Assembly (NCBI RefSeq): GCF_020217465.1
Contig: NZ_CP084115.1
Location: 2,790,001 to 2,854,000 of the forward strand
Direction: 5' to 3'
DNA length: 64,000 nt
From: Cobetia amphilecti
GTDB lineage: Bacteria; Pseudomonadota; Gammaproteobacteria; Pseudomonadales; Halomonadaceae
The notes beneath the pieces are model-generated. The model worked only from the letters and a program-made list of their open reading frames with translations, did not search any database and was not told where the DNA came from. Shown one piece after another: positions 1-64,000 of the stretch. Numbering within the stretch: position 1 is the stretch's first letter; every line of letters starts with the position of its first letter. Both the position numbers and the translations under genes were made by a program.

Positions 1-2
1 AG

Positions 3-53
3 CGCTTCGTGCGCACCGCGCGCATCGGTCAGCACCTGTTCTATCGCAACTGA
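3..53 (+). CDS. 3' end of an unidentified gene (partial)
   Basis: Only the last 16 codons and a TGA stop are inside the window, reading ...FVRTARIGQHLFYRN. The frame is open to the window edge and is followed by a strong terminator hairpin, which supports a real gene end. The fragment is too short to assign. Endings of the form GxxLFYR occur in winged-helix regulators of the ArsR type, but that is only a resemblance. Confidence 0.5.
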   Translation, partial: RFVRTARIGQHLFYRN

Positions 54-117
54 GTGCGAGCCGTTGCTGCTGGATGACCGCTGCTGAGAGCCAGCCGACA
101 CTGCGACCCAAAGCCGC

Positions 118-162
118 AAACACGACGCCCCCGCTGCCATTGGCAACGGGGGCGTCGTGTTT
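118..162. terminator. Perfect 16-bp stem terminator between convergent genes
   Basis: The arms AAACACGACGCCCCCG (118-133) and CGGGGGCGTCGTGTTT (147-162) are perfectly complementary around a 13-nt loop. The element lies between the end of the partial plus-strand gene and the end of the minus-strand TerB-like gene, so it probably works in both directions. Confidence 0.75.
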
Positions 163-247
163 GGGGATGCCTGAATAGCGGTGTCTGGACAGGGGAGTCC
201 AGGCAGGGACGCTTGGATAGGGGAACGTATATAAGACGCCTGACGGA

Positions 248-721
248 TCAGGTGTCTGGCTGTGCCGCCAGCTTGGTGCGGATGAACTCGCTGTGGCTGA
301 CATGCAACAGGCCGGCAAGACGGCGGATGCGATGCTCTTCCTGCGGGTCCAGCTCGCCATCGGCGTAGGCCAGCTCCCAGAGCATGCCGATCAGCTCGCT
401 GCGCTCCTCAAGGCTCATGTGCTCATTGAGTTGCTTGACGAAGCGGTAGTGGTCCGTGGCCTGCTCGGCATCCTGTTCGGCCTGGGTCAGCAGGCTGGCA
501 AGTTCCTCATCCCCCAGCGAGAAGCGCTCGGCCAGCTGGCGCGCCAGGGCTTCACGTTCGCGCACATCGAGATGGTCATCGGCACGTACCACCTCGAACA
601 TCAGCACGGCCATGGCGAGTTCCGGGCCGGGCTCCTCGTTGGGACGGGCATTGCTGCCGGGCATCATCACCTGGCGGATGAGACGATTGATCTGACCGGC
701 GACGGATAGCTGTGCTGGCAT
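248..721 (-). CDS. TerB-like tellurite-resistance-family protein
   Basis: A 157-residue soluble protein. The start is the ATG at 721, preceded by GGAGG at good spacing. Longer upstream reading is possible in frame but has no ribosome site. Residues about 35-150 form an all-helical region with two acidic repeats, one around VRADDHLDVRERE and one around AYADGELDPQEEHRIRRLA. This paired D-G-x-(L/V)-x-x-x-E pattern is typical of TerB/DjlA-type helical domains, which bind metal or serve as co-chaperone modules. It is transcribed divergently from metG and no other Ter gene is nearby, so a tellurite role is not implied. The family call is fairly safe and the function is unknown. Confidence 0.75.
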   Translation of the reverse strand: MPAQLSVAGQINRLIRQVMMPGSNARPNEEPGPELAMAVLMFEVVRADDHLDVREREALARQLAERFSLGDEELASLLTQAEQDAEQATDHYRFVKQLNEHMSLEERSELIGMLWELAYADGELDPQEEHRIRRLAGLLHVSHSEFIRTKLAAQPDT

Positions 722-970
722 GCTGACCTCCAGGAACGGAAAATGTAGTGTCCTTGAATCCTTCATGAGGGCAGCGGCACGGGTTGCAACCTCGCAGTTG
801 CGCACGCCAGCGTTGCCGGTGACGCGACGCGCCCTTCGCGCCGCCCGCACCTTCGCGATATAGTAGCGCCCATCCCGACGGGGCGATGCGTTCGCCCCTT
901 ATCACGAGTCATCCCGGCGAGTGGCTGCGCAGTGCGCAGCAGGCGCCCTTTACCGTCAAGACGAGGCCTC

Positions 971-3022
971 ATGTCAGCGCGCAAGATTCTGGTTACCAGT
1001 GCCCTGCCCTATGCCAATGGGTCGATCCACCTGGGTCACCTGCTTGAGTACATCCAGACCGACATCTGGGTACGCTTCCAGAAAAGCCGTGGCCACGAAT
1101 GCCATTACGTGTGCGCCGATGATGCCCACGGCACCGCCATCATGCTGCGTGCCGAGCAGGAAGGTATCACCGCCGAGCAGCTGATCCAGCGTGTGAGTGA
1201 CGAGCATCAGGCCGACTTCGCCAAGTTCGGCGTCGGCTTTGACAACTATCACTCCACCCACTCGCCGGAAAACCGCGCCCACAGCGAGCGCATCTATCTG
1301 GCGCTGCGCGATGCCGGTCATATCGCCACACGCGATATCGAGCAGATGTTCGATCCGGTCAAGGGCCTGTTCCTCGCCGACCGCTTCATCAAGGGCACCT
1401 GCCCGAAGTGCAAGACCGAAGACCAGTACGGCGACAACTGTGAAGCCTGCGGCGCGGCCTACACGCCGGCCGAGCTGATCGATCCGGTCTCGGCCATCTC
1501 CGGCGCCACGCCGGAAATGCGCACGTCCACCCACTACTTCTTCAAGCTGCCGAACTTCGCCGATTTCCTGCAGGAGTGGACCAAGAGCGGCCGTGTGCAG
1601 AGCCAGATTTCCAACAAGCTGCAGGAATGGTTCGAGGCGGGTCTGGCCGAGTGGGACATCTCCCGCGATGCGCCCTACTTCGGCTTCGAGATTCCCGACG
1701 CGCCGGGCAAGTACTTCTACGTGTGGCTGGACGCGCCGATCGGCTACCTCGCCAGCTTCCAGAACCTGTGCGAGAAGCAGGGCATCGACTTCGACAGCTA
1801 CTGGAAGGCTGATTCCGACGCCGAGGTCTATCACTTCATCGGCAAGGACATCGTCTACTTCCACGCCCTGTTCTGGCCGGCGATGCTGGAAGGTGCCGGC
1901 ATGCGCACCCCGACTGGCGTCAACTGCCACGGTTTCGTGACCGTCAATGGCGCCAAGATGTCCAAGTCGCGCGGCACCTTCATCAAGGCCGACACCTATG
2001 CGCAGTTCCTCAACCCGGAATACCTGCGCTACTACTTCGCCGCCAAGCTGACCTCCGGCGTCGATGATCTCGACCTCAACCTCGACGACTTCACCGCCCG
2101 CGTGAATTCCGACCTGGTCGGCAAGGTGGTCAACATCGCCAGCCGCTGCGCCGGTTTCGTCAAGAAGTTCGGCGACGGCAAGCTGTCCGCCACCTGCGCC
2201 GAGCCGGAGCTGGTCGAGCGCTTCATCGCCGCTGGCGAAGGCATCGCAGCGGACTTCGAAGCCCGTGAATTCGCGCGCGCCATGCGCAAGGTGATGGAGC
2301 TGGCCGATGAAGCCAACACCTACATCGCCGACAAGGCGCCGTGGGCGATGGCCAAGGAAGACGGCCGCGAGCAGGAAGTGCTCGACGTCTGCTCCGTGGG
2401 TATCAACCTGTTCCGCCAGCTGATGGTCTATCTGGCGCCGGTGATTCCGGAGCTGACCGACAAGGCACGCGACTTCCTGAACCTCGAGAGCCTCGACTGG
2501 GCCAGCCGTGAAAGCGTGCTGACCGATCATGCGATCAACAAGTTCAAGCCGCTGCTGACGCGCGTCGAGCCGGAGCGCATCGACAAGATGCTCGAAGCCT
2601 CGCGCGAAGTGCTGGTCGAGGAGCAGAAGATCAAGGACGGCACCGCCAAGGCAGAAGCCGCGGCCGCGCCGAGCCCGCTCGACACCGACCCGATCGCCGA
2701 CGAGATCGACTTCGACACCTTCATGAAGACCGACCTGCGCGTGGCGAAGATCGTCAAGGCGGAGCACGTCGAGAAGGCGGCCAAGCTGCTCAAGCTGACG
2801 CTGGATATCGGTGGCGAGACACGCACCGTGTTCTCCGGCATCAAGTCCGCCTACGCGCCGGAAGCGCTGGAAGGTCGCCTGACGGTGATGGTCGCCAACC
2901 TGGCGCCGCGCAAGATGCGCTTCGGCGTGTCAGAGGGCATGGTGCTGGCTGCCGGTGACGACGAAGGCATCTACCTGCTGGAGCCGCACACCGGCGCCAA
3001 GCCGGGTCAGCGCGTCACTTGA
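971..3022 (+). CDS. metG: Methionyl-tRNA synthetase
   Basis: A 683-residue cytoplasmic enzyme that charges tRNA-Met with methionine using ATP. The class I signatures are visible: the HIGH-type motif HLGH near residue 21 and KMSKS near residue 329. A zinc knuckle (CPKC...CEAC, about residues 145-161) interrupts the catalytic fold, and an anticodon-binding helical domain follows. The last ~110 residues are a C-terminal EMAP/Trbp111-like tRNA-binding OB fold that mediates dimerisation. The length is close to the E. coli enzyme (677). The ATG at 971 was chosen because it begins the conserved [15 protein letters not shown] segment and has GAGG just upstream. The gene stands alone and is followed by a terminator. 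Confidence 0.97.
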
Positions 3023-3078
3023 TCCACTGATGATGCGCCGAGGGCTCTTTGCGATACCACGCTGAGGGCTCTTCAGCA

Positions 3079-3113
3079 CAACGCCCCGCCAGAGACTCTC
3101 TGGCGGGGCGTTG
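3079..3113. terminator. Terminator between metG and the DUF3465 gene
   Basis: Perfect inverted repeat with arms CAACGCCCCGCCAGAGA (3079-3095) and TCTCTGGCGGGGCGTTG (3097-3113). It lies between two convergent genes and probably serves both. Confidence 0.75.
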
Positions 3114-3146
3114 TCGTTCATGCGTCACATCCGGTCAGCGGGACGG

Positions 3147-3653
3147 CTACTCATAGCGACGACCGGCATGCTCCAGCCAGCCATCCACATGACGGCCACC
3201 GGGATCATGATGCGTCCAGTGGATCACGCCGCCCTTGTCGGTCCACTCATATTCCCCGTAGAAGCCGATGCGATCACCGACCTGAAGACTGTCGATGCGT
3301 GGCGCGAGGTCGATGTTGTGCGCCACCAGAATGGTGGTGCCGCCCGCGACCCGGATCAGGAACTTCTGATGACGGCTGCCCTTGAGATCATCCCTGAGCA
3401 GACGCGTCACCTCACCCACGCCCCGCACCTGCACATCACTCTGCTGGGCACTGATGGCGCGCCTGAGTCGGCTCTCGTCCGCCGAGGAGGCGCCTTCCCC
3501 CTGCGTCGCCTCGGCCTGCGGCGACTGGAAGTCATTCCACAGCTGGGAGAGCGAGAAATTGCCATTGCCCGTCAGCTGCGAGATGCCCGCCATCGCCACC
3601 ACCAGGATAATGACCCATAACGGCCGACGGCCGCGTGTTCCTGTCCTGCGCAT
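3147..3653 (-). CDS. DUF3465-family membrane-anchored protein
   Basis: 168 residues from the ATG at 3653, which has AAGGAG six bases upstream. A short basic N-terminus is followed by one hydrophobic segment (about residues 10-25, a signal anchor or signal peptide) and a low-complexity linker. The conserved domain contains GSRHQKFLIRV, HNIDLAPRID, FYGEYEW and HWTHHDPGGRH. These motifs match DUF3465, a small predicted OB-fold domain often found in periplasmic or membrane-anchored proteins of gammaproteobacteria. The function is unknown. It is divergent from the rnf operon across a 336-bp spacer holding an AT-rich palindrome. Confidence 0.85.
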   Translation of the reverse strand: MRRTGTRGRRPLWVIILVVAMAGISQLTGNGNFSLSQLWNDFQSPQAEATQGEGASSADESRLRRAISAQQSDVQVRGVGEVTRLLRDDLKGSRHQKFLIRVAGGTTILVAHNIDLAPRIDSLQVGDRIGFYGEYEWTDKGGVIHWTHHDPGGRHVDGWLEHAGRRYE

Positions 3654-3714
3654 ATCCCGCTCCTTGTGCCACCCCGGATGACGTGAAAGTCTCTGATCAC
3701 GCCACAATCAATAA

Positions 3715-3744
3715 AAGTAATAAAGGAATTCTTCTTTATTACTT
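3715..3744. promoter_or_regulatory. AT-rich palindrome between DUF3465 gene and rnfA
   Basis: A perfect 11-bp inverted repeat, AAGTAATAAAG (3715-3725) and CTTTATTACTT (3734-3744), has an 8-bp centre. It is strikingly AT-rich against its surroundings and lies 62 bp upstream of the DUF3465 start. It could be an operator or a weak hairpin. No known regulator site is recognised. Confidence 0.45.
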
Positions 3745-3818
3745 CAAGAACCAAGAAAAACGCGAAACAATGGTCGTCTCATGCTGGCAACACTACGCCT
3801 CGCTTGCCACGCTACAGG

Positions 3819-3847
3819 CTGTCGGCCAGCAGCATCTTGCGTATAAT
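3819..3847 (+). promoter_or_regulatory. Candidate rnf operon promoter
   Basis: A perfect -10 box TATAAT lies at 3842-3847, 142 bp upstream of rnfA. At 17-bp spacing the -35 position reads CTGTCG, a poor match, so the promoter may need an activator. The rest of the 3654-3989 spacer holds only the palindrome at 3715. Confidence 0.35.
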
Positions 3848-3989
3848 ACCGCCGCGCTCGACGATCCCCTGCCCTGCAGCTTCCTGACAGCTTGCGGCAG
3901 CAACAGCCCTGATCGCCTGCGAGTGCCGGTTCATGCATGCCGCGAGCACGGAAGCGCCTTCGAAACACCCTGACCGAGCGACGCCCCTG

Positions 3990-4571
3990 ATGAGTGAATA
4001 CCTTCTTATCCTGATCAGCACCATCCTGGTCAACAATTTCGTACTGGTGCAGTTCCTCGGCCTGTGCCCCTTCATGGGTGTCTCCAACAAGCTGGAGTCC
4101 GCGATGGGCATGTCGCTGGCCACCACCTTCGTGCTCACGCTGTCGTCGATGTGCGCCTACCTGACCTATCACTTCATCCTCGCGCCGCTGGGGCTCGAGT
4201 ACCTGCGCACCATCGCCTTCATCATGGTGATCGCCGTGGTGGTGCAGTTCACCGAGATGGTGGTCAAGAAGACCAGCCCGCTGCTCTATCAGGTGCTGGG
4301 CATCTTCCTGCCGCTGATCACCACCAACTGTGCGGTACTCGGCGTGGCGCTGCTGACCCTGAACCGCAACTCCAGCTTCATGGAAGCCACGCTCTACGGC
4401 TTCGGCGCGGCCGTCGGCTTCTCGCTGGTACTGGTACTGTTCGCCGCCATGCGCGAGCGCCTGGCCGTCGCCGATGTGCCGCGTCCCTTCCAGGGGCCGG
4501 CCATCGCGATGATCACCGCCAGCCTGATGTCGCTGGCCTTCCTCGGCTTCTCCGGACTGGTGCAGATCTGA
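3990..4571 (+). CDS. rnfA: Rnf electron transport complex subunit A
   Basis: A 193-residue integral membrane protein with about six transmembrane helices, exactly the length of E. coli RsxA. It begins with the conserved [20 protein letters not shown] and contains [10 protein letters not shown] near residue 25 and [10 protein letters not shown] near residue 110. Each of these places a Cys in a half-membrane segment. In Rnf, RnfA and its paralogue RnfE coordinate a [2Fe-2S] centre inside the membrane. The ATG at 3990 is the first gene of the operon; rnfB follows after one base. Confidence 0.96.
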
Positions 4572-4572
4572 C

Positions 4573-5211
4573 ATGCTCGAATTCTTCAACGACCATACGC
4601 TGATCTCTGCCATCGTCGCACTGGTGGCCATGGCCGTCGTCTTCGGCGGTCTGCTCGGCTTTGCCGCCGTGGCCTTCAAGGTCGAGGGCGACCCCATCGT
4701 CGAGCAGATCGACCAGCTTCTGCCGCAGACCCAGTGCGGCCAGTGCGGTTACCCGGGCTGCAAGCCCTACGCCCAGGCCATCGCCGAAGGCGACGAGATC
4801 AACAAGTGCCCACCGGGCGGCGAGAGCACCATCGCCTCGCTGGCCGACCTGCTGGGCCGCGAGGCCACGCCGCTGGATGGCGACAGCGACAACACGCCCA
4901 AGGTGGCGGTGATTCGCGAGGACGAATGCATCGGTTGCACCAAGTGCATCCAGGCCTGCCCTGTCGATGCCATTCTCGGTGCCGCCAAGCACATGCACAC
5001 CGTGATCGCCGACGAATGCACCGGCTGCGACCTGTGTGTCGAACCCTGCCCGGTCGATTGCATCGACATGGTGCCGGTCGCCACTGACGTGCGCAGCTGG
5101 CACTGGCCGCAACCGGCGGGCCCGACCCGCGACAATGCCAGCTTCAGCGGCAATCTGATCGTGACCGATGCCGCCGATTCTACTGCCACATCTGCAAGGA
5201 ATGTCGCCTGA
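4573..5211 (+). CDS. rnfB: Rnf complex iron-sulfur subunit B
   Basis: 212 residues. An N-terminal membrane anchor (about residues 8-36) is followed by a [4Fe-4S] domain with Cys55, Cys58, Cys63 and Cys79 ([10 protein letters not shown]...KCPPGG). Two ferredoxin-type clusters come next, at Cys119/122/125/129 and Cys149/152/155/159. RnfB receives low-potential electrons from ferredoxin and passes them into the Rnf membrane complex. The tail after residue ~170 is longer than in E. coli RsxB and is poorly conserved. The stop overlaps the rnfC start (TGATG), which indicates coupled translation. Confidence 0.95.
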
Positions 5212-8200
5212 TGGTTCTGTCGTTACTCAAATCCATGGTGACTTCCTCACGTTCCGCCGCCACTGCGGAGGCGGAACACACACAGAAGGGTCAGGGCGCG
5301 CCGCGCGTGTTCGACTTCCACGGCGGTATCCATCCGCCGGAGCACAAGGCGCTCTCCAACCGCGCCCCGCTGGTGGCCGCCCCGCTGCCCCGTGAGGTTG
5401 TGCTGCCGCTCAGCCAGCATATCGGCGCGCCCGCCCAGCCGCTGGTGGAGATCGGCCAGCGCGTCAAGACGGGTGAACTGATCGCGCGCGCGCAGGGCAT
5501 GATCTCCGCCCCGGTGCATGCCAGCATTACCGGCGTGGTCACCGCCATCGAGCCGCGCCAGATTCCCCACGTCTCGGGCCTGGAAGATCAGTGCATCGTG
5601 ATCGAGCGCGAGGGTGAGATCGATGAATGGGCGCGCCTGGAAGCCTGGCGCGACTGGCGTCAGCAGGAAGCCCAGGACCTGATCCAGCGTCTGCAGGACG
5701 CCGGCGTGGTCGGTCAGGGCGGCGCCGGCTTCCCCTCGGCGGTGAAGGCGCGGGTGCGTGAGCGTCACGCCATCGACACCCTGATCCTGAACGCGGCGGA
5801 GTGTGAGCCTTACATCACCGCCGATGACCTGACCATGCGCACGCATCCGGAAGCGCTGATCGAAGGGCTCGAGATTCTCGCCAGCCTGATCGGCCCCGAG
5901 TGCATCCTGATCGGCATCGAGGACAACAAGCCCGAGGCCGTCATCGCGCTGGAACAGGCGATTCGCGCCCGCCGCGCCGACAAGCGCCTGCCGCCGCTGG
6001 ATTCACGCCTCGAAGTCGTGGTGGTACCGACCAGGTACCCCTCCGGCGGCGAGAAGCAGCTGATCAAGCTGCTGACGGACCGCGAAGTGCCCAGCCGTGG
6101 CCTGCCCGCCGATGTCGGCGTGGTGGTGCACAACCCGGGTACCGTGCGCGCCGTGCAGCGTGCGGTGTGCTTCGGCGAGCCGATGATCTCGCGCGTCGTC
6201 ACCCTGACCGGTGAGGCGCTGCAACACCCGCACAACGTCGAGGCGCGCCTGGGCACCTCCATCGCAGACCTGCTGCGTCTGGCGGCGCCGGCGCCGACGG
6301 GCATCGCACGTCTGGTGATGGGCGGGCCGATGATGGGCTTCACGCTCGAGAGCGACGCCCTGCCGATCATAAAGACCACCAACTGTCTGCTGGCCTCCTC
6401 CCCCGAGTCACTGCCGGCACCGGCGGTCGAGCAGCCGTGCATCCGTTGCGGCATGTGCGAGCAAGCCTGCCCGGCCGAGCTGCTGCCGCAGCAGCTCTAC
6501 TGGTTCTCCAAGGCACGCGAGTTCGACAAGGCCGAGCTCTACAATCTGGCGGATTGCATCGAATGCGGCGCCTGCTCCTACGTCTGTCCCAGCCAGATTC
6601 CGCTGGTGCAGTATTACCGCTTCGCCAAGGGCGAGATTCGCAGTGCCCAGCACGAGGCGCGCAAGTCCGAGCGCGCTCGTCACCGCTTCGAATTCAAGCA
6701 GGCGCGCATGGCGCGCGAGGAAGCCGAGAAGGAAGCCAAGCGTCAGCAGCGCGCTCAGGCGGCCCAGAAGTCCGCTGCCGCCCGCGCCGATGCCAGCGCC
6801 GCCGCAGACACGACTTCGGCCTCGGCAGCCGCCACAGCGGCCGCCGCTGCCCAGCCGGCACCGGCCACCGACATCAAGGCCTTCAAGACGGCGCGCGCCG
6901 CGGCCAACATCGCCCTCAAGAAGGCCGAGAAGGCCCTCAAGGCAGCGCAGGATGGCGGTGAGAGCTCCGAGAGCGATATCGCCAAGCTCGAGGCCAACGT
7001 GACCGCGGCCAAGACCAAGCTCGCCAGCGCCGAGAGCGCTCTCAAGGCCGCCAGCGAGGCAAGCGAGTCAGCTGCCCCGGCGGCTGCCGGCGCTTCGACA
7101 GCCGGCACTGCGACAACCGGTGCGGCTACTCCCGCCGCCGATCTCAAGGCGCTCAAGACGGCGCGCGCCGCGGCCAATATCGCGGTCAAGAAAGCCGAGA
7201 AGGCCCTCAAGACCGCCCAGGACAGCGGTGAGGGCGACATCTCCGCCCTCGAGACCAGCGTGGCAGAGGCCAAGGCGCGACTGGCCAAGGCCGAAGCCGA
7301 CCTCAAGGCCGCCAGCGAGGCCAGCGAGTCAGCTGCCCCTGCGGCGGCCAGCACTTCCGCGACAGGCGCGGCTGCCCCGGCAGCCGATCTCAAGGCGCTC
7401 AAGACGGCACGTGCCGCGGCCAATATCGCCGTCAAGAAGGCCGAGAAGGCCCTCAAGACCGCTCAGGACAGCGGTGAGGGCGACATCCCCGCCCTCGAGG
7501 CCAGCGTGACGGATGCCAAGTCCCGTTTGGCCAAGGCTGAAGGTGATCTCAAGGCGGCGACCGACGCCGCTGGCGCTGCTCAAGGCGCTGATAAAGGCCC
7601 TGTGGCAAGCGCTGCGGCTGGCTCTGCTCAAACCACTGATACAGGTGCGGCTGGCTCTTCTGCCAACGCTGCTGCGCCGGCAGCTGCGGCACCCAGCGCC
7701 GATATCAAGGCACTCAAGACGGCACGCGCCGCGGCCAATATCGCGGTCAAGAAGGCCGAAAAGGCCCTGGCCCGCGCCAGCGAGAGCGGCGAAGGCGATA
7801 TCGAGGACCTGCAGACCCTGCTGGCCACGGCCCAGGAAAACCTGCGTGCCGCCGAGGTGCGCCTCAACAGCGCGCAAGCTGGCAGCACTGACGCGACGCC
7901 TGCCGCCAAGGGTGCGGGCGAATTGATTCCCGAGGCGCCCAAGCCCGCCGCGGGTTCTGTCGGGCGCGGCAGCATGGCCAGCAACGTGACGCTCTCCCAG
8001 GCCGAGATCGAGGCATCACGCGCCGAGAACCTCGCCAAGCGTCACAAGCAGGTCAGCATCGCGGTCAAGGCGGCCGAGGCGGCCCACCGCAAGGCCGAGG
8101 CGGCATTGAGCGAGGCGGATGACGAAAACCGTCAGCGCCTGGCGACCAAGGTCGACCGCACGCGCCGCAATCTGGAACACGCCCGCGAGTCATTGGCCGA

Positions 8201-8228
8201 GGTGCAGGCACTGGTGGACGCCCAATGA
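5211..8228 (+). CDS. rnfC: Rnf complex subunit C with long Ala/Lys repeat tail
   Basis: 1005 residues, well above the 740 of E. coli RsxC. RnfC is the soluble NADH/FMN-binding subunit that docks on the membrane complex. The N-terminal half resembles the NuoF-type Rossmann region (GQGGAGFPSAVKARV near residue 168). It is followed by two ferredoxin clusters, CIRCGMCEQACP near residue 410 and CIECGACSYVCP near residue 450. From about residue 480 to the end the protein is highly charged and Ala-rich, with four copies of a helical repeat and probable coiled coil. Such tails vary in length among RnfC proteins. The frame is intact throughout. Confidence 0.95.
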   Translation: MVLSLLKSMVTSSRSAATAEAEHTQKGQGAPRVFDFHGGIHPPEHKALSNRAPLVAAPLPREVVLPLSQHIGAPAQPLVEIGQRVKTGELIARAQGMISAPVHASITGVVTAIEPRQIPHVSGLEDQCIVIEREGEIDEWARLEAWRDWRQQEAQDLIQRLQDAGVVGQGGAGFPSAVKARVRERHAIDTLILNAAECEPYITADDLTMRTHPEALIEGLEILASLIGPECILIGIEDNKPEAVIALEQAIRARRADKRLPPLDSRLEVVVVPTRYPSGGEKQLIKLLTDREVPSRGLPADVGVVVHNPGTVRAVQRAVCFGEPMISRVVTLTGEALQHPHNVEARLGTSIADLLRLAAPAPTGIARLVMGGPMMGFTLESDALPIIKTTNCLLASSPESLPAPAVEQPCIRCGMCEQACPAELLPQQLYWFSKAREFDKAELYNLADCIECGACSYVCPSQIPLVQYYRFAKGEIRSAQHEARKSERARHRFEFKQARMAREEAEKEAKRQQRAQAAQKSAAARADASAAADTTSASAAATAAAAAQPAPATDIKAFKTARAAANIALKKAEKALKAAQDGGESSESDIAKLEANVTAAKTKLASAESALKAASEASESAAPAAAGASTAGTATTGAATPAADLKALKTARAAANIAVKKAEKALKTAQDSGEGDISALETSVAEAKARLAKAEADLKAASEASESAAPAAASTSATGAAAPAADLKALKTARAAANIAVKKAEKALKTAQDSGEGDIPALEASVTDAKSRLAKAEGDLKAATDAAGAAQGADKGPVASAAAGSAQTTDTGAAGSSANAAAPAAAAPSADIKALKTARAAANIAVKKAEKALARASESGEGDIEDLQTLLATAQENLRAAEVRLNSAQAGSTDATPAAKGAGELIPEAPKPAAGSVGRGSMASNVTLSQAEIEASRAENLAKRHKQVSIAVKAAEAAHRKAEAALSEADDENRQRLATKVDRTRRNLEHARESLAEVQALVDAQ
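6870..7870 (+). repeat. Four tandemly spaced repeats inside rnfC
   Basis: Four copies begin at 6870, 7140, 7386 and 7701, corresponding to residues 554, 644, 726 and 831. Each encodes D(I/L)KA(F/L) followed by KTARAAANIAVKKAEKAL or a close variant, then a Gly/Ser/Glu/Asp-rich stretch and a second Lys/Ala helix. Spacing is 270, 246 and 315 bp, always in frame. The DNA copies are very similar, which indicates recent expansion. Confidence 0.85.
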
Positions 8229-8323
8229 GTGACCTGAGCCCCTCAAGCGTGCCAATGGCGACTCACCCTGAAGCACGCCTCGTGTCATTGCCCATTTACC
8301 GCAAGGATCTGACCGTCTCATGA
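8225..8323 (+). CDS. Small ORF bridging rnfC and rnfD
   Basis: A 32-codon frame (MSDLSPSSVP... ending ...KDLTVS) fills the 91-bp gap between rnfC and rnfD. Its ATG overlaps the rnfC stop as ATGA, and its TGA overlaps the rnfD start, again as ATGA. This geometry suggests translational coupling across the gap. AAGGA inside it lies 12 bases before the rnfD start. No homologue is recognised and there is no membrane segment. It could be a coupling leader with no function as a peptide. Confidence 0.4.
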   Translation: MSDLSPSSVPMATHPEARLVSLPIYRKDLTVS

Positions 8324-9360
8324 GCCTGATGCATGCAAGCTCCCCCCATGCCCACGGGCCAACCGCCACCTCGCGCGTGATGGCCTGGGTGCTGGCCGCG
8401 ACGCTGCCGGGTATCGCCGTACTGTGCTGGCACTATGGCTGGGGTGTGCTGTTCAACCTCGTCTTTGCCTGTCTGGCGGGTGTCGCCCTCGAGGCGCTGC
8501 TGCTCAAGTTGCGTGGCCGCCCGGTCAGCTTCTTCCTCAAGGACAATTCGGCGCTGGTGACCTGCGTGCTGCTGGCGGTGTCGTTGCCGCCGCTGGCGCC
8601 CTGGTGGCTGGTACTGACCGGCGTGATCGCGGCCATCGTGGTCGCCAAGCAGCTCTACGGCGGCCTGGGCCAGAATCCGTTCAACCCGGCGATGGTCGCC
8701 TATGCGCTGCTGCTGATCTCCTTCCCGGTCGAGATGTCGCGCTGGTCATCCCCGGATGGCTTCGCAATCGGCTTCACTGACAGCCTGCAACAGTTCTTCG
8801 GCGTGATCGCCACGCCAGACGCCCTGACCGGCGCCACGCCGCTGGACGCTTTCCGCAACAAGGGCGAGCTTTCCAGCAGCGAGTTCTGGGCAGACCCGAA
8901 CCTGCTGCCCGCCGCCAACCTGCTGGCCTGGCAGCAGATGGCCATCGCCTGGGGTCTCGGCGGCCTGGTGCTGCTGGCGCGTCGCCTGATCACCTGGCAT
9001 ATCCCGGTGGCGATGCTGGGCAGCCTGGCGGTGATCTCCGCCATCTTCGCCTTCGTGGATGGCGAGCAACACGCCAGCCCCCTGATCCACCTGCTGTGCG
9101 GTGCGGCGATCTTCGGCGCCTTCTTCATCGCCACGGACCCGGTCACGGCGGCGACCTCCAACAAGGGCAAGCTCTATTACGGCGTCGGCATCGGCGTGCT
9201 GATCTACCTGATTCGCACCTTCGGCGCCTACCCTGACGCCATCGCCTTCGCGGTGCTGCTGATGAACTTCAGCGTGCCGTTCATCGATTACTACACCCAG
9301 CCACGCAGCTATGGCCACAAGAAGGCCCGTCGCGGCATCAAGCTGGAGGACAAGGCATGA
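8320..9360 (+). CDS. rnfD: Rnf complex membrane subunit D
   Basis: 346 residues with about ten predicted membrane helices. The start MSLMHASSPHAHGP matches the conserved ASSPyxH beginning of RsxD (352 residues in E. coli). The segment GATPLDAFRN near residue 170 contains the Thr that carries covalent FMN in RnfD/NqrB (motif S/T-G-A-T-P-L). RnfD and RnfG form part of the ion-translocating path. It overlaps rnfG by four bases (ATGA). Confidence 0.95.
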   Translation: MSLMHASSPHAHGPTATSRVMAWVLAATLPGIAVLCWHYGWGVLFNLVFACLAGVALEALLLKLRGRPVSFFLKDNSALVTCVLLAVSLPPLAPWWLVLTGVIAAIVVAKQLYGGLGQNPFNPAMVAYALLLISFPVEMSRWSSPDGFAIGFTDSLQQFFGVIATPDALTGATPLDAFRNKGELSSSEFWADPNLLPAANLLAWQQMAIAWGLGGLVLLARRLITWHIPVAMLGSLAVISAIFAFVDGEQHASPLIHLLCGAAIFGAFFIATDPVTAATSNKGKLYYGVGIGVLIYLIRTFGAYPDAIAFAVLLMNFSVPFIDYYTQPRSYGHKKARRGIKLEDKA

Positions 9361-10136
9361 GCCTGACGCCTGATCAGCCCGAACAGCAAGCCCAGGCCGC
9401 CCAGGGCCTGAAGCACACCATCGCGCGGGCCGCGCTGGGCCTGGCGGTCTTCGCCGTCGTCACCGCAGGCGTCGTCGCCGTGACCCAGATGACCACCGCC
9501 GAGACCATCGCCGACAACGAACGTGCCGCCCAGAGCGCGGCGCTGGCCGAGATCATCCCGCCGTCGCTGCACGACAATGACCTGCTCGACGCGGCCTTCG
9601 CCCTGCCGCCCTCCCAGGTGCTGGGCCTGAAGAGCGCCGATACCGGCTGGCGCGCCACCCGAAATGGCGAGACCGTCGCGGTGCTGCTGCCGGTAGTGAC
9701 CGGCAAGGGTTACAGCGGCGATATCCGCCTGCTGGTCGGTATCCGTGCCGATGGCAGTGTGGCCGGAGTGCGCGCCGTCAAACACGCCGAGACCCCGGGG
9801 CTGGGCGACAAGATCGAAGCGCGCAAGTCCGACTGGATTCACGAATTCGATGACCAGACGCTCAGCTCGGTGGAGTGGAAGGTGAACAAGGATGGCGGTG
9901 ATTTCGACCAGTTCACCGGTGCAACCATCACCCCGCGCGCCGTGGTGGGTGCCGTTCGTCAGGCATTGATCTACTTCATGGCGCACCGCACGGCGCTGCT
10001 GGCCGGCGACAGCGAGACGCTGACCGCGACCCGCCGCGCCGCCAGGGCCCAGCAAGACATGCAAGCTCCCACCGCTGATGGCACGCTCACGCCATCAGCG
10101 CCTTCTGAACACGGCGGAGACGAACCTCATGAGTGA
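9357..10136 (+). CDS. rnfG: Rnf complex flavoprotein subunit G
   Basis: 259 residues, somewhat longer than E. coli RsxG (206) because of extended ends. A single N-terminal membrane helix (about residues 20-42) anchors a periplasmic FMN-binding domain. The flavinylation motif [15 protein letters not shown] near residue 188 supplies the Thr to which FMN is attached. The C-terminus is Ala/Thr/Pro-rich. The gene overlaps rnfD at the start and rnfE at the end. Confidence 0.94.
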
Positions 10137-10839
10137 TATCTCGCTTGGCAAGATCAGCCGCGACGGCCTTTGGGACAACAACCCGGCGCTGGTGCAGCTG
10201 CTGGGCCTGTGTCCGCTGCTGGCCGTCACCGCCAGCGTCGTCAACGCCATCGGGCTGGGGCTTGCCACGCTGCTGGTGTTGATCGGCTCCAACGTGGCGG
10301 TGTCGCTGATCCGCAATCTGGTGCCTTCTGCAGTGCGCCTGCCGGCCTTTGTGATGATCATCGCCTCGTTCGTGACCTGTGCCGAGCTGCTGATGAAGGC
10401 CTACACCTATGAGCTCTATCAGATTCTCGGCATCTTCATTCCGCTGATCGTCACCAACTGCGCGATTCTCGGGCGTGCCGATGCCTTCGCCGCCAAGCAC
10501 CCCGTGCTGCCGGCGGCCACCGATGGCCTGATGATGGGGCTGGGGTTCATGGCCGTGCTGGTACTGCTGGGTGGCATGCGTGAGCTGTTCGGCCAGGGCA
10601 CGCTGTTTGCCGGCATGGAACTGCTCGTCGGGCCGATGGCCGCCGACTGGCAGCTGACGATCTTCCCGGATTACTCCTTCCTGTTCCTGGTGCTGCCGCC
10701 GGGCGCCTTCTTCTGCATGGGGCTGATCATCGCGGGCAAGAAGACCATCGATGAGCGACTCGAGCAGCGCCGCAAGGCAGCCAACGCCGATGCGCCCAAG
10801 GTGTCGCGTCGTGTGCGTGTGACCGGCACCATCTCCTGA
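10129..10839 (+). CDS. rnfE: Rnf complex subunit E
   Basis: A 236-residue polytopic membrane protein paralogous to RnfA, close to the 231 residues of E. coli RsxE. The conserved [18 protein letters not shown] near residue 16 and [16 protein letters not shown] near residue 106 carry the Cys residues that share the intramembrane [2Fe-2S] centre with RnfA. It starts eight bases inside the end of rnfG and closes the six-gene operon before a terminator. Confidence 0.95.
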
Positions 10840-10848
10840 GCCCCTCTC

Positions 10849-10884
10849 ACACAGGCTGTCAGCCCGTTGGCTGACAGCCTGTGT
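10849..10884 (+). terminator. Hairpin after rnfE
   Basis: The perfect 16-bp arms ACACAGGCTGTCAGCC (10849-10864) and GGCTGACAGCCTGTGT (10869-10884) enclose a 4-nt loop. There is no clear T-run after it, so it may attenuate rather than fully stop transcription into nth. Confidence 0.6.
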
Positions 10885-10929
10885 CGACGACGCCCGCTTC
10901 CAAGCCCTTACCGCCGTACCCGAGATACC

Positions 10930-11565
10930 ATGAACGCCCAGAAACGCCTCGAGATCTTCACCCGCCTGCGCAACGAGAATCCTGAGCCACGCACCGAGCT
11001 TGCCTGGTCAACGCCCTTCGAGCTTTTGATCGCGGTACTGCTGTCGGCACAGGCGACGGATGTGGGCGTCAACAAGGCCACGGCGAAGCTGTATCCGGTC
11101 GCCAATACGCCGGAGAGCATCCTCGTGCTGGGTGTCGAGGGCCTGAAGGAGTACATCAAGACGATCGGCCTGTTCAACACTAAGGCCGAGAACGTCATCA
11201 AGACCTGCCGCATGCTGATCGAACGGCATGGTGGTGAGGTGCCACAGACTCGCGAGGCGCTGGAAGCGCTGCCGGGCGTGGGCCGCAAGACCGCCAACGT
11301 GGTGCTCAACACCGCCTTCGGCCAGCCGACCATGGCGGTGGACACGCACATCTTCCGCGTCTCCAATCGTACGCGCATCGCCCCGGGCAAGAACGTGCTG
11401 GAAGTTGAGCACAAGCTGATGCGCCATGTGCCCAAGGAGTTTCTGGTCGATGCCCACCACTGGCTGATCCTGCATGGCCGCTACACCTGCGTGGCACGCA
11501 AGCCGCGCTGTGGCAGCTGCATCATCGAAGACCTCTGCGAGTACAAGGACAAGGTCGACCTGTAA
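10930..11565 (+). CDS. nth: Endonuclease III
   Basis: A 211-residue DNA glycosylase/AP lyase that removes oxidised pyrimidines, identical in length to E. coli Nth. It has the helix-hairpin-helix LPGVGRKTANVV with catalytic Lys120, catalytic Asp138 in VDTH, and the [4Fe-4S] ligands Cys187, Cys194, Cys197 and Cys203 (C-x6-C-x2-C-x5-C). It sits directly after the rnf operon, as in many gammaproteobacteria. The start at 10930 gives the standard N-terminus. Confidence 0.97.
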   Translation: MNAQKRLEIFTRLRNENPEPRTELAWSTPFELLIAVLLSAQATDVGVNKATAKLYPVANTPESILVLGVEGLKEYIKTIGLFNTKAENVIKTCRMLIERHGGEVPQTREALEALPGVGRKTANVVLNTAFGQPTMAVDTHIFRVSNRTRIAPGKNVLEVEHKLMRHVPKEFLVDAHHWLILHGRYTCVARKPRCGSCIIEDLCEYKDKVDL

Positions 11566-11795
11566 CGCCGCAAGGCACGAGGATTTGATGACTTCTTCAT
11601 GATCAGGGGCTGGGTGACTGGGACTTGATCACCAGGCGCCTGGCGGAAGCTCCGTTCCTGCGTGAACTGCCTGCGTGAACTGCCTGCGTGGCCTGCATGC
11701 GTGATCGTTGATTGAGCATGAACCCCGTCTCCCCACCTATTCAACCGAGCGGCCACGTAGACTGAGAGCACAGACCGTCGCCTCAGGAACCTGCC

Positions 11796-14003
11796 ATGAC
11801 CGCACCTTCCGATGCCGGGGATCGCCCCTATCCGCGCCCAGAAGGCTCCGACGATTTCCGCCAGCCTGATGACAGCAGCCTGCACTCGCGCCTGCTGGAG
11901 ATGTCGCCGCGTCTCGAGGCACTGGAAGCCGAGAACCACCTGCTGCGCACACTGGTCGACACCCACCCCGACATCATGTTCATCAAGGATGCCAAGGGGC
12001 TGTTTCGCTACGCCAACCGCACCCTGACCGACTTCTATGGCACTTCACGCGAGGACATCGTCGGACGTGATGACAGTCATTACACCGGCAATACCGAGCA
12101 GAGCCACTTCTTCCGGCGCAGCGTAGAGCAGGTGCTCAGCAAGTTCGAGCGCGAGACGGTCTTCGAGGATGCCACCGACGGCACCACCGGCGAGGTCAAC
12201 CACTTCCGCTCCATCAAGCAGCCCTTCCATGACATTCACGGTCAGCCGCTGGTCGCCGTTCTGGCGCACAACATCACGGCAGAAGTCCGTGAGCATGAGC
12301 GCAAGACCCGCCAGATCGACCACATCTATGACACCTCGCTGGAAGGCTTCTGGGACTGGAACATCCTGACCAGTTCCGTGACGCACAATCGCCGCTGGTC
12401 ACAGATTCTGGGCATCCCGGAGAGCGAGCTCAGCAACAGCCTGGAAGAATTCGCAAGCCTGCTGCACCCCGAGGACAAGCCCGAGACGATGATCGCCATC
12501 CAGGACTGCATGGCGGGCAAGACGGCCTATTATCACCGCCACCGCATGCTGACCCGCGGTGGCGACGTGGTCTGGGTGATCGACAAGGGCGATGTCATCG
12601 AGCGGGACAGCGAAGGCAATCCGTTGCGCATGATCGGCTCGATCACCGATATCACGCGTATCGTCGAGTCAGAGGCCCTGCTGCACCAGCACAGTCGCTT
12701 CGACTCGCTGACCAAGCTGGCCAACCGAGCCACCCTGATCGACAGCCTGCAGCAGGCGATCATCATCACCGACGCCCGTGACACCCACGGCGCGCTCATC
12801 TTCATCGATCTGGACCACTTCAAGAAGATCAACGACCTGCTGGGGCATACCACCGGCGACCATCTGTTGATCGAGGTGGCGCATCGCCTGAGCTCCACGG
12901 TGCGTGACAGCGACCTGGTGGCGCGCTTCGGCGGGGACGAGTTCGTCATCCTGGTACAGCCCTTGAGCCATGATCCACAGATTGCCTGTCGAGAACTGGA
13001 TGAGCTGATGGAGCGCCTGCAGCAGGCGCTCAACCAGCCGTATTCGCTCTTGGGCCCACAGTCGCAGCCGCTGCAACATCACAGCTCGGCGAGTCTGGGC
13101 AGCATCATGTTCCATGATCGCCATCTGAGTGCGGAGGAGCTCATCCGGCGCGCGGATATCGCGATGTATCGCGCCAAGGAAGCCGGACGCAATCAGACCG
13201 TCCGCTTTGATCCCAGCATGCGCGTGGAGCTTGAGCGCGCCGTGCAGCTGGAAAATGATCTGCGCCGCGCCATCGAGAATGAAGAGCTCTACGTGGAACT
13301 GCAGCCGCAATTCGATCGGGGGCTCAAGCTGGTCGGCGCCGAGTGCCTGTTGCGCTGGCGACACGCCAAGCTCGGCAATATCTCGCCCTATGAATTCATT
13401 CCGCTGGCCGAGAAGAGCCAGCTGATCGACAGTCTCGGCGACTGGGTACTGGAGCAGGCCTGCAAGCTGCTGGAGGACTGGCAGAAAGGCACCGCCTTCG
13501 CCAGGCTCTATCTGTCGGTCAATGTCAGCGTCAAGCAGCTGGACTCCCCTCACTATGTCGGCAATGTCGCCAAGGCACTCAGCCAGCACACGCTTGACCC
13601 GCAATATCTGCAGCTGGAGCTGACCGAAAACGTCTTCGCCACCGACATGCCCGCCACGGTGGCACGCATGCACGAACTGCGCTCGCTGGGCCTGCGTCTG
13701 TCGCTGGATGATTTCGGCACCGGCTTCTCCTCCCTGACCTACATCAAGCACCTGCCCTTCGATGAGCTCAAGGTCGACCGCAGCTTCGTCAATGATCTCG
13801 AGAATGACGAGATGAACCGCCGCATGGTGAACTTCATGGTGCAGCTGGGGCGTGAGCTGGGCATGTGCGTGGTGGCGGAAGGCGTCGAGACCCCCAGGCA
13901 GCGCGAACTGCTGCTGGAGATGGGCTGTGATGCCCTGCAGGGCTATCTGATGGACAAGCCGATGGCGATCGAGGTATTCACCGCCAAGTATCAGCTCGGA
14001 TGA
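11796..14003 (+). CDS. PAS-PAS-GGDEF-EAL cyclic-di-GMP enzyme
   Basis: 735 residues with no membrane segments. Two PAS-like sensor regions (about 45-165 and 170-290; DIMFIKDAKGLFRYANR is in the first) precede a GGDEF domain. That domain has an intact RFGGDEF motif near residue 380 and an RxxD inhibitory site (RDSD) five residues before it. The EAL domain (about 490-732) retains LELTEN, DDFGTGFSSL, KVDRSF and VAEGVET. Its signature reads ECL rather than EAL, with the metal-binding Glu516 kept. Both cyclase and phosphodiesterase activity are therefore possible. It probably sets c-di-GMP levels in response to a cytoplasmic or redox signal. It is transcribed alone. Confidence 0.9.
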   Translation: MTAPSDAGDRPYPRPEGSDDFRQPDDSSLHSRLLEMSPRLEALEAENHLLRTLVDTHPDIMFIKDAKGLFRYANRTLTDFYGTSREDIVGRDDSHYTGNTEQSHFFRRSVEQVLSKFERETVFEDATDGTTGEVNHFRSIKQPFHDIHGQPLVAVLAHNITAEVREHERKTRQIDHIYDTSLEGFWDWNILTSSVTHNRRWSQILGIPESELSNSLEEFASLLHPEDKPETMIAIQDCMAGKTAYYHRHRMLTRGGDVVWVIDKGDVIERDSEGNPLRMIGSITDITRIVESEALLHQHSRFDSLTKLANRATLIDSLQQAIIITDARDTHGALIFIDLDHFKKINDLLGHTTGDHLLIEVAHRLSSTVRDSDLVARFGGDEFVILVQPLSHDPQIACRELDELMERLQQALNQPYSLLGPQSQPLQHHSSASLGSIMFHDRHLSAEELIRRADIAMYRAKEAGRNQTVRFDPSMRVELERAVQLENDLRRAIENEELYVELQPQFDRGLKLVGAECLLRWRHAKLGNISPYEFIPLAEKSQLIDSLGDWVLEQACKLLEDWQKGTAFARLYLSVNVSVKQLDSPHYVGNVAKALSQHTLDPQYLQLELTENVFATDMPATVARMHELRSLGLRLSLDDFGTGFSSLTYIKHLPFDELKVDRSFVNDLENDEMNRRMVNFMVQLGRELGMCVVAEGVETPRQRELLLEMGCDALQGYLMDKPMAIEVFTAKYQLG

Positions 14004-14064
14004 CAGCGCATCCGCGTCTTTCATGGCACACTGGGGCCTCTTTTCTGTCTGGACATCATGCGTT

Positions 14065-14352
14065 ATGGAAGACTTCTTCAACTGGATCGGCACGCAACTG
14101 GGTGCTGCCATTCGCTTCATCGTCGAAGGTCTGGGCGGTTTCTTCGCCAACTTCGATGATGCCCTATCGGGATTCTTCAATGGCCTCACTGGTGAGCTAG
14201 GGCTCAGCACTTCGCTGTTCAGCCTGCTGGGATTGATTCTGGGACTTTACCTGCTCTTCAAGGGCATCACGTCACTGTTGAGAGGCTCCATCATCGGCGG
14301 GCTATTGATGACCTTCATCGGGCTGACCTTCCTGGGCTGGATGATTGCCTGA
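14065..14352 (+). CDS. Small membrane protein of unknown function
   Basis: 95 residues from the ATG at 14065 (MEDFFNWIGTQ). An earlier in-frame ATG at 14023 would overlap nothing but has no better ribosome site. There is one amphipathic N-terminal half and two hydrophobic helices (about residues 52-70 and 74-94). It lies 61 bp after the GGDEF-EAL gene and before a strong terminator, so it may be co-transcribed. I do not recognise the family. Confidence 0.6.
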   Translation: MEDFFNWIGTQLGAAIRFIVEGLGGFFANFDDALSGFFNGLTGELGLSTSLFSLLGLILGLYLLFKGITSLLRGSIIGGLLMTFIGLTFLGWMIA

Positions 14353-14432
14353 CGCGCGATGACCCTTAAAGCGATGACCGTGTACGCGATGGTCTTGAAA
14401 GCGATGCCCTGACGGGACTTGCGCCAGGCTCG

Positions 14433-14478
14433 TGACATGAAAAAGCCCCTGCCGATCGGCAGGGGCTTTTTCATGTCA
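14433..14478. terminator. Long perfect-palindrome bidirectional terminator
   Basis: A 46-bp perfect palindrome starts TGACATGAAAAAGCCCC and is centred on CGATCG. It provides an A-run before and a T-run after a GC-rich stem on either strand. It separates the small membrane protein gene from the convergent pepN. Confidence 0.9.
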
Positions 14479-14537
14479 GCAGCAGTCATCGTATCGCGCG
14501 ATGACTGCCGTCTGTCTTCAAGGGCCAGCTCAGCTGA

Positions 14538-17189
14538 TCAGGCCAGTGCCTTCTCCACGACTTCATACAGGTTGTTCGAGAGCTTCTCGCCACGGATACG
14601 CTCAAGCTCTGCCTTCATCAAGTCCTGACGCTTGGCATCGAAACGCTTGTAACGCGTCAGCGGCGTGATGATGCGCGCCGCGATCTCCGGGTTCAGACGA
14701 TTGAGCTCGATGACCACATCCGCCAGCAGACGATAGCCTTCGCCGTCGAGACGGTGGAAGTTGACGCGGTTCTGGCCGGCGAAGGCGCCGATCAAGGCAC
14801 GCACCTTGTTGGGGTTGGTCAACGAGAAGGCCGGGTGCTCCATCAAGAAGCGCACGCGGTCCAGCACATCGGCCTGCGGACGCGTGACCTGGATCGAGAA
14901 CCACTGGTCCATCACCAGCGGATCATGCGACCAGCGCTCGGCGAAGGACTTGAGCGCCGGGTCACCCAGATCGGTGCGTGAGGAGTGTACCAGCATCGTC
15001 AGCGCGGCACGCACGTCGGTCATGTTGTGGGCCGCCGCCAGCTGGGCCTGGGCCAGACGCACGCCCTCCTCGTCCTCGATGCTCATCAGATAGCTGAGCG
15101 CAGCATTCTTGAGGCTGCGACGCGCCATCTGCTCGAAGGTCGGCGCGTAGTCACCCTGCTGCGCATTGGCGTGATAGAGCGCCACGAAGTCTTCGCGCAG
15201 CGCGCTGGCCAGCTGCGCCTTGGCGGTCTTGCGCGCCCAGTGGATGGCATCGACATCGACGACGCTCTGCTGCTCGGCGATATAGGCCTCCGAGGGCAGC
15301 GTCAGCATCTCGGCCAGCACCGCACGATCGGAAGCTTCGCTCTGGAGCAGGAAGCGATAGGCGGCCAGCAGGCGCTCATCCAGCTGGGCCTCCTGCTCGC
15401 CACGCTGCCAGGCCGCCATCAGGTCTTCAAGCGCTGCCATGGCCAGACGCTGACCGGCATCCCAGCGATTGAAGCCATCGCTGTCGTGCTGCATCAGGAA
15501 GGCCAGCTGCTCACGGCTGTAGTCAAAAACCAGCTTGACCGGCGCGGAGAAGCCACGCAGCAGCGACGGCACCGGCTCGGCATCGCCGGCAAGGCCGGTG
15601 AAGACGAAGGTCTGCTCGGCTTCGGTCAGCTCCAGCACGGTTTCCGTGCCCAGCGCTTCGCCGTCGAGGGTCAGCGTCAGATCGCTGCCATCGGCACCGA
15701 CCAGCCCCATGCGCACCGGGATCACCAGCGGCAGCTTCTCCGCCTGCCCCGGTGAAGGCGGCGTGGACTGACGCAGCGTGAGGGAATAGGTGCCTGCCTG
15801 GGCATCGAAGGTGCCACTGGCGGCGATGTTCGGCGTTCCGGCCTGGGAGTACCAGCGCATGAACTGGCTGAAGTCGCGGCCGGAGGCTTCGCTCATCGCG
15901 CTGATGAAGTCCTCGATGGTGGCGGCGCTGCCATCGTTGCGCGCGAAGTAGAGATCACTGCCACGGCGGAAGGCCTCTTCCCCGAGCAGGTTGGCGACCA
16001 TGCGCACCACTTCGGAACCCTTCTCGTAGATGGTCAGGGTGTAGAAGTTGGAAATCTCGATATAGGACGCCGGGCGCACCGGGTGTGCGGTGGGGCCGGC
16101 ATCTTCGGCGAACTGCGCGGTACGCAGCATGGCGACGTCTTCGATACGCTTGACCGGCGCCGAGTTCATGTCGGCGGAGAAGGTCTGATCGCGATAGACG
16201 GTGAAGCCTTCCTTCAGGGACAGCTGGAACCAGTCCCGGCAGGTGACGCGGTTGCCCGACCAGTTGTGGAAGTACTCATGGGCGACCACCCCTTCGACGC
16301 GCTGGAAGGCGGCGTCGGTGGTGGTATCAGGGTTGGCCAGCACGCAGGCGCTGTTGAAGATGTTGAGGCCCTTGTTCTCCATCGCGCCCATGTTGAAGTC
16401 GTTGACCGCGACGATCATGAAGATGTCGAGGTCATATTCGCGACCGTAGACTTCCTCGTCCCACTTCATGGAGGCCTTGAGGGAGTTCATGGCGTGCTGA
16501 GTCTTGTCGAGATTTTCCGGCTCGACCCAGATTTCCAGAGCGACGTCACGGCCACTCATGGTGGTGAAGCTGTCGTCATGCTTGACCAGGTCTCCCGCCA
16601 CCAGCGCGAACAGATAGCACGGCTTGGGATGCGGGTCCTGCCAGGTGACGAAGTGACGACCGCCCTCGCGCTCGCCACGCTCGATGGGATTGCCGTTGGA
16701 GAGCAGGATCGGGTAACTGTCCTTGTCGGCGATGATGGTGGTGGTGAACACCGACATCACGTCAGGGCGGTCCGGGTAGTAGGTGATGCGACGGAAGCCT
16801 TCGGCCTCGCACTGGGTGCAGAACATGCCCGAGGACACATAAAGCCCTTCCAGCGCGGTATTCGCGGCCGGGTCGATCACCACCACCGTCTCGAGCTCAC
16901 AGTTGGCCGGCAGGCCGGCCAGCGTCAGGTGAGTCTCGTCGAGCTTGTATTCATCACTGGCCAGCGCTCGCCCATCGACACGCACGGACTCAAGCGTCAG
17001 ATGCTCGCCATTGAGCACCAGCGGCGGCGTGGCATCACTGCCCACGGCGGCATCGGGATTGGCCTCGAGGGTCAGCACGGTCGTCACACGGGTCGCGGAC
17101 GGTGCCAGATCAAACGTCAGGCGGGTGTCCAGCACACGCCAGGCGGGTGCCTGATAATCGGCAAGATGAATCGCAGCAGGTTGTGACAT
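14538..17189 (-). CDS. pepN: Aminopeptidase N (M1 family)
   Basis: An 883-residue cytoplasmic zinc metallo-aminopeptidase, near the 870 of E. coli PepN. It has the substrate-binding GAMEN motif, the zinc-binding HEYFHNWSGNRVT (first His about residue 304) and the downstream Glu in LSLKEGFTVYRDQ. The remainder is the helical C-terminal domain of the PepN type. The ATG at 17189 begins MSQPAAIHLADYQAP, with GGAG upstream. PepN trims peptides left by ATP-dependent proteases. It ends at the bidirectional terminator at 14433. Confidence 0.96.
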   Translation of the reverse strand: MSQPAAIHLADYQAPAWRVLDTRLTFDLAPSATRVTTVLTLEANPDAAVGSDATPPLVLNGEHLTLESVRVDGRALASDEYKLDETHLTLAGLPANCELETVVVIDPAANTALEGLYVSSGMFCTQCEAEGFRRITYYPDRPDVMSVFTTTIIADKDSYPILLSNGNPIERGEREGGRHFVTWQDPHPKPCYLFALVAGDLVKHDDSFTTMSGRDVALEIWVEPENLDKTQHAMNSLKASMKWDEEVYGREYDLDIFMIVAVNDFNMGAMENKGLNIFNSACVLANPDTTTDAAFQRVEGVVAHEYFHNWSGNRVTCRDWFQLSLKEGFTVYRDQTFSADMNSAPVKRIEDVAMLRTAQFAEDAGPTAHPVRPASYIEISNFYTLTIYEKGSEVVRMVANLLGEEAFRRGSDLYFARNDGSAATIEDFISAMSEASGRDFSQFMRWYSQAGTPNIAASGTFDAQAGTYSLTLRQSTPPSPGQAEKLPLVIPVRMGLVGADGSDLTLTLDGEALGTETVLELTEAEQTFVFTGLAGDAEPVPSLLRGFSAPVKLVFDYSREQLAFLMQHDSDGFNRWDAGQRLAMAALEDLMAAWQRGEQEAQLDERLLAAYRFLLQSEASDRAVLAEMLTLPSEAYIAEQQSVVDVDAIHWARKTAKAQLASALREDFVALYHANAQQGDYAPTFEQMARRSLKNAALSYLMSIEDEEGVRLAQAQLAAAHNMTDVRAALTMLVHSSRTDLGDPALKSFAERWSHDPLVMDQWFSIQVTRPQADVLDRVRFLMEHPAFSLTNPNKVRALIGAFAGQNRVNFHRLDGEGYRLLADVVIELNRLNPEIAARIITPLTRYKRFDAKRQDLMKAELERIRGEKLSNNLYEVVEKALA

Positions 17190-17288
17190 CAAAGACTCCG
17201 CAATCAGCGCCGCGGGAGAGGACTCCTCACGGCAGGAAGACAGCGGACAGCGAGGGAGCAGACACCTCACCTGCCCGCGATGAAGCGC

Positions 17289-17714
17289 TCATTCGCGCGG
17301 AAGGGATTCGCCACTGACGGCAAGGTTCGCCCCCTCGCCCTTGGGCTCCGGGCGCGTGGCCAGCCAGAGTGCCAGCAGCGACAGGAAGACCAGCAGCGAG
17401 ACCTTGACGGCCAGCACTGAGACGCTGAACAGGATGATCAGCATCGAGACGGCCAGCATGCTGACCGCCATGATGCGCGCGCGCAGCGGAATGGCGCGTT
17501 CGCGCTCCCAGGCCACCAGCGTCGGCCCGATCTGGGGGTGTTCCCGGATATAGCGCGCAAAGCGCGGTGAACCTCGGCTGGCACAGGCCAGCGCCAGCAG
17601 CATGAAGACGGTGGTGGGCAGCAGCGGCAGAAACATGCCAGCGAAGCCGATGCCGAAGAACAACCAGGCCAGGCCAAGCCAGCAGATACGCTTCATGCGC
17701 CGAAAGATCATCAT
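17289..17714 (-). CDS. DUF454 (YbaN-like) inner membrane protein
   Basis: A 141-residue membrane protein with an N-terminal helix pair, GLAWLFFGIGFAGMFLPLLPTTVFMLLALACASRGS, that matches the DUF454/YbaN signature (P-L-L-P-T-T-P/V-F). A basic loop follows, then two further helices at about residues 80-120. The first ATG has GAGG upstream. The function of the family is not established. It is the upstream neighbour of pepN on the same strand, about 100 bp away, so co-transcription is possible. Confidence 0.85.
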   Translation of the reverse strand: MMIFRRMKRICWLGLAWLFFGIGFAGMFLPLLPTTVFMLLALACASRGSPRFARYIREHPQIGPTLVAWERERAIPLRARIMAVSMLAVSMLIILFSVSVLAVKVSLLVFLSLLALWLATRPEPKGEGANLAVSGESLPRE

Positions 17715-17963
17715 GTCGGTTCCTCACCACCTGCGGTCACACACCGTGTGCTTCCTGCTATCAGTCAAACGCCAAGTCGTTCATGGGAAAAGTACTTTCT
17801 GACTATCCGCCTGATAGCAACTGCGTGCATGGTAACGGGCTTGCCGATATCGCGAAAGGCCACGCCCCCCGCCATGGGGGCCGCGGGCCGCTGTCTGCGG
17901 CCGGATTCGACGCCGCAATCCGTCGAGCCGGGCGTGGTTTAGCTGCGGTCAGCCGGGCTGCGT

Positions 17964-19175
17964 TCAGCTACGCTGAGCCAACTGCCAGAGACGCATGATG
18001 GCCTCGCAGCGGTCAGCCAGCAGCTCCGAGGTGCGTGCCAGCGCCTGCTCAAGCGGCATGGCACTGTCACACAGCGTGAAGACGGCACTGACCCCCTCAT
18101 CATGGGCGGCTTGCCAGCCCTCGGCCAGTCGTCCGGCCAACACGATGGCGGGCACCCCGGCGGCTCGCGCGGCACGCGCGGCACCGATGGGGGTCTTGCC
18201 GCCCAGGCTCTGGCCATCCAGACCGCCTTCCCCGGTGATCAGCAGATCACAGCCCGCCAGACGCTCGCTCACGTTGAGGCGCTCCATCACCAGCTCGATG
18301 CCCGGACGCAATTCACCATTCAACCAGGCCGCCACCGCGTAGCCCATGCCGCCTGCGGCCCCTGCACCGGCCAACTGCTGCTGGTCTGTGCCCAGCACTT
18401 CAGCGCTCAGGCGCGCGAAGTGGGCCAGTCCCGCATCCAGCTCCTCGACCACCGCGGCATCGGCGCCCTTCTGTGGGCCGAACACGGCGCTCGCGCCGCG
18501 CGCGCCACACAGGGGGTTGTCGACATCGACCGCGGCAGACACCTTGAGGTTGGCCAGACGTGGGTCCAGCGCACTGACGTCCAGGCTCGCCAGACGCGCG
18601 AGGGCCGCGCCGCCTGCGGGCAGCTCATTGCCATCAGCGTCGAGCAGACGCAGCCCGAGCGCGCGCAGCATGCCGCTGCCGCCATCGTTGGTGGCGCTGC
18701 CGCCCAGCGTGACGATCAGTCGCTCGGCACCGGCGTCCAGCGCCGCCAGGATCAGCTCGCCCACGCCGTGCGTATCGGCGACCCGCGCGTCGCGCTCATC
18801 AGGGCTGACCAGATGCAGACCACTGGCTTCGGCCAGCTCGACGATGGCCGTGCGGCTACCCGGCTGCCAGCCCCACTGGGCGGTGACTTCACGCCCGAGC
18901 GGATCACGCACCTGAGCGCTGCGCGCCTCGATGGGGTCTGCTTCACTGGCCGCCGCCAACAACGCCGCCAGCGTGCCCTCACCGCCATCCCCCAGCGGGC
19001 AGAGATCGATCTGTGCCTCGGGCAGTACCCGGCGAACACCACGCGCCATGGCTTCGGCGGCATCACTGGCTGCCAGCGCTTCCTTGAAGCTGTCAGGAGC
19101 AATCAACAGACGCGGCGAACCAGCAGAAGCGGAGGCAGCAGAAGCGGAGGAGGCAGCAGAAGCAGAGACAGTCAT
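17964..19175 (-). CDS. glxK: Glycerate kinase (GlxK/GarK family)
   Basis: A 403-residue cytoplasmic kinase that phosphorylates D-glycerate, the last step of glyoxylate or glucarate/galactarate catabolism. The conserved start LLIAPDSFKEALAASDAAEAMARG, CPLGDGGEGTLAALL and GGSATNDGGSGMLRALG match the type-1 glycerate kinase family (about 380 residues). The start at 19175 follows AAGGA. The Ser/Ala repeats just after the start come from a short repeated DNA stretch and are not conserved. No other glyoxylate genes are adjacent. Confidence 0.9.
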   Translation of the reverse strand: MTVSASAASSASAASASAGSPRLLIAPDSFKEALAASDAAEAMARGVRRVLPEAQIDLCPLGDGGEGTLAALLAAASEADPIEARSAQVRDPLGREVTAQWGWQPGSRTAIVELAEASGLHLVSPDERDARVADTHGVGELILAALDAGAERLIVTLGGSATNDGGSGMLRALGLRLLDADGNELPAGGAALARLASLDVSALDPRLANLKVSAAVDVDNPLCGARGASAVFGPQKGADAAVVEELDAGLAHFARLSAEVLGTDQQQLAGAGAAGGMGYAVAAWLNGELRPGIELVMERLNVSERLAGCDLLITGEGGLDGQSLGGKTPIGAARAARAAGVPAIVLAGRLAEGWQAAHDEGVSAVFTLCDSAMPLEQALARTSELLADRCEAIMRLWQLAQRS

Positions 19176-19337
19176 GCAGACATTCCTTGTCGAAAGTGAA
19201 GGAGCGAATGGAGGCAACTCAGCACAAGATACCCCCATGATACGCTGTCATTGGTGCCATGCGGCAGCCTGAAACGCAAACTGCCACCCGTCGGTCTCCC
19301 GAGGGTGGCAGTGGCAGCACAGGCTGACAGCAGTGAC

Positions 19338-20180
19338 TTACTTGACCAGACGCGTCTCGGTGGGCGCCAGCGTGACCTTGCCTTCGCGCTTCAGGTGACC
19401 GATGGCGCGCTTGAAGTTGGCCTTGCTGGCACCGAAGGCTTCACTGATGGCTTCCGGTTCGCTCTTGTCACCCAGCGGCAGCACGCCCTGACTGGCTTCC
19501 AGCGCGGCCAGAATGCGGTCCGCCAGCTGCTGATGGCCAGCGGGGCCCGGCGCCTGCGGCGTGAGATCGACATTGCCGTTGCCGTCATTCTTCAACACCC
19601 ACAGACGCAGACGATTGCCGATGCGCAGACGCGTGAAGATACGGTCGTGGTGCACCAGGCCCCAATGGGCGTTGTCGATGATGATCTTCATACCCAGGTC
19701 GGTGCGCGCAGCGACCAGACCGGAAACTTCCTGGCCCACCGCGTAGGTGGCCGGAGTCTTGTCGAGCCAGCGATCCAGACGCATCGAGGCGACCATGCGG
19801 TCACTGTGCTTGTCGAGACCGACGTGCACCATGGCGAACTGGCCGGCCTTGAGCTCACGCTTGCGCTCGCCGTAGGGCAGTAGCAGGTCCTTGCCCAGGC
19901 CATTGTCGAGGAAGGTGCCGATGTCATTGACCTCGACCACCTTGAGCGCGGCGAATTCACCGACCATGGCACGCGGATAGCGCGTGGTGGCCAGCAGGCG
20001 GTCTTCATCATCCAGGCTGACGAAGACTTCGACTTCGTCACCGATGTCGGCCCCCGCCGGAATGAAGGGCGTCGGCAGCAGGATTTCCCCGCGATCCCCA
20101 CCATCGAGGAAGACGCCGAAGCCGACCCGCTTGGTGATCGTCAGGGTGTTGCGCTGGCCGATAGCGAGCGGAGCAGACAT
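19338..20180 (-). CDS. cvfB: S1-domain RNA-binding protein, CvfB/YitL family
   Basis: 280 residues with tandem S1-like OB folds. The first contains GFGVFLDGGDRGEILLP, the second GTFLDNGLGKDLLLP and the third GMKIIIDNAHWGLVHHD. A C-terminal winged-helix region (EAISEAFGASKANFKRAIGHLKREGKV) completes the CvfB architecture. The family binds RNA and in staphylococci affects virulence gene expression; its role in proteobacteria is unclear. The ATG at 20180 has GAGAGG upstream. A hairpin-rich spacer separates it from yajQ. Confidence 0.9.
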   Translation of the reverse strand: MSAPLAIGQRNTLTITKRVGFGVFLDGGDRGEILLPTPFIPAGADIGDEVEVFVSLDDEDRLLATTRYPRAMVGEFAALKVVEVNDIGTFLDNGLGKDLLLPYGERKRELKAGQFAMVHVGLDKHSDRMVASMRLDRWLDKTPATYAVGQEVSGLVAARTDLGMKIIIDNAHWGLVHHDRIFTRLRIGNRLRLWVLKNDGNGNVDLTPQAPGPAGHQQLADRILAALEASQGVLPLGDKSEPEAISEAFGASKANFKRAIGHLKREGKVTLAPTETRLVK

Positions 20181-20255
20181 ATAACCTCTCTTTGCGCGTT
20201 GTCGGGTGCCGAAGCGGCCCGCATGGCGCAGATATTACGTACGAATAGGGTGAAA

Positions 20256-20346
20256 CGCTTTGAAAGCGACGCGTCCGGTCGTCTCGAGTGAAGCACCGGG
20301 CTGGACAAGCGTAGCGCCAGCGACGAGACATGACGCTTTCAAAGCG
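20256..20346. repeat. Nested inverted element with paired 13-bp palindromes
   Basis: CGCTTTGAAAGCG (20256-20268) and its reverse complement CGCTTTCAAAGCG (20334-20346) are each nearly self-complementary and lie 65 bp apart. Inside them GTCTCG (20281-20286) pairs with CGAGAC (20324-20329), and GCTGG (20300-20304) pairs with CCAGC (20317-20321). The element occupies the 301-bp gap between cvfB and yajQ, which holds no convincing gene. Confidence 0.5.
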
Positions 20347-20481
20347 AATCTGTTGATCCAGAAAACAAGCGAATCAGTGACTCTCACGACACCGCAAATC
20401 AGCGAATCAAACGAAGACAGCACCGCACGCCGATAGCGAACGGTGCTGAGAATGGCGATCGCCAGGCACTTGCGCGCTGGA

Positions 20482-20970
20482 TCAATCGCGGAAGTTGTTG
20501 AACTGCAGCGGCAGCTCGAGGCTCTCATCGCCCTTGAGCAGCGCCATGGCGCCCTGCAGGTCATCACGCTTCTTGCCGGTGACGCGGACCTTCTCGCCCT
20601 GGATCTGCGCCTGAACCTTGAGCTTGGCATCCTTGAGCGCCTTGACGATCTTCTTGGCGGTCGGCTGGTCCAGCCCCTGACGCAGCACCAGCTGCTGACG
20701 GGCACGCACGCCAGCGGTGTCGGCGTCCTTCTCTTCCAGGCAGCGCACATCGATACCGCGCGCGATCAGACGGCCCTTGAGCAGTTCGATCATCTGACGC
20801 AGCTGGAAGTCGGCGTCGGCTTCCAGATTGACGTTCTCTTCCTTCTCGAGTTCGAAGCTGGCAGTCACGCCCTTGAAGTCAAAGCGCGTCGCGAGTTCGC
20901 GATTGGCCTGATCGACGGCATTCTGAACTTCGTGCTTGTCGAGTTCGGAGACAATATCGAATGACGGCAT
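20482..20970 (-). CDS. yajQ: YajQ-family nucleotide-binding protein
   Basis: 162 residues, against 163 in E. coli YajQ. The start [22 protein letters not shown] and the sequence TRFDFKGV are family signatures. The fold is two ferredoxin-like domains. YajQ homologues bind cyclic-di-GMP or other nucleotides and, in Xanthomonas, act as c-di-GMP effectors; that role here is inference. AAGGA precedes the ATG. It is transcribed toward cvfB. Confidence 0.93.
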
Positions 20971-21048
20971 GGGAGCGATTCCTTTGAAGCCATGAAGAAT
21001 AAACAGCGCATCCTAGCCCATGGGGGCCACGCGCGCCATGCCCCTGGC

Positions 21049-21690
21049 TCAGGCGGCGCCGGCATTCACCGTCGAGGGCGGCCCCGGTTGCGCTTCACCG
21101 GCATCACCGGCCGCGAGTTCCTCAGCCACCGGCGCCAGTGAATCCAGCGTCAATGCCTTGCGCATCTTCCAGGCGGCGGCCCCATCGGCATAGTAATCGC
21201 GCAGGCGACCACACTTCTCGAAGCCGTGACGCTCGTAGAGCGCGATCGCCGCGCCATTGCCGGTGTGCACCTCAAGATCGAACTGCGTACAGCCCTGCGC
21301 GATGGCCAGCTGCTCAAGCGATGTCAGCATGCGCTGGGCAAGGCCGCGGCCACGCGATTCCGGATGCAGGCAGAAGGAATAGAGTCGCGCCCGGCGTGAA
21401 TTGCGACGAAACAGCACGGTGCCGTAGCCGAGCACGCTGCGCAGCGGCGTGGCGTCATCGCGCTCGACGCTACCGGCCGGCCATAGCGCGGCCATCACAT
21501 CGTCCACCGCCGCTGCGGACGGGATGACATCGTCATCGGGCTGGATGATCACCAGGGTACGGGCATGGGCACGCAGAATCAGATGGGACAGCTGACGACG
21601 ACTGAACCAGTCGCTGTCGAAACTGACTTCCTCGAGCTCTACCAGAGCGTCGAGATCGGCCCGGATGGCCGGGCGCAGAATGGGGGTCAT
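21049..21690 (-). CDS. GNAT-family N-acetyltransferase
   Basis: 213 residues. The GNAT acetyl-CoA site is visible in SFCLHPESRGRGLAQRMLTSLEQLA (motif A, R-G-x-G-L/A near residue 113), followed by LEVHTGNGAAIALYERHGFEKCGRLRDYYADGAAAWKMRKAL. This pattern is close to RimI-type enzymes. An Ala/Pro/Glu-rich tail after residue ~180 is not conserved. It is divergent from the RimK-like ATP-grasp gene; that pairing recurs in other proteobacteria and suggests a shared substrate. The substrate is not known. Confidence 0.88.
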   Translation of the reverse strand: MTPILRPAIRADLDALVELEEVSFDSDWFSRRQLSHLILRAHARTLVIIQPDDDVIPSAAAVDDVMAALWPAGSVERDDATPLRSVLGYGTVLFRRNSRRARLYSFCLHPESRGRGLAQRMLTSLEQLAIAQGCTQFDLEVHTGNGAAIALYERHGFEKCGRLRDYYADGAAAWKMRKALTLDSLAPVAEELAAGDAGEAQPGPPSTVNAGAA

Positions 21691-21909
21691 GGTGCAGGCT
21701 CTCCCGCCTGTCAGCGCCCTGACGCCGTCCGAAGATCAGCGTGTCGCGGGGCGGTAGTAATGCGCTGCATTCTGGGCATGCAGGCGCCTCTTGTCTTGGT
21801 CTCTTTGCATGAAATTATTTCACTTTCCAGCCTATTGCGATGACGGGGATTGTTTCTCATGATGCGCGCATTCGGCACCGCTTCGGTGCCCGCCTTGCGA
21901 GGCTCCGCA

Positions 21910-23454
21910 ATGTCCCGCCTGCGTATCGTGGTTGACCGTGTGTCTGACTGGCGCGCCTTCTATCCCAGTGATGATGTCATCAGCGCCCATGACTTTCTTT
22001 CCGAACTCTCAAGCGATGCGCCAGCCCAGCGCGCCGACGATGCGCCGCAGCCCGCCACCCACGTCATCAATCTGTGCGGTGGACTGGATTATCTGGGCAT
22101 CGGCTATTACGTTTCGCTGCTGGCCCAGGCGCGCGGCCAGAAGGCGTTGCCGTCGGTGGAGACCCTCAATCAGCTGTCACGCAAGTCGCTGATCGACATG
22201 GAACTGGGCGGCATCCGCGTGCTGCTCGAGGAGCTGACACGCAAGGGCGCCCTGCCCGCCCCGCAAGGCGTGACGCATGGGGCTGGCAAGCCGCCACGAC
22301 TCGACCTGCTGCTGACCTTCGGCGAGAGCGCAGACCCGGCGCTTGCGCGTCTCGCACGCAAGCTGTTCGAGCGCCTGCCCTGCCCGCTGCTGGAGGTGCG
22401 TCTTGAAGGCCGTGGCGATCATTGGGTGCTCAAGCGAGTGCGCCCGCAATCCCTGAGCCACCTGGCAGCGGCGGATGAAGACCGCTTCGCCCAGGCGCTC
22501 AATCGCCATTCGCGCAAGGTGTGGCGCACGCCCAAGGCACGTCGCCATTATCGCTTCGATCTCGCCATGCTGGTCGACCCGGACGAGGCACTGCCGCCGT
22601 CGAACCGTACCGCGCTCAAGCATTTCATCCGCGAAGGACGACGCCTGGGCATCGATGTCAGCCTGATCACCCGGCGCGATGAAGGCCGTCTAGCCGAGTT
22701 CGATGGCCTGTTCATCCGCGAGACGACCAGTCTGGATCACCACACCTATCGCATGGCCAAGCGTGCCGAGCATGAAGGGCTGGTGGTGATCGATGACAGC
22801 CAGTCGATCCTGCGCTGCACCAACAAGGTCTTCCTGCATGAGCTTCTCAAGGCACGCGGCCTGAGTGCCCCACAGGGTCGCCTGATCCATCGGGGCGAAC
22901 TGCGCCAGCTGGCCGAGCGCGGTCAGCATATGCGCTACCCGCTGGTGATGAAGGTGCCGGATGGCGCCTTCTCCCGCGGCATCGTCAAGATCGATGGCCC
23001 CGAGACACTGGTGCGCGAAGCCGAGCGACTGTTCCATGACTCCGCCCTGCTGCTGTTGCAGGAGTGGCTGCCGACCGAGTTCGACTGGCGCATCGGCGTG
23101 CTCGACGGCAAGCTGCTGTTCGCCAGCCGTTACTACATGGCGCGTGGCCATTGGCAGATCTACGACCACAGCGGCGCGCGTACCCGCTCCGGCGGCTTCG
23201 CGACGGTCGACCCGAGCGAGGTGCCAGCGGCCGTGATCAAGGCGGCTCTGAAGGCGACACGTCTGATCGGCGACGGCCTCTATGGCGTCGACTTGAAGCA
23301 GCTGGAGGACCGCGTGGTGGTCATCGAGGTCAACGACAACCCGAATCTGGATGCCGGCGTCGAGGATGTGGTGCTGGGACGCGAGCTCTACCGGCGCGTG
23401 ATGCAGGTATTTCTGGCCCGCATGCAGGCGCGCCGCCAGCCCGTACTGGGCTGA
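21910..23454 (+). CDS. RimK-like ATP-grasp ligase with extra N-terminal domain
   Basis: 514 residues from the ATG at 21910 (MSRLRIVVDRVSDW), with GAGG upstream; an in-frame ATG-rich start 60 bases earlier is possible. The first ~200 residues resemble the N-terminal domain found in one RimK-related subgroup. The C-terminal ~300 residues are an ATP-grasp fold with KVFLHELLKARGL, YPLVMKVPDGAFSRGI, LLQEWLPTEFDWRIGVL and VVIEVNDNPNLDAGVED. RimK enzymes add amino acids through ATP-dependent amide ligation. With the divergent acetyltransferase it may build or cap a small peptide. The product is unknown. Confidence 0.87.
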   Translation: MSRLRIVVDRVSDWRAFYPSDDVISAHDFLSELSSDAPAQRADDAPQPATHVINLCGGLDYLGIGYYVSLLAQARGQKALPSVETLNQLSRKSLIDMELGGIRVLLEELTRKGALPAPQGVTHGAGKPPRLDLLLTFGESADPALARLARKLFERLPCPLLEVRLEGRGDHWVLKRVRPQSLSHLAAADEDRFAQALNRHSRKVWRTPKARRHYRFDLAMLVDPDEALPPSNRTALKHFIREGRRLGIDVSLITRRDEGRLAEFDGLFIRETTSLDHHTYRMAKRAEHEGLVVIDDSQSILRCTNKVFLHELLKARGLSAPQGRLIHRGELRQLAERGQHMRYPLVMKVPDGAFSRGIVKIDGPETLVREAERLFHDSALLLLQEWLPTEFDWRIGVLDGKLLFASRYYMARGHWQIYDHSGARTRSGGFATVDPSEVPAAVIKAALKATRLIGDGLYGVDLKQLEDRVVVIEVNDNPNLDAGVEDVVLGRELYRRVMQVFLARMQARRQPVLG

Positions 23455-23536
23455 TACGCCCCGAGCCTATAAGCCTGTAGCAAGCAGCGAGAAACCATAA
23501 ACAAGAAGCGAGAAACAAGAAACAAGAAACACTGAA

Positions 23537-23579
23537 ACGACAGCGCCCACCCTCCGTGACGGAGCGTGGGCGCTGTCGT
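23537..23579. terminator. Terminator between RimK-like and DUF2797 genes
   Basis: The arms CGACAGCGCCCAC (23538-23550) and GTGGGCGCTGTCG (23566-23578), with an inner CTCCGT/ACGGAG stem, separate two convergent genes. Just upstream, short repeats of AACAAGAAAC occupy 23500-23530. Confidence 0.75.
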
Positions 23580-23619
23580 GTGTGCGGTGCTGAGCTCTTG
23601 GCTATGGCTCAGCCGCGGC

Positions 23620-24591
23620 TCATTGCTCGCCGAGCTGGGCCTCGATCTCATAGCCGGTGAACTTGCGCAGATTGATCACGCCGCTGTCGAGAATCAGATA
23701 CTGACCCTTGAGCCCTTCGAGTACGCCTTCCACCACTGGCGTCTTGTCGAAGTTGAACGAGGTGACCTTGCCCGGCGCGGTGCGCACCGGAAACTCGAAG
23801 GCCAGCGCCGTGGTGTCCAGCACCCGGATGGCGCCTTCGCCGCAATGCGCCTGAAGCACCGCCAGGCCTTCTGACATCTGGGCCAGCAAGGCATCCCGCT
23901 CGGCTTCCAGATCCAGCTCGGCCACATCGCCCTTGAGCATCGCCCGCCAGTTGGTGCGGTCGTTCAGCGCCTGCTTGAACAGCACCTCGACCAGCCCCGA
24001 CTGCAGGCGATTGGACACCTCGACGATGGGCAGCGCCTGGATGGCGCCCTGATCGAACCAGCGCGTCGGCATCTGGGTCTTGCGCGTGATGCCGACCTTG
24101 AGGCCGGAAGAATTGGCCAGATAGACGATATGCGGCTGGAAGCAGTGCTCCTCGCCCCACTGCGGATCACGGCAGGTGCCTTCGGCGTAGTGGCAGGTCT
24201 CCGGCTTCATGATGCAGCCATCGCACTGCGGCAGCTTGCGAAAGCACGGATAGCAATGCCCCTGCGCGAAGCTCTTCTTGGTCTTGCGACCGCAATGGCT
24301 GCAGTGGATCTGACCGGTGAAGCTCAATCGCACCTTGTGGCCGATATAGGCATTCAGCGGCTGGGTGATCTCGCCCAGACGCAGGCCATAGTTGGCCGCC
24401 AGCGGCTCGCGCGTGACCGACGGCGCATCAAACGAGGTATCGATCGCAAGCGCCTCACCGGCGGGCACGATGGACATCTTGTGGAGGTTGCCACTCAGCG
24501 TGATGGGTGCCGCATCCTGGGCACTGGCTTCCTGAGCCGTGCCAGAGGCCTCATCCGCACTCAGGGCATCATCCAGCGTCAGTTGACCCAC
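23620..24591 (-). CDS. DUF2797-family protein with zinc-binding cysteines
   Basis: 323 residues from a GTG at 24591, with GGAG eight bases upstream. A Cys-rich region (CSHCGRKTKKSF...CYPCFRKLPQCDGC and later Cys/His pairs, about residues 96-150) looks like zinc ribbons. It is followed by VYLANSSGLKVGITR, similar to the start of a GIY-YIG fold, and a conserved C-terminal part. This matches DUF2797, whose function is unknown. It overlaps the end of yeaC by 13 bases, so the two are translated from one message. Confidence 0.83.
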   Translation of the reverse strand: MGQLTLDDALSADEASGTAQEASAQDAAPITLSGNLHKMSIVPAGEALAIDTSFDAPSVTREPLAANYGLRLGEITQPLNAYIGHKVRLSFTGQIHCSHCGRKTKKSFAQGHCYPCFRKLPQCDGCIMKPETCHYAEGTCRDPQWGEEHCFQPHIVYLANSSGLKVGITRKTQMPTRWFDQGAIQALPIVEVSNRLQSGLVEVLFKQALNDRTNWRAMLKGDVAELDLEAERDALLAQMSEGLAVLQAHCGEGAIRVLDTTALAFEFPVRTAPGKVTSFNFDKTPVVEGVLEGLKGQYLILDSGVINLRKFTGYEIEAQLGEQ

Positions 24592-24854
24592 TTGATCTGC
24601 TCCGGCTCATCGCTTGCGGCGCTGTCGTCATCACGCGGCCCACAGGTGCCGTTGTCGATGAAGCCGACACGCGACTCGGCCGGCACGTTGTTGTGCGCTT
24701 CGTACTTGATGACGGCTTCCATGCACAGCTCGACCTGCTCCTGGGTCAGCACGCGGCCATCCGGCCATTTGCGCAGCTGCATGGACTGCTTGAGGCTCTC
24801 GTAGATGGTCGGCGTCATCTGCTCGACCATGCCGTCAAAGGACATGTTGCTCAT
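24579..24854 (-). CDS. yeaC: YeaC-like DUF1315 protein
   Basis: 91 residues. The ATG at 24854 lies six bases after GGAGAG; a GTG one codon earlier is less well spaced. The conserved core MTPTIYESLKQSMQLRKWPDGRVLTQEQVELCMEAVIKYE matches DUF1315/YeaC. It is small, acidic at its C-terminus and has no membrane segment. The function is unknown. It is the upstream partner of the DUF2797 gene. Confidence 0.85.
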   Translation of the reverse strand: MSNMSFDGMVEQMTPTIYESLKQSMQLRKWPDGRVLTQEQVELCMEAVIKYEAHNNVPAESRVGFIDNGTCGPRDDDSAASDEPEQIKWVN

Positions 24855-24992
24855 CACATACTCTCCTGATACGGGTCCACGACTGCCGAAGGCGGACCAT
24901 CGGAGTCACTGGGGATGGCCGCCATTCTAGCATTGTCGTTTCGCGCAGTGTCATTTCCGGCAGTGTCATCCCCGGGGCTGAAGCGCCAACGC

Positions 24993-25898
24993 TCAGGCTG
25001 CGCTGCGCCTGGGGAGCAGCCAGCCCAGCAGCAGACCGGTCAGCAGGCCGCCAAGATGCGCCTCGTTGGCGATGGCGCCCAGGCCGATGGCACTCGAGAG
25101 CGGCGTCATGCACAGCACCAGATAGATCAGCATGAAGATCATCAGCGAGCGCTGCATCTGATAGCCCAGCGCGGGGCGGCGGCGCGCGGCGATGAAGACA
25201 TAGCCGATCACGGCGAAGTCGATCCCCGACAGCCCACCGAACAGCACGCTGCCGGTGGCGTATTGCGCCAGATTGGCCGCCACGCCGCTCAGCACCACGA
25301 CCAGCGCGAAGCGCCAACCGCCATCGATGGCCTCGATCTGGCGCCCGAACACCCACAGCCACAGCAGGTTGAACACCAGGTGCAGTACCCCGAAGTGCAT
25401 CAACGACGGCGACCAGAGCCGCCACCACTCCCCCGCCAGCGTCACGGACAGCGGCTCAGGCGCGATGTGCTGACTGCCGACAAGCTCGAAGGGCACGATG
25501 GCCAGCCACTCGAATACCGCCGCCTGGCCCAGCGCATACTGGAACAGCACCGTGACGCAGCAGGCCAGACCGACCAGCCAGGTCAACGGCGTCTGGCGCA
25601 TCAGGGCGATGAGGGACTGAGAACTGCCGCCGCCACGCGTCGCGGCGCCTGCGGAGGCGTCTCGCAGCGGTTCACCGCGTGACTGGCGCTCGAGCATCGC
25701 GATGACGCGCGGCAGTTGCTCGGGGTCGGCCAGCCACAGCTCCTGGCCGCCCTCGTGGCTCTCGGCATCGTCGCCAGGCGCAGCCTCGGTCGGGCGAGCC
25801 TGGCTCAGGGTGATCTGGTGACCGATCTTCTCGGCCCACAGGGCTTCGCGCAGGGGGCGGCTGTCGAAGGATTCGGGCAGCGTCAGAACCTTGAACAT
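24993..25898 (-). CDS. glpG: Rhomboid intramembrane serine protease (GlpG-like)
   Basis: 301 residues. An N-terminal cytoplasmic domain (residues 1-70, MFKVLTLPESFDSRPLREAL) is followed by about six membrane helices. The catalytic Ser224 lies in GLSG and the catalytic His281 in NEAHLGGLLTG. The loop-1 segment HFGVLHLVFNLLWLWVFGRQIE is typical of GlpG. It would cleave membrane proteins within the bilayer. The start at 25898 has AGAGG upstream. An unusual Ala/Gly/Ser linker separates the cytoplasmic and membrane domains. Confidence 0.93.
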   Translation of the reverse strand: MFKVLTLPESFDSRPLREALWAEKIGHQITLSQARPTEAAPGDDAESHEGGQELWLADPEQLPRVIAMLERQSRGEPLRDASAGAATRGGGSSQSLIALMRQTPLTWLVGLACCVTVLFQYALGQAAVFEWLAIVPFELVGSQHIAPEPLSVTLAGEWWRLWSPSLMHFGVLHLVFNLLWLWVFGRQIEAIDGGWRFALVVVLSGVAANLAQYATGSVLFGGLSGIDFAVIGYVFIAARRRPALGYQMQRSLMIFMLIYLVLCMTPLSSAIGLGAIANEAHLGGLLTGLLLGWLLPRRSAA

Positions 25899-26021
25899 GT
25901 GTGCCTCTGAAGATGACACGCGACTGAACAGACTCAGTACACGTTGATAAACAAGGAGAAGTCAGACCAGCCTGTAAAAATCTACCACAGCGCCGCAGGC
26001 GTCTGGCCTTTGTGACAGACA

Positions 26022-26048
26022 TAAAAAAAGCCCGGTGGGGGGCACCGG
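26022..26048 (-). terminator. Terminator of the phosphoesterase transcript
   Basis: Read on the minus strand, CCGGTG-CCCCC-CACCGG is followed by GC and seven T residues. It lies about 200 bp after the phosphoesterase stop and 120 bp before the rhomboid start. The remaining spacer also has small hairpins at 26118-26134 (GATTGT/ACAATC) and 26144-26160 (CGCCAG/CTGGCG). Confidence 0.65.
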
Positions 26049-26179
26049 ACTGAGCAAGGATCATTCAAGGGAACACTTACTCAGAGTACGCAATCGGGCT
26101 TTGGTTCACTGACATGTGATTGTAAAAAACAATCGCCATTCGCCGCCAGCATCACTGGCGCTATTGGGGGCATACTTAT

Positions 26180-26270
26180 GACCAGTGCCAATGGTCAGTG
26201 CCAATGGTCAGTGCCAATGGTCAGTGCCAATGGCCAGTGCCAATGACCAGTGCTATTGACTGGCGCCATT
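26180..26270. repeat. Tandem 13-bp repeat, six to seven copies
   Basis: Units of GGTCAGTGCCAAT and close variants run head to tail from 26180 (26180, 26193, 26206, 26219, 26232, 26245, and a degenerate copy at 26258). The last units include the final codons and stop of the phosphoesterase gene. The three central copies are identical. Confidence 0.9.
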
Positions 26271-27329
26271 GGCGAATGACTGGTTCGACAGGGTGTCGCG
26301 GGACAGCTCTTCCGGCACGGGGCGTCGGGAAGGCTCACGCGGTACCGGCACCCACACGAAGTTGGCGGCATCCAGCGTGGCTTCGCCACTGAAGCGATAT
26401 GCCACCAGGCGTCCGAACTTGACCGCACTGTAATCCAGGCAGGCAATGTTGGGGGCTGGCAGCGCCGGCAAGCCCTCGCACCAGTAGTGCCCGAGGAACA
26501 ACGGCGGCTGCTCTGGCCCGTAGTAAGGCAGATTGGCCAGCTCCTGCTCGCTCAGCCAGCGCGATTCCAGCTCGCCGGGCAGGTTGTCGGGCTGGAAGAC
26601 CACATCGCCGTAGGTGCGGGGCTCACGTGCCCAGAAGTGCGTGCGGAAGCTTCGGCGCGTGAAACCATCGCCGGAATGGATCTCGACCCCTTCCGGCAAG
26701 CGCAGGTTCGCGCCGCGCGTCATGCGGTCCAGCACGCGATAGGCGAAGCTGTCGTGCTCGATGGACTCATGCAGGAAGTCTTCATCGATGCAGCCATCGG
26801 GGTAGCGCTCCAGGAAGGTACGCACCAGTGGCTCGTCCCAGCAGGCGTGCACCACGCGCAGCCCGCTCTGGCCGGGGGCCAGCGGCGGCAGCTCCAGACA
26901 CAGCGGCATGCGCATGAACCAGCGCAGCGCTTCGTCCCACTCATCGGGATGATGCTGATATTGGTCAAGCGTCTCGCGGATGATGCGGTTGTGACGTGAG
27001 GTATGCGAGCGCAGGAAATCACGATGCTCGCCGCCTGCACGCGGGCGTGCGCGCCGGCAATACGCCAGGGCGTTGTATTCGTGATTGCCCATCACGATCA
27101 GCGCTTCGCCGGCATTGACCATGCTGCTGGCCAGCTGCACCGCCAGGCGGATGCGCGGACCACGATCGATGATATCGCCGAGAAAGATGACCTTGCGGGT
27201 CGGGTGGCGATAGACGCCATCGACGATGTGATAGCCGAGCGTCTCCAGCAACGTCGCCAGAGTGGCGCCGCAGCCGTGTACATCGCCGATAAGGTCATAG
27301 CCATCCTGTGGCGCCACGAATGCTTGCAT
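26253..27329 (-). CDS. Calcineurin-like (PPP-type) metallophosphoesterase
   Basis: 358 residues with all the PPP/ApaH metal motifs: GDVHG (residues 15-19), GDIIDRG (about 51-57), GNHE (about 81-84), and later HACWDEP and LFLGHYW. The family includes Ap4A hydrolases and protein phosphatases. The C-terminal ~100 residues are more divergent than in ApaH, so the substrate is uncertain. The ATG at 27329 starts MQAFVAPQDGYDLIGDVHG. It is 16 bp downstream of nadK on the same strand, so the two are likely an operon. The extreme C-terminus is encoded by the 13-bp tandem repeat. Confidence 0.87.
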   Translation of the reverse strand: MQAFVAPQDGYDLIGDVHGCGATLATLLETLGYHIVDGVYRHPTRKVIFLGDIIDRGPRIRLAVQLASSMVNAGEALIVMGNHEYNALAYCRRARPRAGGEHRDFLRSHTSRHNRIIRETLDQYQHHPDEWDEALRWFMRMPLCLELPPLAPGQSGLRVVHACWDEPLVRTFLERYPDGCIDEDFLHESIEHDSFAYRVLDRMTRGANLRLPEGVEIHSGDGFTRRSFRTHFWAREPRTYGDVVFQPDNLPGELESRWLSEQELANLPYYGPEQPPLFLGHYWCEGLPALPAPNIACLDYSAVKFGRLVAYRFSGEATLDAANFVWVPVPREPSRRPVPEELSRDTLSNQSFANGASQ

Positions 27330-27345
27330 GCTGTGAGCCTTGAGG

Positions 27346-28230
27346 TCATTCGCCGAGGCGATTGCTCCAACCGAGCTTGGTGCGACAGATCTCGAAATAG
27401 TTGTGCTCCAGCGGATGAATCAGCGTCAGACGCTCACTCTTGCGCCGGATCTTGAGCACATCCCCGGGCTTGGCCACCACCTGGGTCTGGCCATCGCAGC
27501 TGATATGCGGATAGGTCGAGTTGCTGGCACTGATATGCAGGATGATCTCGCTGGCCGCATCGATCACGATCGGACGACTGGAAAGGGTATGCGGGAACAT
27601 CGGCACCAGGGTGATCGCCTCGAGACGCGGATGCACGATGGGGCCGCCACCGGACAGCGCATAGGCGGTCGAGCCGGTCGGCGTGGCGACGATCAAGCCA
27701 TCCGAGCGCTGGGAGTAGACGAACTGGCCATCGATGAACAGCTCGAACTCGATCATGCGCGCCGCCTTGCCGGGGTGCAGCACCACATCATTGAGGCCAT
27801 CGGCCGCCCCGATGCGCTCGCCTTCGCGGTAAACCTCGGCCTCGAGCAGGAAGCGTTGCTCGCTGAGATAGTCACCGCCCAGCACCTCGGCCACCTTCTC
27901 CTCGAGCTCATCGGGGCGAATGTCAGTCAGAAAGCCGAGTCGCCCACGATTGACGCCGAGCACGGGCGTGCCGCTGCGGCACAACGCGCGCGCGGCGCCC
28001 AGCAGGCTGCCATCGCCGCCGACCACGATCACCAGATCACACTGCTCGCCCATCTGACGGCGGCTGGCCACCTGCAGACCGTGGTCCAGCAGCAGCGTGG
28101 CAGTGCGTTCCTCGATCACCATGGCCAGGCCACGGGAATCCAGAAAGCGAATCAAGCGCTTGAGCGTATCCACCACCTGGGCACTGCCCAGTCGGCCAAT
28201 CACGCCGATCGTATTGAATTGCTGCTTCAT
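27346..28230 (-). CDS. nadK: NAD kinase
   Basis: A 294-residue cytoplasmic enzyme that phosphorylates NAD to NADP with ATP (E. coli 292 residues). Signatures are the GGDGSLLGAAR nucleotide motif (GGDG at 71-74), NRGRLGFLTD, LNDVVLHPG and GLIVATPTGSTAYALSGGGPIVHP. The ATG at 28230 follows GGAGG. The phosphoesterase gene follows closely and the sigma-factor gene is divergent. Confidence 0.96.
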   Translation of the reverse strand: MKQQFNTIGVIGRLGSAQVVDTLKRLIRFLDSRGLAMVIEERTATLLLDHGLQVASRRQMGEQCDLVIVVGGDGSLLGAARALCRSGTPVLGVNRGRLGFLTDIRPDELEEKVAEVLGGDYLSEQRFLLEAEVYREGERIGAADGLNDVVLHPGKAARMIEFELFIDGQFVYSQRSDGLIVATPTGSTAYALSGGGPIVHPRLEAITLVPMFPHTLSSRPIVIDAASEIILHISASNSTYPHISCDGQTQVVAKPGDVLKIRRKSERLTLIHPLEHNYFEICRTKLGWSNRLGE

Positions 28231-28554
28231 CACGCCTCCCAGGCTGTCATGCCGGCCATTATGCGGACTCACCGCGCGAGCAGCAATGCAGCCGCGCCGC
28301 GCTTTCCCCATCGGATGTGAGGTGACCGGCTGACGCCACGCCCAGACACGTTTGAAAACCGGCCACGAACATCCAAGGCGGGAAGCTGGACGTTACCTGA
28401 CTATCCCCCCGCAATTGACGCACCGCCATCCCGATCGCCACGGGCGTTGATTCTTTCCCGAACGAAGGCCTCTATCATGCAACTTGCCATTCCTCGGCGG
28501 TGCACTTACCGTCAGCTGATCAATGGACCCCCTGCCAAAGGAGCCGGCCGCCCC
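28231..28554. other. Divergent spacer between nadK and the sigma-factor gene
   Basis: 324 bp without a convincing gene. In-frame ATGs at 28447 and 28477 could extend the sigma factor upstream, but neither extension looks conserved. I see no clear repeat or operator. Confidence 0.4.
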
Positions 28555-29133
28555 ATGCCAGCACAGAAGCCGTCAGTCAGTCCGCCAGACGCGGAAAGCT
28601 TTGACCACGCCAGTGCGATAGAAGCCTGTGCACGCGGAGACGAGGCCGCGTTCCGCAGCCTCTATGATCTTGAATCGGGCCGCATGCTGGCGCTCGCCAT
28701 GCGCCTGTTGAACAGCCGCGACCAGGCGGAAGATGCCGTCCATGACGCCTTCATCAAGCTGTGGTCCAATGCGGGCCAGTACCGCCGAGAACTCGGCAAT
28801 GGTCGCGCCTGGCTGTTTACCATCCTGCGCTATCGCGCCCTGGATCAGCTGCGCGCCCAGGGGCGGACGCCTCGCGGCGACAGCGATGCGCTCGATACGC
28901 TGGCCGACCTGCTCGCCAACCCGGAAACCGCGGCCGATGACAGCCAGACGGCCCATCAGTTGAGCGACTGCCTGGGTGAACTGGAAGTGCCGCGTCGCGA
29001 ACCCATTCTGCTGGCCTTCTTCAAGGGACTGACACACGAACAGATCGCCGAGAAGCTGAACGCACCGCTTGGCACCATCAAGGGACGCATCCGCGCCGGT
29101 CTCAAGCTACTGCAGGAGTGCCTGTCACGATGA
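28555..29133 (+). CDS. ECF-type RNA polymerase sigma factor
   Basis: 192 residues from the ATG at 28555 (MPAQKPSVSPPD). Region 2 spans FRSLYDLESGRMLALAMRLL...QAEDAVHDAFIKLW, and region 4 is a helix-turn-helix, HEQIAEKLNAPLGTIKGRIRAGLKLL. Regions 1 and 3 are absent, as in extracytoplasmic-function sigma factors of the SigK type. The stop overlaps the anti-sigma start (ATGA). The spacing of AAGGAG to this ATG is long (11 bases), so the start is not certain. It probably responds to an envelope or oxidative signal released through its anti-sigma partner. Confidence 0.9.
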   Translation: MPAQKPSVSPPDAESFDHASAIEACARGDEAAFRSLYDLESGRMLALAMRLLNSRDQAEDAVHDAFIKLWSNAGQYRRELGNGRAWLFTILRYRALDQLRAQGRTPRGDSDALDTLADLLANPETAADDSQTAHQLSDCLGELEVPRREPILLAFFKGLTHEQIAEKLNAPLGTIKGRIRAGLKLLQECLSR

Positions 29134-29954
29134 ATAGCCCCCTGATTCCCGAATCTCCCGAAGAACAGAACCTGCTGCTGGGTGAGCATGCCCTCGGGCT
29201 GCTGGACCCTGAGCGCGAGGCCGAAGTGCGCGCCTGGATCGAGCGCGATGACAATGCCGCACGCATGGCCCTGCGCTGGCAGCAACATTGGCTGAGCGTG
29301 AGTGATCGCCTGCCGCCGGAGCCCGCTTCCGACTCATTATGGAAGCGCATCGACGCCAGCCTGGTGCGCCTCAAGCAGTCCTCCGCCACCCGCGATGACG
29401 CCGCTCGACATGACGCAGATCAGGCAAGCGCCTCTACCAAGGCGCCCTGGCTGCTGCGCTGGCTCGGCGGCGGCCTCGGACTGGGCCTGGGGGCAGGTCT
29501 CGCCCTGGCACTGGTCATGCAGATGGGGCCCTTCTCTCCCAGCGCGCCGCTGGAGGGCACGTCACCGGAGATGGCTACCCAGACGCCTGACGGCGACGCG
29601 CAACGCATGGTCGCTATCCTGCAGACACTGGAAGATCCGGGCACGCCGACCTGGGTGGCCAATGTCACGCCCAGCGGTGGCCTGCAGCTGACACCGAAGG
29701 CCTCCATCGAGCGCCCGACGGATCGCGCCATCGAACTGTGGACCCTGACCGACCCGCAAGAAGGGCCGCGCTCACTGGGGCTGGTCGACCCGATTGCGGG
29801 CATCGAACTCAGCGCCGAGCAGATCGGCAGCATGAGCCCGGGCCAGCTGCTGGAGATGACACTGGAGCCAGAAGGCGGTTCGCCGACCGGCAAACCGACG
29901 GGCAAGATTCTCGCCATCGGTCGCCTGGTGGACCTCAATCAGCGTGATAGCTGA
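29130..29954 (+). CDS. RskA-type membrane anti-sigma factor
   Basis: 274 residues. The N-terminal anti-sigma domain begins EEQNLLLGEHALGLLDPEREAEVR, with a conserved WxxR/W stretch. A single membrane helix at about residues 107-131 is followed by an extracytoplasmic RskA domain (TWVANVTPSGGLQLTP...IELWTL...LGLVDP). In the family the cytoplasmic part holds the sigma factor until proteolysis. The rhomboid gene nearby is not necessarily involved. It is overlapped with, and translated from, the sigma-factor message. A terminator follows at 30116. Confidence 0.88.
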   Translation: MNSPLIPESPEEQNLLLGEHALGLLDPEREAEVRAWIERDDNAARMALRWQQHWLSVSDRLPPEPASDSLWKRIDASLVRLKQSSATRDDAARHDADQASASTKAPWLLRWLGGGLGLGLGAGLALALVMQMGPFSPSAPLEGTSPEMATQTPDGDAQRMVAILQTLEDPGTPTWVANVTPSGGLQLTPKASIERPTDRAIELWTLTDPQEGPRSLGLVDPIAGIELSAEQIGSMSPGQLLEMTLEPEGGSPTGKPTGKILAIGRLVDLNQRDS

Positions 29955-30115
29955 TAGTCCTCGAGGCAGCCCTCGGGCATGACGGCTGCCGATAGTGGCG
30001 CTTTCTGACGCTGTAATTTCACAGCGAGTCTCACGGGAAAGCGCCCTATCGCTCTGCTCAAGACCTGCTCAAGGCCTTCTCAAAAGAGGGGTCCGTCGTC
30101 TAGCGTCAGTCAAAT

Positions 30116-30163
30116 GCCAGACATGAAAAAGCCCCGCGATCGCGGGGCTTTTTCATGTCTGGC
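30116..30163. terminator. Long perfect-palindrome bidirectional terminator
   Basis: A 48-bp perfect palindrome starts GCCAGACATGAAAAAGCCCC and is centred on CGATCG. It shares the segment GACATGAAAAAGCCCC with the terminator at 14433. It lies between the anti-sigma gene and the convergent mvaT-like gene. Confidence 0.9.
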
Positions 30164-30194
30164 AGCGTCAGCTAGCTGGCAACAAAGCCAGTGC

Positions 30195-30578
30195 TCAGCT
30201 TTCAGTGCGCTCGAGCCAGGATTCGACGGTTTCCGCGCCGTGCTCTTCCTTCCACTCTTTCAGCTGCTTGTGGTTGCCACCACGCGTCTCGATGACTTCA
30301 CCGGTGTGCGGGTTCTTGTAGACCTTCAGCTTGCGCTTGCGACGCACGCCACCGGTCTTGCTTTCCGGTGCGGCAGCAGCCGGTGCCTGGGACGCTTTCG
30401 GGTCCAGCAGGGTGATGACGTCACGAGTGGACTTGCCGTACTCGCCCATCAGCGCGTCCAGCTTGTCCTTGAATTCGAGTTCGTTCTTCAGACGGTCATC
30501 ATTGCGCAGGCTTTCCAGCTGCTCTTGAAGTTTCTTGAGCTCTTGCTCTTTCTGCATGAAATCAGTCAACAGGGACAT
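30195..30578 (-). CDS. MvaT/MvaU-family H-NS-like xenogeneic silencer
   Basis: 127 residues. MSLLTDFMQKEQELKKLQEQL and LEFKDKLDALMGEYGKSTRDVITLLDP match the coiled-coil oligomerisation half of Pseudomonas MvaT. The C-terminal KVYKNPHTGEVIETRGGNHKQLKEWKEEHG matches its DNA-binding half, including the GGN loop that reads the AT-rich minor groove. An Ala/Pro linker and a basic RRKRK patch connect the two. The family silences AT-rich foreign DNA. The ATG at 30578 has GGAG upstream. The AT-rich island at 57.4-60.4 kb would be a natural target (inference). Confidence 0.92.
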   Translation of the reverse strand: MSLLTDFMQKEQELKKLQEQLESLRNDDRLKNELEFKDKLDALMGEYGKSTRDVITLLDPKASQAPAAAAPESKTGGVRRKRKLKVYKNPHTGEVIETRGGNHKQLKEWKEEHGAETVESWLERTES

Positions 30579-30739
30579 GAGTATCTCCAGGATGTCGGGA
30601 CAGACAGTTGAGTCACGAAAACACGATGCTGAAAGAGGCTCGGCGATATTCACCTGCCGTACATGTTTAACAGCGCGTTTTCATAAAGACTTGTGCAGGA
30701 CACTCGGGACAGTTAAGCGCCCACACCAGATCAAGGGCG

Positions 30740-30768
30740 ATTATAGACCGAGTCAACTGCGAGGTGAA
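30740..30768 (-). promoter_or_regulatory. Candidate mvaT promoter
   Basis: On the minus strand, TTCACC and a perfect TATAAT are separated by 17 bp. The -10 at 30740-30745 would give a leader of about 155 nt. The 30579-31022 spacer otherwise contains no recognised element. Confidence 0.45.
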
Positions 30769-31022
30769 GTCTTAAATAACATGTTTCCAAAGTATGCAAT
30801 CTTTCCGATCAATGCAATAGCCAGCAAAAAAACAGTACTCACTGCCCAGGCACTTCATTATCCCCTGTCACAACTGAAGACAGGCCTGCCAAAAGCGTCT
30901 CTGCAACAACACGAAGAAGTCTTTACCACGACCTGATATCAGGCTTGAGGGCCCGCCATCACTGGACCTCCAATATTCACGGGATATGCACAATTCATGA
31001 CAACAACCCACAAGGAAGTATT

Positions 31023-31220
31023 ATGCAACCACTTTCCCGTTGGCGTGGCGGCGTCAGATTGCAGACTTTCGATGTAGAGCTGTCATTGCCTGCGCACCTC
31101 GAAAAGCATGCACCTGAACGAACAACAGAAGTCCATACTAAAGCAGGTGGCGAACTAATAGTGGTGCAAAATGCAACACTTTCTCCAGAAAGCGTCACTT
31201 CAAAAACACCGTCAACCTGA
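31023..31220 (+). CDS. Hypothetical 65-residue protein
   Basis: The ATG at 31023 has an excellent AAGGAAGTATT ribosome site. The product (MQPLSRWRGGVRLQTFDVEL...) has no membrane helix and resembles no family I know. Its stop lies inside the candidate BirA operator of bioA, so it could also be a chance frame in an AT-richer spacer. The base composition is less GC-rich than the flanks. Confidence 0.4.
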   Translation: MQPLSRWRGGVRLQTFDVELSLPAHLEKHAPERTTEVHTKAGGELIVVQNATLSPESVTSKTPST

Positions 31221-31241
31221 TAGAATGGTCAAAGTTGACAA
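31209..31241 (+). promoter_or_regulatory. BirA-like operator over the bioA promoter
   Basis: The half-sites CCGTCAACC (31209-31217) and AGTTGACAA (31233-31241) are inverted around a 15-bp spacer, close to the gammaproteobacterial BirA form TTGTNAACC-N15/16-GGTTNACAA. A promoter-like TTCAAA-N16-TAGAAT has its -10 (31221-31226) inside the spacer, so biotin-bound BirA would block it. Confidence 0.6.
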
Positions 31242-31295
31242 AGATTGAGCCGTCATCACGCCATTCCACTCTCCCGCCACTCGCAGAGATACTCC

Positions 31296-32606
31296 ATGCC
31301 ATTTTCCCAGATGCCGACCCGCGATACGGACTCACTTTCTCTCTGGCACCCTTATACCCAGATGCAGGACATGCCAGCGCCACTGGAGGTGGTCGGCGGC
31401 ACGGGAGCCCGCATGACACTGGCGGGAGATGAGACACTGCTGGATGCGACATGTTCCTGGTGGTGCATGATCCATGGCTACGGACACCCGCGTCTCGTCG
31501 CGGCCATTCAGCAGCAAGCGGCAGAACTCTGCCATGTAATGCTGGGCGGCATTCGCCATCGACCGGCCAAGGAGCTTGCCGATGCGCTGGTGCGCGTCAC
31601 CCCCGAGGGCCTGAATCATGTCTTCTTCTCGGATAGCGGCTCGGTGGGCATGGAAGTCGCCATGAAGATGGCAGTGCAATATCAGCAACAGCGCAAAGAC
31701 CGCGATGACACGCGCGGACGAACGCGCATGCTGTCATTGATGAAGGCCTATCACGGCGATACGGCGGGCTGCATGGCAGTGTGTGACCCCGAGGAAGGCA
31801 TGCACTCATTGTTCGCCGATTTCCTGCCCAGACATCATTTCGCACCGGCGCCGACTGCCGGTTTCAGCGCCAGTCGTGACGAGGTAGCAGACGATATCAG
31901 CGCATTGCGCGCCTGCCTGGAAACACACCAGCATGAGATAGCGGCATTGTTGATGGAGCCTCTCTTGCAGGCGGCAGGTGGCCTCAACATGTACTCGCCC
32001 TACTATCTCGAGGCGGCGCGCGAGTTATGTGATGAGTTCGGAATCGTATTGATCTTCGATGAAGTCGCGACCGGTTTCGGTCGGACCGGCAAGATGTTTG
32101 CCTGTGAACACGCCAATGTCTCTCCTGACATCATGGTGCTCTCCAAGGGACTGACGGGGGGATATCTGGGACATGCCGCCACCTTGGCCCAGAGTCATAT
32201 CTTCCATGCATTTGATGGCGAGGATGCCAATAGCGCCTTCATGCACGGCCCGACCTTCATGGGCAATCCGCTGGCCTGTCGGGTAGCACTGGAAAGTCTC
32301 GCGGTATTCGAGGAAGAGAATTATCTGGGCAAGATTGCCGAGCTCAATCAATTGTTGCGCGACAGCCTGCTGAATTTCTCCCACCCCGCCATTCGCGATA
32401 TACGCGTATTGGGTGCCACGGCGGTGATAGAAGTGCACGATGCCAGCAGTCTGGCAGGCGCTCAGGCTCATGCCCGTGAACTGGGTGTCTGGTTACGTCC
32501 CTTCGGTCGCTGGCTCTATACCATGCCAGCCTATATCACCTCCCCGCAGGACTTGCGCCAGATCACCCATGCGATGACCAGCTACTTCGAGATCCTGGAA
32601 CACTGA
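31296..32606 (+). CDS. bioA: Adenosylmethionine-8-amino-7-oxononanoate aminotransferase
   Basis: A 436-residue PLP enzyme of biotin synthesis that converts KAPA to DAPA using S-adenosylmethionine as amino donor (E. coli BioA 429). Signatures are WHPYTQM, SWWCMIHGYGHP, HVMLGGIRHRPA, DSGSVGMEVAMKMA and KAYHGDTAG. PLP-binding Asp255 lies in IFDEVATGFGRTG and catalytic Lys284 in LSKGLTGGYLG; GPTFMGNPLAC follows. It is alone, unlike the bioA/bioBFCD divergent arrangement of E. coli, but keeps a BirA-like operator. The start at 31296 has a modest AGAG site. Confidence 0.94.
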   Translation: MPFSQMPTRDTDSLSLWHPYTQMQDMPAPLEVVGGTGARMTLAGDETLLDATCSWWCMIHGYGHPRLVAAIQQQAAELCHVMLGGIRHRPAKELADALVRVTPEGLNHVFFSDSGSVGMEVAMKMAVQYQQQRKDRDDTRGRTRMLSLMKAYHGDTAGCMAVCDPEEGMHSLFADFLPRHHFAPAPTAGFSASRDEVADDISALRACLETHQHEIAALLMEPLLQAAGGLNMYSPYYLEAARELCDEFGIVLIFDEVATGFGRTGKMFACEHANVSPDIMVLSKGLTGGYLGHAATLAQSHIFHAFDGEDANSAFMHGPTFMGNPLACRVALESLAVFEEENYLGKIAELNQLLRDSLLNFSHPAIRDIRVLGATAVIEVHDASSLAGAQAHARELGVWLRPFGRWLYTMPAYITSPQDLRQITHAMTSYFEILEH

Positions 32607-32688
32607 TGCACTGATGCACTGATGCACTGATGCACAACATGACTGCCCCTGGCGCTGTTCATCAAAGGCGATGTTCATCAAAGGCGAT
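32601..32688. repeat. Short tandem repeats after bioA
   Basis: Four copies of CACTGATG run from 32601 to 32632, the first including the bioA stop codon. Two copies of GTTCATCAAAGGCGAT follow at 32657-32672 and 32673-32688. They look like slippage products in the short convergent spacer. Confidence 0.85.
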
Positions 32689-32703
32689 TGCCATCAGAGG
32701 CAT

Positions 32704-33321
32704 TCACCCCCACAGACGAGCTTCGAGTGCCTGATAATCCTCTGGCGAGAGCTGACCGCCCTTGACCAGCTTCTTGAGGAAGTGACGATAACGACGCGCG
32801 ACCTTGCGCCGTGCCAGCCAGGCGACACTGGTCGCCAGCGGAATGAAGTCAGGATTCGAGATACCGTCGATCAGCCACAATCTGGGCGGCTGGTCGTCGC
32901 TGAACTGGACCACGATATTGCGATCATTGAGATCAGACGGAATCAACCAGCGTTTCTCGAGATAGCGATAGAGATTGGCCAGCTCGCTCACCAGCACCTC
33001 GGCGCTCAGGCGCTCGGGGGTCTCGAGATGCACCTCGCGCAGTCGGCGTGACGTGGAGCCGTCACTGTCGAGAATCAGATCGAAGACCAGCCCGAGCCCC
33101 TCGGCGGTGGCGACACTGCCGTGGTAGGCAGGCACATAGGACCAGTCGCGCATGCCACGTCTGACCAGGCCCTCGAAATAGCGCTGCTCGCGCTCATTCT
33201 GGCGGCTGCCCTTGTCAGGGTAACGCGGGACCTTGATGCAGCGATGGGGGTCGTTCGGGTCCTGATAGACACGCCGATCATTTCCCATGCCGATGACGCG
33301 GGCATTTTCCAGCTCCAGCAT
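32704..33321 (-). CDS. yrbL: YrbL-family kinase-like protein
   Basis: 205 residues from the ATG at 33321, six bases after AGGAG. It has an abbreviated kinase fold: IGMGNDRRVYQDPNDPHRCIKV supplies the glycine loop and Lys, and LIPSDLNDRNIVVQ corresponds to the catalytic loop. LWLIDGIS resembles the DFG region with Asp. This matches the YrbL family (E. coli YrbL is PhoP-regulated and of unknown substrate). Small kinases of this type often act on lipopolysaccharide or metabolites. It is a single gene convergent with bioA. Confidence 0.82.
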   Translation of the reverse strand: MLELENARVIGMGNDRRVYQDPNDPHRCIKVPRYPDKGSRQNEREQRYFEGLVRRGMRDWSYVPAYHGSVATAEGLGLVFDLILDSDGSTSRRLREVHLETPERLSAEVLVSELANLYRYLEKRWLIPSDLNDRNIVVQFSDDQPPRLWLIDGISNPDFIPLATSVAWLARRKVARRYRHFLKKLVKGGQLSPEDYQALEARLWG

Positions 33322-33651
33322 GCGCACTCCTGTTGAATAACGCCTGCGACTGCAGCCGCCGGGCAGCGTGGCATTCTACAAAAAGCCGTCATGGCACGCC
33401 AACTTGTGGCATTTGGCAGCGCCCACGTTCATCGGCCATTCAGCTTGCGTTGCCCTTCTGGTAAGATAATGCGCCGTTTTTGACGGCATTCAGGAGGAAG
33501 CCGCAGGAACACTGCGACAGCAAGGCATTCGTCACGAATGTACACGTCATGCGAGGCATTGCCCCGGGATCGGGTGGCCACGCACCCACAGTTCGCCCGC
33601 TCTGTCCGCAACACTCCCAAAGCTGGCACAACCCCACATAGAGGTACTCGC

Positions 33652-34998
33652 ATGAATGCGGTAATTCTGGCCGTCCTGGTCATGGTCGGCCTGTCGTTGG
33701 CTCGCGTCTCGGTCGTCTTCGCGCTGGTCGCCGGCGCCCTGGTCGGCGGTCTGTTCAGTGGTCTGTCACTGACCGACACGCTCGGCGCCTTCAATGACGG
33801 TGTCGGCGGCGGCGCCAAGGTCGCGCTGGCCTACGCCACCCTCGGTGCCTTCGCCGTCGCCCTGTCTCGCTCCGGTTTGCCGGACCTGCTCGCCGCACGC
33901 CTGATCGGCCTGCTCAATGGCGAAAGCACGCCGCGCCGCCAGACGGCCATCAAGTACGGCCTGCTGGGCAGCGTGACCCTGGTCGCGATTTCCTCCCAGA
34001 ACCTGATTCCGGTTCACATCGCCTTCATCCCGATCCTGATTCCGCCGCTGCTGGTCGCCATGAACCGCCTGCGCCTGGATCGTCGTGCCGCGGCCTGTGC
34101 ACTGACCTTCGGCCTGACCGCGCCCTACATGCTGCTGCCGGTCGGTTTCGGCTCCATCTTCCTCAACGACATCCTGCTGGCCAATATCAATGAGGCCGGC
34201 CAGTCGCTCGGCCTCGACGTGACCCGCGGCATGGTGCCGATGGCGATGGCGATTCCGGTCGGCGGCATGTTCCTCGGCCTGCTGACGGCGCTGTTCGTCT
34301 CCTACCGCAAGCCGCGTGACTACGCGACCCGCGAGATCAAGTCCAGCAACGTACCGCACCACACGCCCATGCACACGCCGTCCAAGAGCGGCCTGATCAT
34401 GGCAGGCGTCGCCATCATCGCCGCCCTCGGCATTCAGCTGTATTCCGGCTCGATGATTCTCGGCGGCCTGGTCGGCTTCGCCATCCTCTCGCTGGGTGGT
34501 CTGTTCAAGTGGAACGAAGCGGATGACCTCTTCACCTCCGGCATGCGCATGATGGCGCTGATCGGCTTCATCATGATCTCGGCGGCAGGTTTCGCGTCCG
34601 TGATGAAGGCCACCGGCGACATCCAGACCCTGGTCGATGCCTCCTTCCACATCATCGGTGACAACAAGCCGCTGGCCGCGCTGGTCATGCTGATGGTCGG
34701 CCTGTTCATCACCCTCGGCATCGGCTCCAGCTTCTCGACCATTCCGATCATTGCCGCCATCTACGTACCGCTGGCGCTGCAATTCGGCTTCTCGCCGCTG
34801 GCTACCGTCGCGCTGATCGGCACCGCCGCCGCGCTGGGGGATGCCGGCTCACCGGCCTCTGACTCGACCCTCGGCCCGACGGCCGGCCTGAATGTCGATC
34901 AGCAGCACGACCACATCTGGGACAGCGTGGTGCCGACCTTCATCCACTACAACATCCCGCTGATCGTGTTCGGCTGGGTGGCCGCGATGACGCTGTAA
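33652..34998 (+). CDS. Na+/H+ antiporter, NhaC-like family
   Basis: 448 residues and about 11-12 membrane helices. The start [34 protein letters not shown] and the segment [30 protein letters not shown] match the Na_H_antiporter family (proteins related to Haemophilus HI0325). [15 protein letters not shown] near residue 405 is the conserved charged region of that group. It would export Na+ in exchange for H+ at the inner membrane, which fits a marine or halophilic host. The start at 33652 has AGAGG upstream. Confidence 0.9.
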
Positions 34999-35043
34999 TC
35001 CGCTGAGCGACAGTCTCGCGCCCAAGCGAGATGCCAGACATGC

Positions 35044-35084
35044 CAACGCCCGACAGAGAGGACCTTCCTCCCTGTCGGGCGTTG
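35044..35084. terminator. Terminator after the antiporter gene
   Basis: The arms CAACGCCCGACAG (35044-35056) and CTGTCGGGCGTTG (35072-35084), with an inner GAGG/CCTC stem, are followed by only a short T-containing tract. Confidence 0.7.
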
Positions 35085-35126
35085 TCGTTGCTGAGCCGGC
35101 TCAGGCGCAATGAATGGACGCCGCCA

Positions 35127-35142
35127 CTGGACAGCCATCCAG
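35127..35142 (+). promoter_or_regulatory. Possible LexA box before dinB
   Basis: CTGGACAGCCATCCAG fits CTG-N10-CAG and sits 20 bp before the dinB start, where an SOS box is expected. The inner bases differ from the usual TATATATA core, so this is tentative. Confidence 0.4.
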
Positions 35143-35162
35143 TCTTTTAGCATGATGCGCGC

Positions 35163-36221
35163 ATGCGCAAGATCCTCCACGCCGACTGCGATTGCTTCTA
35201 TGCCGCCGTCGAGATGCTCCGCCATCCCGAGTGGCGCGAGGTGCCCATCGCCATCGGCGGCCGCACCGAGCAACGCGGTGTCATCGCCACCTGCAACTAT
35301 CCCGCGCGTGCCTTCGGCGTACGCTCGGCGATGTCGACTGCCCGCGCGCTGCGCCTGTGCCCTCAGCTGATTCTGGTGCCCCCGGACTTCGAGCGCTACC
35401 GCGCCGTCTCCGCCGAGATTCAGGCACTCTTCCATGAGCTGACACCCCTGGTGGAGCCCCTCTCGCTGGATGAGGCCTATCTGGATGTCAGCGCCGTGAC
35501 TGACTTTCAGGGCAGCGCCACCTGGATGGCGCGCTGGTTGAAGGAAGAGGCGCTCAAGCGCACCGGCATCACCCTCTCCCTTGGCGTGGCCGCCAACAAG
35601 TTTCTGGCCAAGATCGCCAGTGACTGGGAAAAGCCCGACGGCCTGACGGTGATCACCCCCGAGACCAGCGACGCCTTCATCCGCCAGCTGCCCGTCGGCA
35701 AGCTGCACGGGGTCGGCCCGGCGACGCTGGCACGACTGACACGCCTGGGCATCACCACCTGCGAGGACATGCGCACCACGCCGTTGACGACCCTGGCCGA
35801 GCACTTCGGCAAATTCGGCACCCGCCTGCACGAACTGGCGCACGGCATCGATGAGCGACCGGTGCGTGTCGAGCGTGAGCGCAAGTCGATCAGTGTCGAG
35901 CACACCTTCGATCACGACCTGCCTGATCTACCGGCCTGCCTCGAGCGCCTGCCTGCCCTGCTCGAACGCCTGACCAGCCGTCACGCCCGTCATGACCAGC
36001 CGGTGCTGGCCAAGCAGTTCGTCAAGATCCGCTTCAGCAACTTCGAGAGCACCACGCTGGAAAGCCTGCTCCCCGCCTCGACCACCACGCTGCCGAGCGC
36101 CAACAGCTTCGCCCTGCTGATGGAGCAAGCCTGGCAACGCGGCCATCGCCCTGTCCGCCTGCTGGGCGTCGGCGTGCGCCTCAAGGCCCGTGAGGACGCC
36201 CAGCAGCTGGGATTGTTCTAG
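35163..36221 (+). CDS. dinB: DNA polymerase IV
   Basis: A 352-residue Y-family translesion polymerase (E. coli 351). Catalytic Asp8 lies in LHADCDCFYAAVE and the Asp-Glu pair in PLSLDEAYLD. TLSLGVAANKFLAKIASDWEKPDG and GVGPATLARLTRLGI are family signatures. The final residues QLGLF form a clean beta-clamp binding motif. It is usually SOS-induced, and a weak LexA-like box precedes it. Confidence 0.96.
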   Translation: MRKILHADCDCFYAAVEMLRHPEWREVPIAIGGRTEQRGVIATCNYPARAFGVRSAMSTARALRLCPQLILVPPDFERYRAVSAEIQALFHELTPLVEPLSLDEAYLDVSAVTDFQGSATWMARWLKEEALKRTGITLSLGVAANKFLAKIASDWEKPDGLTVITPETSDAFIRQLPVGKLHGVGPATLARLTRLGITTCEDMRTTPLTTLAEHFGKFGTRLHELAHGIDERPVRVERERKSISVEHTFDHDLPDLPACLERLPALLERLTSRHARHDQPVLAKQFVKIRFSNFESTTLESLLPASTTTLPSANSFALLMEQAWQRGHRPVRLLGVGVRLKAREDAQQLGLF

Positions 36222-36257
36222 CTCGCGCCAGGCGCCCACCCCATCCCGCAAACAACA

Positions 36258-36286
36258 AAGCCGGCACCTGAAACAGGTACCGGCTT
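36258..36286. terminator. Terminator between dinB and purU
   Basis: The arms AAGCCGG and CCGGCTT, with an inner ACCTG/CAGGT stem and a 3-nt loop, separate two convergent genes. A short T-containing tail follows on the plus strand. Confidence 0.75.
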
Positions 36287-36338
36287 CTTCGTCACGACCT
36301 CAGGTCGGTGACAGACTCATGCGCTGAGCAAGCGAGGC

Positions 36339-37193
36339 TCAGGCGAAGACGATGGTCTTGTTGCCGTGGATCAGCACGCGATCCTGCAGGTGCCAACGCA
36401 GCCCGCGCGCCAGCACTTTCTGCTCGACATCACGGCCGATGCGCACCAGTTCCTCGGCGGTATGGCAGTGAGTGACGCGGTGGATGTCCTGCTCGATGAT
36501 CGGGCCGGCATCCAGCTCTTCGGTCACGTAATGGCAGGTCGCCCCGATCAGTTTGACCCCACGCCCGAAGGCCTGGTGATACGGCTTGGCGCCCACGAAG
36601 GAAGGCAGGAAGCTGTGGTGGATGTTGATCAGGCGACCGGCATAGCGCTCACACAGGCTCGGCGGAATGATCTGCATGTAGCGCGCCAACACGATGCAAT
36701 CGGCCCGGGATTCTTCCACCAGACGCTCGACTTCGGCAAAAGCCGGCGCCTTGTCATTCTTGTCGACCGGCACGTGATGGAACGGAATGCCGTGCCATTC
36801 CACCAGCGAGCGCATGTCATCGTGGTTGGAAATGACGCAGGGAATCTCGCAATCCAGATCACCGGACTGCCAGCGATGCAGCAGGTCCACCAGGCAATGG
36901 GAGTCCTTGGAGACCATCAGCACGACACGCTTCTTGGCAGCGGTGTCATGCACGCGCCACTGCATGCCGAACTCTTCACCGATCGGGGCGAAGCGCTTGC
37001 CGAGCTCAGCGGCGCTCAGGCCGATGGTTTCGGGGTTGATCTCATAGCGCATGAAGAAACGACCGGCGCCAAGATCAGAATGCTGATTGGCTTCGGTGAT
37101 CCACCCGCCCTGCTCGGCGATGAAAGTGGAAACTCGGGCAACAATTCCGACCTGATCAGGGCAGGACACCACCAGGCGATAGGCGTGAGACAT
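36339..37193 (-). CDS. purU: Formyltetrahydrofolate deformylase
   Basis: 284 residues (E. coli PurU 280). An N-terminal ACT domain (AYRLVVSCPDQVGIVARVSTFI) is followed by a formyltransferase-like hydrolase domain. The active-site segments are INIHHSFLPSFVGAKPYHQAF and TCHYVTEELDAGPIIEQD. It hydrolyses 10-formyl-THF to THF and formate, balancing one-carbon pools. The ATG at 37193 gives the standard start; an in-frame ATG at 37208 cannot be excluded because neither has a strong ribosome site. Confidence 0.94.
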   Translation of the reverse strand: MSHAYRLVVSCPDQVGIVARVSTFIAEQGGWITEANQHSDLGAGRFFMRYEINPETIGLSAAELGKRFAPIGEEFGMQWRVHDTAAKKRVVLMVSKDSHCLVDLLHRWQSGDLDCEIPCVISNHDDMRSLVEWHGIPFHHVPVDKNDKAPAFAEVERLVEESRADCIVLARYMQIIPPSLCERYAGRLINIHHSFLPSFVGAKPYHQAFGRGVKLIGATCHYVTEELDAGPIIEQDIHRVTHCHTAEELVRIGRDVEQKVLARGLRWHLQDRVLIHGNKTIVFA

Positions 37194-37514
37194 CGTAAGT
37201 TCAACCATTGTGATAGCGGGAATGATGTTCAGCCGGCGAAGCGCCGGCCTGCGCGAGGAATCATGACACCGCCCGTAAGCAGCCCCTCGGCAAAGGTGGG
37301 CTATTGTAGCTGATCACGCGGCCTGAAACAGTGCTGCGCCCCGATTCTGTCCATATGGTCAATACGACATTGCGATCAGCGGCCATCACGCCGGCCCACC
37401 TCAAGGCGTCACGCGGACGGCCGGGCCGCCCTCGAATCGACTCGACCGGACAACAGCGCCATTTGTGGCGCTTCGCGGGATTCCCGTATAGTTGAGCCAC
37501 ATTTTATAGATGGC
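37194..37514. other. Divergent spacer between purU and the RNase J-like gene
   Basis: 321 bp without a credible gene. Both promoters must be here but no strong -10/-35 pair stands out. No repeats were seen beyond short palindromic fragments. Confidence 0.4.
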
Positions 37515-39188
37515 ATGACATCCATGTTGAAACCCCGCGTTCAAGTCCGTCAGAGACAACGTCCGCCGCTGCACCTGCTACCGCTGGGTGGCTGCGGCGA
37601 GATCGGCATGAATCTGACGCTGTATGGTTATCAGGATCACTGGATTGCCGTGGATTGCGGCATGATGATTCGCCAGGATCTGCCGGAAGGACCTCTGCAG
37701 GTGCCGGATATCGAGTCCCTGGCAAGCCTGGGCATCAGCCCGCAGATGCTGGTGATCACCCATGGCCACGAAGACCACATCGGCGCAGTCGCATGGCTAT
37801 GGCCGAAATGGCGCTGCCCGATCATCGCCACGCCCTTGGCGGCTGGCCTGCTGCGCGCCAAGTTTGCCGAACGCGAGCTGGAAACCTCCAGCCTGCAGAT
37901 CATCGAGGTGGATGAAGGTTTTGAATCCGGCCCCTTCGCGCTGCGATTGCTGCCGCTGACCCACTCCATTCCGGAAAGCTGCTCGTTGCTGATCGTCACG
38001 CCGGAATATCGCGTGATGCATACCGGCGACTGGAAGCTGGACCCGGAGCCGTTGATCGGCGAGCCCACCGATCCGGAGCGCTATCAGGCACTGGCACCGG
38101 TCGATCTGGTCGTCGGCGACTCCACCAATGCGCCGCTGGCGGGTCATTCGCGCAGCGAGGGCGAGGTGGCACGCGCACTGGAGAAGACGCTGGCCGGCTG
38201 TCGCGGACGCGTCGTCGTGACCTGCTTTGCCAGCAACCTGGCCCGCATCCTGGCGCTGGGGCGCGCCGCCGCACGCAATGGTCGCCGCATCACACTGCTG
38301 GGTCGCTCGATGGAGCGCATGGTGCGCGTCGCCCGCGGCCTCGGCTATCTGGAAGACTTCCCGCCGCTGGTACCGGTGAAGGACCTGGGCTATCTGCCCC
38401 CGGAAGAGGTCATGGTGATCGCCACCGGCAGTCAGGGCGAGCCGCGCGCAGCGCTGTCACGCCTGGCCAATTCCCGCCATCCGGACTTCGAGCTGGCCGC
38501 TGGCGACACCGTGATCTTCTCTTCCAAGGCGATTCCCGGCAATGAGCTGGCCATCGGCAAGCTGCACAACGCCCTGACACGCCTTGGCGTCGGCATCATG
38601 GAAGAGAAGCAGTTCCCGGACCTGCACGCCTCCGGGCACCCGGCGCAGGAAGAATTGCGCACCTTCTATGGCTGGCTGAAACCGGTACGTCTGCTGCCGG
38701 TGCATGGCGAATATCGACACCAGCTCGCTCACACCCAGGTGGCACAGTCCCTGGGCATCGAGGCACCGCTGATTCCCGTCAATGGTGACGTGATTCGCCT
38801 CGATGCTCAGGGGCTGTCGGTGGAAAAACGCCTGACACTGCACGAGCGCATCATCGAGCATGACAAGGTGCGTCCACTGGATTCCATGGACCGCCGTGCC
38901 CGCGCGCGTCTCGGCCGGCATGGCAGCGTCTCGCTGGCGTTGCCCGTCACGCTGCAGAAGGCCGGCTGGGTTCGCATCGGCCGCTTGATGCTGGATATCA
39001 GCGGCACCTCGAGCCTGGATGAAGACAGCTTCGCCGAGTGGCTGGATGACACCCTGGCAGGCCTGGATGCCAGCAATGAACGTGAACTCAAGCAGCAACT
39101 CGATGGCCGCATCAATCGCTGGCTGCGCAACCACCTGCGCCATGAGCCGGTGCTCTTCCTGCATATCATGGCCATGAATCAGGAGTGA
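37515..39188 (+). CDS. RNase J-like metallo-beta-lactamase hydrolase
   Basis: 557 residues. The metallo-beta-lactamase ligands appear as THGHEDHIGA, THSIPESCS, MHTGDWKLDP and later LPVHGEYRH. The beta-CASP part has GDSTNA, VVTCFASNLARI, ATGSQGEPRAALSRLA and LHASGHPAQEEL. This is the RNase J family order, and the length is typical (about 555). RNase J has 5'-exonuclease and endonuclease activity on RNA. Gammaproteobacteria rely chiefly on RNase E, so its job here is uncertain. Start codons at 37515 and 37524 are both possible. Confidence 0.88.
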   Translation: MTSMLKPRVQVRQRQRPPLHLLPLGGCGEIGMNLTLYGYQDHWIAVDCGMMIRQDLPEGPLQVPDIESLASLGISPQMLVITHGHEDHIGAVAWLWPKWRCPIIATPLAAGLLRAKFAERELETSSLQIIEVDEGFESGPFALRLLPLTHSIPESCSLLIVTPEYRVMHTGDWKLDPEPLIGEPTDPERYQALAPVDLVVGDSTNAPLAGHSRSEGEVARALEKTLAGCRGRVVVTCFASNLARILALGRAAARNGRRITLLGRSMERMVRVARGLGYLEDFPPLVPVKDLGYLPPEEVMVIATGSQGEPRAALSRLANSRHPDFELAAGDTVIFSSKAIPGNELAIGKLHNALTRLGVGIMEEKQFPDLHASGHPAQEELRTFYGWLKPVRLLPVHGEYRHQLAHTQVAQSLGIEAPLIPVNGDVIRLDAQGLSVEKRLTLHERIIEHDKVRPLDSMDRRARARLGRHGSVSLALPVTLQKAGWVRIGRLMLDISGTSSLDEDSFAEWLDDTLAGLDASNERELKQQLDGRINRWLRNHLRHEPVLFLHIMAMNQE

Positions 39189-39253
39189 GTGTCGCGCCAT
39201 CATTGAAGTGATGGCCGCCTTGAGCTCACTGCCCTGCACAAAGCAGCGCATGA

Positions 39254-39287
39254 AAAAGCCCGCCCGGGAAATACCGGGCGGGCTTTT
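39254..39287 (+). terminator. Terminator after the RNase J-like gene
   Basis: AAAAGCCCGCCCGG (39254-39267) and CCGGGCGGGCTTTT (39274-39287) form a strong stem with a 6-nt loop and a T-run. The preceding bases ATGAAAAAGCCC match the terminator family at 14433 and 30116. Confidence 0.85.
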
Positions 39288-39321
39288 CTGCTGCTGGGAG
39301 GCGCTCAGGGACAGGTGATGG

Positions 39322-39353
39322 CGAGATTGCCGACTTGCCGACTGGCAATCTCG
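39322..39353 (-). terminator. Hairpin after the AT-hook protein gene
   Basis: The perfect 10-bp arms CGAGATTGCC and GGCAATCTCG enclose a 12-nt loop 46 bp beyond the stop of the minus-strand AT-hook gene. It has no clear T-run. Confidence 0.45.
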
Positions 39354-39398
39354 ATCTCAAGGCGCTTCAGCCACCTCCATGACGTCAGGCCGAAGGTC

Positions 39399-39683
39399 TC
39401 AAACGGACTTGTTCTTCGGCGGACGGCCACGACGCTTGGGCTGATCACTGACCAGATCATCCACGGAAAGGCCAGCTTCGATCATCGCATCACGAATCTC
39501 GGCAAGCTTGCGCTCCTTGGCGATTTCTTCTTCGCGGCGCTGCTCGTCTTCTTCGGCTTTCTGCTCGATCACCTCATTGATGACCTCGGAGAGCTTGTGC
39601 AGTTGTTCCATGGACAGCTGACGCGCTGCTGCACGAGCAACATTCTTGTTACGAGCGATCTTTTCGAGAGAATCGGCTGTCAT
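39399..39683 (-). CDS. Small H-NS-like protein with C-terminal AT-hook
   Basis: 94 residues from the ATG at 39683, seven bases after GGAGG. Residues 1-55 are helical and highly charged (ARNKNVARAAARQLSMEQLHKLSEVI...QKAEEDEQRREEE), like the H-NS oligomerisation half. The C-terminus KRRGRPPKNKSV contains the AT-hook core RGRP in place of the usual folded DNA-binding domain. It probably binds AT-rich DNA. It is distinct from the MvaT-type protein encoded at 30195. A promoter and a palindrome lie just upstream. Confidence 0.75.
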   Translation of the reverse strand: MTADSLEKIARNKNVARAAARQLSMEQLHKLSEVINEVIEQKAEEDEQRREEEIAKERKLAEIRDAMIEAGLSVDDLVSDQPKRRGRPPKNKSV

Positions 39684-39755
39684 TTCGCTACCTCCACCAT
39701 ATGCACTGAGCTGGAATCCCTGCGAGGCATCGCATTGGATGTGATAATGCAGCAA

Positions 39756-39802
39756 AGTATAAGCGCTAAATATGAACTAACAAGCCTTGTCAAAAGCAAG
39801 GC
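39756..39802 (-). promoter_or_regulatory. Promoter and palindrome of the AT-hook gene
   Basis: On the minus strand, TTGTTA (39778-39783) and TATACT (39756-39761) are 16 bp apart. Just upstream, GCCTTG and CAAGGC (39784-39802) form an inverted repeat centred near -45, a position suited to an operator. Confidence 0.5.
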
Positions 39803-39824
39803 AGTGTTTCCATAGGATAGACCA

Positions 39825-39856
39825 ACAAAAACCCCGCTTGATAGCGGGGTTTTTGT
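39825..39856. terminator. Terminator after moaA
   Basis: ACAAAAACCCCGC and GCGGGGTTTTTGT form a stem with a 6-nt loop and have T-runs in both directions. It ends the minus-strand molybdenum-cofactor block. Confidence 0.85.
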
Positions 39857-39923
39857 GAGCGTCTGTGAGTTATCCGAGATGGCTCGATCAACATGAGCGC
39901 CACGACTGATGACGAAAAAGGAC

Positions 39924-40913
39924 TCAGCCTCCCGTCATGTTCATGAAGCGAACGATCTGGACATCACCATCCGTCGTGAAGTGATGACGCTCGGGCTTGA
40001 GGTGCATGGCATCGATGATCGCGGCCTTGAGCGGCTCGATGTCACCCGGGTGGCGCCGCATGATGTCACGCAGATCAAGCGAGTGCTCATTGCCAAGACA
40101 CAGCAACAGACGCCCCTCTACCGTGACGCGAACGCGGTTGCAGGTCGAGCAGAAGTTATGACTGTGCGGTGAGATGAATCCCACCCGTGATTCGCTGTCC
40201 GCCATGCGGAAATAGCGCGCCGGCCCCAGACTGTCTTCAAGCGTGGGAATCAGCGGATAACGCGTCTCGATGCGCGCCTGGACATCATCACTGGAGCAGA
40301 AGGTCTCGTCACGACCGTGATCCGAGACCTGGCCCAGCGGCATCTCCTCGATGAAGCTGATGTCCAACCCTTCCTCACGCGCGAATTCGACCAGCGACAC
40401 CACTTCGTGATCATTGCGCCCTTTCAGCACCACTGCATTGAGCTTGATGCGGAAGCCTTCCTCGCGCGCAGCACGGATGCCGGCGATTACCTTGTTCAGG
40501 TCGCCGGTACGCGTCAGCGCCTTGAAGCGCTCCGGGTCCAGAGAATCAAGGCTGATATTCAGCCGTGACATGCCGGCGGCCTTCAACTGCGCGGCGTGCT
40601 TGGCAAGGCCCGCGCCGTTGGTGGTCATCGAGAAGTCCTTGAGCCCCTCGAGCGCGCCGATTTCATCGACCAGCTTGCCGATATCACGCCGCACCAGCGG
40701 CTCCCCGCCGGTCAGGCGAATCTTCTCGACCCCCAATTCCACGAAGGCGCGCGCCAGCAACGCGATCTCTTCGAGGCTCAAGACCTCGTCGCGCGGCAGA
40801 AAGGTCATCTCTTCGCTCATGCAATAGACGCAGCGAAAATCACAGCGGTCCGTCACTGACAGGCGAACATAGCGGATGCGACGACCGAAGTCATCGACCA
40901 GGGTTTCCATCAT
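39924..40913 (-). CDS. moaA: GTP 3',8-cyclase
   Basis: A 329-residue radical-SAM enzyme that, with MoaC, converts GTP to cyclic pyranopterin monophosphate, the first step of molybdopterin synthesis. The SAM cluster Cys lie in CDFRCVYC near residue 24. The C-terminal substrate cluster is in [21 protein letters not shown], and the essential terminal Gly-Gly is present (NMTGG). The length equals E. coli MoaA. The start overlaps the moaE stop, and GGGAGA lies just before it. It is the last gene of the block. Confidence 0.97.
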
Positions 40914-41530
40914 GACTCTCCCGAAAACTTGGGTGTTGCCAGCGCTGATTGTTTCTCTTCGCTGCTGGCCTCGGCCAATGAGTCATCAGCCTTGTGTTGC
41001 TCGGCAAGGGGGGATACCGCCTCACCCTCTGCCGTCACCACGGACTCTGGATGCCAGCGCTCGAGTGCCTCACGATCGCTCGAGCGTTCCCGCACCCAAT
41101 AATCTCCTGTGGCAGTGTGCTCCTTTTTCCAGAAAGGCGCCCGCGACTTGAGGTGGTCCATCAGGAAGTCACAGCCGGCAAAGGCCGCCTGACGATGCGC
41201 ACTGGCGACCAGCACCAGCACGATATTGTCGCCGGGCTCGAGCCGTCCGACACGGTGAATGATGCGCACCCCGGTGAGCGGGAAGCGCTCGCGCGCCTCT
41301 GTGATCAAGCGTTCGAGGCTGCGCTCCGTCATGCCGGGATAGTGTTCCAGCGTCAGCGCGACGACATCCGGTCGCTGGTTGAAATCACGCACCAGCCCCG
41401 TGAAGGACACCACGGCACCGATGTCGCCGCGCCCACGCGTCAGGACGTCCTGCTCGACACGCAGATCAAAATCGCTGGCCTGAATGCTGACCGAAAAGGC
41501 CTGCGAGGCTTCGTTTGCGACCTGGGTCAT
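40910..41530 (-). CDS. moaE: Molybdopterin synthase catalytic subunit
   Basis: 206 residues; the first ~150 align with MoaE (E. coli 150). [52 protein letters not shown] and the catalytic-lysine stretch [11 protein letters not shown] are conserved. The last ~50 residues form a charged extension of no known function. MoaE receives sulfur from the MoaD thiocarboxylate to build the dithiolene. It starts one base after the moaC-moaD stop. Confidence 0.94.
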
Positions 41531-41531
41531 G

Positions 41532-42380
41532 TCAGCCCCCCGTCACCGGTGGGAAGAAGGCGACTTCATCACCGGCATTCAGTGGGTGGTCATCGCGCAC
41601 CATGTCCTGATTGACGGCACACAGCACGCGAGTGTCATTGAGCGCTTCAAGCTGGGGGTCACGCAGCGCCAGGGTGCGCTTCAGGCCCCCGACCGTCGCT
41701 TCGGACAGCGTCGTCAGGTTCAGCGCCAGACTGTCGAGGTCCAGGCGTTCCCGCAGTTCCGCCAGGAAGAGGACCCGCACGGTGGCATCACCGCGTGCCG
41801 CCGGAGCGGCCTGTCCCGCTGTCGCTTCGATGGGCTCAGCTGTTACAGCAGGGCTTGGCCCAGTCCGGCTTGACTCAACCGGCGTCTGCTCGACAGCGGC
41901 GGCTTCCTCCGGGCGCTGCCAGTCACCACTCTTGCCGCCGGTCTTGGTCTCGAGCTGGATATCGCCGATCACGATACCCTTGTCGACCGCCTTGCACATG
42001 TCATAGAGCGTCAAGGCCGCCACCGAGGCCGCCGTCAGCGCCTCCATCTCGACACCGGTACGCCCATTGAGGCGACACAGCACCTGAATTTCCACACAGC
42101 TGTTGGCGCTGTCCAGCGTGAAGTCGACCGTCACCTTGGAGAGCATCAAGGCATGACAGAGCGGAATCAGCTCATGAGTGCGCTTGGCCGCCTGGATACC
42201 GGCAATACGCGCCGTCGCCAGCACATCCCCTTTGGGCAGGCCACCTTCGGCGAGCAGAGCGAGCGTGGCAGGCAGCATGCAGACGCGTGCGCTGGCTCGC
42301 GCCTCGCGGCGGGTTTCCTGCTTGTCCGCAACATCCACCATATGGGCTTCGCCGCGTGCGTTGAGATGAGTAAGGCTCAT
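41532..42380 (-). CDS. moaC-moaD: MoaC-MoaD fusion protein
   Basis: 282 residues in one uninterrupted frame. Residues 1-156 are MoaC, with [45 protein letters not shown] and [18 protein letters not shown]. The MoaC part ends in the usual [10 protein letters not shown] ~42-residue Ala/Glu/Thr/Pro linker leads to residues 199-282, a MoaD ubiquitin-like domain ([16 protein letters not shown]...VNQDMV...[13 protein letters not shown]). The free C-terminal Gly-Gly needed for thiocarboxylation is kept. MoaC completes cyclic pyranopterin monophosphate and MoaD donates sulfur to it with MoaE. The start at 42380 has only a weak ribosome site. Confidence 0.93.
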
Positions 42381-42542
42381 GAGCTGTCTCGTATCCGTAT
42401 CGGGTGCGCCTGACTGGCGGCAATCTCTGAAATACCAATGCCTGAAGAAGCAGGCAGGCAAGCCCTGATGAACAGGACTGGCCAAGAAATTAGCAGACTA
42501 TCTTTTCATGAATCAGCTGGCATGACCACTGCGCGGCATCGC

Positions 42543-43958
42543 CTAGACGATGCCGCGGCTGCCCAGCCACTGCACCATGACCGGCTCGCCGGCGTGAAGC
42601 GTGGCGCAGCCGGCGGGAATCTCGATCAGGCATTCGGCCAGCAACATCGAGGTCAGAATACCCGAGCCCTGCCGCCCCGTGGTCATCACCACCTGACGCC
42701 CCTGGTCATCCAGAACGATCTGGCCGCGATGATAGTCGACACGCTCGGCACGTGAGCGCAGCGTCTCGCCGGCGATCAGCTGCAGGCGCGGGGCTTGCCA
42801 CTGCGCCAGCGTCGTCGCGGAGGCACTCGCCTCATCCTTCGCCAACCGCTGCTGGCCCGACAACAGGCGCAGCGCGGGCAGCACGAACTGCAGGAAGGTG
42901 ACCATGGTCGCCACCGGATTGCCCGGCAAGCCGAAGAACGGCACCTGACCAGATGACGACGCGTCGTCGGCGGGAGTGGCACGCAACATGCCGAACGCCA
43001 GCGGGCGACCCGGACGCATGGCGATGCGCCACAGCGCGAGCTCACCACAGGCAGCGAGGGCGCTGCGAACATGATCGGCCTCGCCCACCGACACGCCGCC
43101 GGAGGTGATGACCATGTCGGCACGCGTCGCGGCATCCCGCAGGGCAGCAGTCACGCTCGCCTCGTCATCGCTCAGGATGCCAAGATCCAGCACCTCGATG
43201 CCCTGATCGCGCAGCAGCGCCACGAGGCTGAAGCGATTGGCGTCATAGATGCCGCCGGCCGACAGTGTCTCGCCGGGGGCCGTGACCTCGTCACCGGTGG
43301 AGAAGATCGCCACCGTCAGCGGCCGATAGACGGCGACCTCGGCGAGCCCGAGCGAGGCCAGCACGCCCACGGCGGCAGGCGTCAGCCACTGGCCCGGCGC
43401 CATCACCTGGCTGCCGCGCGCGATGTCCTCACCGGCCTGACGCACATTCTGGCCACGGCGAATGCTGGTCACGCCTTCGATCACCACCTGCTCGCCTGCT
43501 TCGCCCTCACCCTGTGTGGAGCGATATTCGAGCTGCTCCTGCATGACGACGGTGTCGGCGCCTGCGGGCAGGGCCGCGCCGGTCGTGATGCGCATGGCTT
43601 CCCCCGCGGCGAGCGCCCGGCCCGTCCAAGGGTGGCCCGCCAGCGAGCTGCCGATCACGCTCAGCTGGCAGTGATCGCTCAATTCGCCGCGATCGCTCAG
43701 AGGCTCGCCGCTCGCCGCGTCTGGCAATGAAGCCCGTGCCAGCGCGATGCCGTCCATCGCCGCGTTGGTCTGCGCCGGGACATCCAGCGGCGAGATGACC
43801 GTCTCGGCGAGCACACGTCCGGGCGCCTGCGCCAGGGCGACACGCTCGCTGCGTGGCGTGCGCATCACGCCCGCCAGGCTCTCCCCCAGCACGCTCAAGG
43901 CTTCATCGACACTCAGCATGCGCTCGCCGAAACGCGGATCGAAACACGACAGACTCAT
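42543..43958 (-). CDS. moeA: Molybdopterin molybdenumtransferase
   Basis: 471 residues, longer than E. coli MoeA (411) through insertions in loops. It inserts molybdate or tungstate into adenylated molybdopterin. Visible signatures are MDGIALA near residue 70, RITTGAALPAGADTVVMQE, IFSTGDEVTAPGE, MVITSGGVSVGEADHVR and FFGLPGNPVATMVTF. The ATG overlaps the mobB stop (ATGA). The gap to moaC-moaD is 162 bp. Confidence 0.95.
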   Translation of the reverse strand: MSLSCFDPRFGERMLSVDEALSVLGESLAGVMRTPRSERVALAQAPGRVLAETVISPLDVPAQTNAAMDGIALARASLPDAASGEPLSDRGELSDHCQLSVIGSSLAGHPWTGRALAAGEAMRITTGAALPAGADTVVMQEQLEYRSTQGEGEAGEQVVIEGVTSIRRGQNVRQAGEDIARGSQVMAPGQWLTPAAVGVLASLGLAEVAVYRPLTVAIFSTGDEVTAPGETLSAGGIYDANRFSLVALLRDQGIEVLDLGILSDDEASVTAALRDAATRADMVITSGGVSVGEADHVRSALAACGELALWRIAMRPGRPLAFGMLRATPADDASSSGQVPFFGLPGNPVATMVTFLQFVLPALRLLSGQQRLAKDEASASATTLAQWQAPRLQLIAGETLRSRAERVDYHRGQIVLDDQGRQVVMTTGRQGSGILTSMLLAECLIEIPAGCATLHAGEPVMVQWLGSRGIV

Positions 43959-44671
43959 GCGCCCACCTCGCCACGCGGCTTGCCGCCTTCCAGACGCCAA
44001 TGCACCGGCCAGGCGGCGATCCAGGCGGCCAGCGCCTGAGGATCGTCAAGGTCCAGCCGCTTGAGGTCCTGCGGCACATCATCACGAGGCGGCAGCTGCG
44101 CCGCCGGTGTCGCCAGCGCATGGATCCAGGGGTCCTCTGGGGCTCGCAGCGGCTTGCCCACGGCCTCGCGGTACAGCTCAAGCTTGGGCAGCGGCCACTG
44201 CTTGAAGCCCTCGACCAGAATCAGGTCCACCTCCAGCCCCTCGAGCTGCGCCACCAGCTGCTCCAGATCGGCCTCCGCCTGGTCCGGCGTTTCCATCATC
44301 AGCGCAAAGCGCTTGGCGGACGCCACCAGCATCGGCACGGCACCGGCCGTTCGCAGACGATGACTGTCCTTGCCCGGCGTATCGACATCAAAGGCATGAT
44401 GCGCATGCTTGATCACGGCGACACGGAGGCCGCGCGCTCTCAGCTCGGGCAGCAGCTGCTCGAGCAGCGTGGTCTTGCCGGTGCCGCTCCAGGCCGCGAT
44501 GCCCAGCAGCGGACACGCTGACGCCGCCAGCCGTGCCTGCCAGGCGGGCGACATCCCGACTTCATGAGAAATATCTCCACGCGGCGTGGGAGCATCACTG
44601 CGGGGGGAGGAATGTTCAGCACTGACAGCGGTATCAGCACGCTGGTCAGTCGTGGAAGAAGACTCAGGCAT
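43955..44671 (-). CDS. mobB: Molybdopterin-guanine dinucleotide adaptor MobB
   Basis: 238 residues from the ATG at 44671 (MPESSSTTDQ); an upstream in-frame start at 44722 is possible. After a ~55-residue disordered leader, the GTPase Walker A is IAAWSGTGKTTLLEQLL, followed by VAVIKHAHHAFDVDTPGKDSHRLRTAGA and LILVEGFKQWPLPKLELYR. All three are typical of MobB (E. coli 175). MobB assists MobA in forming the guanine dinucleotide form of the cofactor. Confidence 0.92.
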   Translation of the reverse strand: MPESSSTTDQRADTAVSAEHSSPRSDAPTPRGDISHEVGMSPAWQARLAASACPLLGIAAWSGTGKTTLLEQLLPELRARGLRVAVIKHAHHAFDVDTPGKDSHRLRTAGAVPMLVASAKRFALMMETPDQAEADLEQLVAQLEGLEVDLILVEGFKQWPLPKLELYREAVGKPLRAPEDPWIHALATPAAQLPPRDDVPQDLKRLDLDDPQALAAWIAAWPVHWRLEGGKPRGEVGA

Positions 44672-45069
44672 GAAGGTTCTCTTGATGATTCCGGCGTATG
44701 GCGGCCTGTCGACGGGGCTCACCGCAGCGCTCCCGCGCCCGCAAGGGAAAAGATGACGATGACAATGCGGGCTGAGCGGATGCCATGAAGGTGAACACGC
44801 ATGGCGCTCATTTCAATGGGCAACGGCTCGATATGAGCAAGGGCTCAATGGGGCTACGACGCAGAGTGGCAAGACACCCGCCAGAACCGCCAGACACGAC
44901 ACTTTTGAGGTGCAACGCCAAGGCCATCAATACCGGGCAGGTAAAGACAATAACCCGCCAGACTCCTGAAGAGACGCCCCCGGCGATGACGACCTGCATC
45001 ACAATGACACACCTTGGGCGTGCAAGCGGGAACGGATGACACGCAAAGGACGTCAGGAAAGAAGCGCGC
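44672..45069. other. Spacer between mobA and mobB
   Basis: 398 bp separate two same-strand cofactor genes. The open frames here lack ribosome sites and recognisable products. I see no Moco-riboswitch-like conserved sequence and no strong hairpin. A promoter for the mobB-to-moaA part may lie here. Confidence 0.35.
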
Positions 45070-45786
45070 TCAGCGCGAGCCGGCTTCCATCTCACGGCAT
45101 TCTTCAAGGGTATTGAGATTGGCGAAGTCCTGCTCGCTGCCCGCCTGCACCTTGAGCCAGACGTGCTGATCGAACCAGCGGTCGATCTTGCGCTCGCCAG
45201 CGGCCAGCGCCGCCTGCAGCGAGGGTAGCAGGCCACGATGCATGAGACAGATCACCGGATGGTAACGGAACTCGTCTGCCGCCACGGCCAGCAGCGCAGG
45301 CCCGGCATCAACCGCGTGACCGCCCTCGACAGTGAAGCCTTCCAGCTGATCGCCGTTGGCATGATCGATCAGCGCCACACTCAGCGTCTCGACCAGTTCA
45401 TTGGGCAGGTGCGGCACATCGCAGGCCACCATCATCACCCAGGGCGTCCGCGCTGCCGCCAGCGCACTGGCCATGCCCATCAGGGGGCCGTGGTAACCCG
45501 GCTCGCTATCTTCGACCAGCGGATGCCCATAGGCGGCATATTCGGCGTGCGAGCGATTGGCATTGATCAGCAGCTCGCCCACCTGAGGGGTCAGGCGCGC
45601 CAGCACATGCGCCACCAGCGGCACCTCATTGAGCGTGACCAGTCCCTTGTCGACGCCACCCATGCGCCGCGCCTGGCCACCGGCCAGCACCACCCCGGTG
45701 ATATTGGCGGGCGTGAGCGAGGCCTTGAGCTGCTCGGCATCGCTCGGCAGTGGCGTGGCGTCAGAGGTGTGATTGGAGCTCGGCAT
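45070..45786 (-). CDS. mobA: Molybdenum cofactor guanylyltransferase
   Basis: 238 residues from the ATG at 45786; E. coli MobA has 194. A ~28-residue variable leader precedes the nucleotidyltransferase signature ITGVVLAGGQARRMGGVDKGLV, then LINANRSHAEYAAYG, HGPLMGMASALAA and VACDVPHLPNELV. It transfers GMP from GTP to molybdopterin. It lies 154 bp downstream of tupC, with a foldable element between them. Confidence 0.93.
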   Translation of the reverse strand: MPSSNHTSDATPLPSDAEQLKASLTPANITGVVLAGGQARRMGGVDKGLVTLNEVPLVAHVLARLTPQVGELLINANRSHAEYAAYGHPLVEDSEPGYHGPLMGMASALAAARTPWVMMVACDVPHLPNELVETLSVALIDHANGDQLEGFTVEGGHAVDAGPALLAVAADEFRYHPVICLMHRGLLPSLQAALAAGERKIDRWFDQHVWLKVQAGSEQDFANLNTLEECREMEAGSR

Positions 45787-45857
45787 GAAGGCGTATCCCG
45801 GTCGAGTGCGCAAAGGCGCAGGTAATGTCATGCAGCAGGGCTGCTGGCAGAGCATCC

Positions 45858-45915
45858 AGTGCAAGCGGCTGATGAACAGGGCTTTCTCAGCCCTGAAGCT
45901 TGAGGTGCTTGCACT
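45858..45915 (-). ncRNA. Nested hairpin in the mobA leader
   Basis: Read on the minus strand, AGTGCAAGC and GCTTGCACT form an outer 9-bp stem. A nearly symmetric internal loop (11 and 10 nt) leads to an inner 7-bp stem, CAGGGCT/AGCCCTG, closed by GAGAA. It lies 72 nt before the mobA start. It may be a terminator/attenuator or a structured leader. No known riboswitch class is recognised. Confidence 0.45.
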
Positions 45916-45939
45916 GAAGGCTCAGCCCATGAAGACGAC

Positions 45940-46752
45940 TCAGCCCGCTGAGGGCTCAGTGTGCAGGCTGGCAGCGCTCAGCGTCCAGCGCGCACTCGAG
46001 CCCTGGCTCAAGGCATTGTCCTGATGCGAGGACAGGATCACCGCACACCCCTGCTGGCACATCTGCTCCAGTCGCAACGCCAACTGCTCGACGGCGGCCT
46101 GGTCCAGATTGGCGGCAGGCTCATCCAGCAACAGCACCGGCGGACGCGACAACCAGGCGCGCGCCAATGCCAGTCGCGCCCGCTCGCCACCCGACAGGGA
46201 GCGGGCGGGCTGTCGGGCCTGATCGCTCAGCCCGCTCCAGCGCAGCATCTCTTCGACCTGATCACGCTGCTGGCCGGCAGAGCCGCTGTCGGGTTGCCAG
46301 CGAGCCGCCAGCACCAGATTGCCGGCCACGCTGGTGTCGAACAGATACGGCTGCTGGTGCAGGTAGCGCACCGGATGAGCGTCACGGGTCTGCCATTCAA
46401 GCTTGCCGCCAGTCGCGGGCTGCATGCCGGCCAGCACGCGCAGCAGCGTGGTCTTGCCGCTGCCGTTGTCACCCTTGAGGTGCACCCAGCCGGACGCCGG
46501 GGTCGGCGCCCAATCCAGTGCCGCCACATGCCATAACAGGCGACCTTGCGCCTCGGCGCTCTCGCCGGATGCCTGCGCCGCAGCCGGCAAGCGATATTCG
46601 AGGCCGCGCACACGCAACAGAGGGGCAACGCTTGCGTCAGCAGCGAGTACCTGGGCAGCAGACGGCGAGGCTTGCGCGAAGCCAGTCCCCGTCACCGGGC
46701 AGGAGGGGTCGCCCGGGGGAACAGACGAGGACGAAGAACTAGGGGGGAACAT
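45940..46752 (-). CDS. tupC: Tungstate ABC transporter ATPase
   Basis: 270 residues. A Ser/Pro/Ala-rich leader of ~45 residues precedes a standard ABC ATPase: Walker A KGDNGSGKTTLLRV, Q-loop LHQQPYLFDTSV, signature LSGGERARLALARAWL, Walker B VLLLDEPAANLD and switch SSHQDN. It is assigned to tungstate by its position after tupB and tupA. The second of two adjacent ATGs (46752) is better spaced from GGAG. A 118-bp gap separates it from tupB. Confidence 0.87.
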   Translation of the reverse strand: MFPPSSSSSSVPPGDPSCPVTGTGFAQASPSAAQVLAADASVAPLLRVRGLEYRLPAAAQASGESAEAQGRLLWHVAALDWAPTPASGWVHLKGDNGSGKTTLLRVLAGMQPATGGKLEWQTRDAHPVRYLHQQPYLFDTSVAGNLVLAARWQPDSGSAGQQRDQVEEMLRWSGLSDQARQPARSLSGGERARLALARAWLSRPPVLLLDEPAANLDQAAVEQLALRLEQMCQQGCAVILSSHQDNALSQGSSARWTLSAASLHTEPSAG

Positions 46753-46870
46753 CATGACTCCATACGACGATTCAGCCTGACGCGATCAGTGCTGGTGTGC
46801 TTGTCTCAACGGGCTGGCAGGCGGCTTGCAGACTGTGGGGGCAGAACGTGACTGGCGGCGAGGCCGCGGG

Positions 46871-47575
46871 TCACGCCTGTACCACCAGTTGACCGCGACC
46901 GCGCAACAGCCCCAGCATCAGATTGAGCGCCAGTGCCAACACCAGCAATACCATGCCCAGGGCAACCCCCTGGGCATACTCGCCCTTGAGGGTTTCCAGC
47001 GCGATGGCCGTGGTGATATTGCGCGTGAAACCGGCAATGTTACCACCCACCATCATGGCGCAACCCACTTCAGCGATGATTCTACCAAACGCGGCCACCA
47101 ACGCCGCCATCACGCCGAACCGGGCTTCCATCACCAGCCGCCACAGCGCCGCCCGGCGCGACGCCCCCAGCTGCAAGGCCGTCTCCCAAGCACGCTTGTC
47201 GACGCCCGCCAGCGCGGCATGCAGCATCACCACCAGAATCGGCAGGGCGAGCAGAATCTGCCCGATCACCATCGCCGGCTGGGTGAACAGCAGATGCCAG
47301 TCGCCCAGCGGGCCAGCGCGCGACAGCAGGATGAACAGCAGCAGCCCCACCACCACGGTGGGGACGGCCATCAGGGTATTGATCAGCGAGATCAGCAGCC
47401 AGCGCCCCGGGAAGGCACAGCGAACCAGCACGAAGGCGATCAACAGTGCCGGTGGCACCGCGATCAACATCGCCATCAACGAGACACGAAACGACACGCC
47501 GATGATCTCCCACAGCGCGCCATCCATGCTCAGCAGGAGGCTCATGGCCTCCTGCGTGGTTTGCCACAAGCTCAC
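46871..47575 (-). CDS. tupB: Tungstate ABC transporter permease
   Basis: A 234-residue inner membrane protein with about five to six helices. The permease EAA loop is ETALQLGASRRAALWRLVMEARFGVMAALVAAFGRIIAEVGCAMMVGGNI, the long form seen in TupB/WtpB-type oxyanion permeases. It starts with GTG at 47575, overlapping the tupA stop (GTGA), which indicates coupled translation with the binding protein. Confidence 0.9.
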   Translation of the reverse strand: MSLWQTTQEAMSLLLSMDGALWEIIGVSFRVSLMAMLIAVPPALLIAFVLVRCAFPGRWLLISLINTLMAVPTVVVGLLLFILLSRAGPLGDWHLLFTQPAMVIGQILLALPILVVMLHAALAGVDKRAWETALQLGASRRAALWRLVMEARFGVMAALVAAFGRIIAEVGCAMMVGGNIAGFTRNITTAIALETLKGEYAQGVALGMVLLVLALALNLMLGLLRGRGQLVVQA

Positions 47576-48495
47576 GAACGCGGCTCAGCCTGTGCACCCT
47601 GCGCCTTCACCGGCGCGCGCTCAGAGGCGCGGTCCGCTGTCTGGCGAGCATCGAAGCCGGTCTCGCCGTGGCTGGCATGGAACAGCGCCTTGCCCTTGAG
47701 ACGGTAATCATCGATTGCCTGCTGCCCTTCGCTGGAAATCAGCCATTGGGCCAGCTCACGCGCACCACGGGTATTGAGCCCGTCATGATTGGCCGGGTTG
47801 ACCAGAATCACCTGATAGGGGTTGAAGAGGCGCGCATCGCCCTCGACCAGAATCTCAAGCTCGAGCTTGTCTTCCATCGCAAGCCAGGTGCCACGATCGC
47901 TCAAGGTGTAATCCTGCAGCTCACTGGCCATGCTCAGTACCTTGCCCATGCCCTGGCCGACGGCCTTGTAGCCGGAGAAGTCAGGGGTGACATCGGCACT
48001 CTGCCACAGGTCCAATTCCTTCTTGTGGGTGCCGGAATCATCGCCGCGCGAGATGAAGCCGGCATTGGCGCCGGCGATCTTGCCCAGTGCCGCGTCCACA
48101 TCCTGCATGCCATCAATGGCCGCCGGGTCCGCCTCGGGGCCGAGCAGCACGAAGTCGTTGTACATCACGCCATGCGGTTCGACACCGTAGCCGGCATCGA
48201 CGAACTTGCGCTCGGCGCCCGGGGCGTGGGTCATCACCAGATCCACATCGCCATCCTGCCCCATGCGCAACGCCTTGCCGGTACCAACCGCGATGACCTG
48301 AATGGTGACATCGTGGGCCTGTTCATACTCCGGCAGCAGGTGATCGAGCAGGCCTGAGTTGTAGGTGCTGGTCGTGGTGGCCAGACGGATGATGTCGTCG
48401 GCTGCCTGGGCCGGCAGAATGCTCAGCGCACCGAATGACAGGCCTGCGAGGGTGGCCAGCAGGCGACGAGAAGACAAGGTATGGCGTTGCGGCAT
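47572..48495 (-). CDS. tupA: Tungstate-binding periplasmic protein
   Basis: 307 residues. A signal peptide (about residues 1-31, ending SILPAQA) leads to the mature start ADDIIRLATTTSTYNSGLLDHLLPEYE. The TTTSTxxSGLL motif is the tungstate-binding signature that distinguishes TupA from ModA and WtpA. VGTGKALRMGQDGDVDLVMTHAPGAE, VMYNDFVLLGP and FISRGDDSGTHKKELDLW are also conserved. The ~40-residue Ala/Arg-rich tail is unusual. GGGAG precedes the ATG, and a sigma-54-type promoter lies 67 bp upstream. Confidence 0.94.
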   Translation of the reverse strand: MPQRHTLSSRRLLATLAGLSFGALSILPAQAADDIIRLATTTSTYNSGLLDHLLPEYEQAHDVTIQVIAVGTGKALRMGQDGDVDLVMTHAPGAERKFVDAGYGVEPHGVMYNDFVLLGPEADPAAIDGMQDVDAALGKIAGANAGFISRGDDSGTHKKELDLWQSADVTPDFSGYKAVGQGMGKVLSMASELQDYTLSDRGTWLAMEDKLELEILVEGDARLFNPYQVILVNPANHDGLNTRGARELAQWLISSEGQQAIDDYRLKGKALFHASHGETGFDARQTADRASERAPVKAQGAQAEPRS

Positions 48496-48561
48496 GGGGG
48501 TGCTCCCTGAATATTTTTTCTGGCGTGACGGTCTTGATGACATCAACGTGAATGCTGACTG

Positions 48562-48577
48562 TGCAAACGACATGCCG
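48562..48577 (-). promoter_or_regulatory. Sigma-54 (-24/-12) promoter of tupA
   Basis: The minus strand reads CGGCATG-TCGT-TTGCA against the consensus TGGCACG-N4-TTGCW: 10 of 12 defined bases, with the invariant GG and GC correctly ten bases apart. Transcription would start near 48551, giving a leader of about 56 nt. The divergent neighbour encodes a sigma-54 activator. Confidence 0.7.
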
Positions 48578-48859
48578 AAAGCGCTGTGGTGACGAAACGG
48601 ACTATCCGATAAAGGCTTTCAAGGCTTTGGCAGACGGGGCTGATACATGGACTGGCACGCAAGACAGCCGGCGATGATACCGGAATCTTCTCCAGCAGGC
48701 AGACTTGCCGGCTCCCGCCTCCTGTCGTCCCTATCGTCCCTGACGCCCCTCTCGCCCTCTCGCCCTGCTGACGTCGCTATCCCTAGCGGGGCGAATGACG
48801 CTGCTGGAATGGCACTGCCGGAATGGCCGAGAAAATACTGACAATAACTCCAGGCATGA

Positions 48860-49127
48860 CCATCACTGCCCCATGACGACCCGATTGCCGAGTCATCGCC
48901 GTGCCTTGCGTAGCGCAACGGGGCAGCCTGCCAACCCTGCCCGCCAGCGCCGCGTGCTGACAAGGCTGCAAGGCCCTGCCTGTGGCCAGCACAAGCAGAA
49001 AGAGGCAGCAATGTGGCATCCAGCGCTAGATTACCAGTGAGCAGCACGCCACAATGCCCGCATGATAGAGATGATCTCCCCTGCGACCATTACTGCCCTG
49101 TTGACCCGAGGAATGCCATGACTGCCC
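48860..49127. repeat. Three copies of CCATNACTGCCC before the response regulator
   Basis: Copies lie at 48860-48871, 49087-49098 and 49116-49127. The first two also share the preceding GA, and the third overlaps the response-regulator start codon. All have the same orientation. The rest of the 48496-49117 spacer (622 bp) holds the tupA sigma-54 promoter and no convincing gene. Confidence 0.6.
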
Positions 49128-50707
49128 ACGCCCCCTCCACACCCCGTGAGACCCGGCGTAGCGGCAGCGACCCCCTCCCCACCGCCTCGGTACTGATCGT
49201 CGATGACGAGCCCGGCATGCGCCGCTATCTGGAGAAGGCACTTTCCTCGCGCTTCGCGCTGATCGAGTGTGCCGACAGTGTCGAGCAGGCCGAAGCCCTG
49301 CGCTCGCGACTGCATTTCGACCTCATCCTGCTCGACATTCGCCTGCCGGGGCGCGATGGCCTGGATTGGGATGAAGCGCTTGCGCCCTCTTCGGTCAGCG
49401 ATGTCATCTTCATGACCGCCTACGCCGATCTCGAGACCGCTGTGCGCGCACTGCGGGCCGGAGCCTGTGATTTCATCATCAAGCCGTTTCGTCTCGAACA
49501 GTTGCAGGCCGCGCTAGACCGCTGCCTTGAGCGCCGCCAGCTGACGCGGGAAAACTTCCTGCTCCGTCGCGACAATGCCCGCCATCAGCAGGAAGAGGCC
49601 AGCCTCAAGGGCGAGAGCCCTGCCATGCAAGAGCTGGCGCATATCATCGCGCGCGTTGCTCCCGCGCCCTCGCCAGTGCTGATTCTGGGGGAATCCGGCA
49701 CCGGCAAGGAGCTGGCGGCGCGTGATCTGCATCGCCTGTCCGGTCGGCACGGCGCCTTCGTGCCGGTCAACTGCGGCGCCATCAGCCCGGAGCTGTTGGA
49801 GAGCGAGCTGTTCGGCCATCTTAAAGGTGCCTTTACCGGCGCGCACCGTGGCCGTGATGGCCTGTTCAGCTTCGCCGATGGCGGCACGCTGTTCCTGGAT
49901 GAAATCGGCGAGATGCCATTGGCGATGCAGGCCAAGCTGTTGCGAGTGCTGGAGACGCGCCGCGTGCGCCCCGTCGGCGGCGAGCAGGAACAGGCGGTGG
50001 ACGTGCGTATCGTCGCCGCCACTCACCGCACGCTGGAGACGGAGGTGGCCGCGGGCCGCTTCCGCGAAGACCTCTACTATCGCCTCAACGTGCTGAGCCT
50101 GACACTGCCGGCCCTGCGCGAGCGCCCGGAGGACATCCCGGCGCTGGCCCAGCATTTCTCGCGGCAGCTGTCGCGTGAGCTCAACCTCCCCGCCGTGCCC
50201 TGGCAGCATTCTGATCTCACTCGCCTGTGCCACTATTCCTGGCCCGGCAATGTGCGGGAACTCAAGAACGTCATCGAGCGCGCCTTGCTGCTCGGCCGCC
50301 TGCCCGGCGATACCCTGCCGGTCGACAGTCAGGCCGCACAGGCACCAGGCCACGAGATATGGGACGGCAGCGGGGACGCGACCACCTCCCCCAAGGAAGA
50401 GGCCGCCAGCAGCGGCTATCCACTCGAGTGGTCATTGGATGCGGTGGAAAAGGCCCATCTGTGCGCGGTACTGGAGCGACATGCCAACAACAAGTCAGCC
50501 GCCGCCCGCCAGCTGGGCATCTCGCGCAAGACGCTGGATCGCAAACTGACCACCTGGCGCGCCGAGCAGCAAATCAGTGAGGACAGTGGCGCTGAGAATG
50601 CCACTGAGAATGGCACTGAGATTGGTACTGAGAGCGGCACTGAGAGCGATCAACCCGCCCCCGCCACCTCGTCCGCCGCTCCCTACGGAGCCGACGGCAG
50701 CGCATGA
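49118..50707 (+). CDS. NtrC-type sigma-54 response regulator
   Basis: 529 residues. The receiver domain (23-140) has phospho-acceptor Asp73 in LILLDIRLPG. The AAA+ domain (about 165-400) has Walker A LGESGTGKELAARDLH, the sigma-54 contact loop GAFTGAH, Walker B GGTLFLDEIGEM and RFREDLYYRLNVL. A Fis-type helix-turn-helix (SAAARQLGISRKTLDRKL) follows near residue 470. The last ~40 residues are a repetitive Thr/Glu/Gly tail from a 12-bp DNA repeat. It should activate sigma-54 promoters when phosphorylated. It overlaps the kinase gene by four bases and is divergent from tupA. Confidence 0.93.
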   Translation: MTAHAPSTPRETRRSGSDPLPTASVLIVDDEPGMRRYLEKALSSRFALIECADSVEQAEALRSRLHFDLILLDIRLPGRDGLDWDEALAPSSVSDVIFMTAYADLETAVRALRAGACDFIIKPFRLEQLQAALDRCLERRQLTRENFLLRRDNARHQQEEASLKGESPAMQELAHIIARVAPAPSPVLILGESGTGKELAARDLHRLSGRHGAFVPVNCGAISPELLESELFGHLKGAFTGAHRGRDGLFSFADGGTLFLDEIGEMPLAMQAKLLRVLETRRVRPVGGEQEQAVDVRIVAATHRTLETEVAAGRFREDLYYRLNVLSLTLPALRERPEDIPALAQHFSRQLSRELNLPAVPWQHSDLTRLCHYSWPGNVRELKNVIERALLLGRLPGDTLPVDSQAAQAPGHEIWDGSGDATTSPKEEAASSGYPLEWSLDAVEKAHLCAVLERHANNKSAAARQLGISRKTLDRKLTTWRAEQQISEDSGAENATENGTEIGTESGTESDQPAPATSSAAPYGADGSA

Positions 50708-52971
50708 TCAAGCGCCTGCGCCATTACTTCGCCGGTTCGCTGCGGCGCAGGCTGCTGCTGCTGACACTGGCGCCGCTGCTGGCGCTGATGCTGGCGCTGG
50801 TCGGCCTGACCGCCTACTGGACCACGGCCTATACCGACCGCCAGCTGTACATGAACGTGCGCAGCGACCTCGATGTTGCCAGCCGCACGCTGCAGAGCCA
50901 ACATCAGCGCCTGCGTGATGGCCTGGAGGCGATGCGTCGCAACCTGCGCCAGCTGGTGACACCCGATGAGCAGACCGCGCAGCTGTTGCCACGGCTGGTG
51001 CCGCGCCTAGATACCATGCGGGACACTCTCAATGCCGACTGGCTGCGCTGGCTGCCCACCGAGCAGTTGCGCCAGACGCCCGGCGTCGCCGCGCTGATTC
51101 CGCAACTGGCGCGCGGCGAAAGCCTGGATGGCCTCGACATGCTGTCCAGCGACTCACTGGCGACGCTGGACCCTGCCCTTGCCGAGCGCGCGCGCCTTGC
51201 GCTGCGCCAGACACCCTACGCACAACCCAGTGCCCGCCGCGAGGAAAACCGCGGCATGCTGCTGCGGGCGCTGGTGCCCATCCTCGATGGCGAGGGCAAG
51301 CTACTGGGCGCGCTGGATGCGGGCCGCCTGCTCAATCGCGACCCGCGTCTGGTCGATGAGATCCGCGATCTGCTCTACGGCCCCGGCACCCTGCCGGAAG
51401 ATGGCACCGGCACCATCACCCTGTTTCTCGATGATGTCCGCATCGCCACCAATGTCACCGACGCCAGCGGCGAGCGTGCACTGGGCACGCGTGCCTCGCT
51501 GGAGGTGAAGCGTCAGGTGATCGGCAATGGCGAGCGCTATATCAATCGTGCCTTCGTGGTTCGTGACTGGTTCGTGGCCGCCTATGCCCCGCTGGATTCC
51601 CTGGATGGCCAGCGGATCGGCATGATCTACGCAGGCTATCCGCAGGCGCCCTACGCGCGGCTCTATCGCGAGACGCTGACGCATATCAGCTTGGTGCTGA
51701 TCGCGGTCAGTCTGTTGGGGGTACTGCTGGCGTGGAGCAGCATCGAGCGCCTGATGCAGCCGATCCGACAGATTCGCCGTGTGGTGCATGCGGTGCGTGA
51801 TACCCCATCCCAGGAGGGCCTGCGCATAGGCCCGCTGTCCTCTCTGGGGCCGGCGCAGCGACACGGTGATGAGCTGGATGAACTGGCCGAGGAATTCGAC
51901 GCCATGCTGGCGCGACTGGAAGCGCACCGCCACGAGATACAGCTCGCGGCCCAGACGCTGGAAGCCCAGGTGGAGGATCGCACCCGCGATCTGAGCGCCC
52001 AGACCGCTACGCTGCGCGAACGCAGTCAGGCGCTGGAGGAGCACGTCCGCCTGCTGCGCGAAGCGCGTGCGCGCCTGCTGACCCGCGAGAAACTGGCGGC
52101 GCTGGGCGAGCTGACGGCGGGTATCGGCCACGAGATCAACAACCCCGCCGCGGTGATTCTGGGTCATGTCGAGTTGATCGAGGTGATACTCGGTGAACAG
52201 GCCGAGCCGGTGCGCGAGGAAATCGCCACCATCATCCATCAGGTCGAACGCATTCGCGCGCTGGTCGACAACCTGCGTCAGTACGCGCGCGACCCGCTCG
52301 CCTCAAACGACATTGGCGACGGCAACTCACTGACGCCGTCACTCGGTGCGCCTCACCTCAGCCAGATTCATCCCGATGAGGCGATCCACAGTGTCGAGGT
52401 GCTGGTCAGGCACGCGCTTGATCATCATGGCCATCAATTGCAGCATGAGCTGGCGGCGACGCGCTTGATCGAGGCCGATCGCGCGCAACTGACCCAGGTG
52501 CTGGTCAATCTGCTGATCAACGCCATCGAGATGGCGCCTGCGCCGGATACGCTGTGCATCACCAGCCGTGATCGTGATGCAGCGCTGACCGTGATGAGCG
52601 GCGAGCCAAACAGCCGTCCGGATACGTCAGTCTCAGCGCCAGCGCCAGCCTCAGTGCCAACGGAACTCGCCCCCGTGGCGGGAGTCGAGATACGCGTCAT
52701 CGATCACGGCGCTGGCGTGCCCGAGCATCTCAAGTCGCGCATCTTCACGCCCTTCTTCACCACGCGCGCCAATGGCTCGGGCATCGGTCTGTCGGTCTCA
52801 TCGGGCTTGATCACCCAGCTGGGGGGCAGGCTATGGCTGGAAGATACCCCCGGGGGCGGCGCCACCTTCTGCCTGTGGCTGCCGTGCATCGCACGCCGGC
52901 ATCATGAGGATGATCAAGGGCGCCATCTGCTCGAGACGCTCAGCGCCGGGGGCAGCAGTCGCTCGCCTTGA
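50704..52971 (+). CDS. Membrane sensor histidine kinase (NtrB-like)
   Basis: 755 residues. An N-terminal membrane helix (about 14-40), a periplasmic sensor of ~280 residues that resembles a double-Cache region, and a second helix (about 327-350) precede a HAMP segment and coiled coil. Catalytic His476 lies in GELTAGIGHEINNPAAVI. The ATPase domain has QVLVNLLINAIEMA, IRVIDHGAGVPEHL and ITPFFTT-type plus GSGIGLSVSSGLI boxes, interrupted by a ~40-residue Ala/Pro insert. It presumably phosphorylates the overlapping response regulator. The ligand is unknown; oxyanion sensing is an inference from position. Confidence 0.92.
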   Translation: MIKRLRHYFAGSLRRRLLLLTLAPLLALMLALVGLTAYWTTAYTDRQLYMNVRSDLDVASRTLQSQHQRLRDGLEAMRRNLRQLVTPDEQTAQLLPRLVPRLDTMRDTLNADWLRWLPTEQLRQTPGVAALIPQLARGESLDGLDMLSSDSLATLDPALAERARLALRQTPYAQPSARREENRGMLLRALVPILDGEGKLLGALDAGRLLNRDPRLVDEIRDLLYGPGTLPEDGTGTITLFLDDVRIATNVTDASGERALGTRASLEVKRQVIGNGERYINRAFVVRDWFVAAYAPLDSLDGQRIGMIYAGYPQAPYARLYRETLTHISLVLIAVSLLGVLLAWSSIERLMQPIRQIRRVVHAVRDTPSQEGLRIGPLSSLGPAQRHGDELDELAEEFDAMLARLEAHRHEIQLAAQTLEAQVEDRTRDLSAQTATLRERSQALEEHVRLLREARARLLTREKLAALGELTAGIGHEINNPAAVILGHVELIEVILGEQAEPVREEIATIIHQVERIRALVDNLRQYARDPLASNDIGDGNSLTPSLGAPHLSQIHPDEAIHSVEVLVRHALDHHGHQLQHELAATRLIEADRAQLTQVLVNLLINAIEMAPAPDTLCITSRDRDAALTVMSGEPNSRPDTSVSAPAPASVPTELAPVAGVEIRVIDHGAGVPEHLKSRIFTPFFTTRANGSGIGLSVSSGLITQLGGRLWLEDTPGGGATFCLWLPCIARRHHEDDQGRHLLETLSAGGSSRSP

Positions 52972-53076
52972 GCCACAAGCAACAAATGAACTCACCCGGG
53001 CGTGACGAGGTGCACTGCCACGCACTCCCACCCGCGTGCTAGCCTGCGCGCATGCTCACTCAATCAGGCACCACTG

Positions 53077-53808
53077 ATGTCGCACGATAGCTCCCCTACT
53101 GCCTCAGAACCTCTCACTGCCGGCAAGGCAGCACAGCCCACTGACGACAAGAAAATGGCAGACGAGGAAATGGCAGCGTCTCGCACGCTGGGCAAGCGGC
53201 TGCGCGAACTGCGCACGCGTCATGGCCTCTCTCAGCGCGAACTGGCCAAGCGTGCTCAGGTGACCAACTCGACCATCTCGCAGGTCGAGCAGGACGCGGT
53301 CAGCCCTTCCGTCAGCTCGCTGAACAAGATTCTAGAGGTATTTCCGATCTCGCTGAGCGACTTCTTCAGCGATGAGATACCCGTCGAACCACCACGCATC
53401 CTACGTGGCAACGAGCATGAGCCGATTGCGGGCTGTGGACCGGGACTCACGCTGCGACGCATTGATCGATCCCGGCAGACATCGCCACAGCCCCAGGTCG
53501 AGCTGGGCAGCCTCGCACCGGGGTGCAGCGCCTATCTGCAGGCCGCGCATGACAGCCTGGTGCTGGTGACGCACGGCGCACTGCGTATCGAGTTCCCCGC
53601 GACGGCGGCCTGCCAGGAGGCACTTCTCGAATGTGGTGATGCTGCGCGACTGCATGCCGGGGAGCGCTATCAACTGCATTGGCGCAAGCCTGAGGCGTCG
53701 CAAGCCGCAAGCCATGAACTCTCAAGCAGTGAAGTTAACCATCACGGGACCTCCGACGCTGCCGAGGCCCCAGACTGCCAGTGGCTATGCATCACACAGA
53801 GTCGCTAG
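53077..53808 (+). CDS. XRE-cupin transcriptional regulator
   Basis: 243 residues. An acidic leader is followed by an XRE helix-turn-helix (LGKRLRELRTRHGLSQRELAKRAQVTNSTISQVEQDAVSPSVSSLNKIL, about 38-90) and a C-terminal cupin (about 130-225), the architecture of PuuR-like regulators. These often control polyamine or amino-acid genes through a small ligand in the cupin. The target here is unknown. The ATG at 53077 starts MSHDSSPT. The stop overlaps the GT4 gene stop by three bases, tail to tail. Confidence 0.87.
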   Translation: MSHDSSPTASEPLTAGKAAQPTDDKKMADEEMAASRTLGKRLRELRTRHGLSQRELAKRAQVTNSTISQVEQDAVSPSVSSLNKILEVFPISLSDFFSDEIPVEPPRILRGNEHEPIAGCGPGLTLRRIDRSRQTSPQPQVELGSLAPGCSAYLQAAHDSLVLVTHGALRIEFPATAACQEALLECGDAARLHAGERYQLHWRKPEASQAASHELSSSEVNHHGTSDAAEAPDCQWLCITQSR

Positions 53809-55028
53809 CCTCTTGCAGCGCGGGAGTGAGGCTGGCCCGCAGCATCAGGCGACTGCTCGCGCGCCTCATCCCAGGGGGCATTGGTGGCCGGCTCGGCCAA
53901 GAAACGCTCCACCATGGTGTGCGGACAGAAATCTGCCAACCATTCCTCGCGAACCGGATAGCCTTCCTCTGCCAACAACTCGCTCATGCGTCGCGCGAGG
54001 CCTTCGGCGGAATGCGGCGCGATGGCGTGTTCCAGCTCGCCCTTGAGGATCTCGCGTATTCCACCACGGCAATCCACCGAGACTACCGGTGTGCCGCAGG
54101 CCAGCGCCTCCATCAGCACGATACCCATGCCCTCGACACGCGAGCTGAGCACGAACAGCTTGGCGGCACGCATCCAGGCATAGGGGTTGTCACGCTGGCC
54201 GGCGAAGATCACCCGCTCGGCGATGCCAAGACTTTCAGCCTGGGTTTCCAGGGCTTCCCGGCAATTGCCCGCCCCCACGATCACCAGCGGCTCCTTCGGA
54301 TTGGCCAGGGCATAAGCCTCGAGCAACAGGGCATGGTCTTTCTGCGGCACCAGACGCGCCACATTGAGAATGAAGGGCTCAGCCGGGATATCCGTCTCAT
54401 CCATGGCGGCCTGCTCGCGGATCCGGGTGATCGGACAGGCATTGACGATCGTCTCGATATGCACCGGTGTCACCCCATGCTGGCGAGCAATGTCACGTGC
54501 CCCTTGCGCCACATCCTCGGACACCGCCACCAGATGCTTGTCTTCCAGCAGGCAGCGGGCAAACATGCGCTGCTTCCACTGCGGGCCGCTAAAGTTGACG
54601 CGATTTTCCAGCACGTAACGTGCACGGGAATCCTTGAACCCCCACACCTGCTCGAAGGTTCCCAGGCCACGGAAGATGATACGGTCAACCTTGCCGTGTT
54701 CCTGCTCGAATTCCTCGAGCCAAGCGGCGAATTCCTCGCCACCGGCCTTGCCGACCCACACGAAATTGGAACGGCGGATCACGGGATTGAGCACCAGACG
54801 TGACGCCAGTGTCGTCAGGGCGCCGCCGACGGAACGCTGAACGCGCTGCTGAATCGGCACGATGTGCTGCTGGACGCTGGCATCCTGCGGTTCAAGCACC
54901 TGATCACGACCGCGCCAGATGACCATATGCGTCTCGTGGTCATTCGCGGCCAGACTGTCGGCAAGATTGACCGCCACTCGCTCCATGCCGCCCATTTTCA
55001 GACTTCTCACTACGACCAGGGTACGCAA
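53805..55028 (-). CDS. GT4-family glycosyltransferase
   Basis: 407 residues with a GT-B fold. The start VVVRSLKMGGMERVAVNLADSL is the acceptor-side glycine loop. The donor side has FILNVARLVPQKDHALLLEAYAL, IVGAGNCREALE, VIFAGQRDNPYAWMRAAKLFVLSSRVEGMGIVLMEALACGTPVVS (with the E-x7-E motif) and DCRGGIREIL. It transfers a nucleotide-sugar-derived sugar, probably to a surface polysaccharide or lipopolysaccharide. The frame begins with TTG at 55028, six bases after GGAG; no in-frame ATG is nearby. Base composition is normal for the genome, unlike the island genes beyond upp. Confidence 0.88.
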   Translation of the reverse strand: MRTLVVVRSLKMGGMERVAVNLADSLAANDHETHMVIWRGRDQVLEPQDASVQQHIVPIQQRVQRSVGGALTTLASRLVLNPVIRRSNFVWVGKAGGEEFAAWLEEFEQEHGKVDRIIFRGLGTFEQVWGFKDSRARYVLENRVNFSGPQWKQRMFARCLLEDKHLVAVSEDVAQGARDIARQHGVTPVHIETIVNACPITRIREQAAMDETDIPAEPFILNVARLVPQKDHALLLEAYALANPKEPLVIVGAGNCREALETQAESLGIAERVIFAGQRDNPYAWMRAAKLFVLSSRVEGMGIVLMEALACGTPVVSVDCRGGIREILKGELEHAIAPHSAEGLARRMSELLAEEGYPVREEWLADFCPHTMVERFLAEPATNAPWDEAREQSPDAAGQPHSRAARG

Positions 55029-55117
55029 GCATCACTCCTTCGAATGTCCGCCAGTAACGCCTTGTGTCGCGTGCAAGACATGCGAAAACGATAGCTGGCG
55101 TCTGGTGGGAAAACGAA

Positions 55118-55165
55118 AAATGCAACTCCCTTGTGCCAGTCGCTCAGCACACGGGAGTTGCATTT
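55118..55165 (-). terminator. Terminator after uraA
   Basis: AAATGCAACTCCC (55118-55130) and GGGAGTTGCATTT (55153-55165) form a 13-bp stem around a 22-nt loop with a further TGTG/CACA pairing. It lies between uraA and the GT4 gene on the same strand. Confidence 0.7.
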
Positions 55166-55218
55166 ATCTGAACCGTCATTCGCGGAAATGTTCCCTGCGA
55201 CCACTCATCAAATGGTAA

Positions 55219-56505
55219 TCATTCTCCCTCTTTCGCCGGCGGCAGAATCAGGTTGAGCACGATGCCCAGAATGGCGGCCAGGCTCACGCCCTGCAGCGTG
55301 AACTGACCACCACCGACCTGCATGCCACCGATCCCGAACACCAGGATCAAGGAGGCGATCACCAGATTGCGCGGTGCGGTCAGTGAGTCCCCCGCGCGTA
55401 CCAGCGTGTTCATGCCGACCACCGCGATCGAGCCGAACAGCAGGCACATGATGCCGCCCATCACCGGCGTGGGAATCGTCTGCAGCACGGCGCCGACCTT
55501 GCCGATGAAGGCCAGCGAGATCGCGACACAGGCCGCGACCGTCATCACGCGCGGATTGAAATTGCGGGTCAGCATCACCGCACCGGTCACTTCGGAATAG
55601 GTGGTATTGGGCGGACCACCGAACATTGACGCCGCCGACGTCGCCAGGCCGTCACCGAGCAGCGTGCGATGCAGCCCCGGCTTCTTCAGGTAGTCACGCC
55701 GTGTCACCGAGCCGATCGCCACCATGTCGCCGATGTGCTCGACGGCAGGCGCGATGGCGACGGGAATCATGAACAGAATGGCGGAAAATTCGAAGGTCGG
55801 CGCAGTGAAGCTTGGTAATGCCAGCCACTCAGCGGCATGCACCGGCGAGAGGTCGATCACTCCCATCACCAGCCCCAGTACATACCCCGTCAGGATACCG
55901 CCGAGGATCGGCACCAGACGCAACATGCCACGCCCGAAGATCGACAGCACCAGCGTCACGCCAAGACTGGCCAATGACAATGTCAGCGCTTGGGCATGCG
56001 AGATGTTGTCGCTGAATTCGCCGGTGGCCATCTGCACCGCCGTCGGTGCCAGCGCCAACCCGATGACCATGATCACCGGACCGACCACGACGGCCGGCAG
56101 CAGGCGATGCACGATGCCGACACCCTTGAGACGAATGCATTGCGCCAGCAGCACATAGACCAGGCCCGCGACGAACAAGCCGCCCATGGTGGCAGGAATG
56201 CCGAAGTTCGCGACCGAGCTCTGAATAGGCGCAATGAAGGCAAACGATGAGGCGAGGAAGACCGGCACGCTGGCTTTGGTCACGCACTGGAAGACCAGGG
56301 TGCCGACACCGGCCGTGAACAGGGCGACGTTGGGATCAAGCCCGGTCAGCAGCGGGACCAGCACCAGCGCACCAAAGGCGACGAACAGCATCTGCACGCC
56401 GGTGACGAGAGTCGTCAGCGAGAACCCTTCCTGTTCCGGCAAGGGCACATGGGCAGACGACGCATGGGGAGAGGAGGTATCAGAGGACGGTGATGAAGAC
56501 GACAT
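55219..56505 (-). CDS. uraA: Uracil permease (NCS2 family)
   Basis: 428 residues and about 12-14 membrane helices (E. coli UraA 429). After a Ser-rich leader the conserved QMLFVAFGALVLVPLLTGLDPNVALFTAGVGTLVF begins. IAPAVEHIGDMVAIG carries the substrate-binding Glu and His-Ile-Gly-Asp stretch, and GGPPNTTYSEVTGAVMLTRN is the second substrate segment. It imports uracil by proton symport. It lies downstream of upp, which uses the uracil. Confidence 0.94.
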   Translation of the reverse strand: MSSSSPSSDTSSPHASSAHVPLPEQEGFSLTTLVTGVQMLFVAFGALVLVPLLTGLDPNVALFTAGVGTLVFQCVTKASVPVFLASSFAFIAPIQSSVANFGIPATMGGLFVAGLVYVLLAQCIRLKGVGIVHRLLPAVVVGPVIMVIGLALAPTAVQMATGEFSDNISHAQALTLSLASLGVTLVLSIFGRGMLRLVPILGGILTGYVLGLVMGVIDLSPVHAAEWLALPSFTAPTFEFSAILFMIPVAIAPAVEHIGDMVAIGSVTRRDYLKKPGLHRTLLGDGLATSAASMFGGPPNTTYSEVTGAVMLTRNFNPRVMTVAACVAISLAFIGKVGAVLQTIPTPVMGGIMCLLFGSIAVVGMNTLVRAGDSLTAPRNLVIASLILVFGIGGMQVGGGQFTLQGVSLAAILGIVLNLILPPAKEGE

Positions 56506-56580
56506 GGCAGCACTTCTTTTCACGGGCGGAGGGGTCAACCGCCTGATCCTGACTGCTCAGACAGGTCAGACAGATACAAA

Positions 56581-56608
56581 AACGCCCCGCGCAGATGCGC
56601 AGGGCGTT
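56581..56608 (-). terminator. Terminator between upp and uraA
   Basis: On the minus strand, AACGCCC-T-GCGC and GCGC-GGGGCGTT form a stem with a 4-nt loop, ending in five T residues. It would reduce read-through from upp into uraA. Confidence 0.75.
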
Positions 56609-56626
56609 GTCATCTCTGGCGAGCGC

Positions 56627-57256
56627 TCAGCGCGTGCCGAAGATCTTGTCACCGGCATCGCCGAGACCCGGCACGATGTAACCGTTCTCGTCGAGGCGGT
56701 CATCGACGGAGGCGGTGTAGATCTCGATGTCCGGGTAGGATTCCTGCACCTTGGCGATCCCCTCAGGTGCCGCGACCAGCACGATGACCTTGATCTGCTG
56801 GCAGCCCTTGGCCTTGAGCATGTCCAGCGTGGCGATCATGGAACCGCCGGTCGCCAGCATCGGGTCGATCACGATGGCCAGACGCTCGTCGAGATCTGAC
56901 ACGAACTTCTCGAAATACGGTACCGGCTCCAGCGTCTCTTCATCACGGTACAGACCCACGACGCTGATGCGTGCCGGGGGAATCAGGTCCGTCACGCCAT
57001 CCAGCATGCCCAGGCCGGCGCGCAGGATCGGGACGATGGTCACTTTCTTGCCCTTGATGGTCTGGACATCCAGCTCGTTGCCGCTCCAGGCATCAATGGT
57101 GGTAGTTTCCAGCTCCAGGTCCTGGGTTGCCTCATAGGTCAACAGCTTGGCGACCTCACTGGCCAGCTCACGGAAGCTCTTGGTGCTGATGCCTGCTGCA
57201 CGCATCAGGCCGAGCTTGTGCTGGACCAGTGGATGATTGATGGCATGGACGCTCAT
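56627..57256 (-). CDS. upp: Uracil phosphoribosyltransferase
   Basis: A 209-residue salvage enzyme (E. coli 208) that makes UMP from uracil and PRPP. The start [35 protein letters not shown] and the PRPP loop [19 protein letters not shown] are family signatures, and the uracil-binding [16 protein letters not shown] lies at the end. GAGG precedes the ATG. A clear promoter lies about 100 bp upstream. Confidence 0.97.
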
Positions 57257-57353
57257 GGAAATACCTCTTGGGACAGAAGATGGTGCAAACGATACGCAGC
57301 ACTAGCCCCGCCGGCTCGGACGATAGCAGCGGGGAGGCTGGTAAATTGAGCGC

Positions 57354-57382
57354 ATTCTAGCGGAAGCAGGCTTACAAGTTAA
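57354..57382 (-). promoter_or_regulatory. Promoter of upp
   Basis: On the minus strand, TTAACT and TAGAAT are 17 bp apart (-10 at 57354-57359), giving a leader of about 90 nt. The AT-rich island begins immediately beyond, near 57400. The spacer to the GT8 gene contains no other clear element. Confidence 0.6.
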
Positions 57383-57588
57383 GTACCACCACCCTGTCCC
57401 CCCTTACCTTTAGCCACAAGGGCTAAGCCTCCGTGCCAGCAACACAATCCTCGCCCTGAGCAGGTATCCAGAGTTGTTTTCGTAACCGAACAGTAACTAT
57501 TCATGGAGATAACCTTACAGCATTGCTTAGAAAGCACACAAACATTATCATATGTAAATATCAAAAGTATTTTACACGAGAGGAATTA

Positions 57589-58521
57589 ATGCTACCTATA
57601 TTTATATCATGCGATGAAAATTACTCCGCGCATCTTGCTACCACTATCATATCGGCAATCATCAATTGTAAAGAGCCTGAAAAGCTCAAATTTATCATTG
57701 GTGACGCTGGGCTCAAAGCAGACACAAGATCAACATTGACATCCATGATAGAAAAATATGGATCTCATGTGGCATTTGTTTATCTAGACGACAGTAAATT
57801 TAGTGGCCTAAAAATAAAGCGCTACGGCAAGTCAATTTACTTCAGATTCTACCTTGATGAATTGCTTGATGATGAAGAACTAGTTCTATGTTTGGATTGT
57901 GACACTGTTGTCGTTGGCGATTTATTGGATATATATAGGGAAACCAGTGGGAAAAGTTTCACAATAGCTGCTGTGGAAAATATCGGCAGATCTCCACATA
58001 GCCGTCTTGGTTTGAAAAAAGGTGATTATTTCAACTGTGGATTAATGCTTATCAATATGAAGCAGTGGAAAGAAGAAAAAATAGGAAATAAAGGGCTGGA
58101 GTTTTTATTAGCTCACCCTGAATTGTGTGCGCACAATGAACAATGCGCAATTAACAAAGTCGCCCAAGGGGAATGGTATCGCCTTCCATTAACATGGAAT
58201 GCTCAACGACCTGCCTATAAAATTTTAGAAAAGCGTATGAACGAACAGCATAGGGACAAAAATGAATTCTTGGAATCAATACAGGAACCGGTCATGGTTC
58301 ACTATATGGGGAAAAACAGTAAACCTTGGGATGCTCATAGCTTACATCCATTGAAAACATTATACACAATTTATCGCAACAAGACCCCATGGCCGATTAA
58401 AAGTCAGAAAACGGCACTACACAAAAAAATAAAGTTCTATGCATCACTACAGAAACTATTTCTCTACGAAAAAAGAAAAAAAATGAGCAAAAAATTGATT
58501 GATGCACATAAAGAAGCCTAA
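57589..58521 (+). CDS. GT8-family glycosyltransferase
   Basis: 310 residues from the ATG at 57589, preceded by AGAGGAATTA. A GT-A fold is shown by the early IFISCDENYSAHLATTIISAI and the metal-binding DxD in LCLDCDTVVVGDLL (Asp103-Cys-Asp105). FNCGLMLINMKQWKE and the late HYMGKNSKPW follow. These match GT8 lipopolysaccharide galactosyl/glucosyltransferases such as WaaO/WaaJ. The gene is AT-rich compared with the genome, with many AAA/ATA codons, which suggests horizontal acquisition. The C-terminal ~40 residues are basic and may contact membrane. Confidence 0.9.
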   Translation: MLPIFISCDENYSAHLATTIISAIINCKEPEKLKFIIGDAGLKADTRSTLTSMIEKYGSHVAFVYLDDSKFSGLKIKRYGKSIYFRFYLDELLDDEELVLCLDCDTVVVGDLLDIYRETSGKSFTIAAVENIGRSPHSRLGLKKGDYFNCGLMLINMKQWKEEKIGNKGLEFLLAHPELCAHNEQCAINKVAQGEWYRLPLTWNAQRPAYKILEKRMNEQHRDKNEFLESIQEPVMVHYMGKNSKPWDAHSLHPLKTLYTIYRNKTPWPIKSQKTALHKKIKFYASLQKLFLYEKRKKMSKKLIDAHKEA

Positions 58522-58559
58522 CCATAGTTGGCGCGAAACTAAAGCGCCAACCATGGTTA
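58519..58559 (+). terminator. Hairpin at the GT8 stop codon
   Basis: TAACCATAGTTGGCGC (58519-58534) and GCGCCAACCATGGTTA (58544-58559) pair with one mismatch around a 9-nt loop. The stem includes the GT8 stop codon. There is no T-run. Confidence 0.6.
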
Positions 58560-58759
58560 TAACCTAACACATATACCAATACGCAATCACAAAAATATAT
58601 TTAACACATATATTTGGGGTGTCGCTCATATCTCATACTTCAACCCGTCACCCCACTATACTCACGACTAAAAACTACTCTATGCAAAAACCATGAAACC
58701 ACATATAGAGCATTGTAATTTCATCACTTTGCAGGCAAAGTCATATATTCTCAACTAAA

Positions 58760-59614
58760 ATGCTGATGCCCAAAGCACAGCACCAAACACTTAATATGAA
58801 TACGCGGTCGAAAAAGATGATCATAAAAAGCTTGGTAAAACATAAAGTCACACGAGGCAAGTACGTAGAGCATTATATAAAGAAAGGCTATAATGCATTG
58901 CCATCATATTTTTCGAAACCCTTAGAAACCGATACATTATTCACCTTCATTGTCGGATGCGGCCATAGCGGCACAACGCTAATGGCCGCAAAGCTGAGCA
59001 ACCATACAGATATCCTCGGGATTGGTAGAGAAACTGGCGTATTATCTCAAGGACGTCATTCACTTTCATCAATCAAGGCTATTCTACGTGAATGGAATTA
59101 TTTTGCTGAATCATATGGCCAAAGCTGCGTTTTGGAAAAAACGCCAAAGCATATATATTCTTATGAGCGTGTACAAAAGGTATTAACAAACAATAAATTT
59201 ATTGTCATGACACGAAACCCTCTGGATACGATAGCCTCTCTGTATAAACGCTTTGGAGATATAGAATACTGCATCGACAGATGGAATTATGATAATTCCA
59301 AAGCTCTGGAGCTACAAAATAAAAAAAATGTACTATTCGTGAAATATGAAGAGCTCACAGAGGAACCAGAAAAAGTACTCAAGGCTGCGCTAAACTTTTT
59401 GGGCTATACTTATGATAATAGCATTCTAGAACCCAAAGACACTATATACAGTAAAACCTCTCAAAAAAGAAACATGAAAGTGCGCGAAGAGCAAGTAAGC
59501 CAATCGATCAAACCAAATAAAGATGGATGGAAAAAAACATTCAACAAAGAGCAATCTATCTACATCATGTCAAGAGTGAGAGAAGTTTCAAGCAAACTAG
59601 GATACTCAGCATAA
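58760..59614 (+). CDS. Sulfotransferase (PAPS-dependent)
   Basis: 284 residues as drawn from the first ATG. Later starts at 58796 or 58817 are equally possible because none has a good ribosome site. The 5'-phosphosulfate loop is IVGCGHSGTTLMAAKL (about residues 64-79) and the 3'-phosphate motif is FIVMTRNPLDTIASLYKRF (about 146-164). VLFVKYEELTEEPEKVLKAALNFLGY is the usual downstream helix pair. It likely transfers sulfate from PAPS to a carbohydrate. Very AT-rich and flanked by glycosyltransferases, it belongs to the foreign glycan island. Confidence 0.88.
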   Translation: MLMPKAQHQTLNMNTRSKKMIIKSLVKHKVTRGKYVEHYIKKGYNALPSYFSKPLETDTLFTFIVGCGHSGTTLMAAKLSNHTDILGIGRETGVLSQGRHSLSSIKAILREWNYFAESYGQSCVLEKTPKHIYSYERVQKVLTNNKFIVMTRNPLDTIASLYKRFGDIEYCIDRWNYDNSKALELQNKKNVLFVKYEELTEEPEKVLKAALNFLGYTYDNSILEPKDTIYSKTSQKRNMKVREEQVSQSIKPNKDGWKKTFNKEQSIYIMSRVREVSSKLGYSA

Positions 59615-59637
59615 CCTCAATTAATCGATACATTTAC

Positions 59638-59672
59638 CCCGGATTATCAGAATCTATAGATTTATATCCGGG
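59638..59672. terminator. Convergent hairpin in the glycan island
   Basis: CCCGGAT (59638-59644) and ATCCGGG (59666-59672) flank a perfect 12-bp palindrome AATCTATAGATT (59651-59662). It sits between the convergent sulfotransferase and GT25 genes. Confidence 0.6.
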
Positions 59673-59700
59673 ATAATAAAACAGAAAGATCACTGTACAT

Positions 59701-60372
59701 TTACAGCCATCGCATACACAGGGTACGCCAGATGTCTCTTTTTAGTGCACTAGGCTGTTTCGAGAAATTATTATTCCAATAACGCTTATCTTTAACACTA
59801 GCCCCCCCTTTCCTCTTGACGCGATTCTCAACGATATCGCTTTTCATCTCATCTTCTGGCTGTTGAGCCGAAAGCATTGGATAAACTGAATAAGACTTCA
59901 CTACATTACAATAATGCGTATCAATCGGAGTGCCAACAAACTTTTGTCTTACCAACTTCTTGCACCCTTGTCGTGAAAGTACATATGCGTGAGTGCCTGT
60001 TAGTCGCGCACGTACAATATTAGGAAAGGGGATCAACCACATACGCCCCAACATGCCTCCGAGATATAAAATCTCAGGCTTCTTGAATTTTAAAAAAGTA
60101 TTAGCCCGTCGTATCACTTCATGTTTAAAGTTTAGTAACGTCGCATCATCTTCCAAAATTAAGACTCTTTCATAACCTCGTTCGATAGCCATGGCCGCAC
60201 AAGCTTGGTGTGACTCATAGCAACCTCGCTCAGGATCTTCAGAGTCGCGTTCAGCAAGATAGAACTCTATATCAAGGCCTAATGGCGCAAACTCTTCAAG
60301 CAGCATTTGACGTCGATCTTTTCGCTCGACAAGACTGATGCAGAAAACTCCATCGACTTCCAATGTAGACAT
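59701..60372 (-). CDS. GT25-family glycosyltransferase
   Basis: 223 residues. The opening VFCISLVERKDRRQMLLEEF matches the GT25 start (I-N-L-x-x-R-x-D-R). The acidic motif LILEDDATLL (Glu74-Asp-Asp76) serves as the metal or donor site. GTHAYVLSRQGCKKLV and IDTHYC are also typical. GT25 enzymes add galactose or glucose to lipooligosaccharide. The gene is AT-rich like its two neighbours. It lies 38 bp before the start of the salvage genes on the same strand. Confidence 0.88.
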   Translation of the reverse strand: MSTLEVDGVFCISLVERKDRRQMLLEEFAPLGLDIEFYLAERDSEDPERGCYESHQACAAMAIERGYERVLILEDDATLLNFKHEVIRRANTFLKFKKPEILYLGGMLGRMWLIPFPNIVRARLTGTHAYVLSRQGCKKLVRQKFVGTPIDTHYCNVVKSYSVYPMLSAQQPEDEMKSDIVENRVKRKGGASVKDKRYWNNNFSKQPSALKRDIWRTLCMRWL

Positions 60373-60410
60373 GGTCTGCTCCGTCCGTGATGACGTTCTA
60401 GGGATGATAT

Positions 60411-61121
60411 TTACTCACTGGAAGGCAACTGCCAGTCGATCGGCTTTGTCCCACGCGCTTCCAGCCAGGCGTTAGCTTGCGAGAAGTGGCGAGAGCCGAA
60501 GAAACCGCGGTGCGCTGCGAGGGGGGATGGGTGCGGCGCGTGGAGCACCAGGTGCTTTTGGGCGTCCACAGCGCGAGCCTTCTTCTGGGCATGACTGCCC
60601 CAGAGCAGGAAGACGACACCCTGACAGTGCTGATTGATCACGTCGATGGCGCGGTCGGTGAATTGCTCCCACCCCTGCTTCTGATGCGAGGCGGCCTTGC
60701 CCTGCTCGACGGTCAGCACGCTGTTGAGCAGCAAGACGCCCTGCTTCGCCCAGCTTTCCAGGAAGCCGTGATCGACGGGTTCGACGCCGACATCGGTGGC
60801 CAGTTCCTTGTAGATGTTCTTGAGCGAAGGCGGCGGGCGCACACCGGGACGTACCGAGAAGCACAGTCCATGCGCCTGGCCCGGGCCGTGGTACGGGTCC
60901 TGGCCGAGGATCACGACCTTGACGTTGGAGAGCGGCGTCAGCCAGAAGGCACGGAACCAGTCATCGGAATGCGGATAGATGACCTTGCCGGCATCTTTCT
61001 CGGCGCGCAGAAAGTCGCGCAGACGCTGCATGTAGTCAGCCTGAAACTCTTGGCCAAGATGCGCCTGCCAATCGGCAGGCAGCACCTCGGAGCGGCCAGT
61101 CGCGGCAGTCTCCAACGGCAT
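60411..61121 (-). CDS. ung: Uracil-DNA glycosylase
   Basis: A 236-residue base-excision repair enzyme (E. coli 229). The water-activating loop [21 protein letters not shown] with its catalytic Asp, [12 protein letters not shown], and the Leu-intercalation loop [16 protein letters not shown] are all intact. The ATG at 61121 lies one base after the gpt stop, so the two are co-translated. Confidence 0.97.
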
Positions 61122-61122
61122 G

Positions 61123-61620
61123 TCAGCTATCGCTCTCTTGCTTCTTGAGCTGCTCGGCGATCGGCTCGACGTAGGCGATACCCATGTCCCACGGGAACTG
61201 GATCCAGCAGTTCTGCGGCACTTCGGTGATGAAGCCATCGACCAGCGGACGACCTTCCGGCTTGGCATAGACAGTCACGAAGTGCGCCTTGGGCAGCATG
61301 TCACGCACCGCACGTGCGGTATTGCCGGTGTCGACCAGGTCATCGACCAGCAGCCAGCCGTCACCGTCGTGGTCGACGCCCTTGACCACTTCCAGACCAC
61401 CCTGCTCCATGTGGTCGTGATAGCTCTTGATGCACACGGTATCGATGTGGCGGATACCCAGCTCGCGGGCGATCAGGCCGGCCGGAATCAGGCCACCGCG
61501 GGTGATGGCGATGATGCCCTTGAAGTCGCGACCGCTGAGGTCGTGACATAGCGCGCGCACATCGCGGTGCAGCTGGTCCCAGGAGACGATGAAGTGGTCG
61601 TGGTAGCGTTCGGAAGACAT
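61123..61620 (-). CDS. gpt: Xanthine-guanine phosphoribosyltransferase
   Basis: 165 residues (E. coli Gpt 152). [36 protein letters not shown] and the PRPP loop [40 protein letters not shown] are near-identical in layout to Gpt, as is [13 protein letters not shown]. It salvages guanine and xanthine. The start at 61620 follows only a weak ribosome site. ung follows directly. Confidence 0.95.
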
Positions 61621-61749
61621 GTGGGTCACTCGCAATGACGAAACAGAAGGAAAGCATGGTGGCTGGCGCGCCACCGCACAAGGGGAAGATCCACTCAGCC
61701 ACGCCAGAGCGCGGACAAGGGCCTCAGATTCGCTGCCCGCAGCAACGAC

Positions 61750-61777
61750 GATGGCCCTGCCAGAAGACAGGGCCATC
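61750..61777 (-). terminator. Hairpin after apt
   Basis: GATGGCCCTG (61750-61759) and CAGGGCCATC (61768-61777) form a perfect 10-bp stem with an 8-nt loop, 15 bp beyond the apt stop. No T-run follows. Confidence 0.6.
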
Positions 61778-61791
61778 GCGTCAAGCCGGCA

Positions 61792-62337
61792 TTACTCGGA
61801 TTCGGTGAAGCTGCACGCCGCGAAGACACTGTGGCCTTCTTCACGAATGCGCGCGGAGCCGCCGATTTCCGGCAGATCGATGATGGCTGCCGTCTCGACG
61901 ACCACACCACCGGTGCGCTCGATCAGCTTGCAGGCCGCCAGCATGGTGCCGCCGGTGGCGATCAGGTCATCCATCACCAGGATGCGATCGCCTTCACGGA
62001 AGGCATCGGAGTGCAGCTCGACGGTGGACTCACCATATTCCAGCGAGTAGGTCTCGCTGATGGTCTTGAACGGCAGCTTGCCCTTCTTGCGCACCGGCAC
62101 GAAGCTGCAGCCCAGCTCGTAGGCCAGCGGAGCACCGATGATGAAGCCACGCGCATCGATGGCGGCGATGGCGTCGATCTCCATCTCTTGGTAGCGGTGC
62201 ACGAAGGAGTCGATCAGCTTGCGGAACGCGGCGGAGTTCTGCAGCACCGGCGTGATGTCACGGAAGTTGACACCTTCCTGGGGCCAGTCCGGCACGGTGC
62301 GGATGACAGACTTGATGTAGTCGCTGTAGATGCTCAT
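61792..62337 (-). CDS. apt: Adenine phosphoribosyltransferase
   Basis: A 181-residue enzyme (E. coli 183) that makes AMP from adenine and [46 protein letters not shown] and the PRPP loop [22 protein letters not shown] are family signatures. The ATG overlaps the stop of the upstream permease gene (TAATG), so uptake and salvage are coupled. Confidence 0.97.
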
Positions 62338-63638
62338 TAGAGGGCTCCGTCGAGGAACAGGTATTTGCAGGCGAACAGGATGGCGAGAATCACCAGCCCC
62401 GGGCTCAGATCACGATAACGGCCGGAGAACAGCTTGATCACGGCGTAGCTGATGAAGCCCAGCGCGATCCCGTTGGCAATCGAGTAGGTCAGCGGCATCA
62501 CCAGGGTAGCGATCACCACCGGTGCCGCTTCAGTAATGTCGTTCCAGTCGATGCGTGCCAGACCGCCCGTCATCAGGCAGGCGACATACAGCAGCGCACC
62601 GGCAGTGGCGAAGGCCGGAATCGAGGTCGCCAGCGGCGACAGGAACAGGCTGACGAGGAACAGGCCGGCAACGACCACGGCCGTCAGGCCGGTACGTCCG
62701 CCGGCGGCCACGCCGGTGGCGGATTCGATGTAGCTGGTCACGTTCGAGGTGCCCATGACAGAGCCGACCATGGTGGCGCTGGAGTCGGCCATCAAGGCCC
62801 GTCCCAGGCGCGGCAGGTGGCCACGCTCATTGGTCAGGCCAGCCTGCTGGGAGACAGCGATCAGCGTGCCCGAGGTGTCGAACAGATCGACGAACAGGAA
62901 GGCGAAGATGATCGACACCATGCCCAGATTGAAGGCGCCGGCGATATCGAGCTCTGCCAATGTCGGCAGCATGCTCGGCGGCATCGAGGCAAAGCCGTGG
63001 AAATCGTTGTTGCCGGTCAAGGTCGCCAGCAGCGTGACGAGCAGTATGCCGATCATCACCGCACCGATCACCTTGCGGTAGGACAGCGCGACGATCAAAA
63101 AGAACGAGAGCAATGCATACATGGCCGCCGGCGAGGACAGATCGCCCAGCGTGACCAGCGTGCCCGGGGCGTCGACGACGATGCCGCTGCCCTGCAGGGC
63201 GATGATCGCCATGAACAGGCCGATGCCCGCGGCGATACCGGTCTTCAGCGAGGCGGGAATGGCATTGATGATCCACTCGCGAATCTTGAAAGCGGACAGC
63301 AGGAAGAAGCTCACCCCGGACAGGAAGACCGCGCCCAGCGCGACCTGCCAGGGCACGCCCATCTGACCGGCGACCGTATAGGTGAAGAAGGCCGTCAGCC
63401 CCATGCCCGGCGCCAGCGCGATCGGGTAGTTGGCGTAGAGCCCCATGACCAGACAGCCGATGGCGGCCGCCAGACAGGTCGCGACGAACACGGCGCCGTG
63501 ATCCATGCCGGTGGAGGCCAGCATCGAGGGAGCCACGAAGATGATATAGGCCATCGCGAGGAAGGAGGTAAATCCTGCGATGACTTCGGTACGCACATTG
63601 GTACCGTGCTCGGAGAGCTTGAAAAGACGTTCCAGCAT
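62337..63638 (-). CDS. Adenine/hypoxanthine permease (AzgA-type NCS2)
   Basis: 433 residues and about 12-14 membrane helices. The start [35 protein letters not shown] and [14 protein letters not shown] are hallmarks of the AzgA/PurP-type purine permeases. [16 protein letters not shown] and [27 protein letters not shown] carry the substrate-binding residues. It would import adenine or hypoxanthine for the enzymes encoded downstream. The ATG at 63638 gives the standard start. Confidence 0.94.
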
Positions 63639-63938
63639 TGAGGTAGCCCCTATCCTTGAGCAGTGCCTGTCCGGCAAGGCGCAGTGGTCGGTGATTGTCA
63701 GAATCAGCAGATCAAGACGAACTCGCTCGGACAGGTATGCCGCACAGGGCGTCGGATGAAGCTTTTCCCCTGTTCAGCCTGCCTGAACCACGATGCCCCG
63801 CCAGCGGCAGGGCATCGAAAGGCGCAACATGGTACCCAAAGGTCTGCAGCGAATCGAGCATTCCCGGCATATTTCCTGACCAGTCAGACGAGTTCTGGCG
63901 TCATGCCAGTGAGTTGATCCGCTGCAGACCTGCAAGCC
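63639..63938. other. Spacer upstream of the purine permease
   Basis: 300 bp with one good hairpin, CGATGCCC (63791-63798) and GGGCATCG (63810-63817), which may terminate the upstream minus-strand gene. The permease promoter must also be here. No purine riboswitch-like sequence was recognised. Confidence 0.5.
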
Positions 63939-64000
63939 TCATGCCAGACGGGAGGCCATGACCCGCTCGACGGTCTCGACAATCGCCTGGGTTTGCGGGT
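63939..64000 (-). CDS. 3' end of an unidentified gene (partial)
   Basis: The last ~20 codons and a TGA stop are present, reading ...TQAIVETVERVMASRLA. The frame is open to the window edge and is followed by the hairpin at 63791. The fragment is too short to name. Confidence 0.5.
   Translation of the reverse strand, partial: PQTQAIVETVERVMASRLA

Follow-up and report, generated by a model that had tools for sequence, protein, structure and literature searches.

Within the 64,000-nucleotide stretch of the Cobetia amphilecti genome analysed here (the window), an operon headed by genes for a tungstate-type ABC transporter lies back to back with genes for an NtrC-type response regulator and a membrane sensor kinase, an arrangement that raises the question of what this pair controls and to which signal it answers. 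To our knowledge, the known controls of molybdate/tungstate uptake answer to the metal or to the cofactor. The comparative evidence assembled here makes it likely that the sigma-54 two-component pair couples tungsten/molybdenum supply to formate dehydrogenase (FDH), with formate as the most likely ligand. If this is true, a metal-supply operon would be controlled by a two-component system via the substrate of the metal-using enzyme.

A tungstate-type transporter at the head of a cofactor operon

The operon is encoded on the minus strand in the order tupABC-mobA-mobB-moeA-moaC/D-moaE-moaA and extends to position 39924. An earlier, sequence-only reading had presented the locus as that of a tungstate transporter; the tup genes are indeed there, and the description is incomplete since they head a longer cofactor operon. 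The first gene, tupA (47572..48495), codes for a tungstate-type ABC substrate-binding protein with a signal peptide by reading, and is joined by tupB (46871..47575; ABC permease) and tupC (45940..46755; ABC ATP-binding protein), the latter assigned by position and having other ABC ATPases as its best NCBIfam match. The tupA product matches NCBIfam TupA with an E value of 1.5e-64 and 217.9 bits, below the curated cut-off of 400, and the tupB product matches TupB with 175.1 bits, below the cut-off of 320; as both scores fall under the equivalog cut-offs, the transporter is named TupABC-type only. The TTTS motif, given as a conserved TupA feature in the accessible text of a paper on Marinobacter tupABC (PMC8233155), is present as RLATTTS in the window and in the related loci L040-L049. 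The genome has a separate ModA, which fits with selective tungstate binding by the TupABC-type transporter without proving that binding. The remainder of the operon comprises mobA (45070..45864; molybdenum cofactor guanylyltransferase, start codon uncertain), mobB (43955..44722) and moeA (42543..44000), all three assigned by family search, a single open frame for moaC-moaD (41532..42485; MoaC 49-184, ThiS 238-317), and moaE-type (40910..41530) and moaA-type (39924..40913) genes recognized by sequence reading, whose order is kept in relatives.

A -24/-12 promoter element and a divergent regulator-kinase pair

Upstream of tupA, the minus strand carries the -24/-12 (sigma-54) promoter element CGGCATGTCGTTTGCA (48577..48562), recognized by its bases and by its conservation. 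It reads CGGCATG-TCGT-TTGCA, with ten bases from GG to GC, the correct GG-N10-GC spacing that had been claimed for it, and a gap of 66 nt separates it from the tupA ATG at 48495; the tupA transcript is predicted to begin near 48551 on the minus strand. The motif YGGCATGN4TTGCA occurs twice in the window, against 0.04 occurrences expected from shuffles, and YGGCAYGN4TTGCW nine times in the 4.16-Mb genome, against two for a reversed control. Matches to a looser consensus, allowing up to two mismatches, are frequent enough (22 found in the window versus 16.3 expected) that the site by itself would be weak evidence, and it is conservation that makes the evidence strong. Element scores given below derive from a scheme of our own, built from the general -24/-12 consensus.

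The divergent genes, on the plus strand, encode the two proteins that the sequence-only reading had described, an activator with a GAFTGA loop and a membrane kinase whose sensor is periplasmic, and domain assignments bear out both descriptions. The response regulator (49118..50707) combines a receiver with its phospho-acceptor Asp, a sigma-54 AAA+ domain with GAFTGA and a Fis-type HTH (Pfam), the features that define the NtrC type; D29, D30, D73, K122 and GAFTGA are invariant across 29 aligned regulators, the window's among them. Overlapping this gene by 4 nt, the kinase gene (50704..52971) encodes an sCache_3_3 sensor, a HAMP domain (24.1 bits, slightly below the threshold of 25), HisKA and HATPase. 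DctB/DctD is one of several cache-kinase/NtrC-type pairs; the present pair is like these in architecture and predicted mode of action, and differs in its targets and likely ligand.

Conservation of the element with the pair

The element was found in 30 of the 30 examined family loci that have the regulator-kinase pair, whereas the single family genome with a tup operon and no pair, designated G038, lacks both the element and the DUF3306 FDH cluster. Relatives with the same gene order and no element, which would have spoken against the original proposal, thus do not occur among the examined family loci; among named gammaproteobacterial loci there are two such cases. The arrangement is kept in 69 of 80 such loci, a set that overlaps the family set and whose related sequences are not independent trials, and 67 of the 69 have the element, 63 in strong and four in weak form (L096, L110, L115, L117), leaving two without it (L118, L120). 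The L047 kinase (internal stop) and the L042 regulator (two frames) were left out of the alignments and still counted as pair-bearing. A control was provided by a second TupA group of 10 loci (about 44% identity, gene order tupB-C-A), where no -24/-12 element scoring at least 19.6 lies upstream of tupB in any of the 10, and one locus reaches 19.8 upstream of tupA, within the operon.

In an evenly drawn sample of the class, the sensor alignment matched 18 of 274 genomes, 14 of them with E below 1e-70, and the 30 strong kinase matches in the family come from the very 30 genomes whose pair adjoins tup. On a kinase tree built in quick mode, 54 of 57 rows labelled TUP fall in one group, together with L136 (contig cut); the TUP label requires four changes on this tree, so that linkage to tup is not strictly confined to one clade. 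Taken as a whole, the joint conservation of element and divergent pair strongly supports sigma-54 two-component control of tupA as predicted from sequence.

A second predicted target at the formate dehydrogenase cluster

A palindromic enhancer, GGGWCANNNTGWCCC, is present upstream in 71 of 93 tup regions of relatives, a count made over those regions that have a strong element and one that is not independent, since the enhancer was discovered in these regions. The same enhancer is found elsewhere in the genome at an FDH cluster with the order DUF3305-DUF3306-FeS-TorD-TAT-fdhA, and is common to both operons across families. At this cluster, both kinds of sites follow the presence of the pair: upstream -24/-12 sites occur in 23/30 pair-bearing genomes versus 0/31 without the pair (five of the 23, more than 900 nt away, may be chance), and the enhancer in 26/30 versus 3/31, the 31 pairless controls being our choice from 89 and the four pair-bearing genomes in which the enhancer was not seen being L238, L240, L242 and L259. 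In the family FDH loci, cores located at 84-85 nt score 15.5-18.7, below the cut-off of 19.4, and in the region after DUF3306, scores of at least 19.4 are not enriched in pair-bearing genomes (3/30, against 4/31 without the pair). Enhancer and -24/-12 sites mark the FDH cluster of the window's own genome too. Control of the tungstate transporter, as originally proposed, is thus upheld by conservation, and the idea that the control is dedicated to this transporter proves too narrow in light of the sites at the FDH cluster.

The circuit that we infer would begin when a periplasmic ligand, most likely formate, binds the sensor of the kinase in its sCache_3_3 part; the kinase would then phosphorylate the NtrC-type regulator, which would bind the palindromic enhancers and drive Esigma54 at the -24/-12 promoters of tupABC-mobAB-moeA-moaCDEA and of the FDH cluster. 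Because the same pair would control FDH and probably senses formate, metal supply would be tied to the enzyme needing the metal. Against this circuit, no enhancer at up to three mismatches was seen in the window's own tupA-regulator intergenic region, nor one at up to two mismatches within 260 nt of the -24 position in L040-L043.

Two alternatives leave the pair out of this circuit. One holds that the -24/-12 sites are real and served by another activator, e.g. NtrC, while the neighbouring pair acts elsewhere; activators can work in trans, and the window's own tupA promoter shows no recognizable enhancer. The FDH sites and the enhancer nevertheless track the pair, and G038 lacks pair, element and FDH cluster jointly, which renders a foreign activator quite improbable. 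The other alternative, a chance match with tup under ModE-like or riboswitch regulation, draws on the frequency of loose consensus matches and is scarcely credible: 17 named genera have an element scoring at least 19.6 ahead of tupA, and a chance site was rejected on the conservation in the family and the named loci. An Rfam scan of the window and of L180 gave no family match, hence no Moco/Tuco RNA at the gathering threshold, and riboswitch control of tup was rejected on these grounds. For the inferred circuit, the enhancer motif with its recurrent 84-85 nt spacing should aid regulon prediction. In the window's own genome, an enhancer scan was uninformative, with no site at zero mismatches and 40 at one mismatch versus 33 in the control; three of the 40 fall within the genome's own FDH cluster.

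The sensor domain and its candidate ligand

The periplasmic sensor region (50812..51687, plus strand; kinase residues 37-328) has its sCache_3_3 domain in the membrane-proximal part, at residues 174-287 of 292, and was modelled with a pLDDT of 92.8; domain search and fold agree on this assignment. The best solved-structure matches of the model by VIA-align are 8py0 and 8py1, both formate-bound sensors, while Foldseek ranks another chemoreceptor, 9heh, at the top. The 8py0 and 8py1 proteins belong to the same sCache_3_3 family, have the fold in common with the kinase sensor over 151 and 136 residues, and carry the same R-x-x-T and R-x-x-G-T stretch; they differ in being chemoreceptors with sensors of 157 and 156 residues, as opposed to 292 here, at 21-26% identity. 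Between the two signals first suggested for the kinase, an oxyanion finds no support in a model nearest to formate-bound folds, and a metabolite linked to an enzyme that uses tungsten or molybdenum gains support from the formate-bound matches, with formate as the best candidate. The ligand is probably formate and not an oxyanion. On balance, we lean towards a kinase that senses formate in the periplasm and a pair that is the missing sigma-54 FDH activator of Vibrio, Aeromonas, the Oceanospirillaceae and some Halomonadaceae, such that substrate, not metal, would switch on tungstate uptake and cofactor synthesis.

The kinase might instead sense periplasmic molybdate or tungstate, making the pair a metal-homeostasis switch for uptake with FDH as a secondary target, as its position beside tupABC and cofactor genes and the one-to-one correspondence of strong kinase matches with tup-linked pairs in the family would suggest. 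We consider this unlikely. The sensor resembles formate-bound folds, and a gene with HTH_17 and PBP_like domains, which we take to be the make-up of the metal-responsive TaoR family, already adjoins fdhD in these clusters. Kin kinases beside fdnG or a carboxylate transporter, with no tup nearby, keep most of the conserved sensor residues (in a comparison run without L135, L123, L154, L136, L126, L119 and L120), and the sole genome with tup and no pair also has no DUF3306 FDH cluster. A more serious, still minority possibility is that the same circuit responds to another small carboxylate (lactate, oxalate, pyruvate or acetate), formate being merely related to it. Kin pairs in four other family genomes precede an L-lactate/oxalate-formate-type transporter that has no -24/-12 element and in some cases carries the same enhancer, which leaves room for a carboxylate ligand other than formate; two of the four transporters scanned score above the NCBIfam L-lactate cut-off and two just below, and matches to oxalate/formate families stay below cut-off. 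Moreover, 8py0 and 8py1 may simply be the only solved sCache_3_3 domains, the solved set perhaps being biased towards formate by the choice of crystallized proteins. Formate as ligand is favoured by the two nearest solved sensors, both of which contain it, and by the identity of the targets as formate dehydrogenase genes.

Relation to known systems and published work

In E. coli, the sigma-54 activator FhlA responds to formate and turns on the genes of a molybdoenzyme that uses formate, along with those for the maturation of this enzyme. The proposed system would likewise place such genes under formate-responsive sigma-54 control; however, FhlA is a one-component cytosolic sensor, whereas the present system pairs a membrane kinase, whose sensor is periplasmic, with a phosphorylatable regulator of the NtrC type, and its predicted targets extend to tungstate-type uptake. 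TaoR/TupR-type regulators, according to work attributed to Rajeev in 2019, reportedly control tupABC along with tungstoenzymes, a likeness extended by the HTH_17 and PBP_like gene beside fdhD; these are one-component metal-responsive regulators, in contrast to the sigma-54 two-component system described here. RpoN ChIP peaks in V. cholerae are said to have been mapped by Dong and Mekalanos in 2012.

Researchers have reported that the V. parahaemolyticus FDH operon is RpoN-dependent and that VP1501, VP1508 and VP1510 have -24/-12 sites together with V. cholerae ChIP peaks (PMC9817140, accessible text); in our reading, VP1501 is probably tupA. An EMSA showed no RpoN binding at the VP1510 promoter, and the effect is described as indirect by the authors. 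The accessible main text contains neither 'tungst' nor 'molybd' and does not identify an activator, an enhancer, a connection to tungstate or a ligand; its data mostly fit the proposed circuit, which would supply a candidate activator for the RpoN-dependent Vibrio FDH genes, where the accessible published account stopped at RpoN, and a testable ligand for a kinase found beside tup in 17 named genera. The original claim that the arrangement had not been described stands for the activator, there being no description of the pair with tup or fdh among the matches listed in the available text of open-licence papers, and fails for RpoN dependence, which is published for Vibrio FDH and probably for tupA as VP1501.

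No such pair appears in the accessible parts of a survey of Mo utilization (PMC6147048) and a Desulfovibrio paper (PMC10102598), and the available main text of the Marinobacter tupABC paper (PMC8233155) contains neither 'sigma-54' nor 'two-component'. H. pylori FlgR-modABD was rejected as a precedent, the effect there being, in the text at hand, indirect repression through sigma-28 (PMC12622350). For a group of anaerobic dehydrogenases, 32% of them formate dehydrogenases, control by sigma-54 is predicted in a survey of this factor, the accessible text of which does not contain 'tungst' (PMC12316311). Finally, a C. necator fitness paper, as far as its available text goes, discusses rpoN for hydrogenase and notes a slight rpoN fitness effect on formate, which it attributes to unknown sigma-54 functions (PMC11540253).

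The tup operon and its predicted sigma-54 promoter

On the minus strand of the window, tupABC opens a gene series that continues with mobA, mobB, moeA, moaC-moaD (a single frame), moaE and moaA, and a -24/-12 element (CGGCATG-TCGT-TTGCA, 48577..48562, minus strand) lies 66 nt before the tupA ATG. Divergent from tupA are genes for an NtrC-type regulator (49118-50707, plus strand) and a membrane sensor kinase (50704-52971, plus strand), which overlap by 4 nt. The sequence-only reading assigned the sigma-54 element to a transporter promoter; the element stands, but because mob, moe and moa genes follow tupABC, the promoter would serve an uptake-plus-cofactor operon rather than the transporter alone. 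The 4.16-Mb source genome also encodes a separate ModA, so the Tup-type transporter may be available for tungstate. The joint moaC-moaD frame encodes 317 aa (41532-42485, minus strand), and relatives likewise yield a single joint match. Downstream of the kinase gene is an XRE-type HTH gene (53077-53808, plus strand) that is matched in many Halomonadaceae relatives, among them a locus (L049) without the regulator-kinase pair.

By the loose consensus alone, the element is barely above chance; its strict form has nine matches in the source genome versus two in a reversed control. Conservation settles that this putative promoter is beyond chance. TupA is present in 121 of 201 Halomonadaceae genomes, and the window was compared with the 30 other loci of highest TupA identity (at least 56%; n = 31). 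The order tupABC-mobA-mobB-moeA is kept in all 31, and moaCD-moaE-moaA continues the operon in 28 (it does not extend to these genes in L055 and L056, and the contig of L042 ends first). The pair is divergent from tupA in 30 of the 31, window included, and all 30 carry, as the sequence-only reading proposed to check, a -24/-12 element no more than 200 nt from tupA. These elements score 19.6-21.4 of 22 in our scheme, a score of 19.6 being reached by 0.8% of shuffle draws and by 30 of 2335 background windows; because the compared sequences share descent, p-values overstate their independence. The exception, L049 of genome G038, retains the tup-mob-moe-moa genes without the pair and without the element (best score 14.4).

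Other strict matches occur in the same genome: a second one in the window, TGGCATGAGGCTTGCA (63931-63946, minus strand), near permease-like frames (L039), and two at 1501-1516 of L034 and of L032, one preceding an ammonium-transporter-like frame and the other next to an RpoN-like frame, as judged by reading translations.

Distribution beyond the Halomonadaceae

The kinase sensor is uncommon in the class (18 of 274 genomes in an even draw, 14 of them strong matches). Among the best 80 of 132 loci from named organisms found by sensor alignment, 69 encode TupA with the regulator; the other eleven lie on cut contigs or are related pairs in different settings. The 69 span 17 named genera: Cobetia, Halomonas, Chromohalobacter, Modicisalibacter, Oceanospirillum, Nitrincola, Amphritea, Neptunomonas, Neptuniibacter, Marinospirillum, Marinobacterium, Leucothrix, Aliivibrio, Vibrio, Photobacterium, Enterovibrio and Aeromonas. 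The element scores at least 19.6 in 63 and 17.1-18.9 in four. Retention of the gene order without the element, which the sequence-only reading took as counting against it, was found at none of the pair-bearing family loci and at two of the 69 named loci.

Upstream of tupA in Aeromonas cavernicola (L153), two equal-scoring -24/-12 elements lie 22 nt apart. The kinase frame of a Halomonas assembly (L047, 4317 region) has an internal stop, and the regulator of a Cobetia assembly (L042, 3880-5360) is split across two frames; each reflects decay or sequencing error.

A putative enhancer

Dyad analysis revealed a recurring palindrome, GGGWCANNNTGWCCC, upstream of the -24 box. With at most one mismatch, this putative enhancer is present in 71 of 93 upstream regions versus 0.1 expected. 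After redundancy removal, 53 of the 69 distinct regions retain it, as do 30 of the 42 clusters (expected 0.045). Many loci have a second, usually weaker copy 20-60 nt away. The enhancer is absent within 260 nt of the -24 box in the window and in L040, L041, L042 and L043; L044, of the same genus, has a perfect copy, as do L089 and L090, farther out. Since the window's tupA promoter has a sigma-54 core and no recognisable enhancer, the Cobetia tup branch may have a diverged or weaker enhancer, or may be partly decayed.

Three Oceanospirillum loci (L097 at 5748, L100 and L108 at 5754) also have an exact enhancer-like palindrome within the regulator gene's coding sequence, either a coding coincidence or an internal site. 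In four family genomes of genus g20 without TupA or DUF3306 (L229-L232), a related pair precedes an L-lactate/oxalate-formate-type transporter gene, with the same enhancer and no -24/-12 element.

A probable second target: the formate dehydrogenase cluster

Further enhancer copies lie in a cluster that begins with DUF3305, DUF3306 and Fe-S protein genes and is divergent from fdhD. In the source genome, a strict -24/-12 site (2003222..2003207) precedes DUF3305, and DUF3305/DUF3306 are followed by genes for the Fe-S protein, a TorD-type chaperone, a TAT target (46.4 bits to 'formate dehydrogenase region TAT target', below the cut-off of 48.45) and an alpha-type subunit of formate dehydrogenase (427.7 of 666 bits, the gene being cut by the stretch end). 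Outside the enhancer-discovery regions, the formate dehydrogenase clusters of all 30 pair-bearing genomes were compared with those of 31 pairless genomes chosen from the 89 that have DUF3306. The enhancer is found at this cluster in 26/30 versus 3/31, and an element scoring at least 19.4 lies 350-1400 nt before DUF3306 in 23/30 (18 within 900 nt, five farther) versus 0/31; after DUF3306, such elements do not differ (3/30 versus 4/31). Wherever pair-bearing loci have an enhancer after DUF3306, a GG-N10-GC core follows 84 or 85 nt downstream (24/24, source genome included), these cores being weak by consensus (15.5-18.7). Among the 73 named loci no shorter than 9.5 kb, the 84-nt spacing recurs in 16 when up to two enhancer mismatches are allowed; the next commonest, 179, was counted ten times. 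Three enhancer-like sites lie in the source genome's cluster, and a core is 85 nt from one of these. Both TupA and DUF3306 are encoded by 119 genomes and neither by 80; DUF3306 alone occurs in none, and TupA alone in two, G186 and G038, the latter lacking pair, element and DUF3306 alike.

Published work on Vibrio is available for comparison. Deletion of rpoN in V. parahaemolyticus lowered VP1510-VP1515 (Fe-S protein, formate dehydrogenase) by log2 3.2-4.8, VP1501 by 1.5 and VP1508 by 1.8, and the study also marks VP1501, VP1508 and VP1510 as ChIP peaks in V. cholerae (PMC9817140). RpoN failed to bind VP1510 in EMSA and the authors called its control indirect; the available text names no activator for VP1501, VP1508 or VP1510-VP1515 (PMC9817140). 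VP1501 is probably tupA, because its -24/-12 site matches that of tupA in Vibrio sp. Y2-5 at 18 of 19 positions. V. cholerae VC1522 is probably the counterpart of the regulator encoded beside tupA. The accessible portions of two papers name VC1522 a response regulator in one and VC1523 as divergent in the other, with no stated function for VC1522.

A possible split between metal sensing and enzyme need

The TaoR family is cited in the available text of PMC10102598. The gene after fdhD encodes HTH_17 and PBP_like domains in L098 (8093-8998, minus strand) and HTH_17 with a long C-terminal part in the source genome; in L180, an HTH_17 gene (8284-9333, plus strand) directly follows fdhD. This make-up is consistent with TaoR, a family of metal-responsive regulators. 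Metal sensing may therefore reside in the TaoR-like gene, with the two-component system reporting the need for enzyme.
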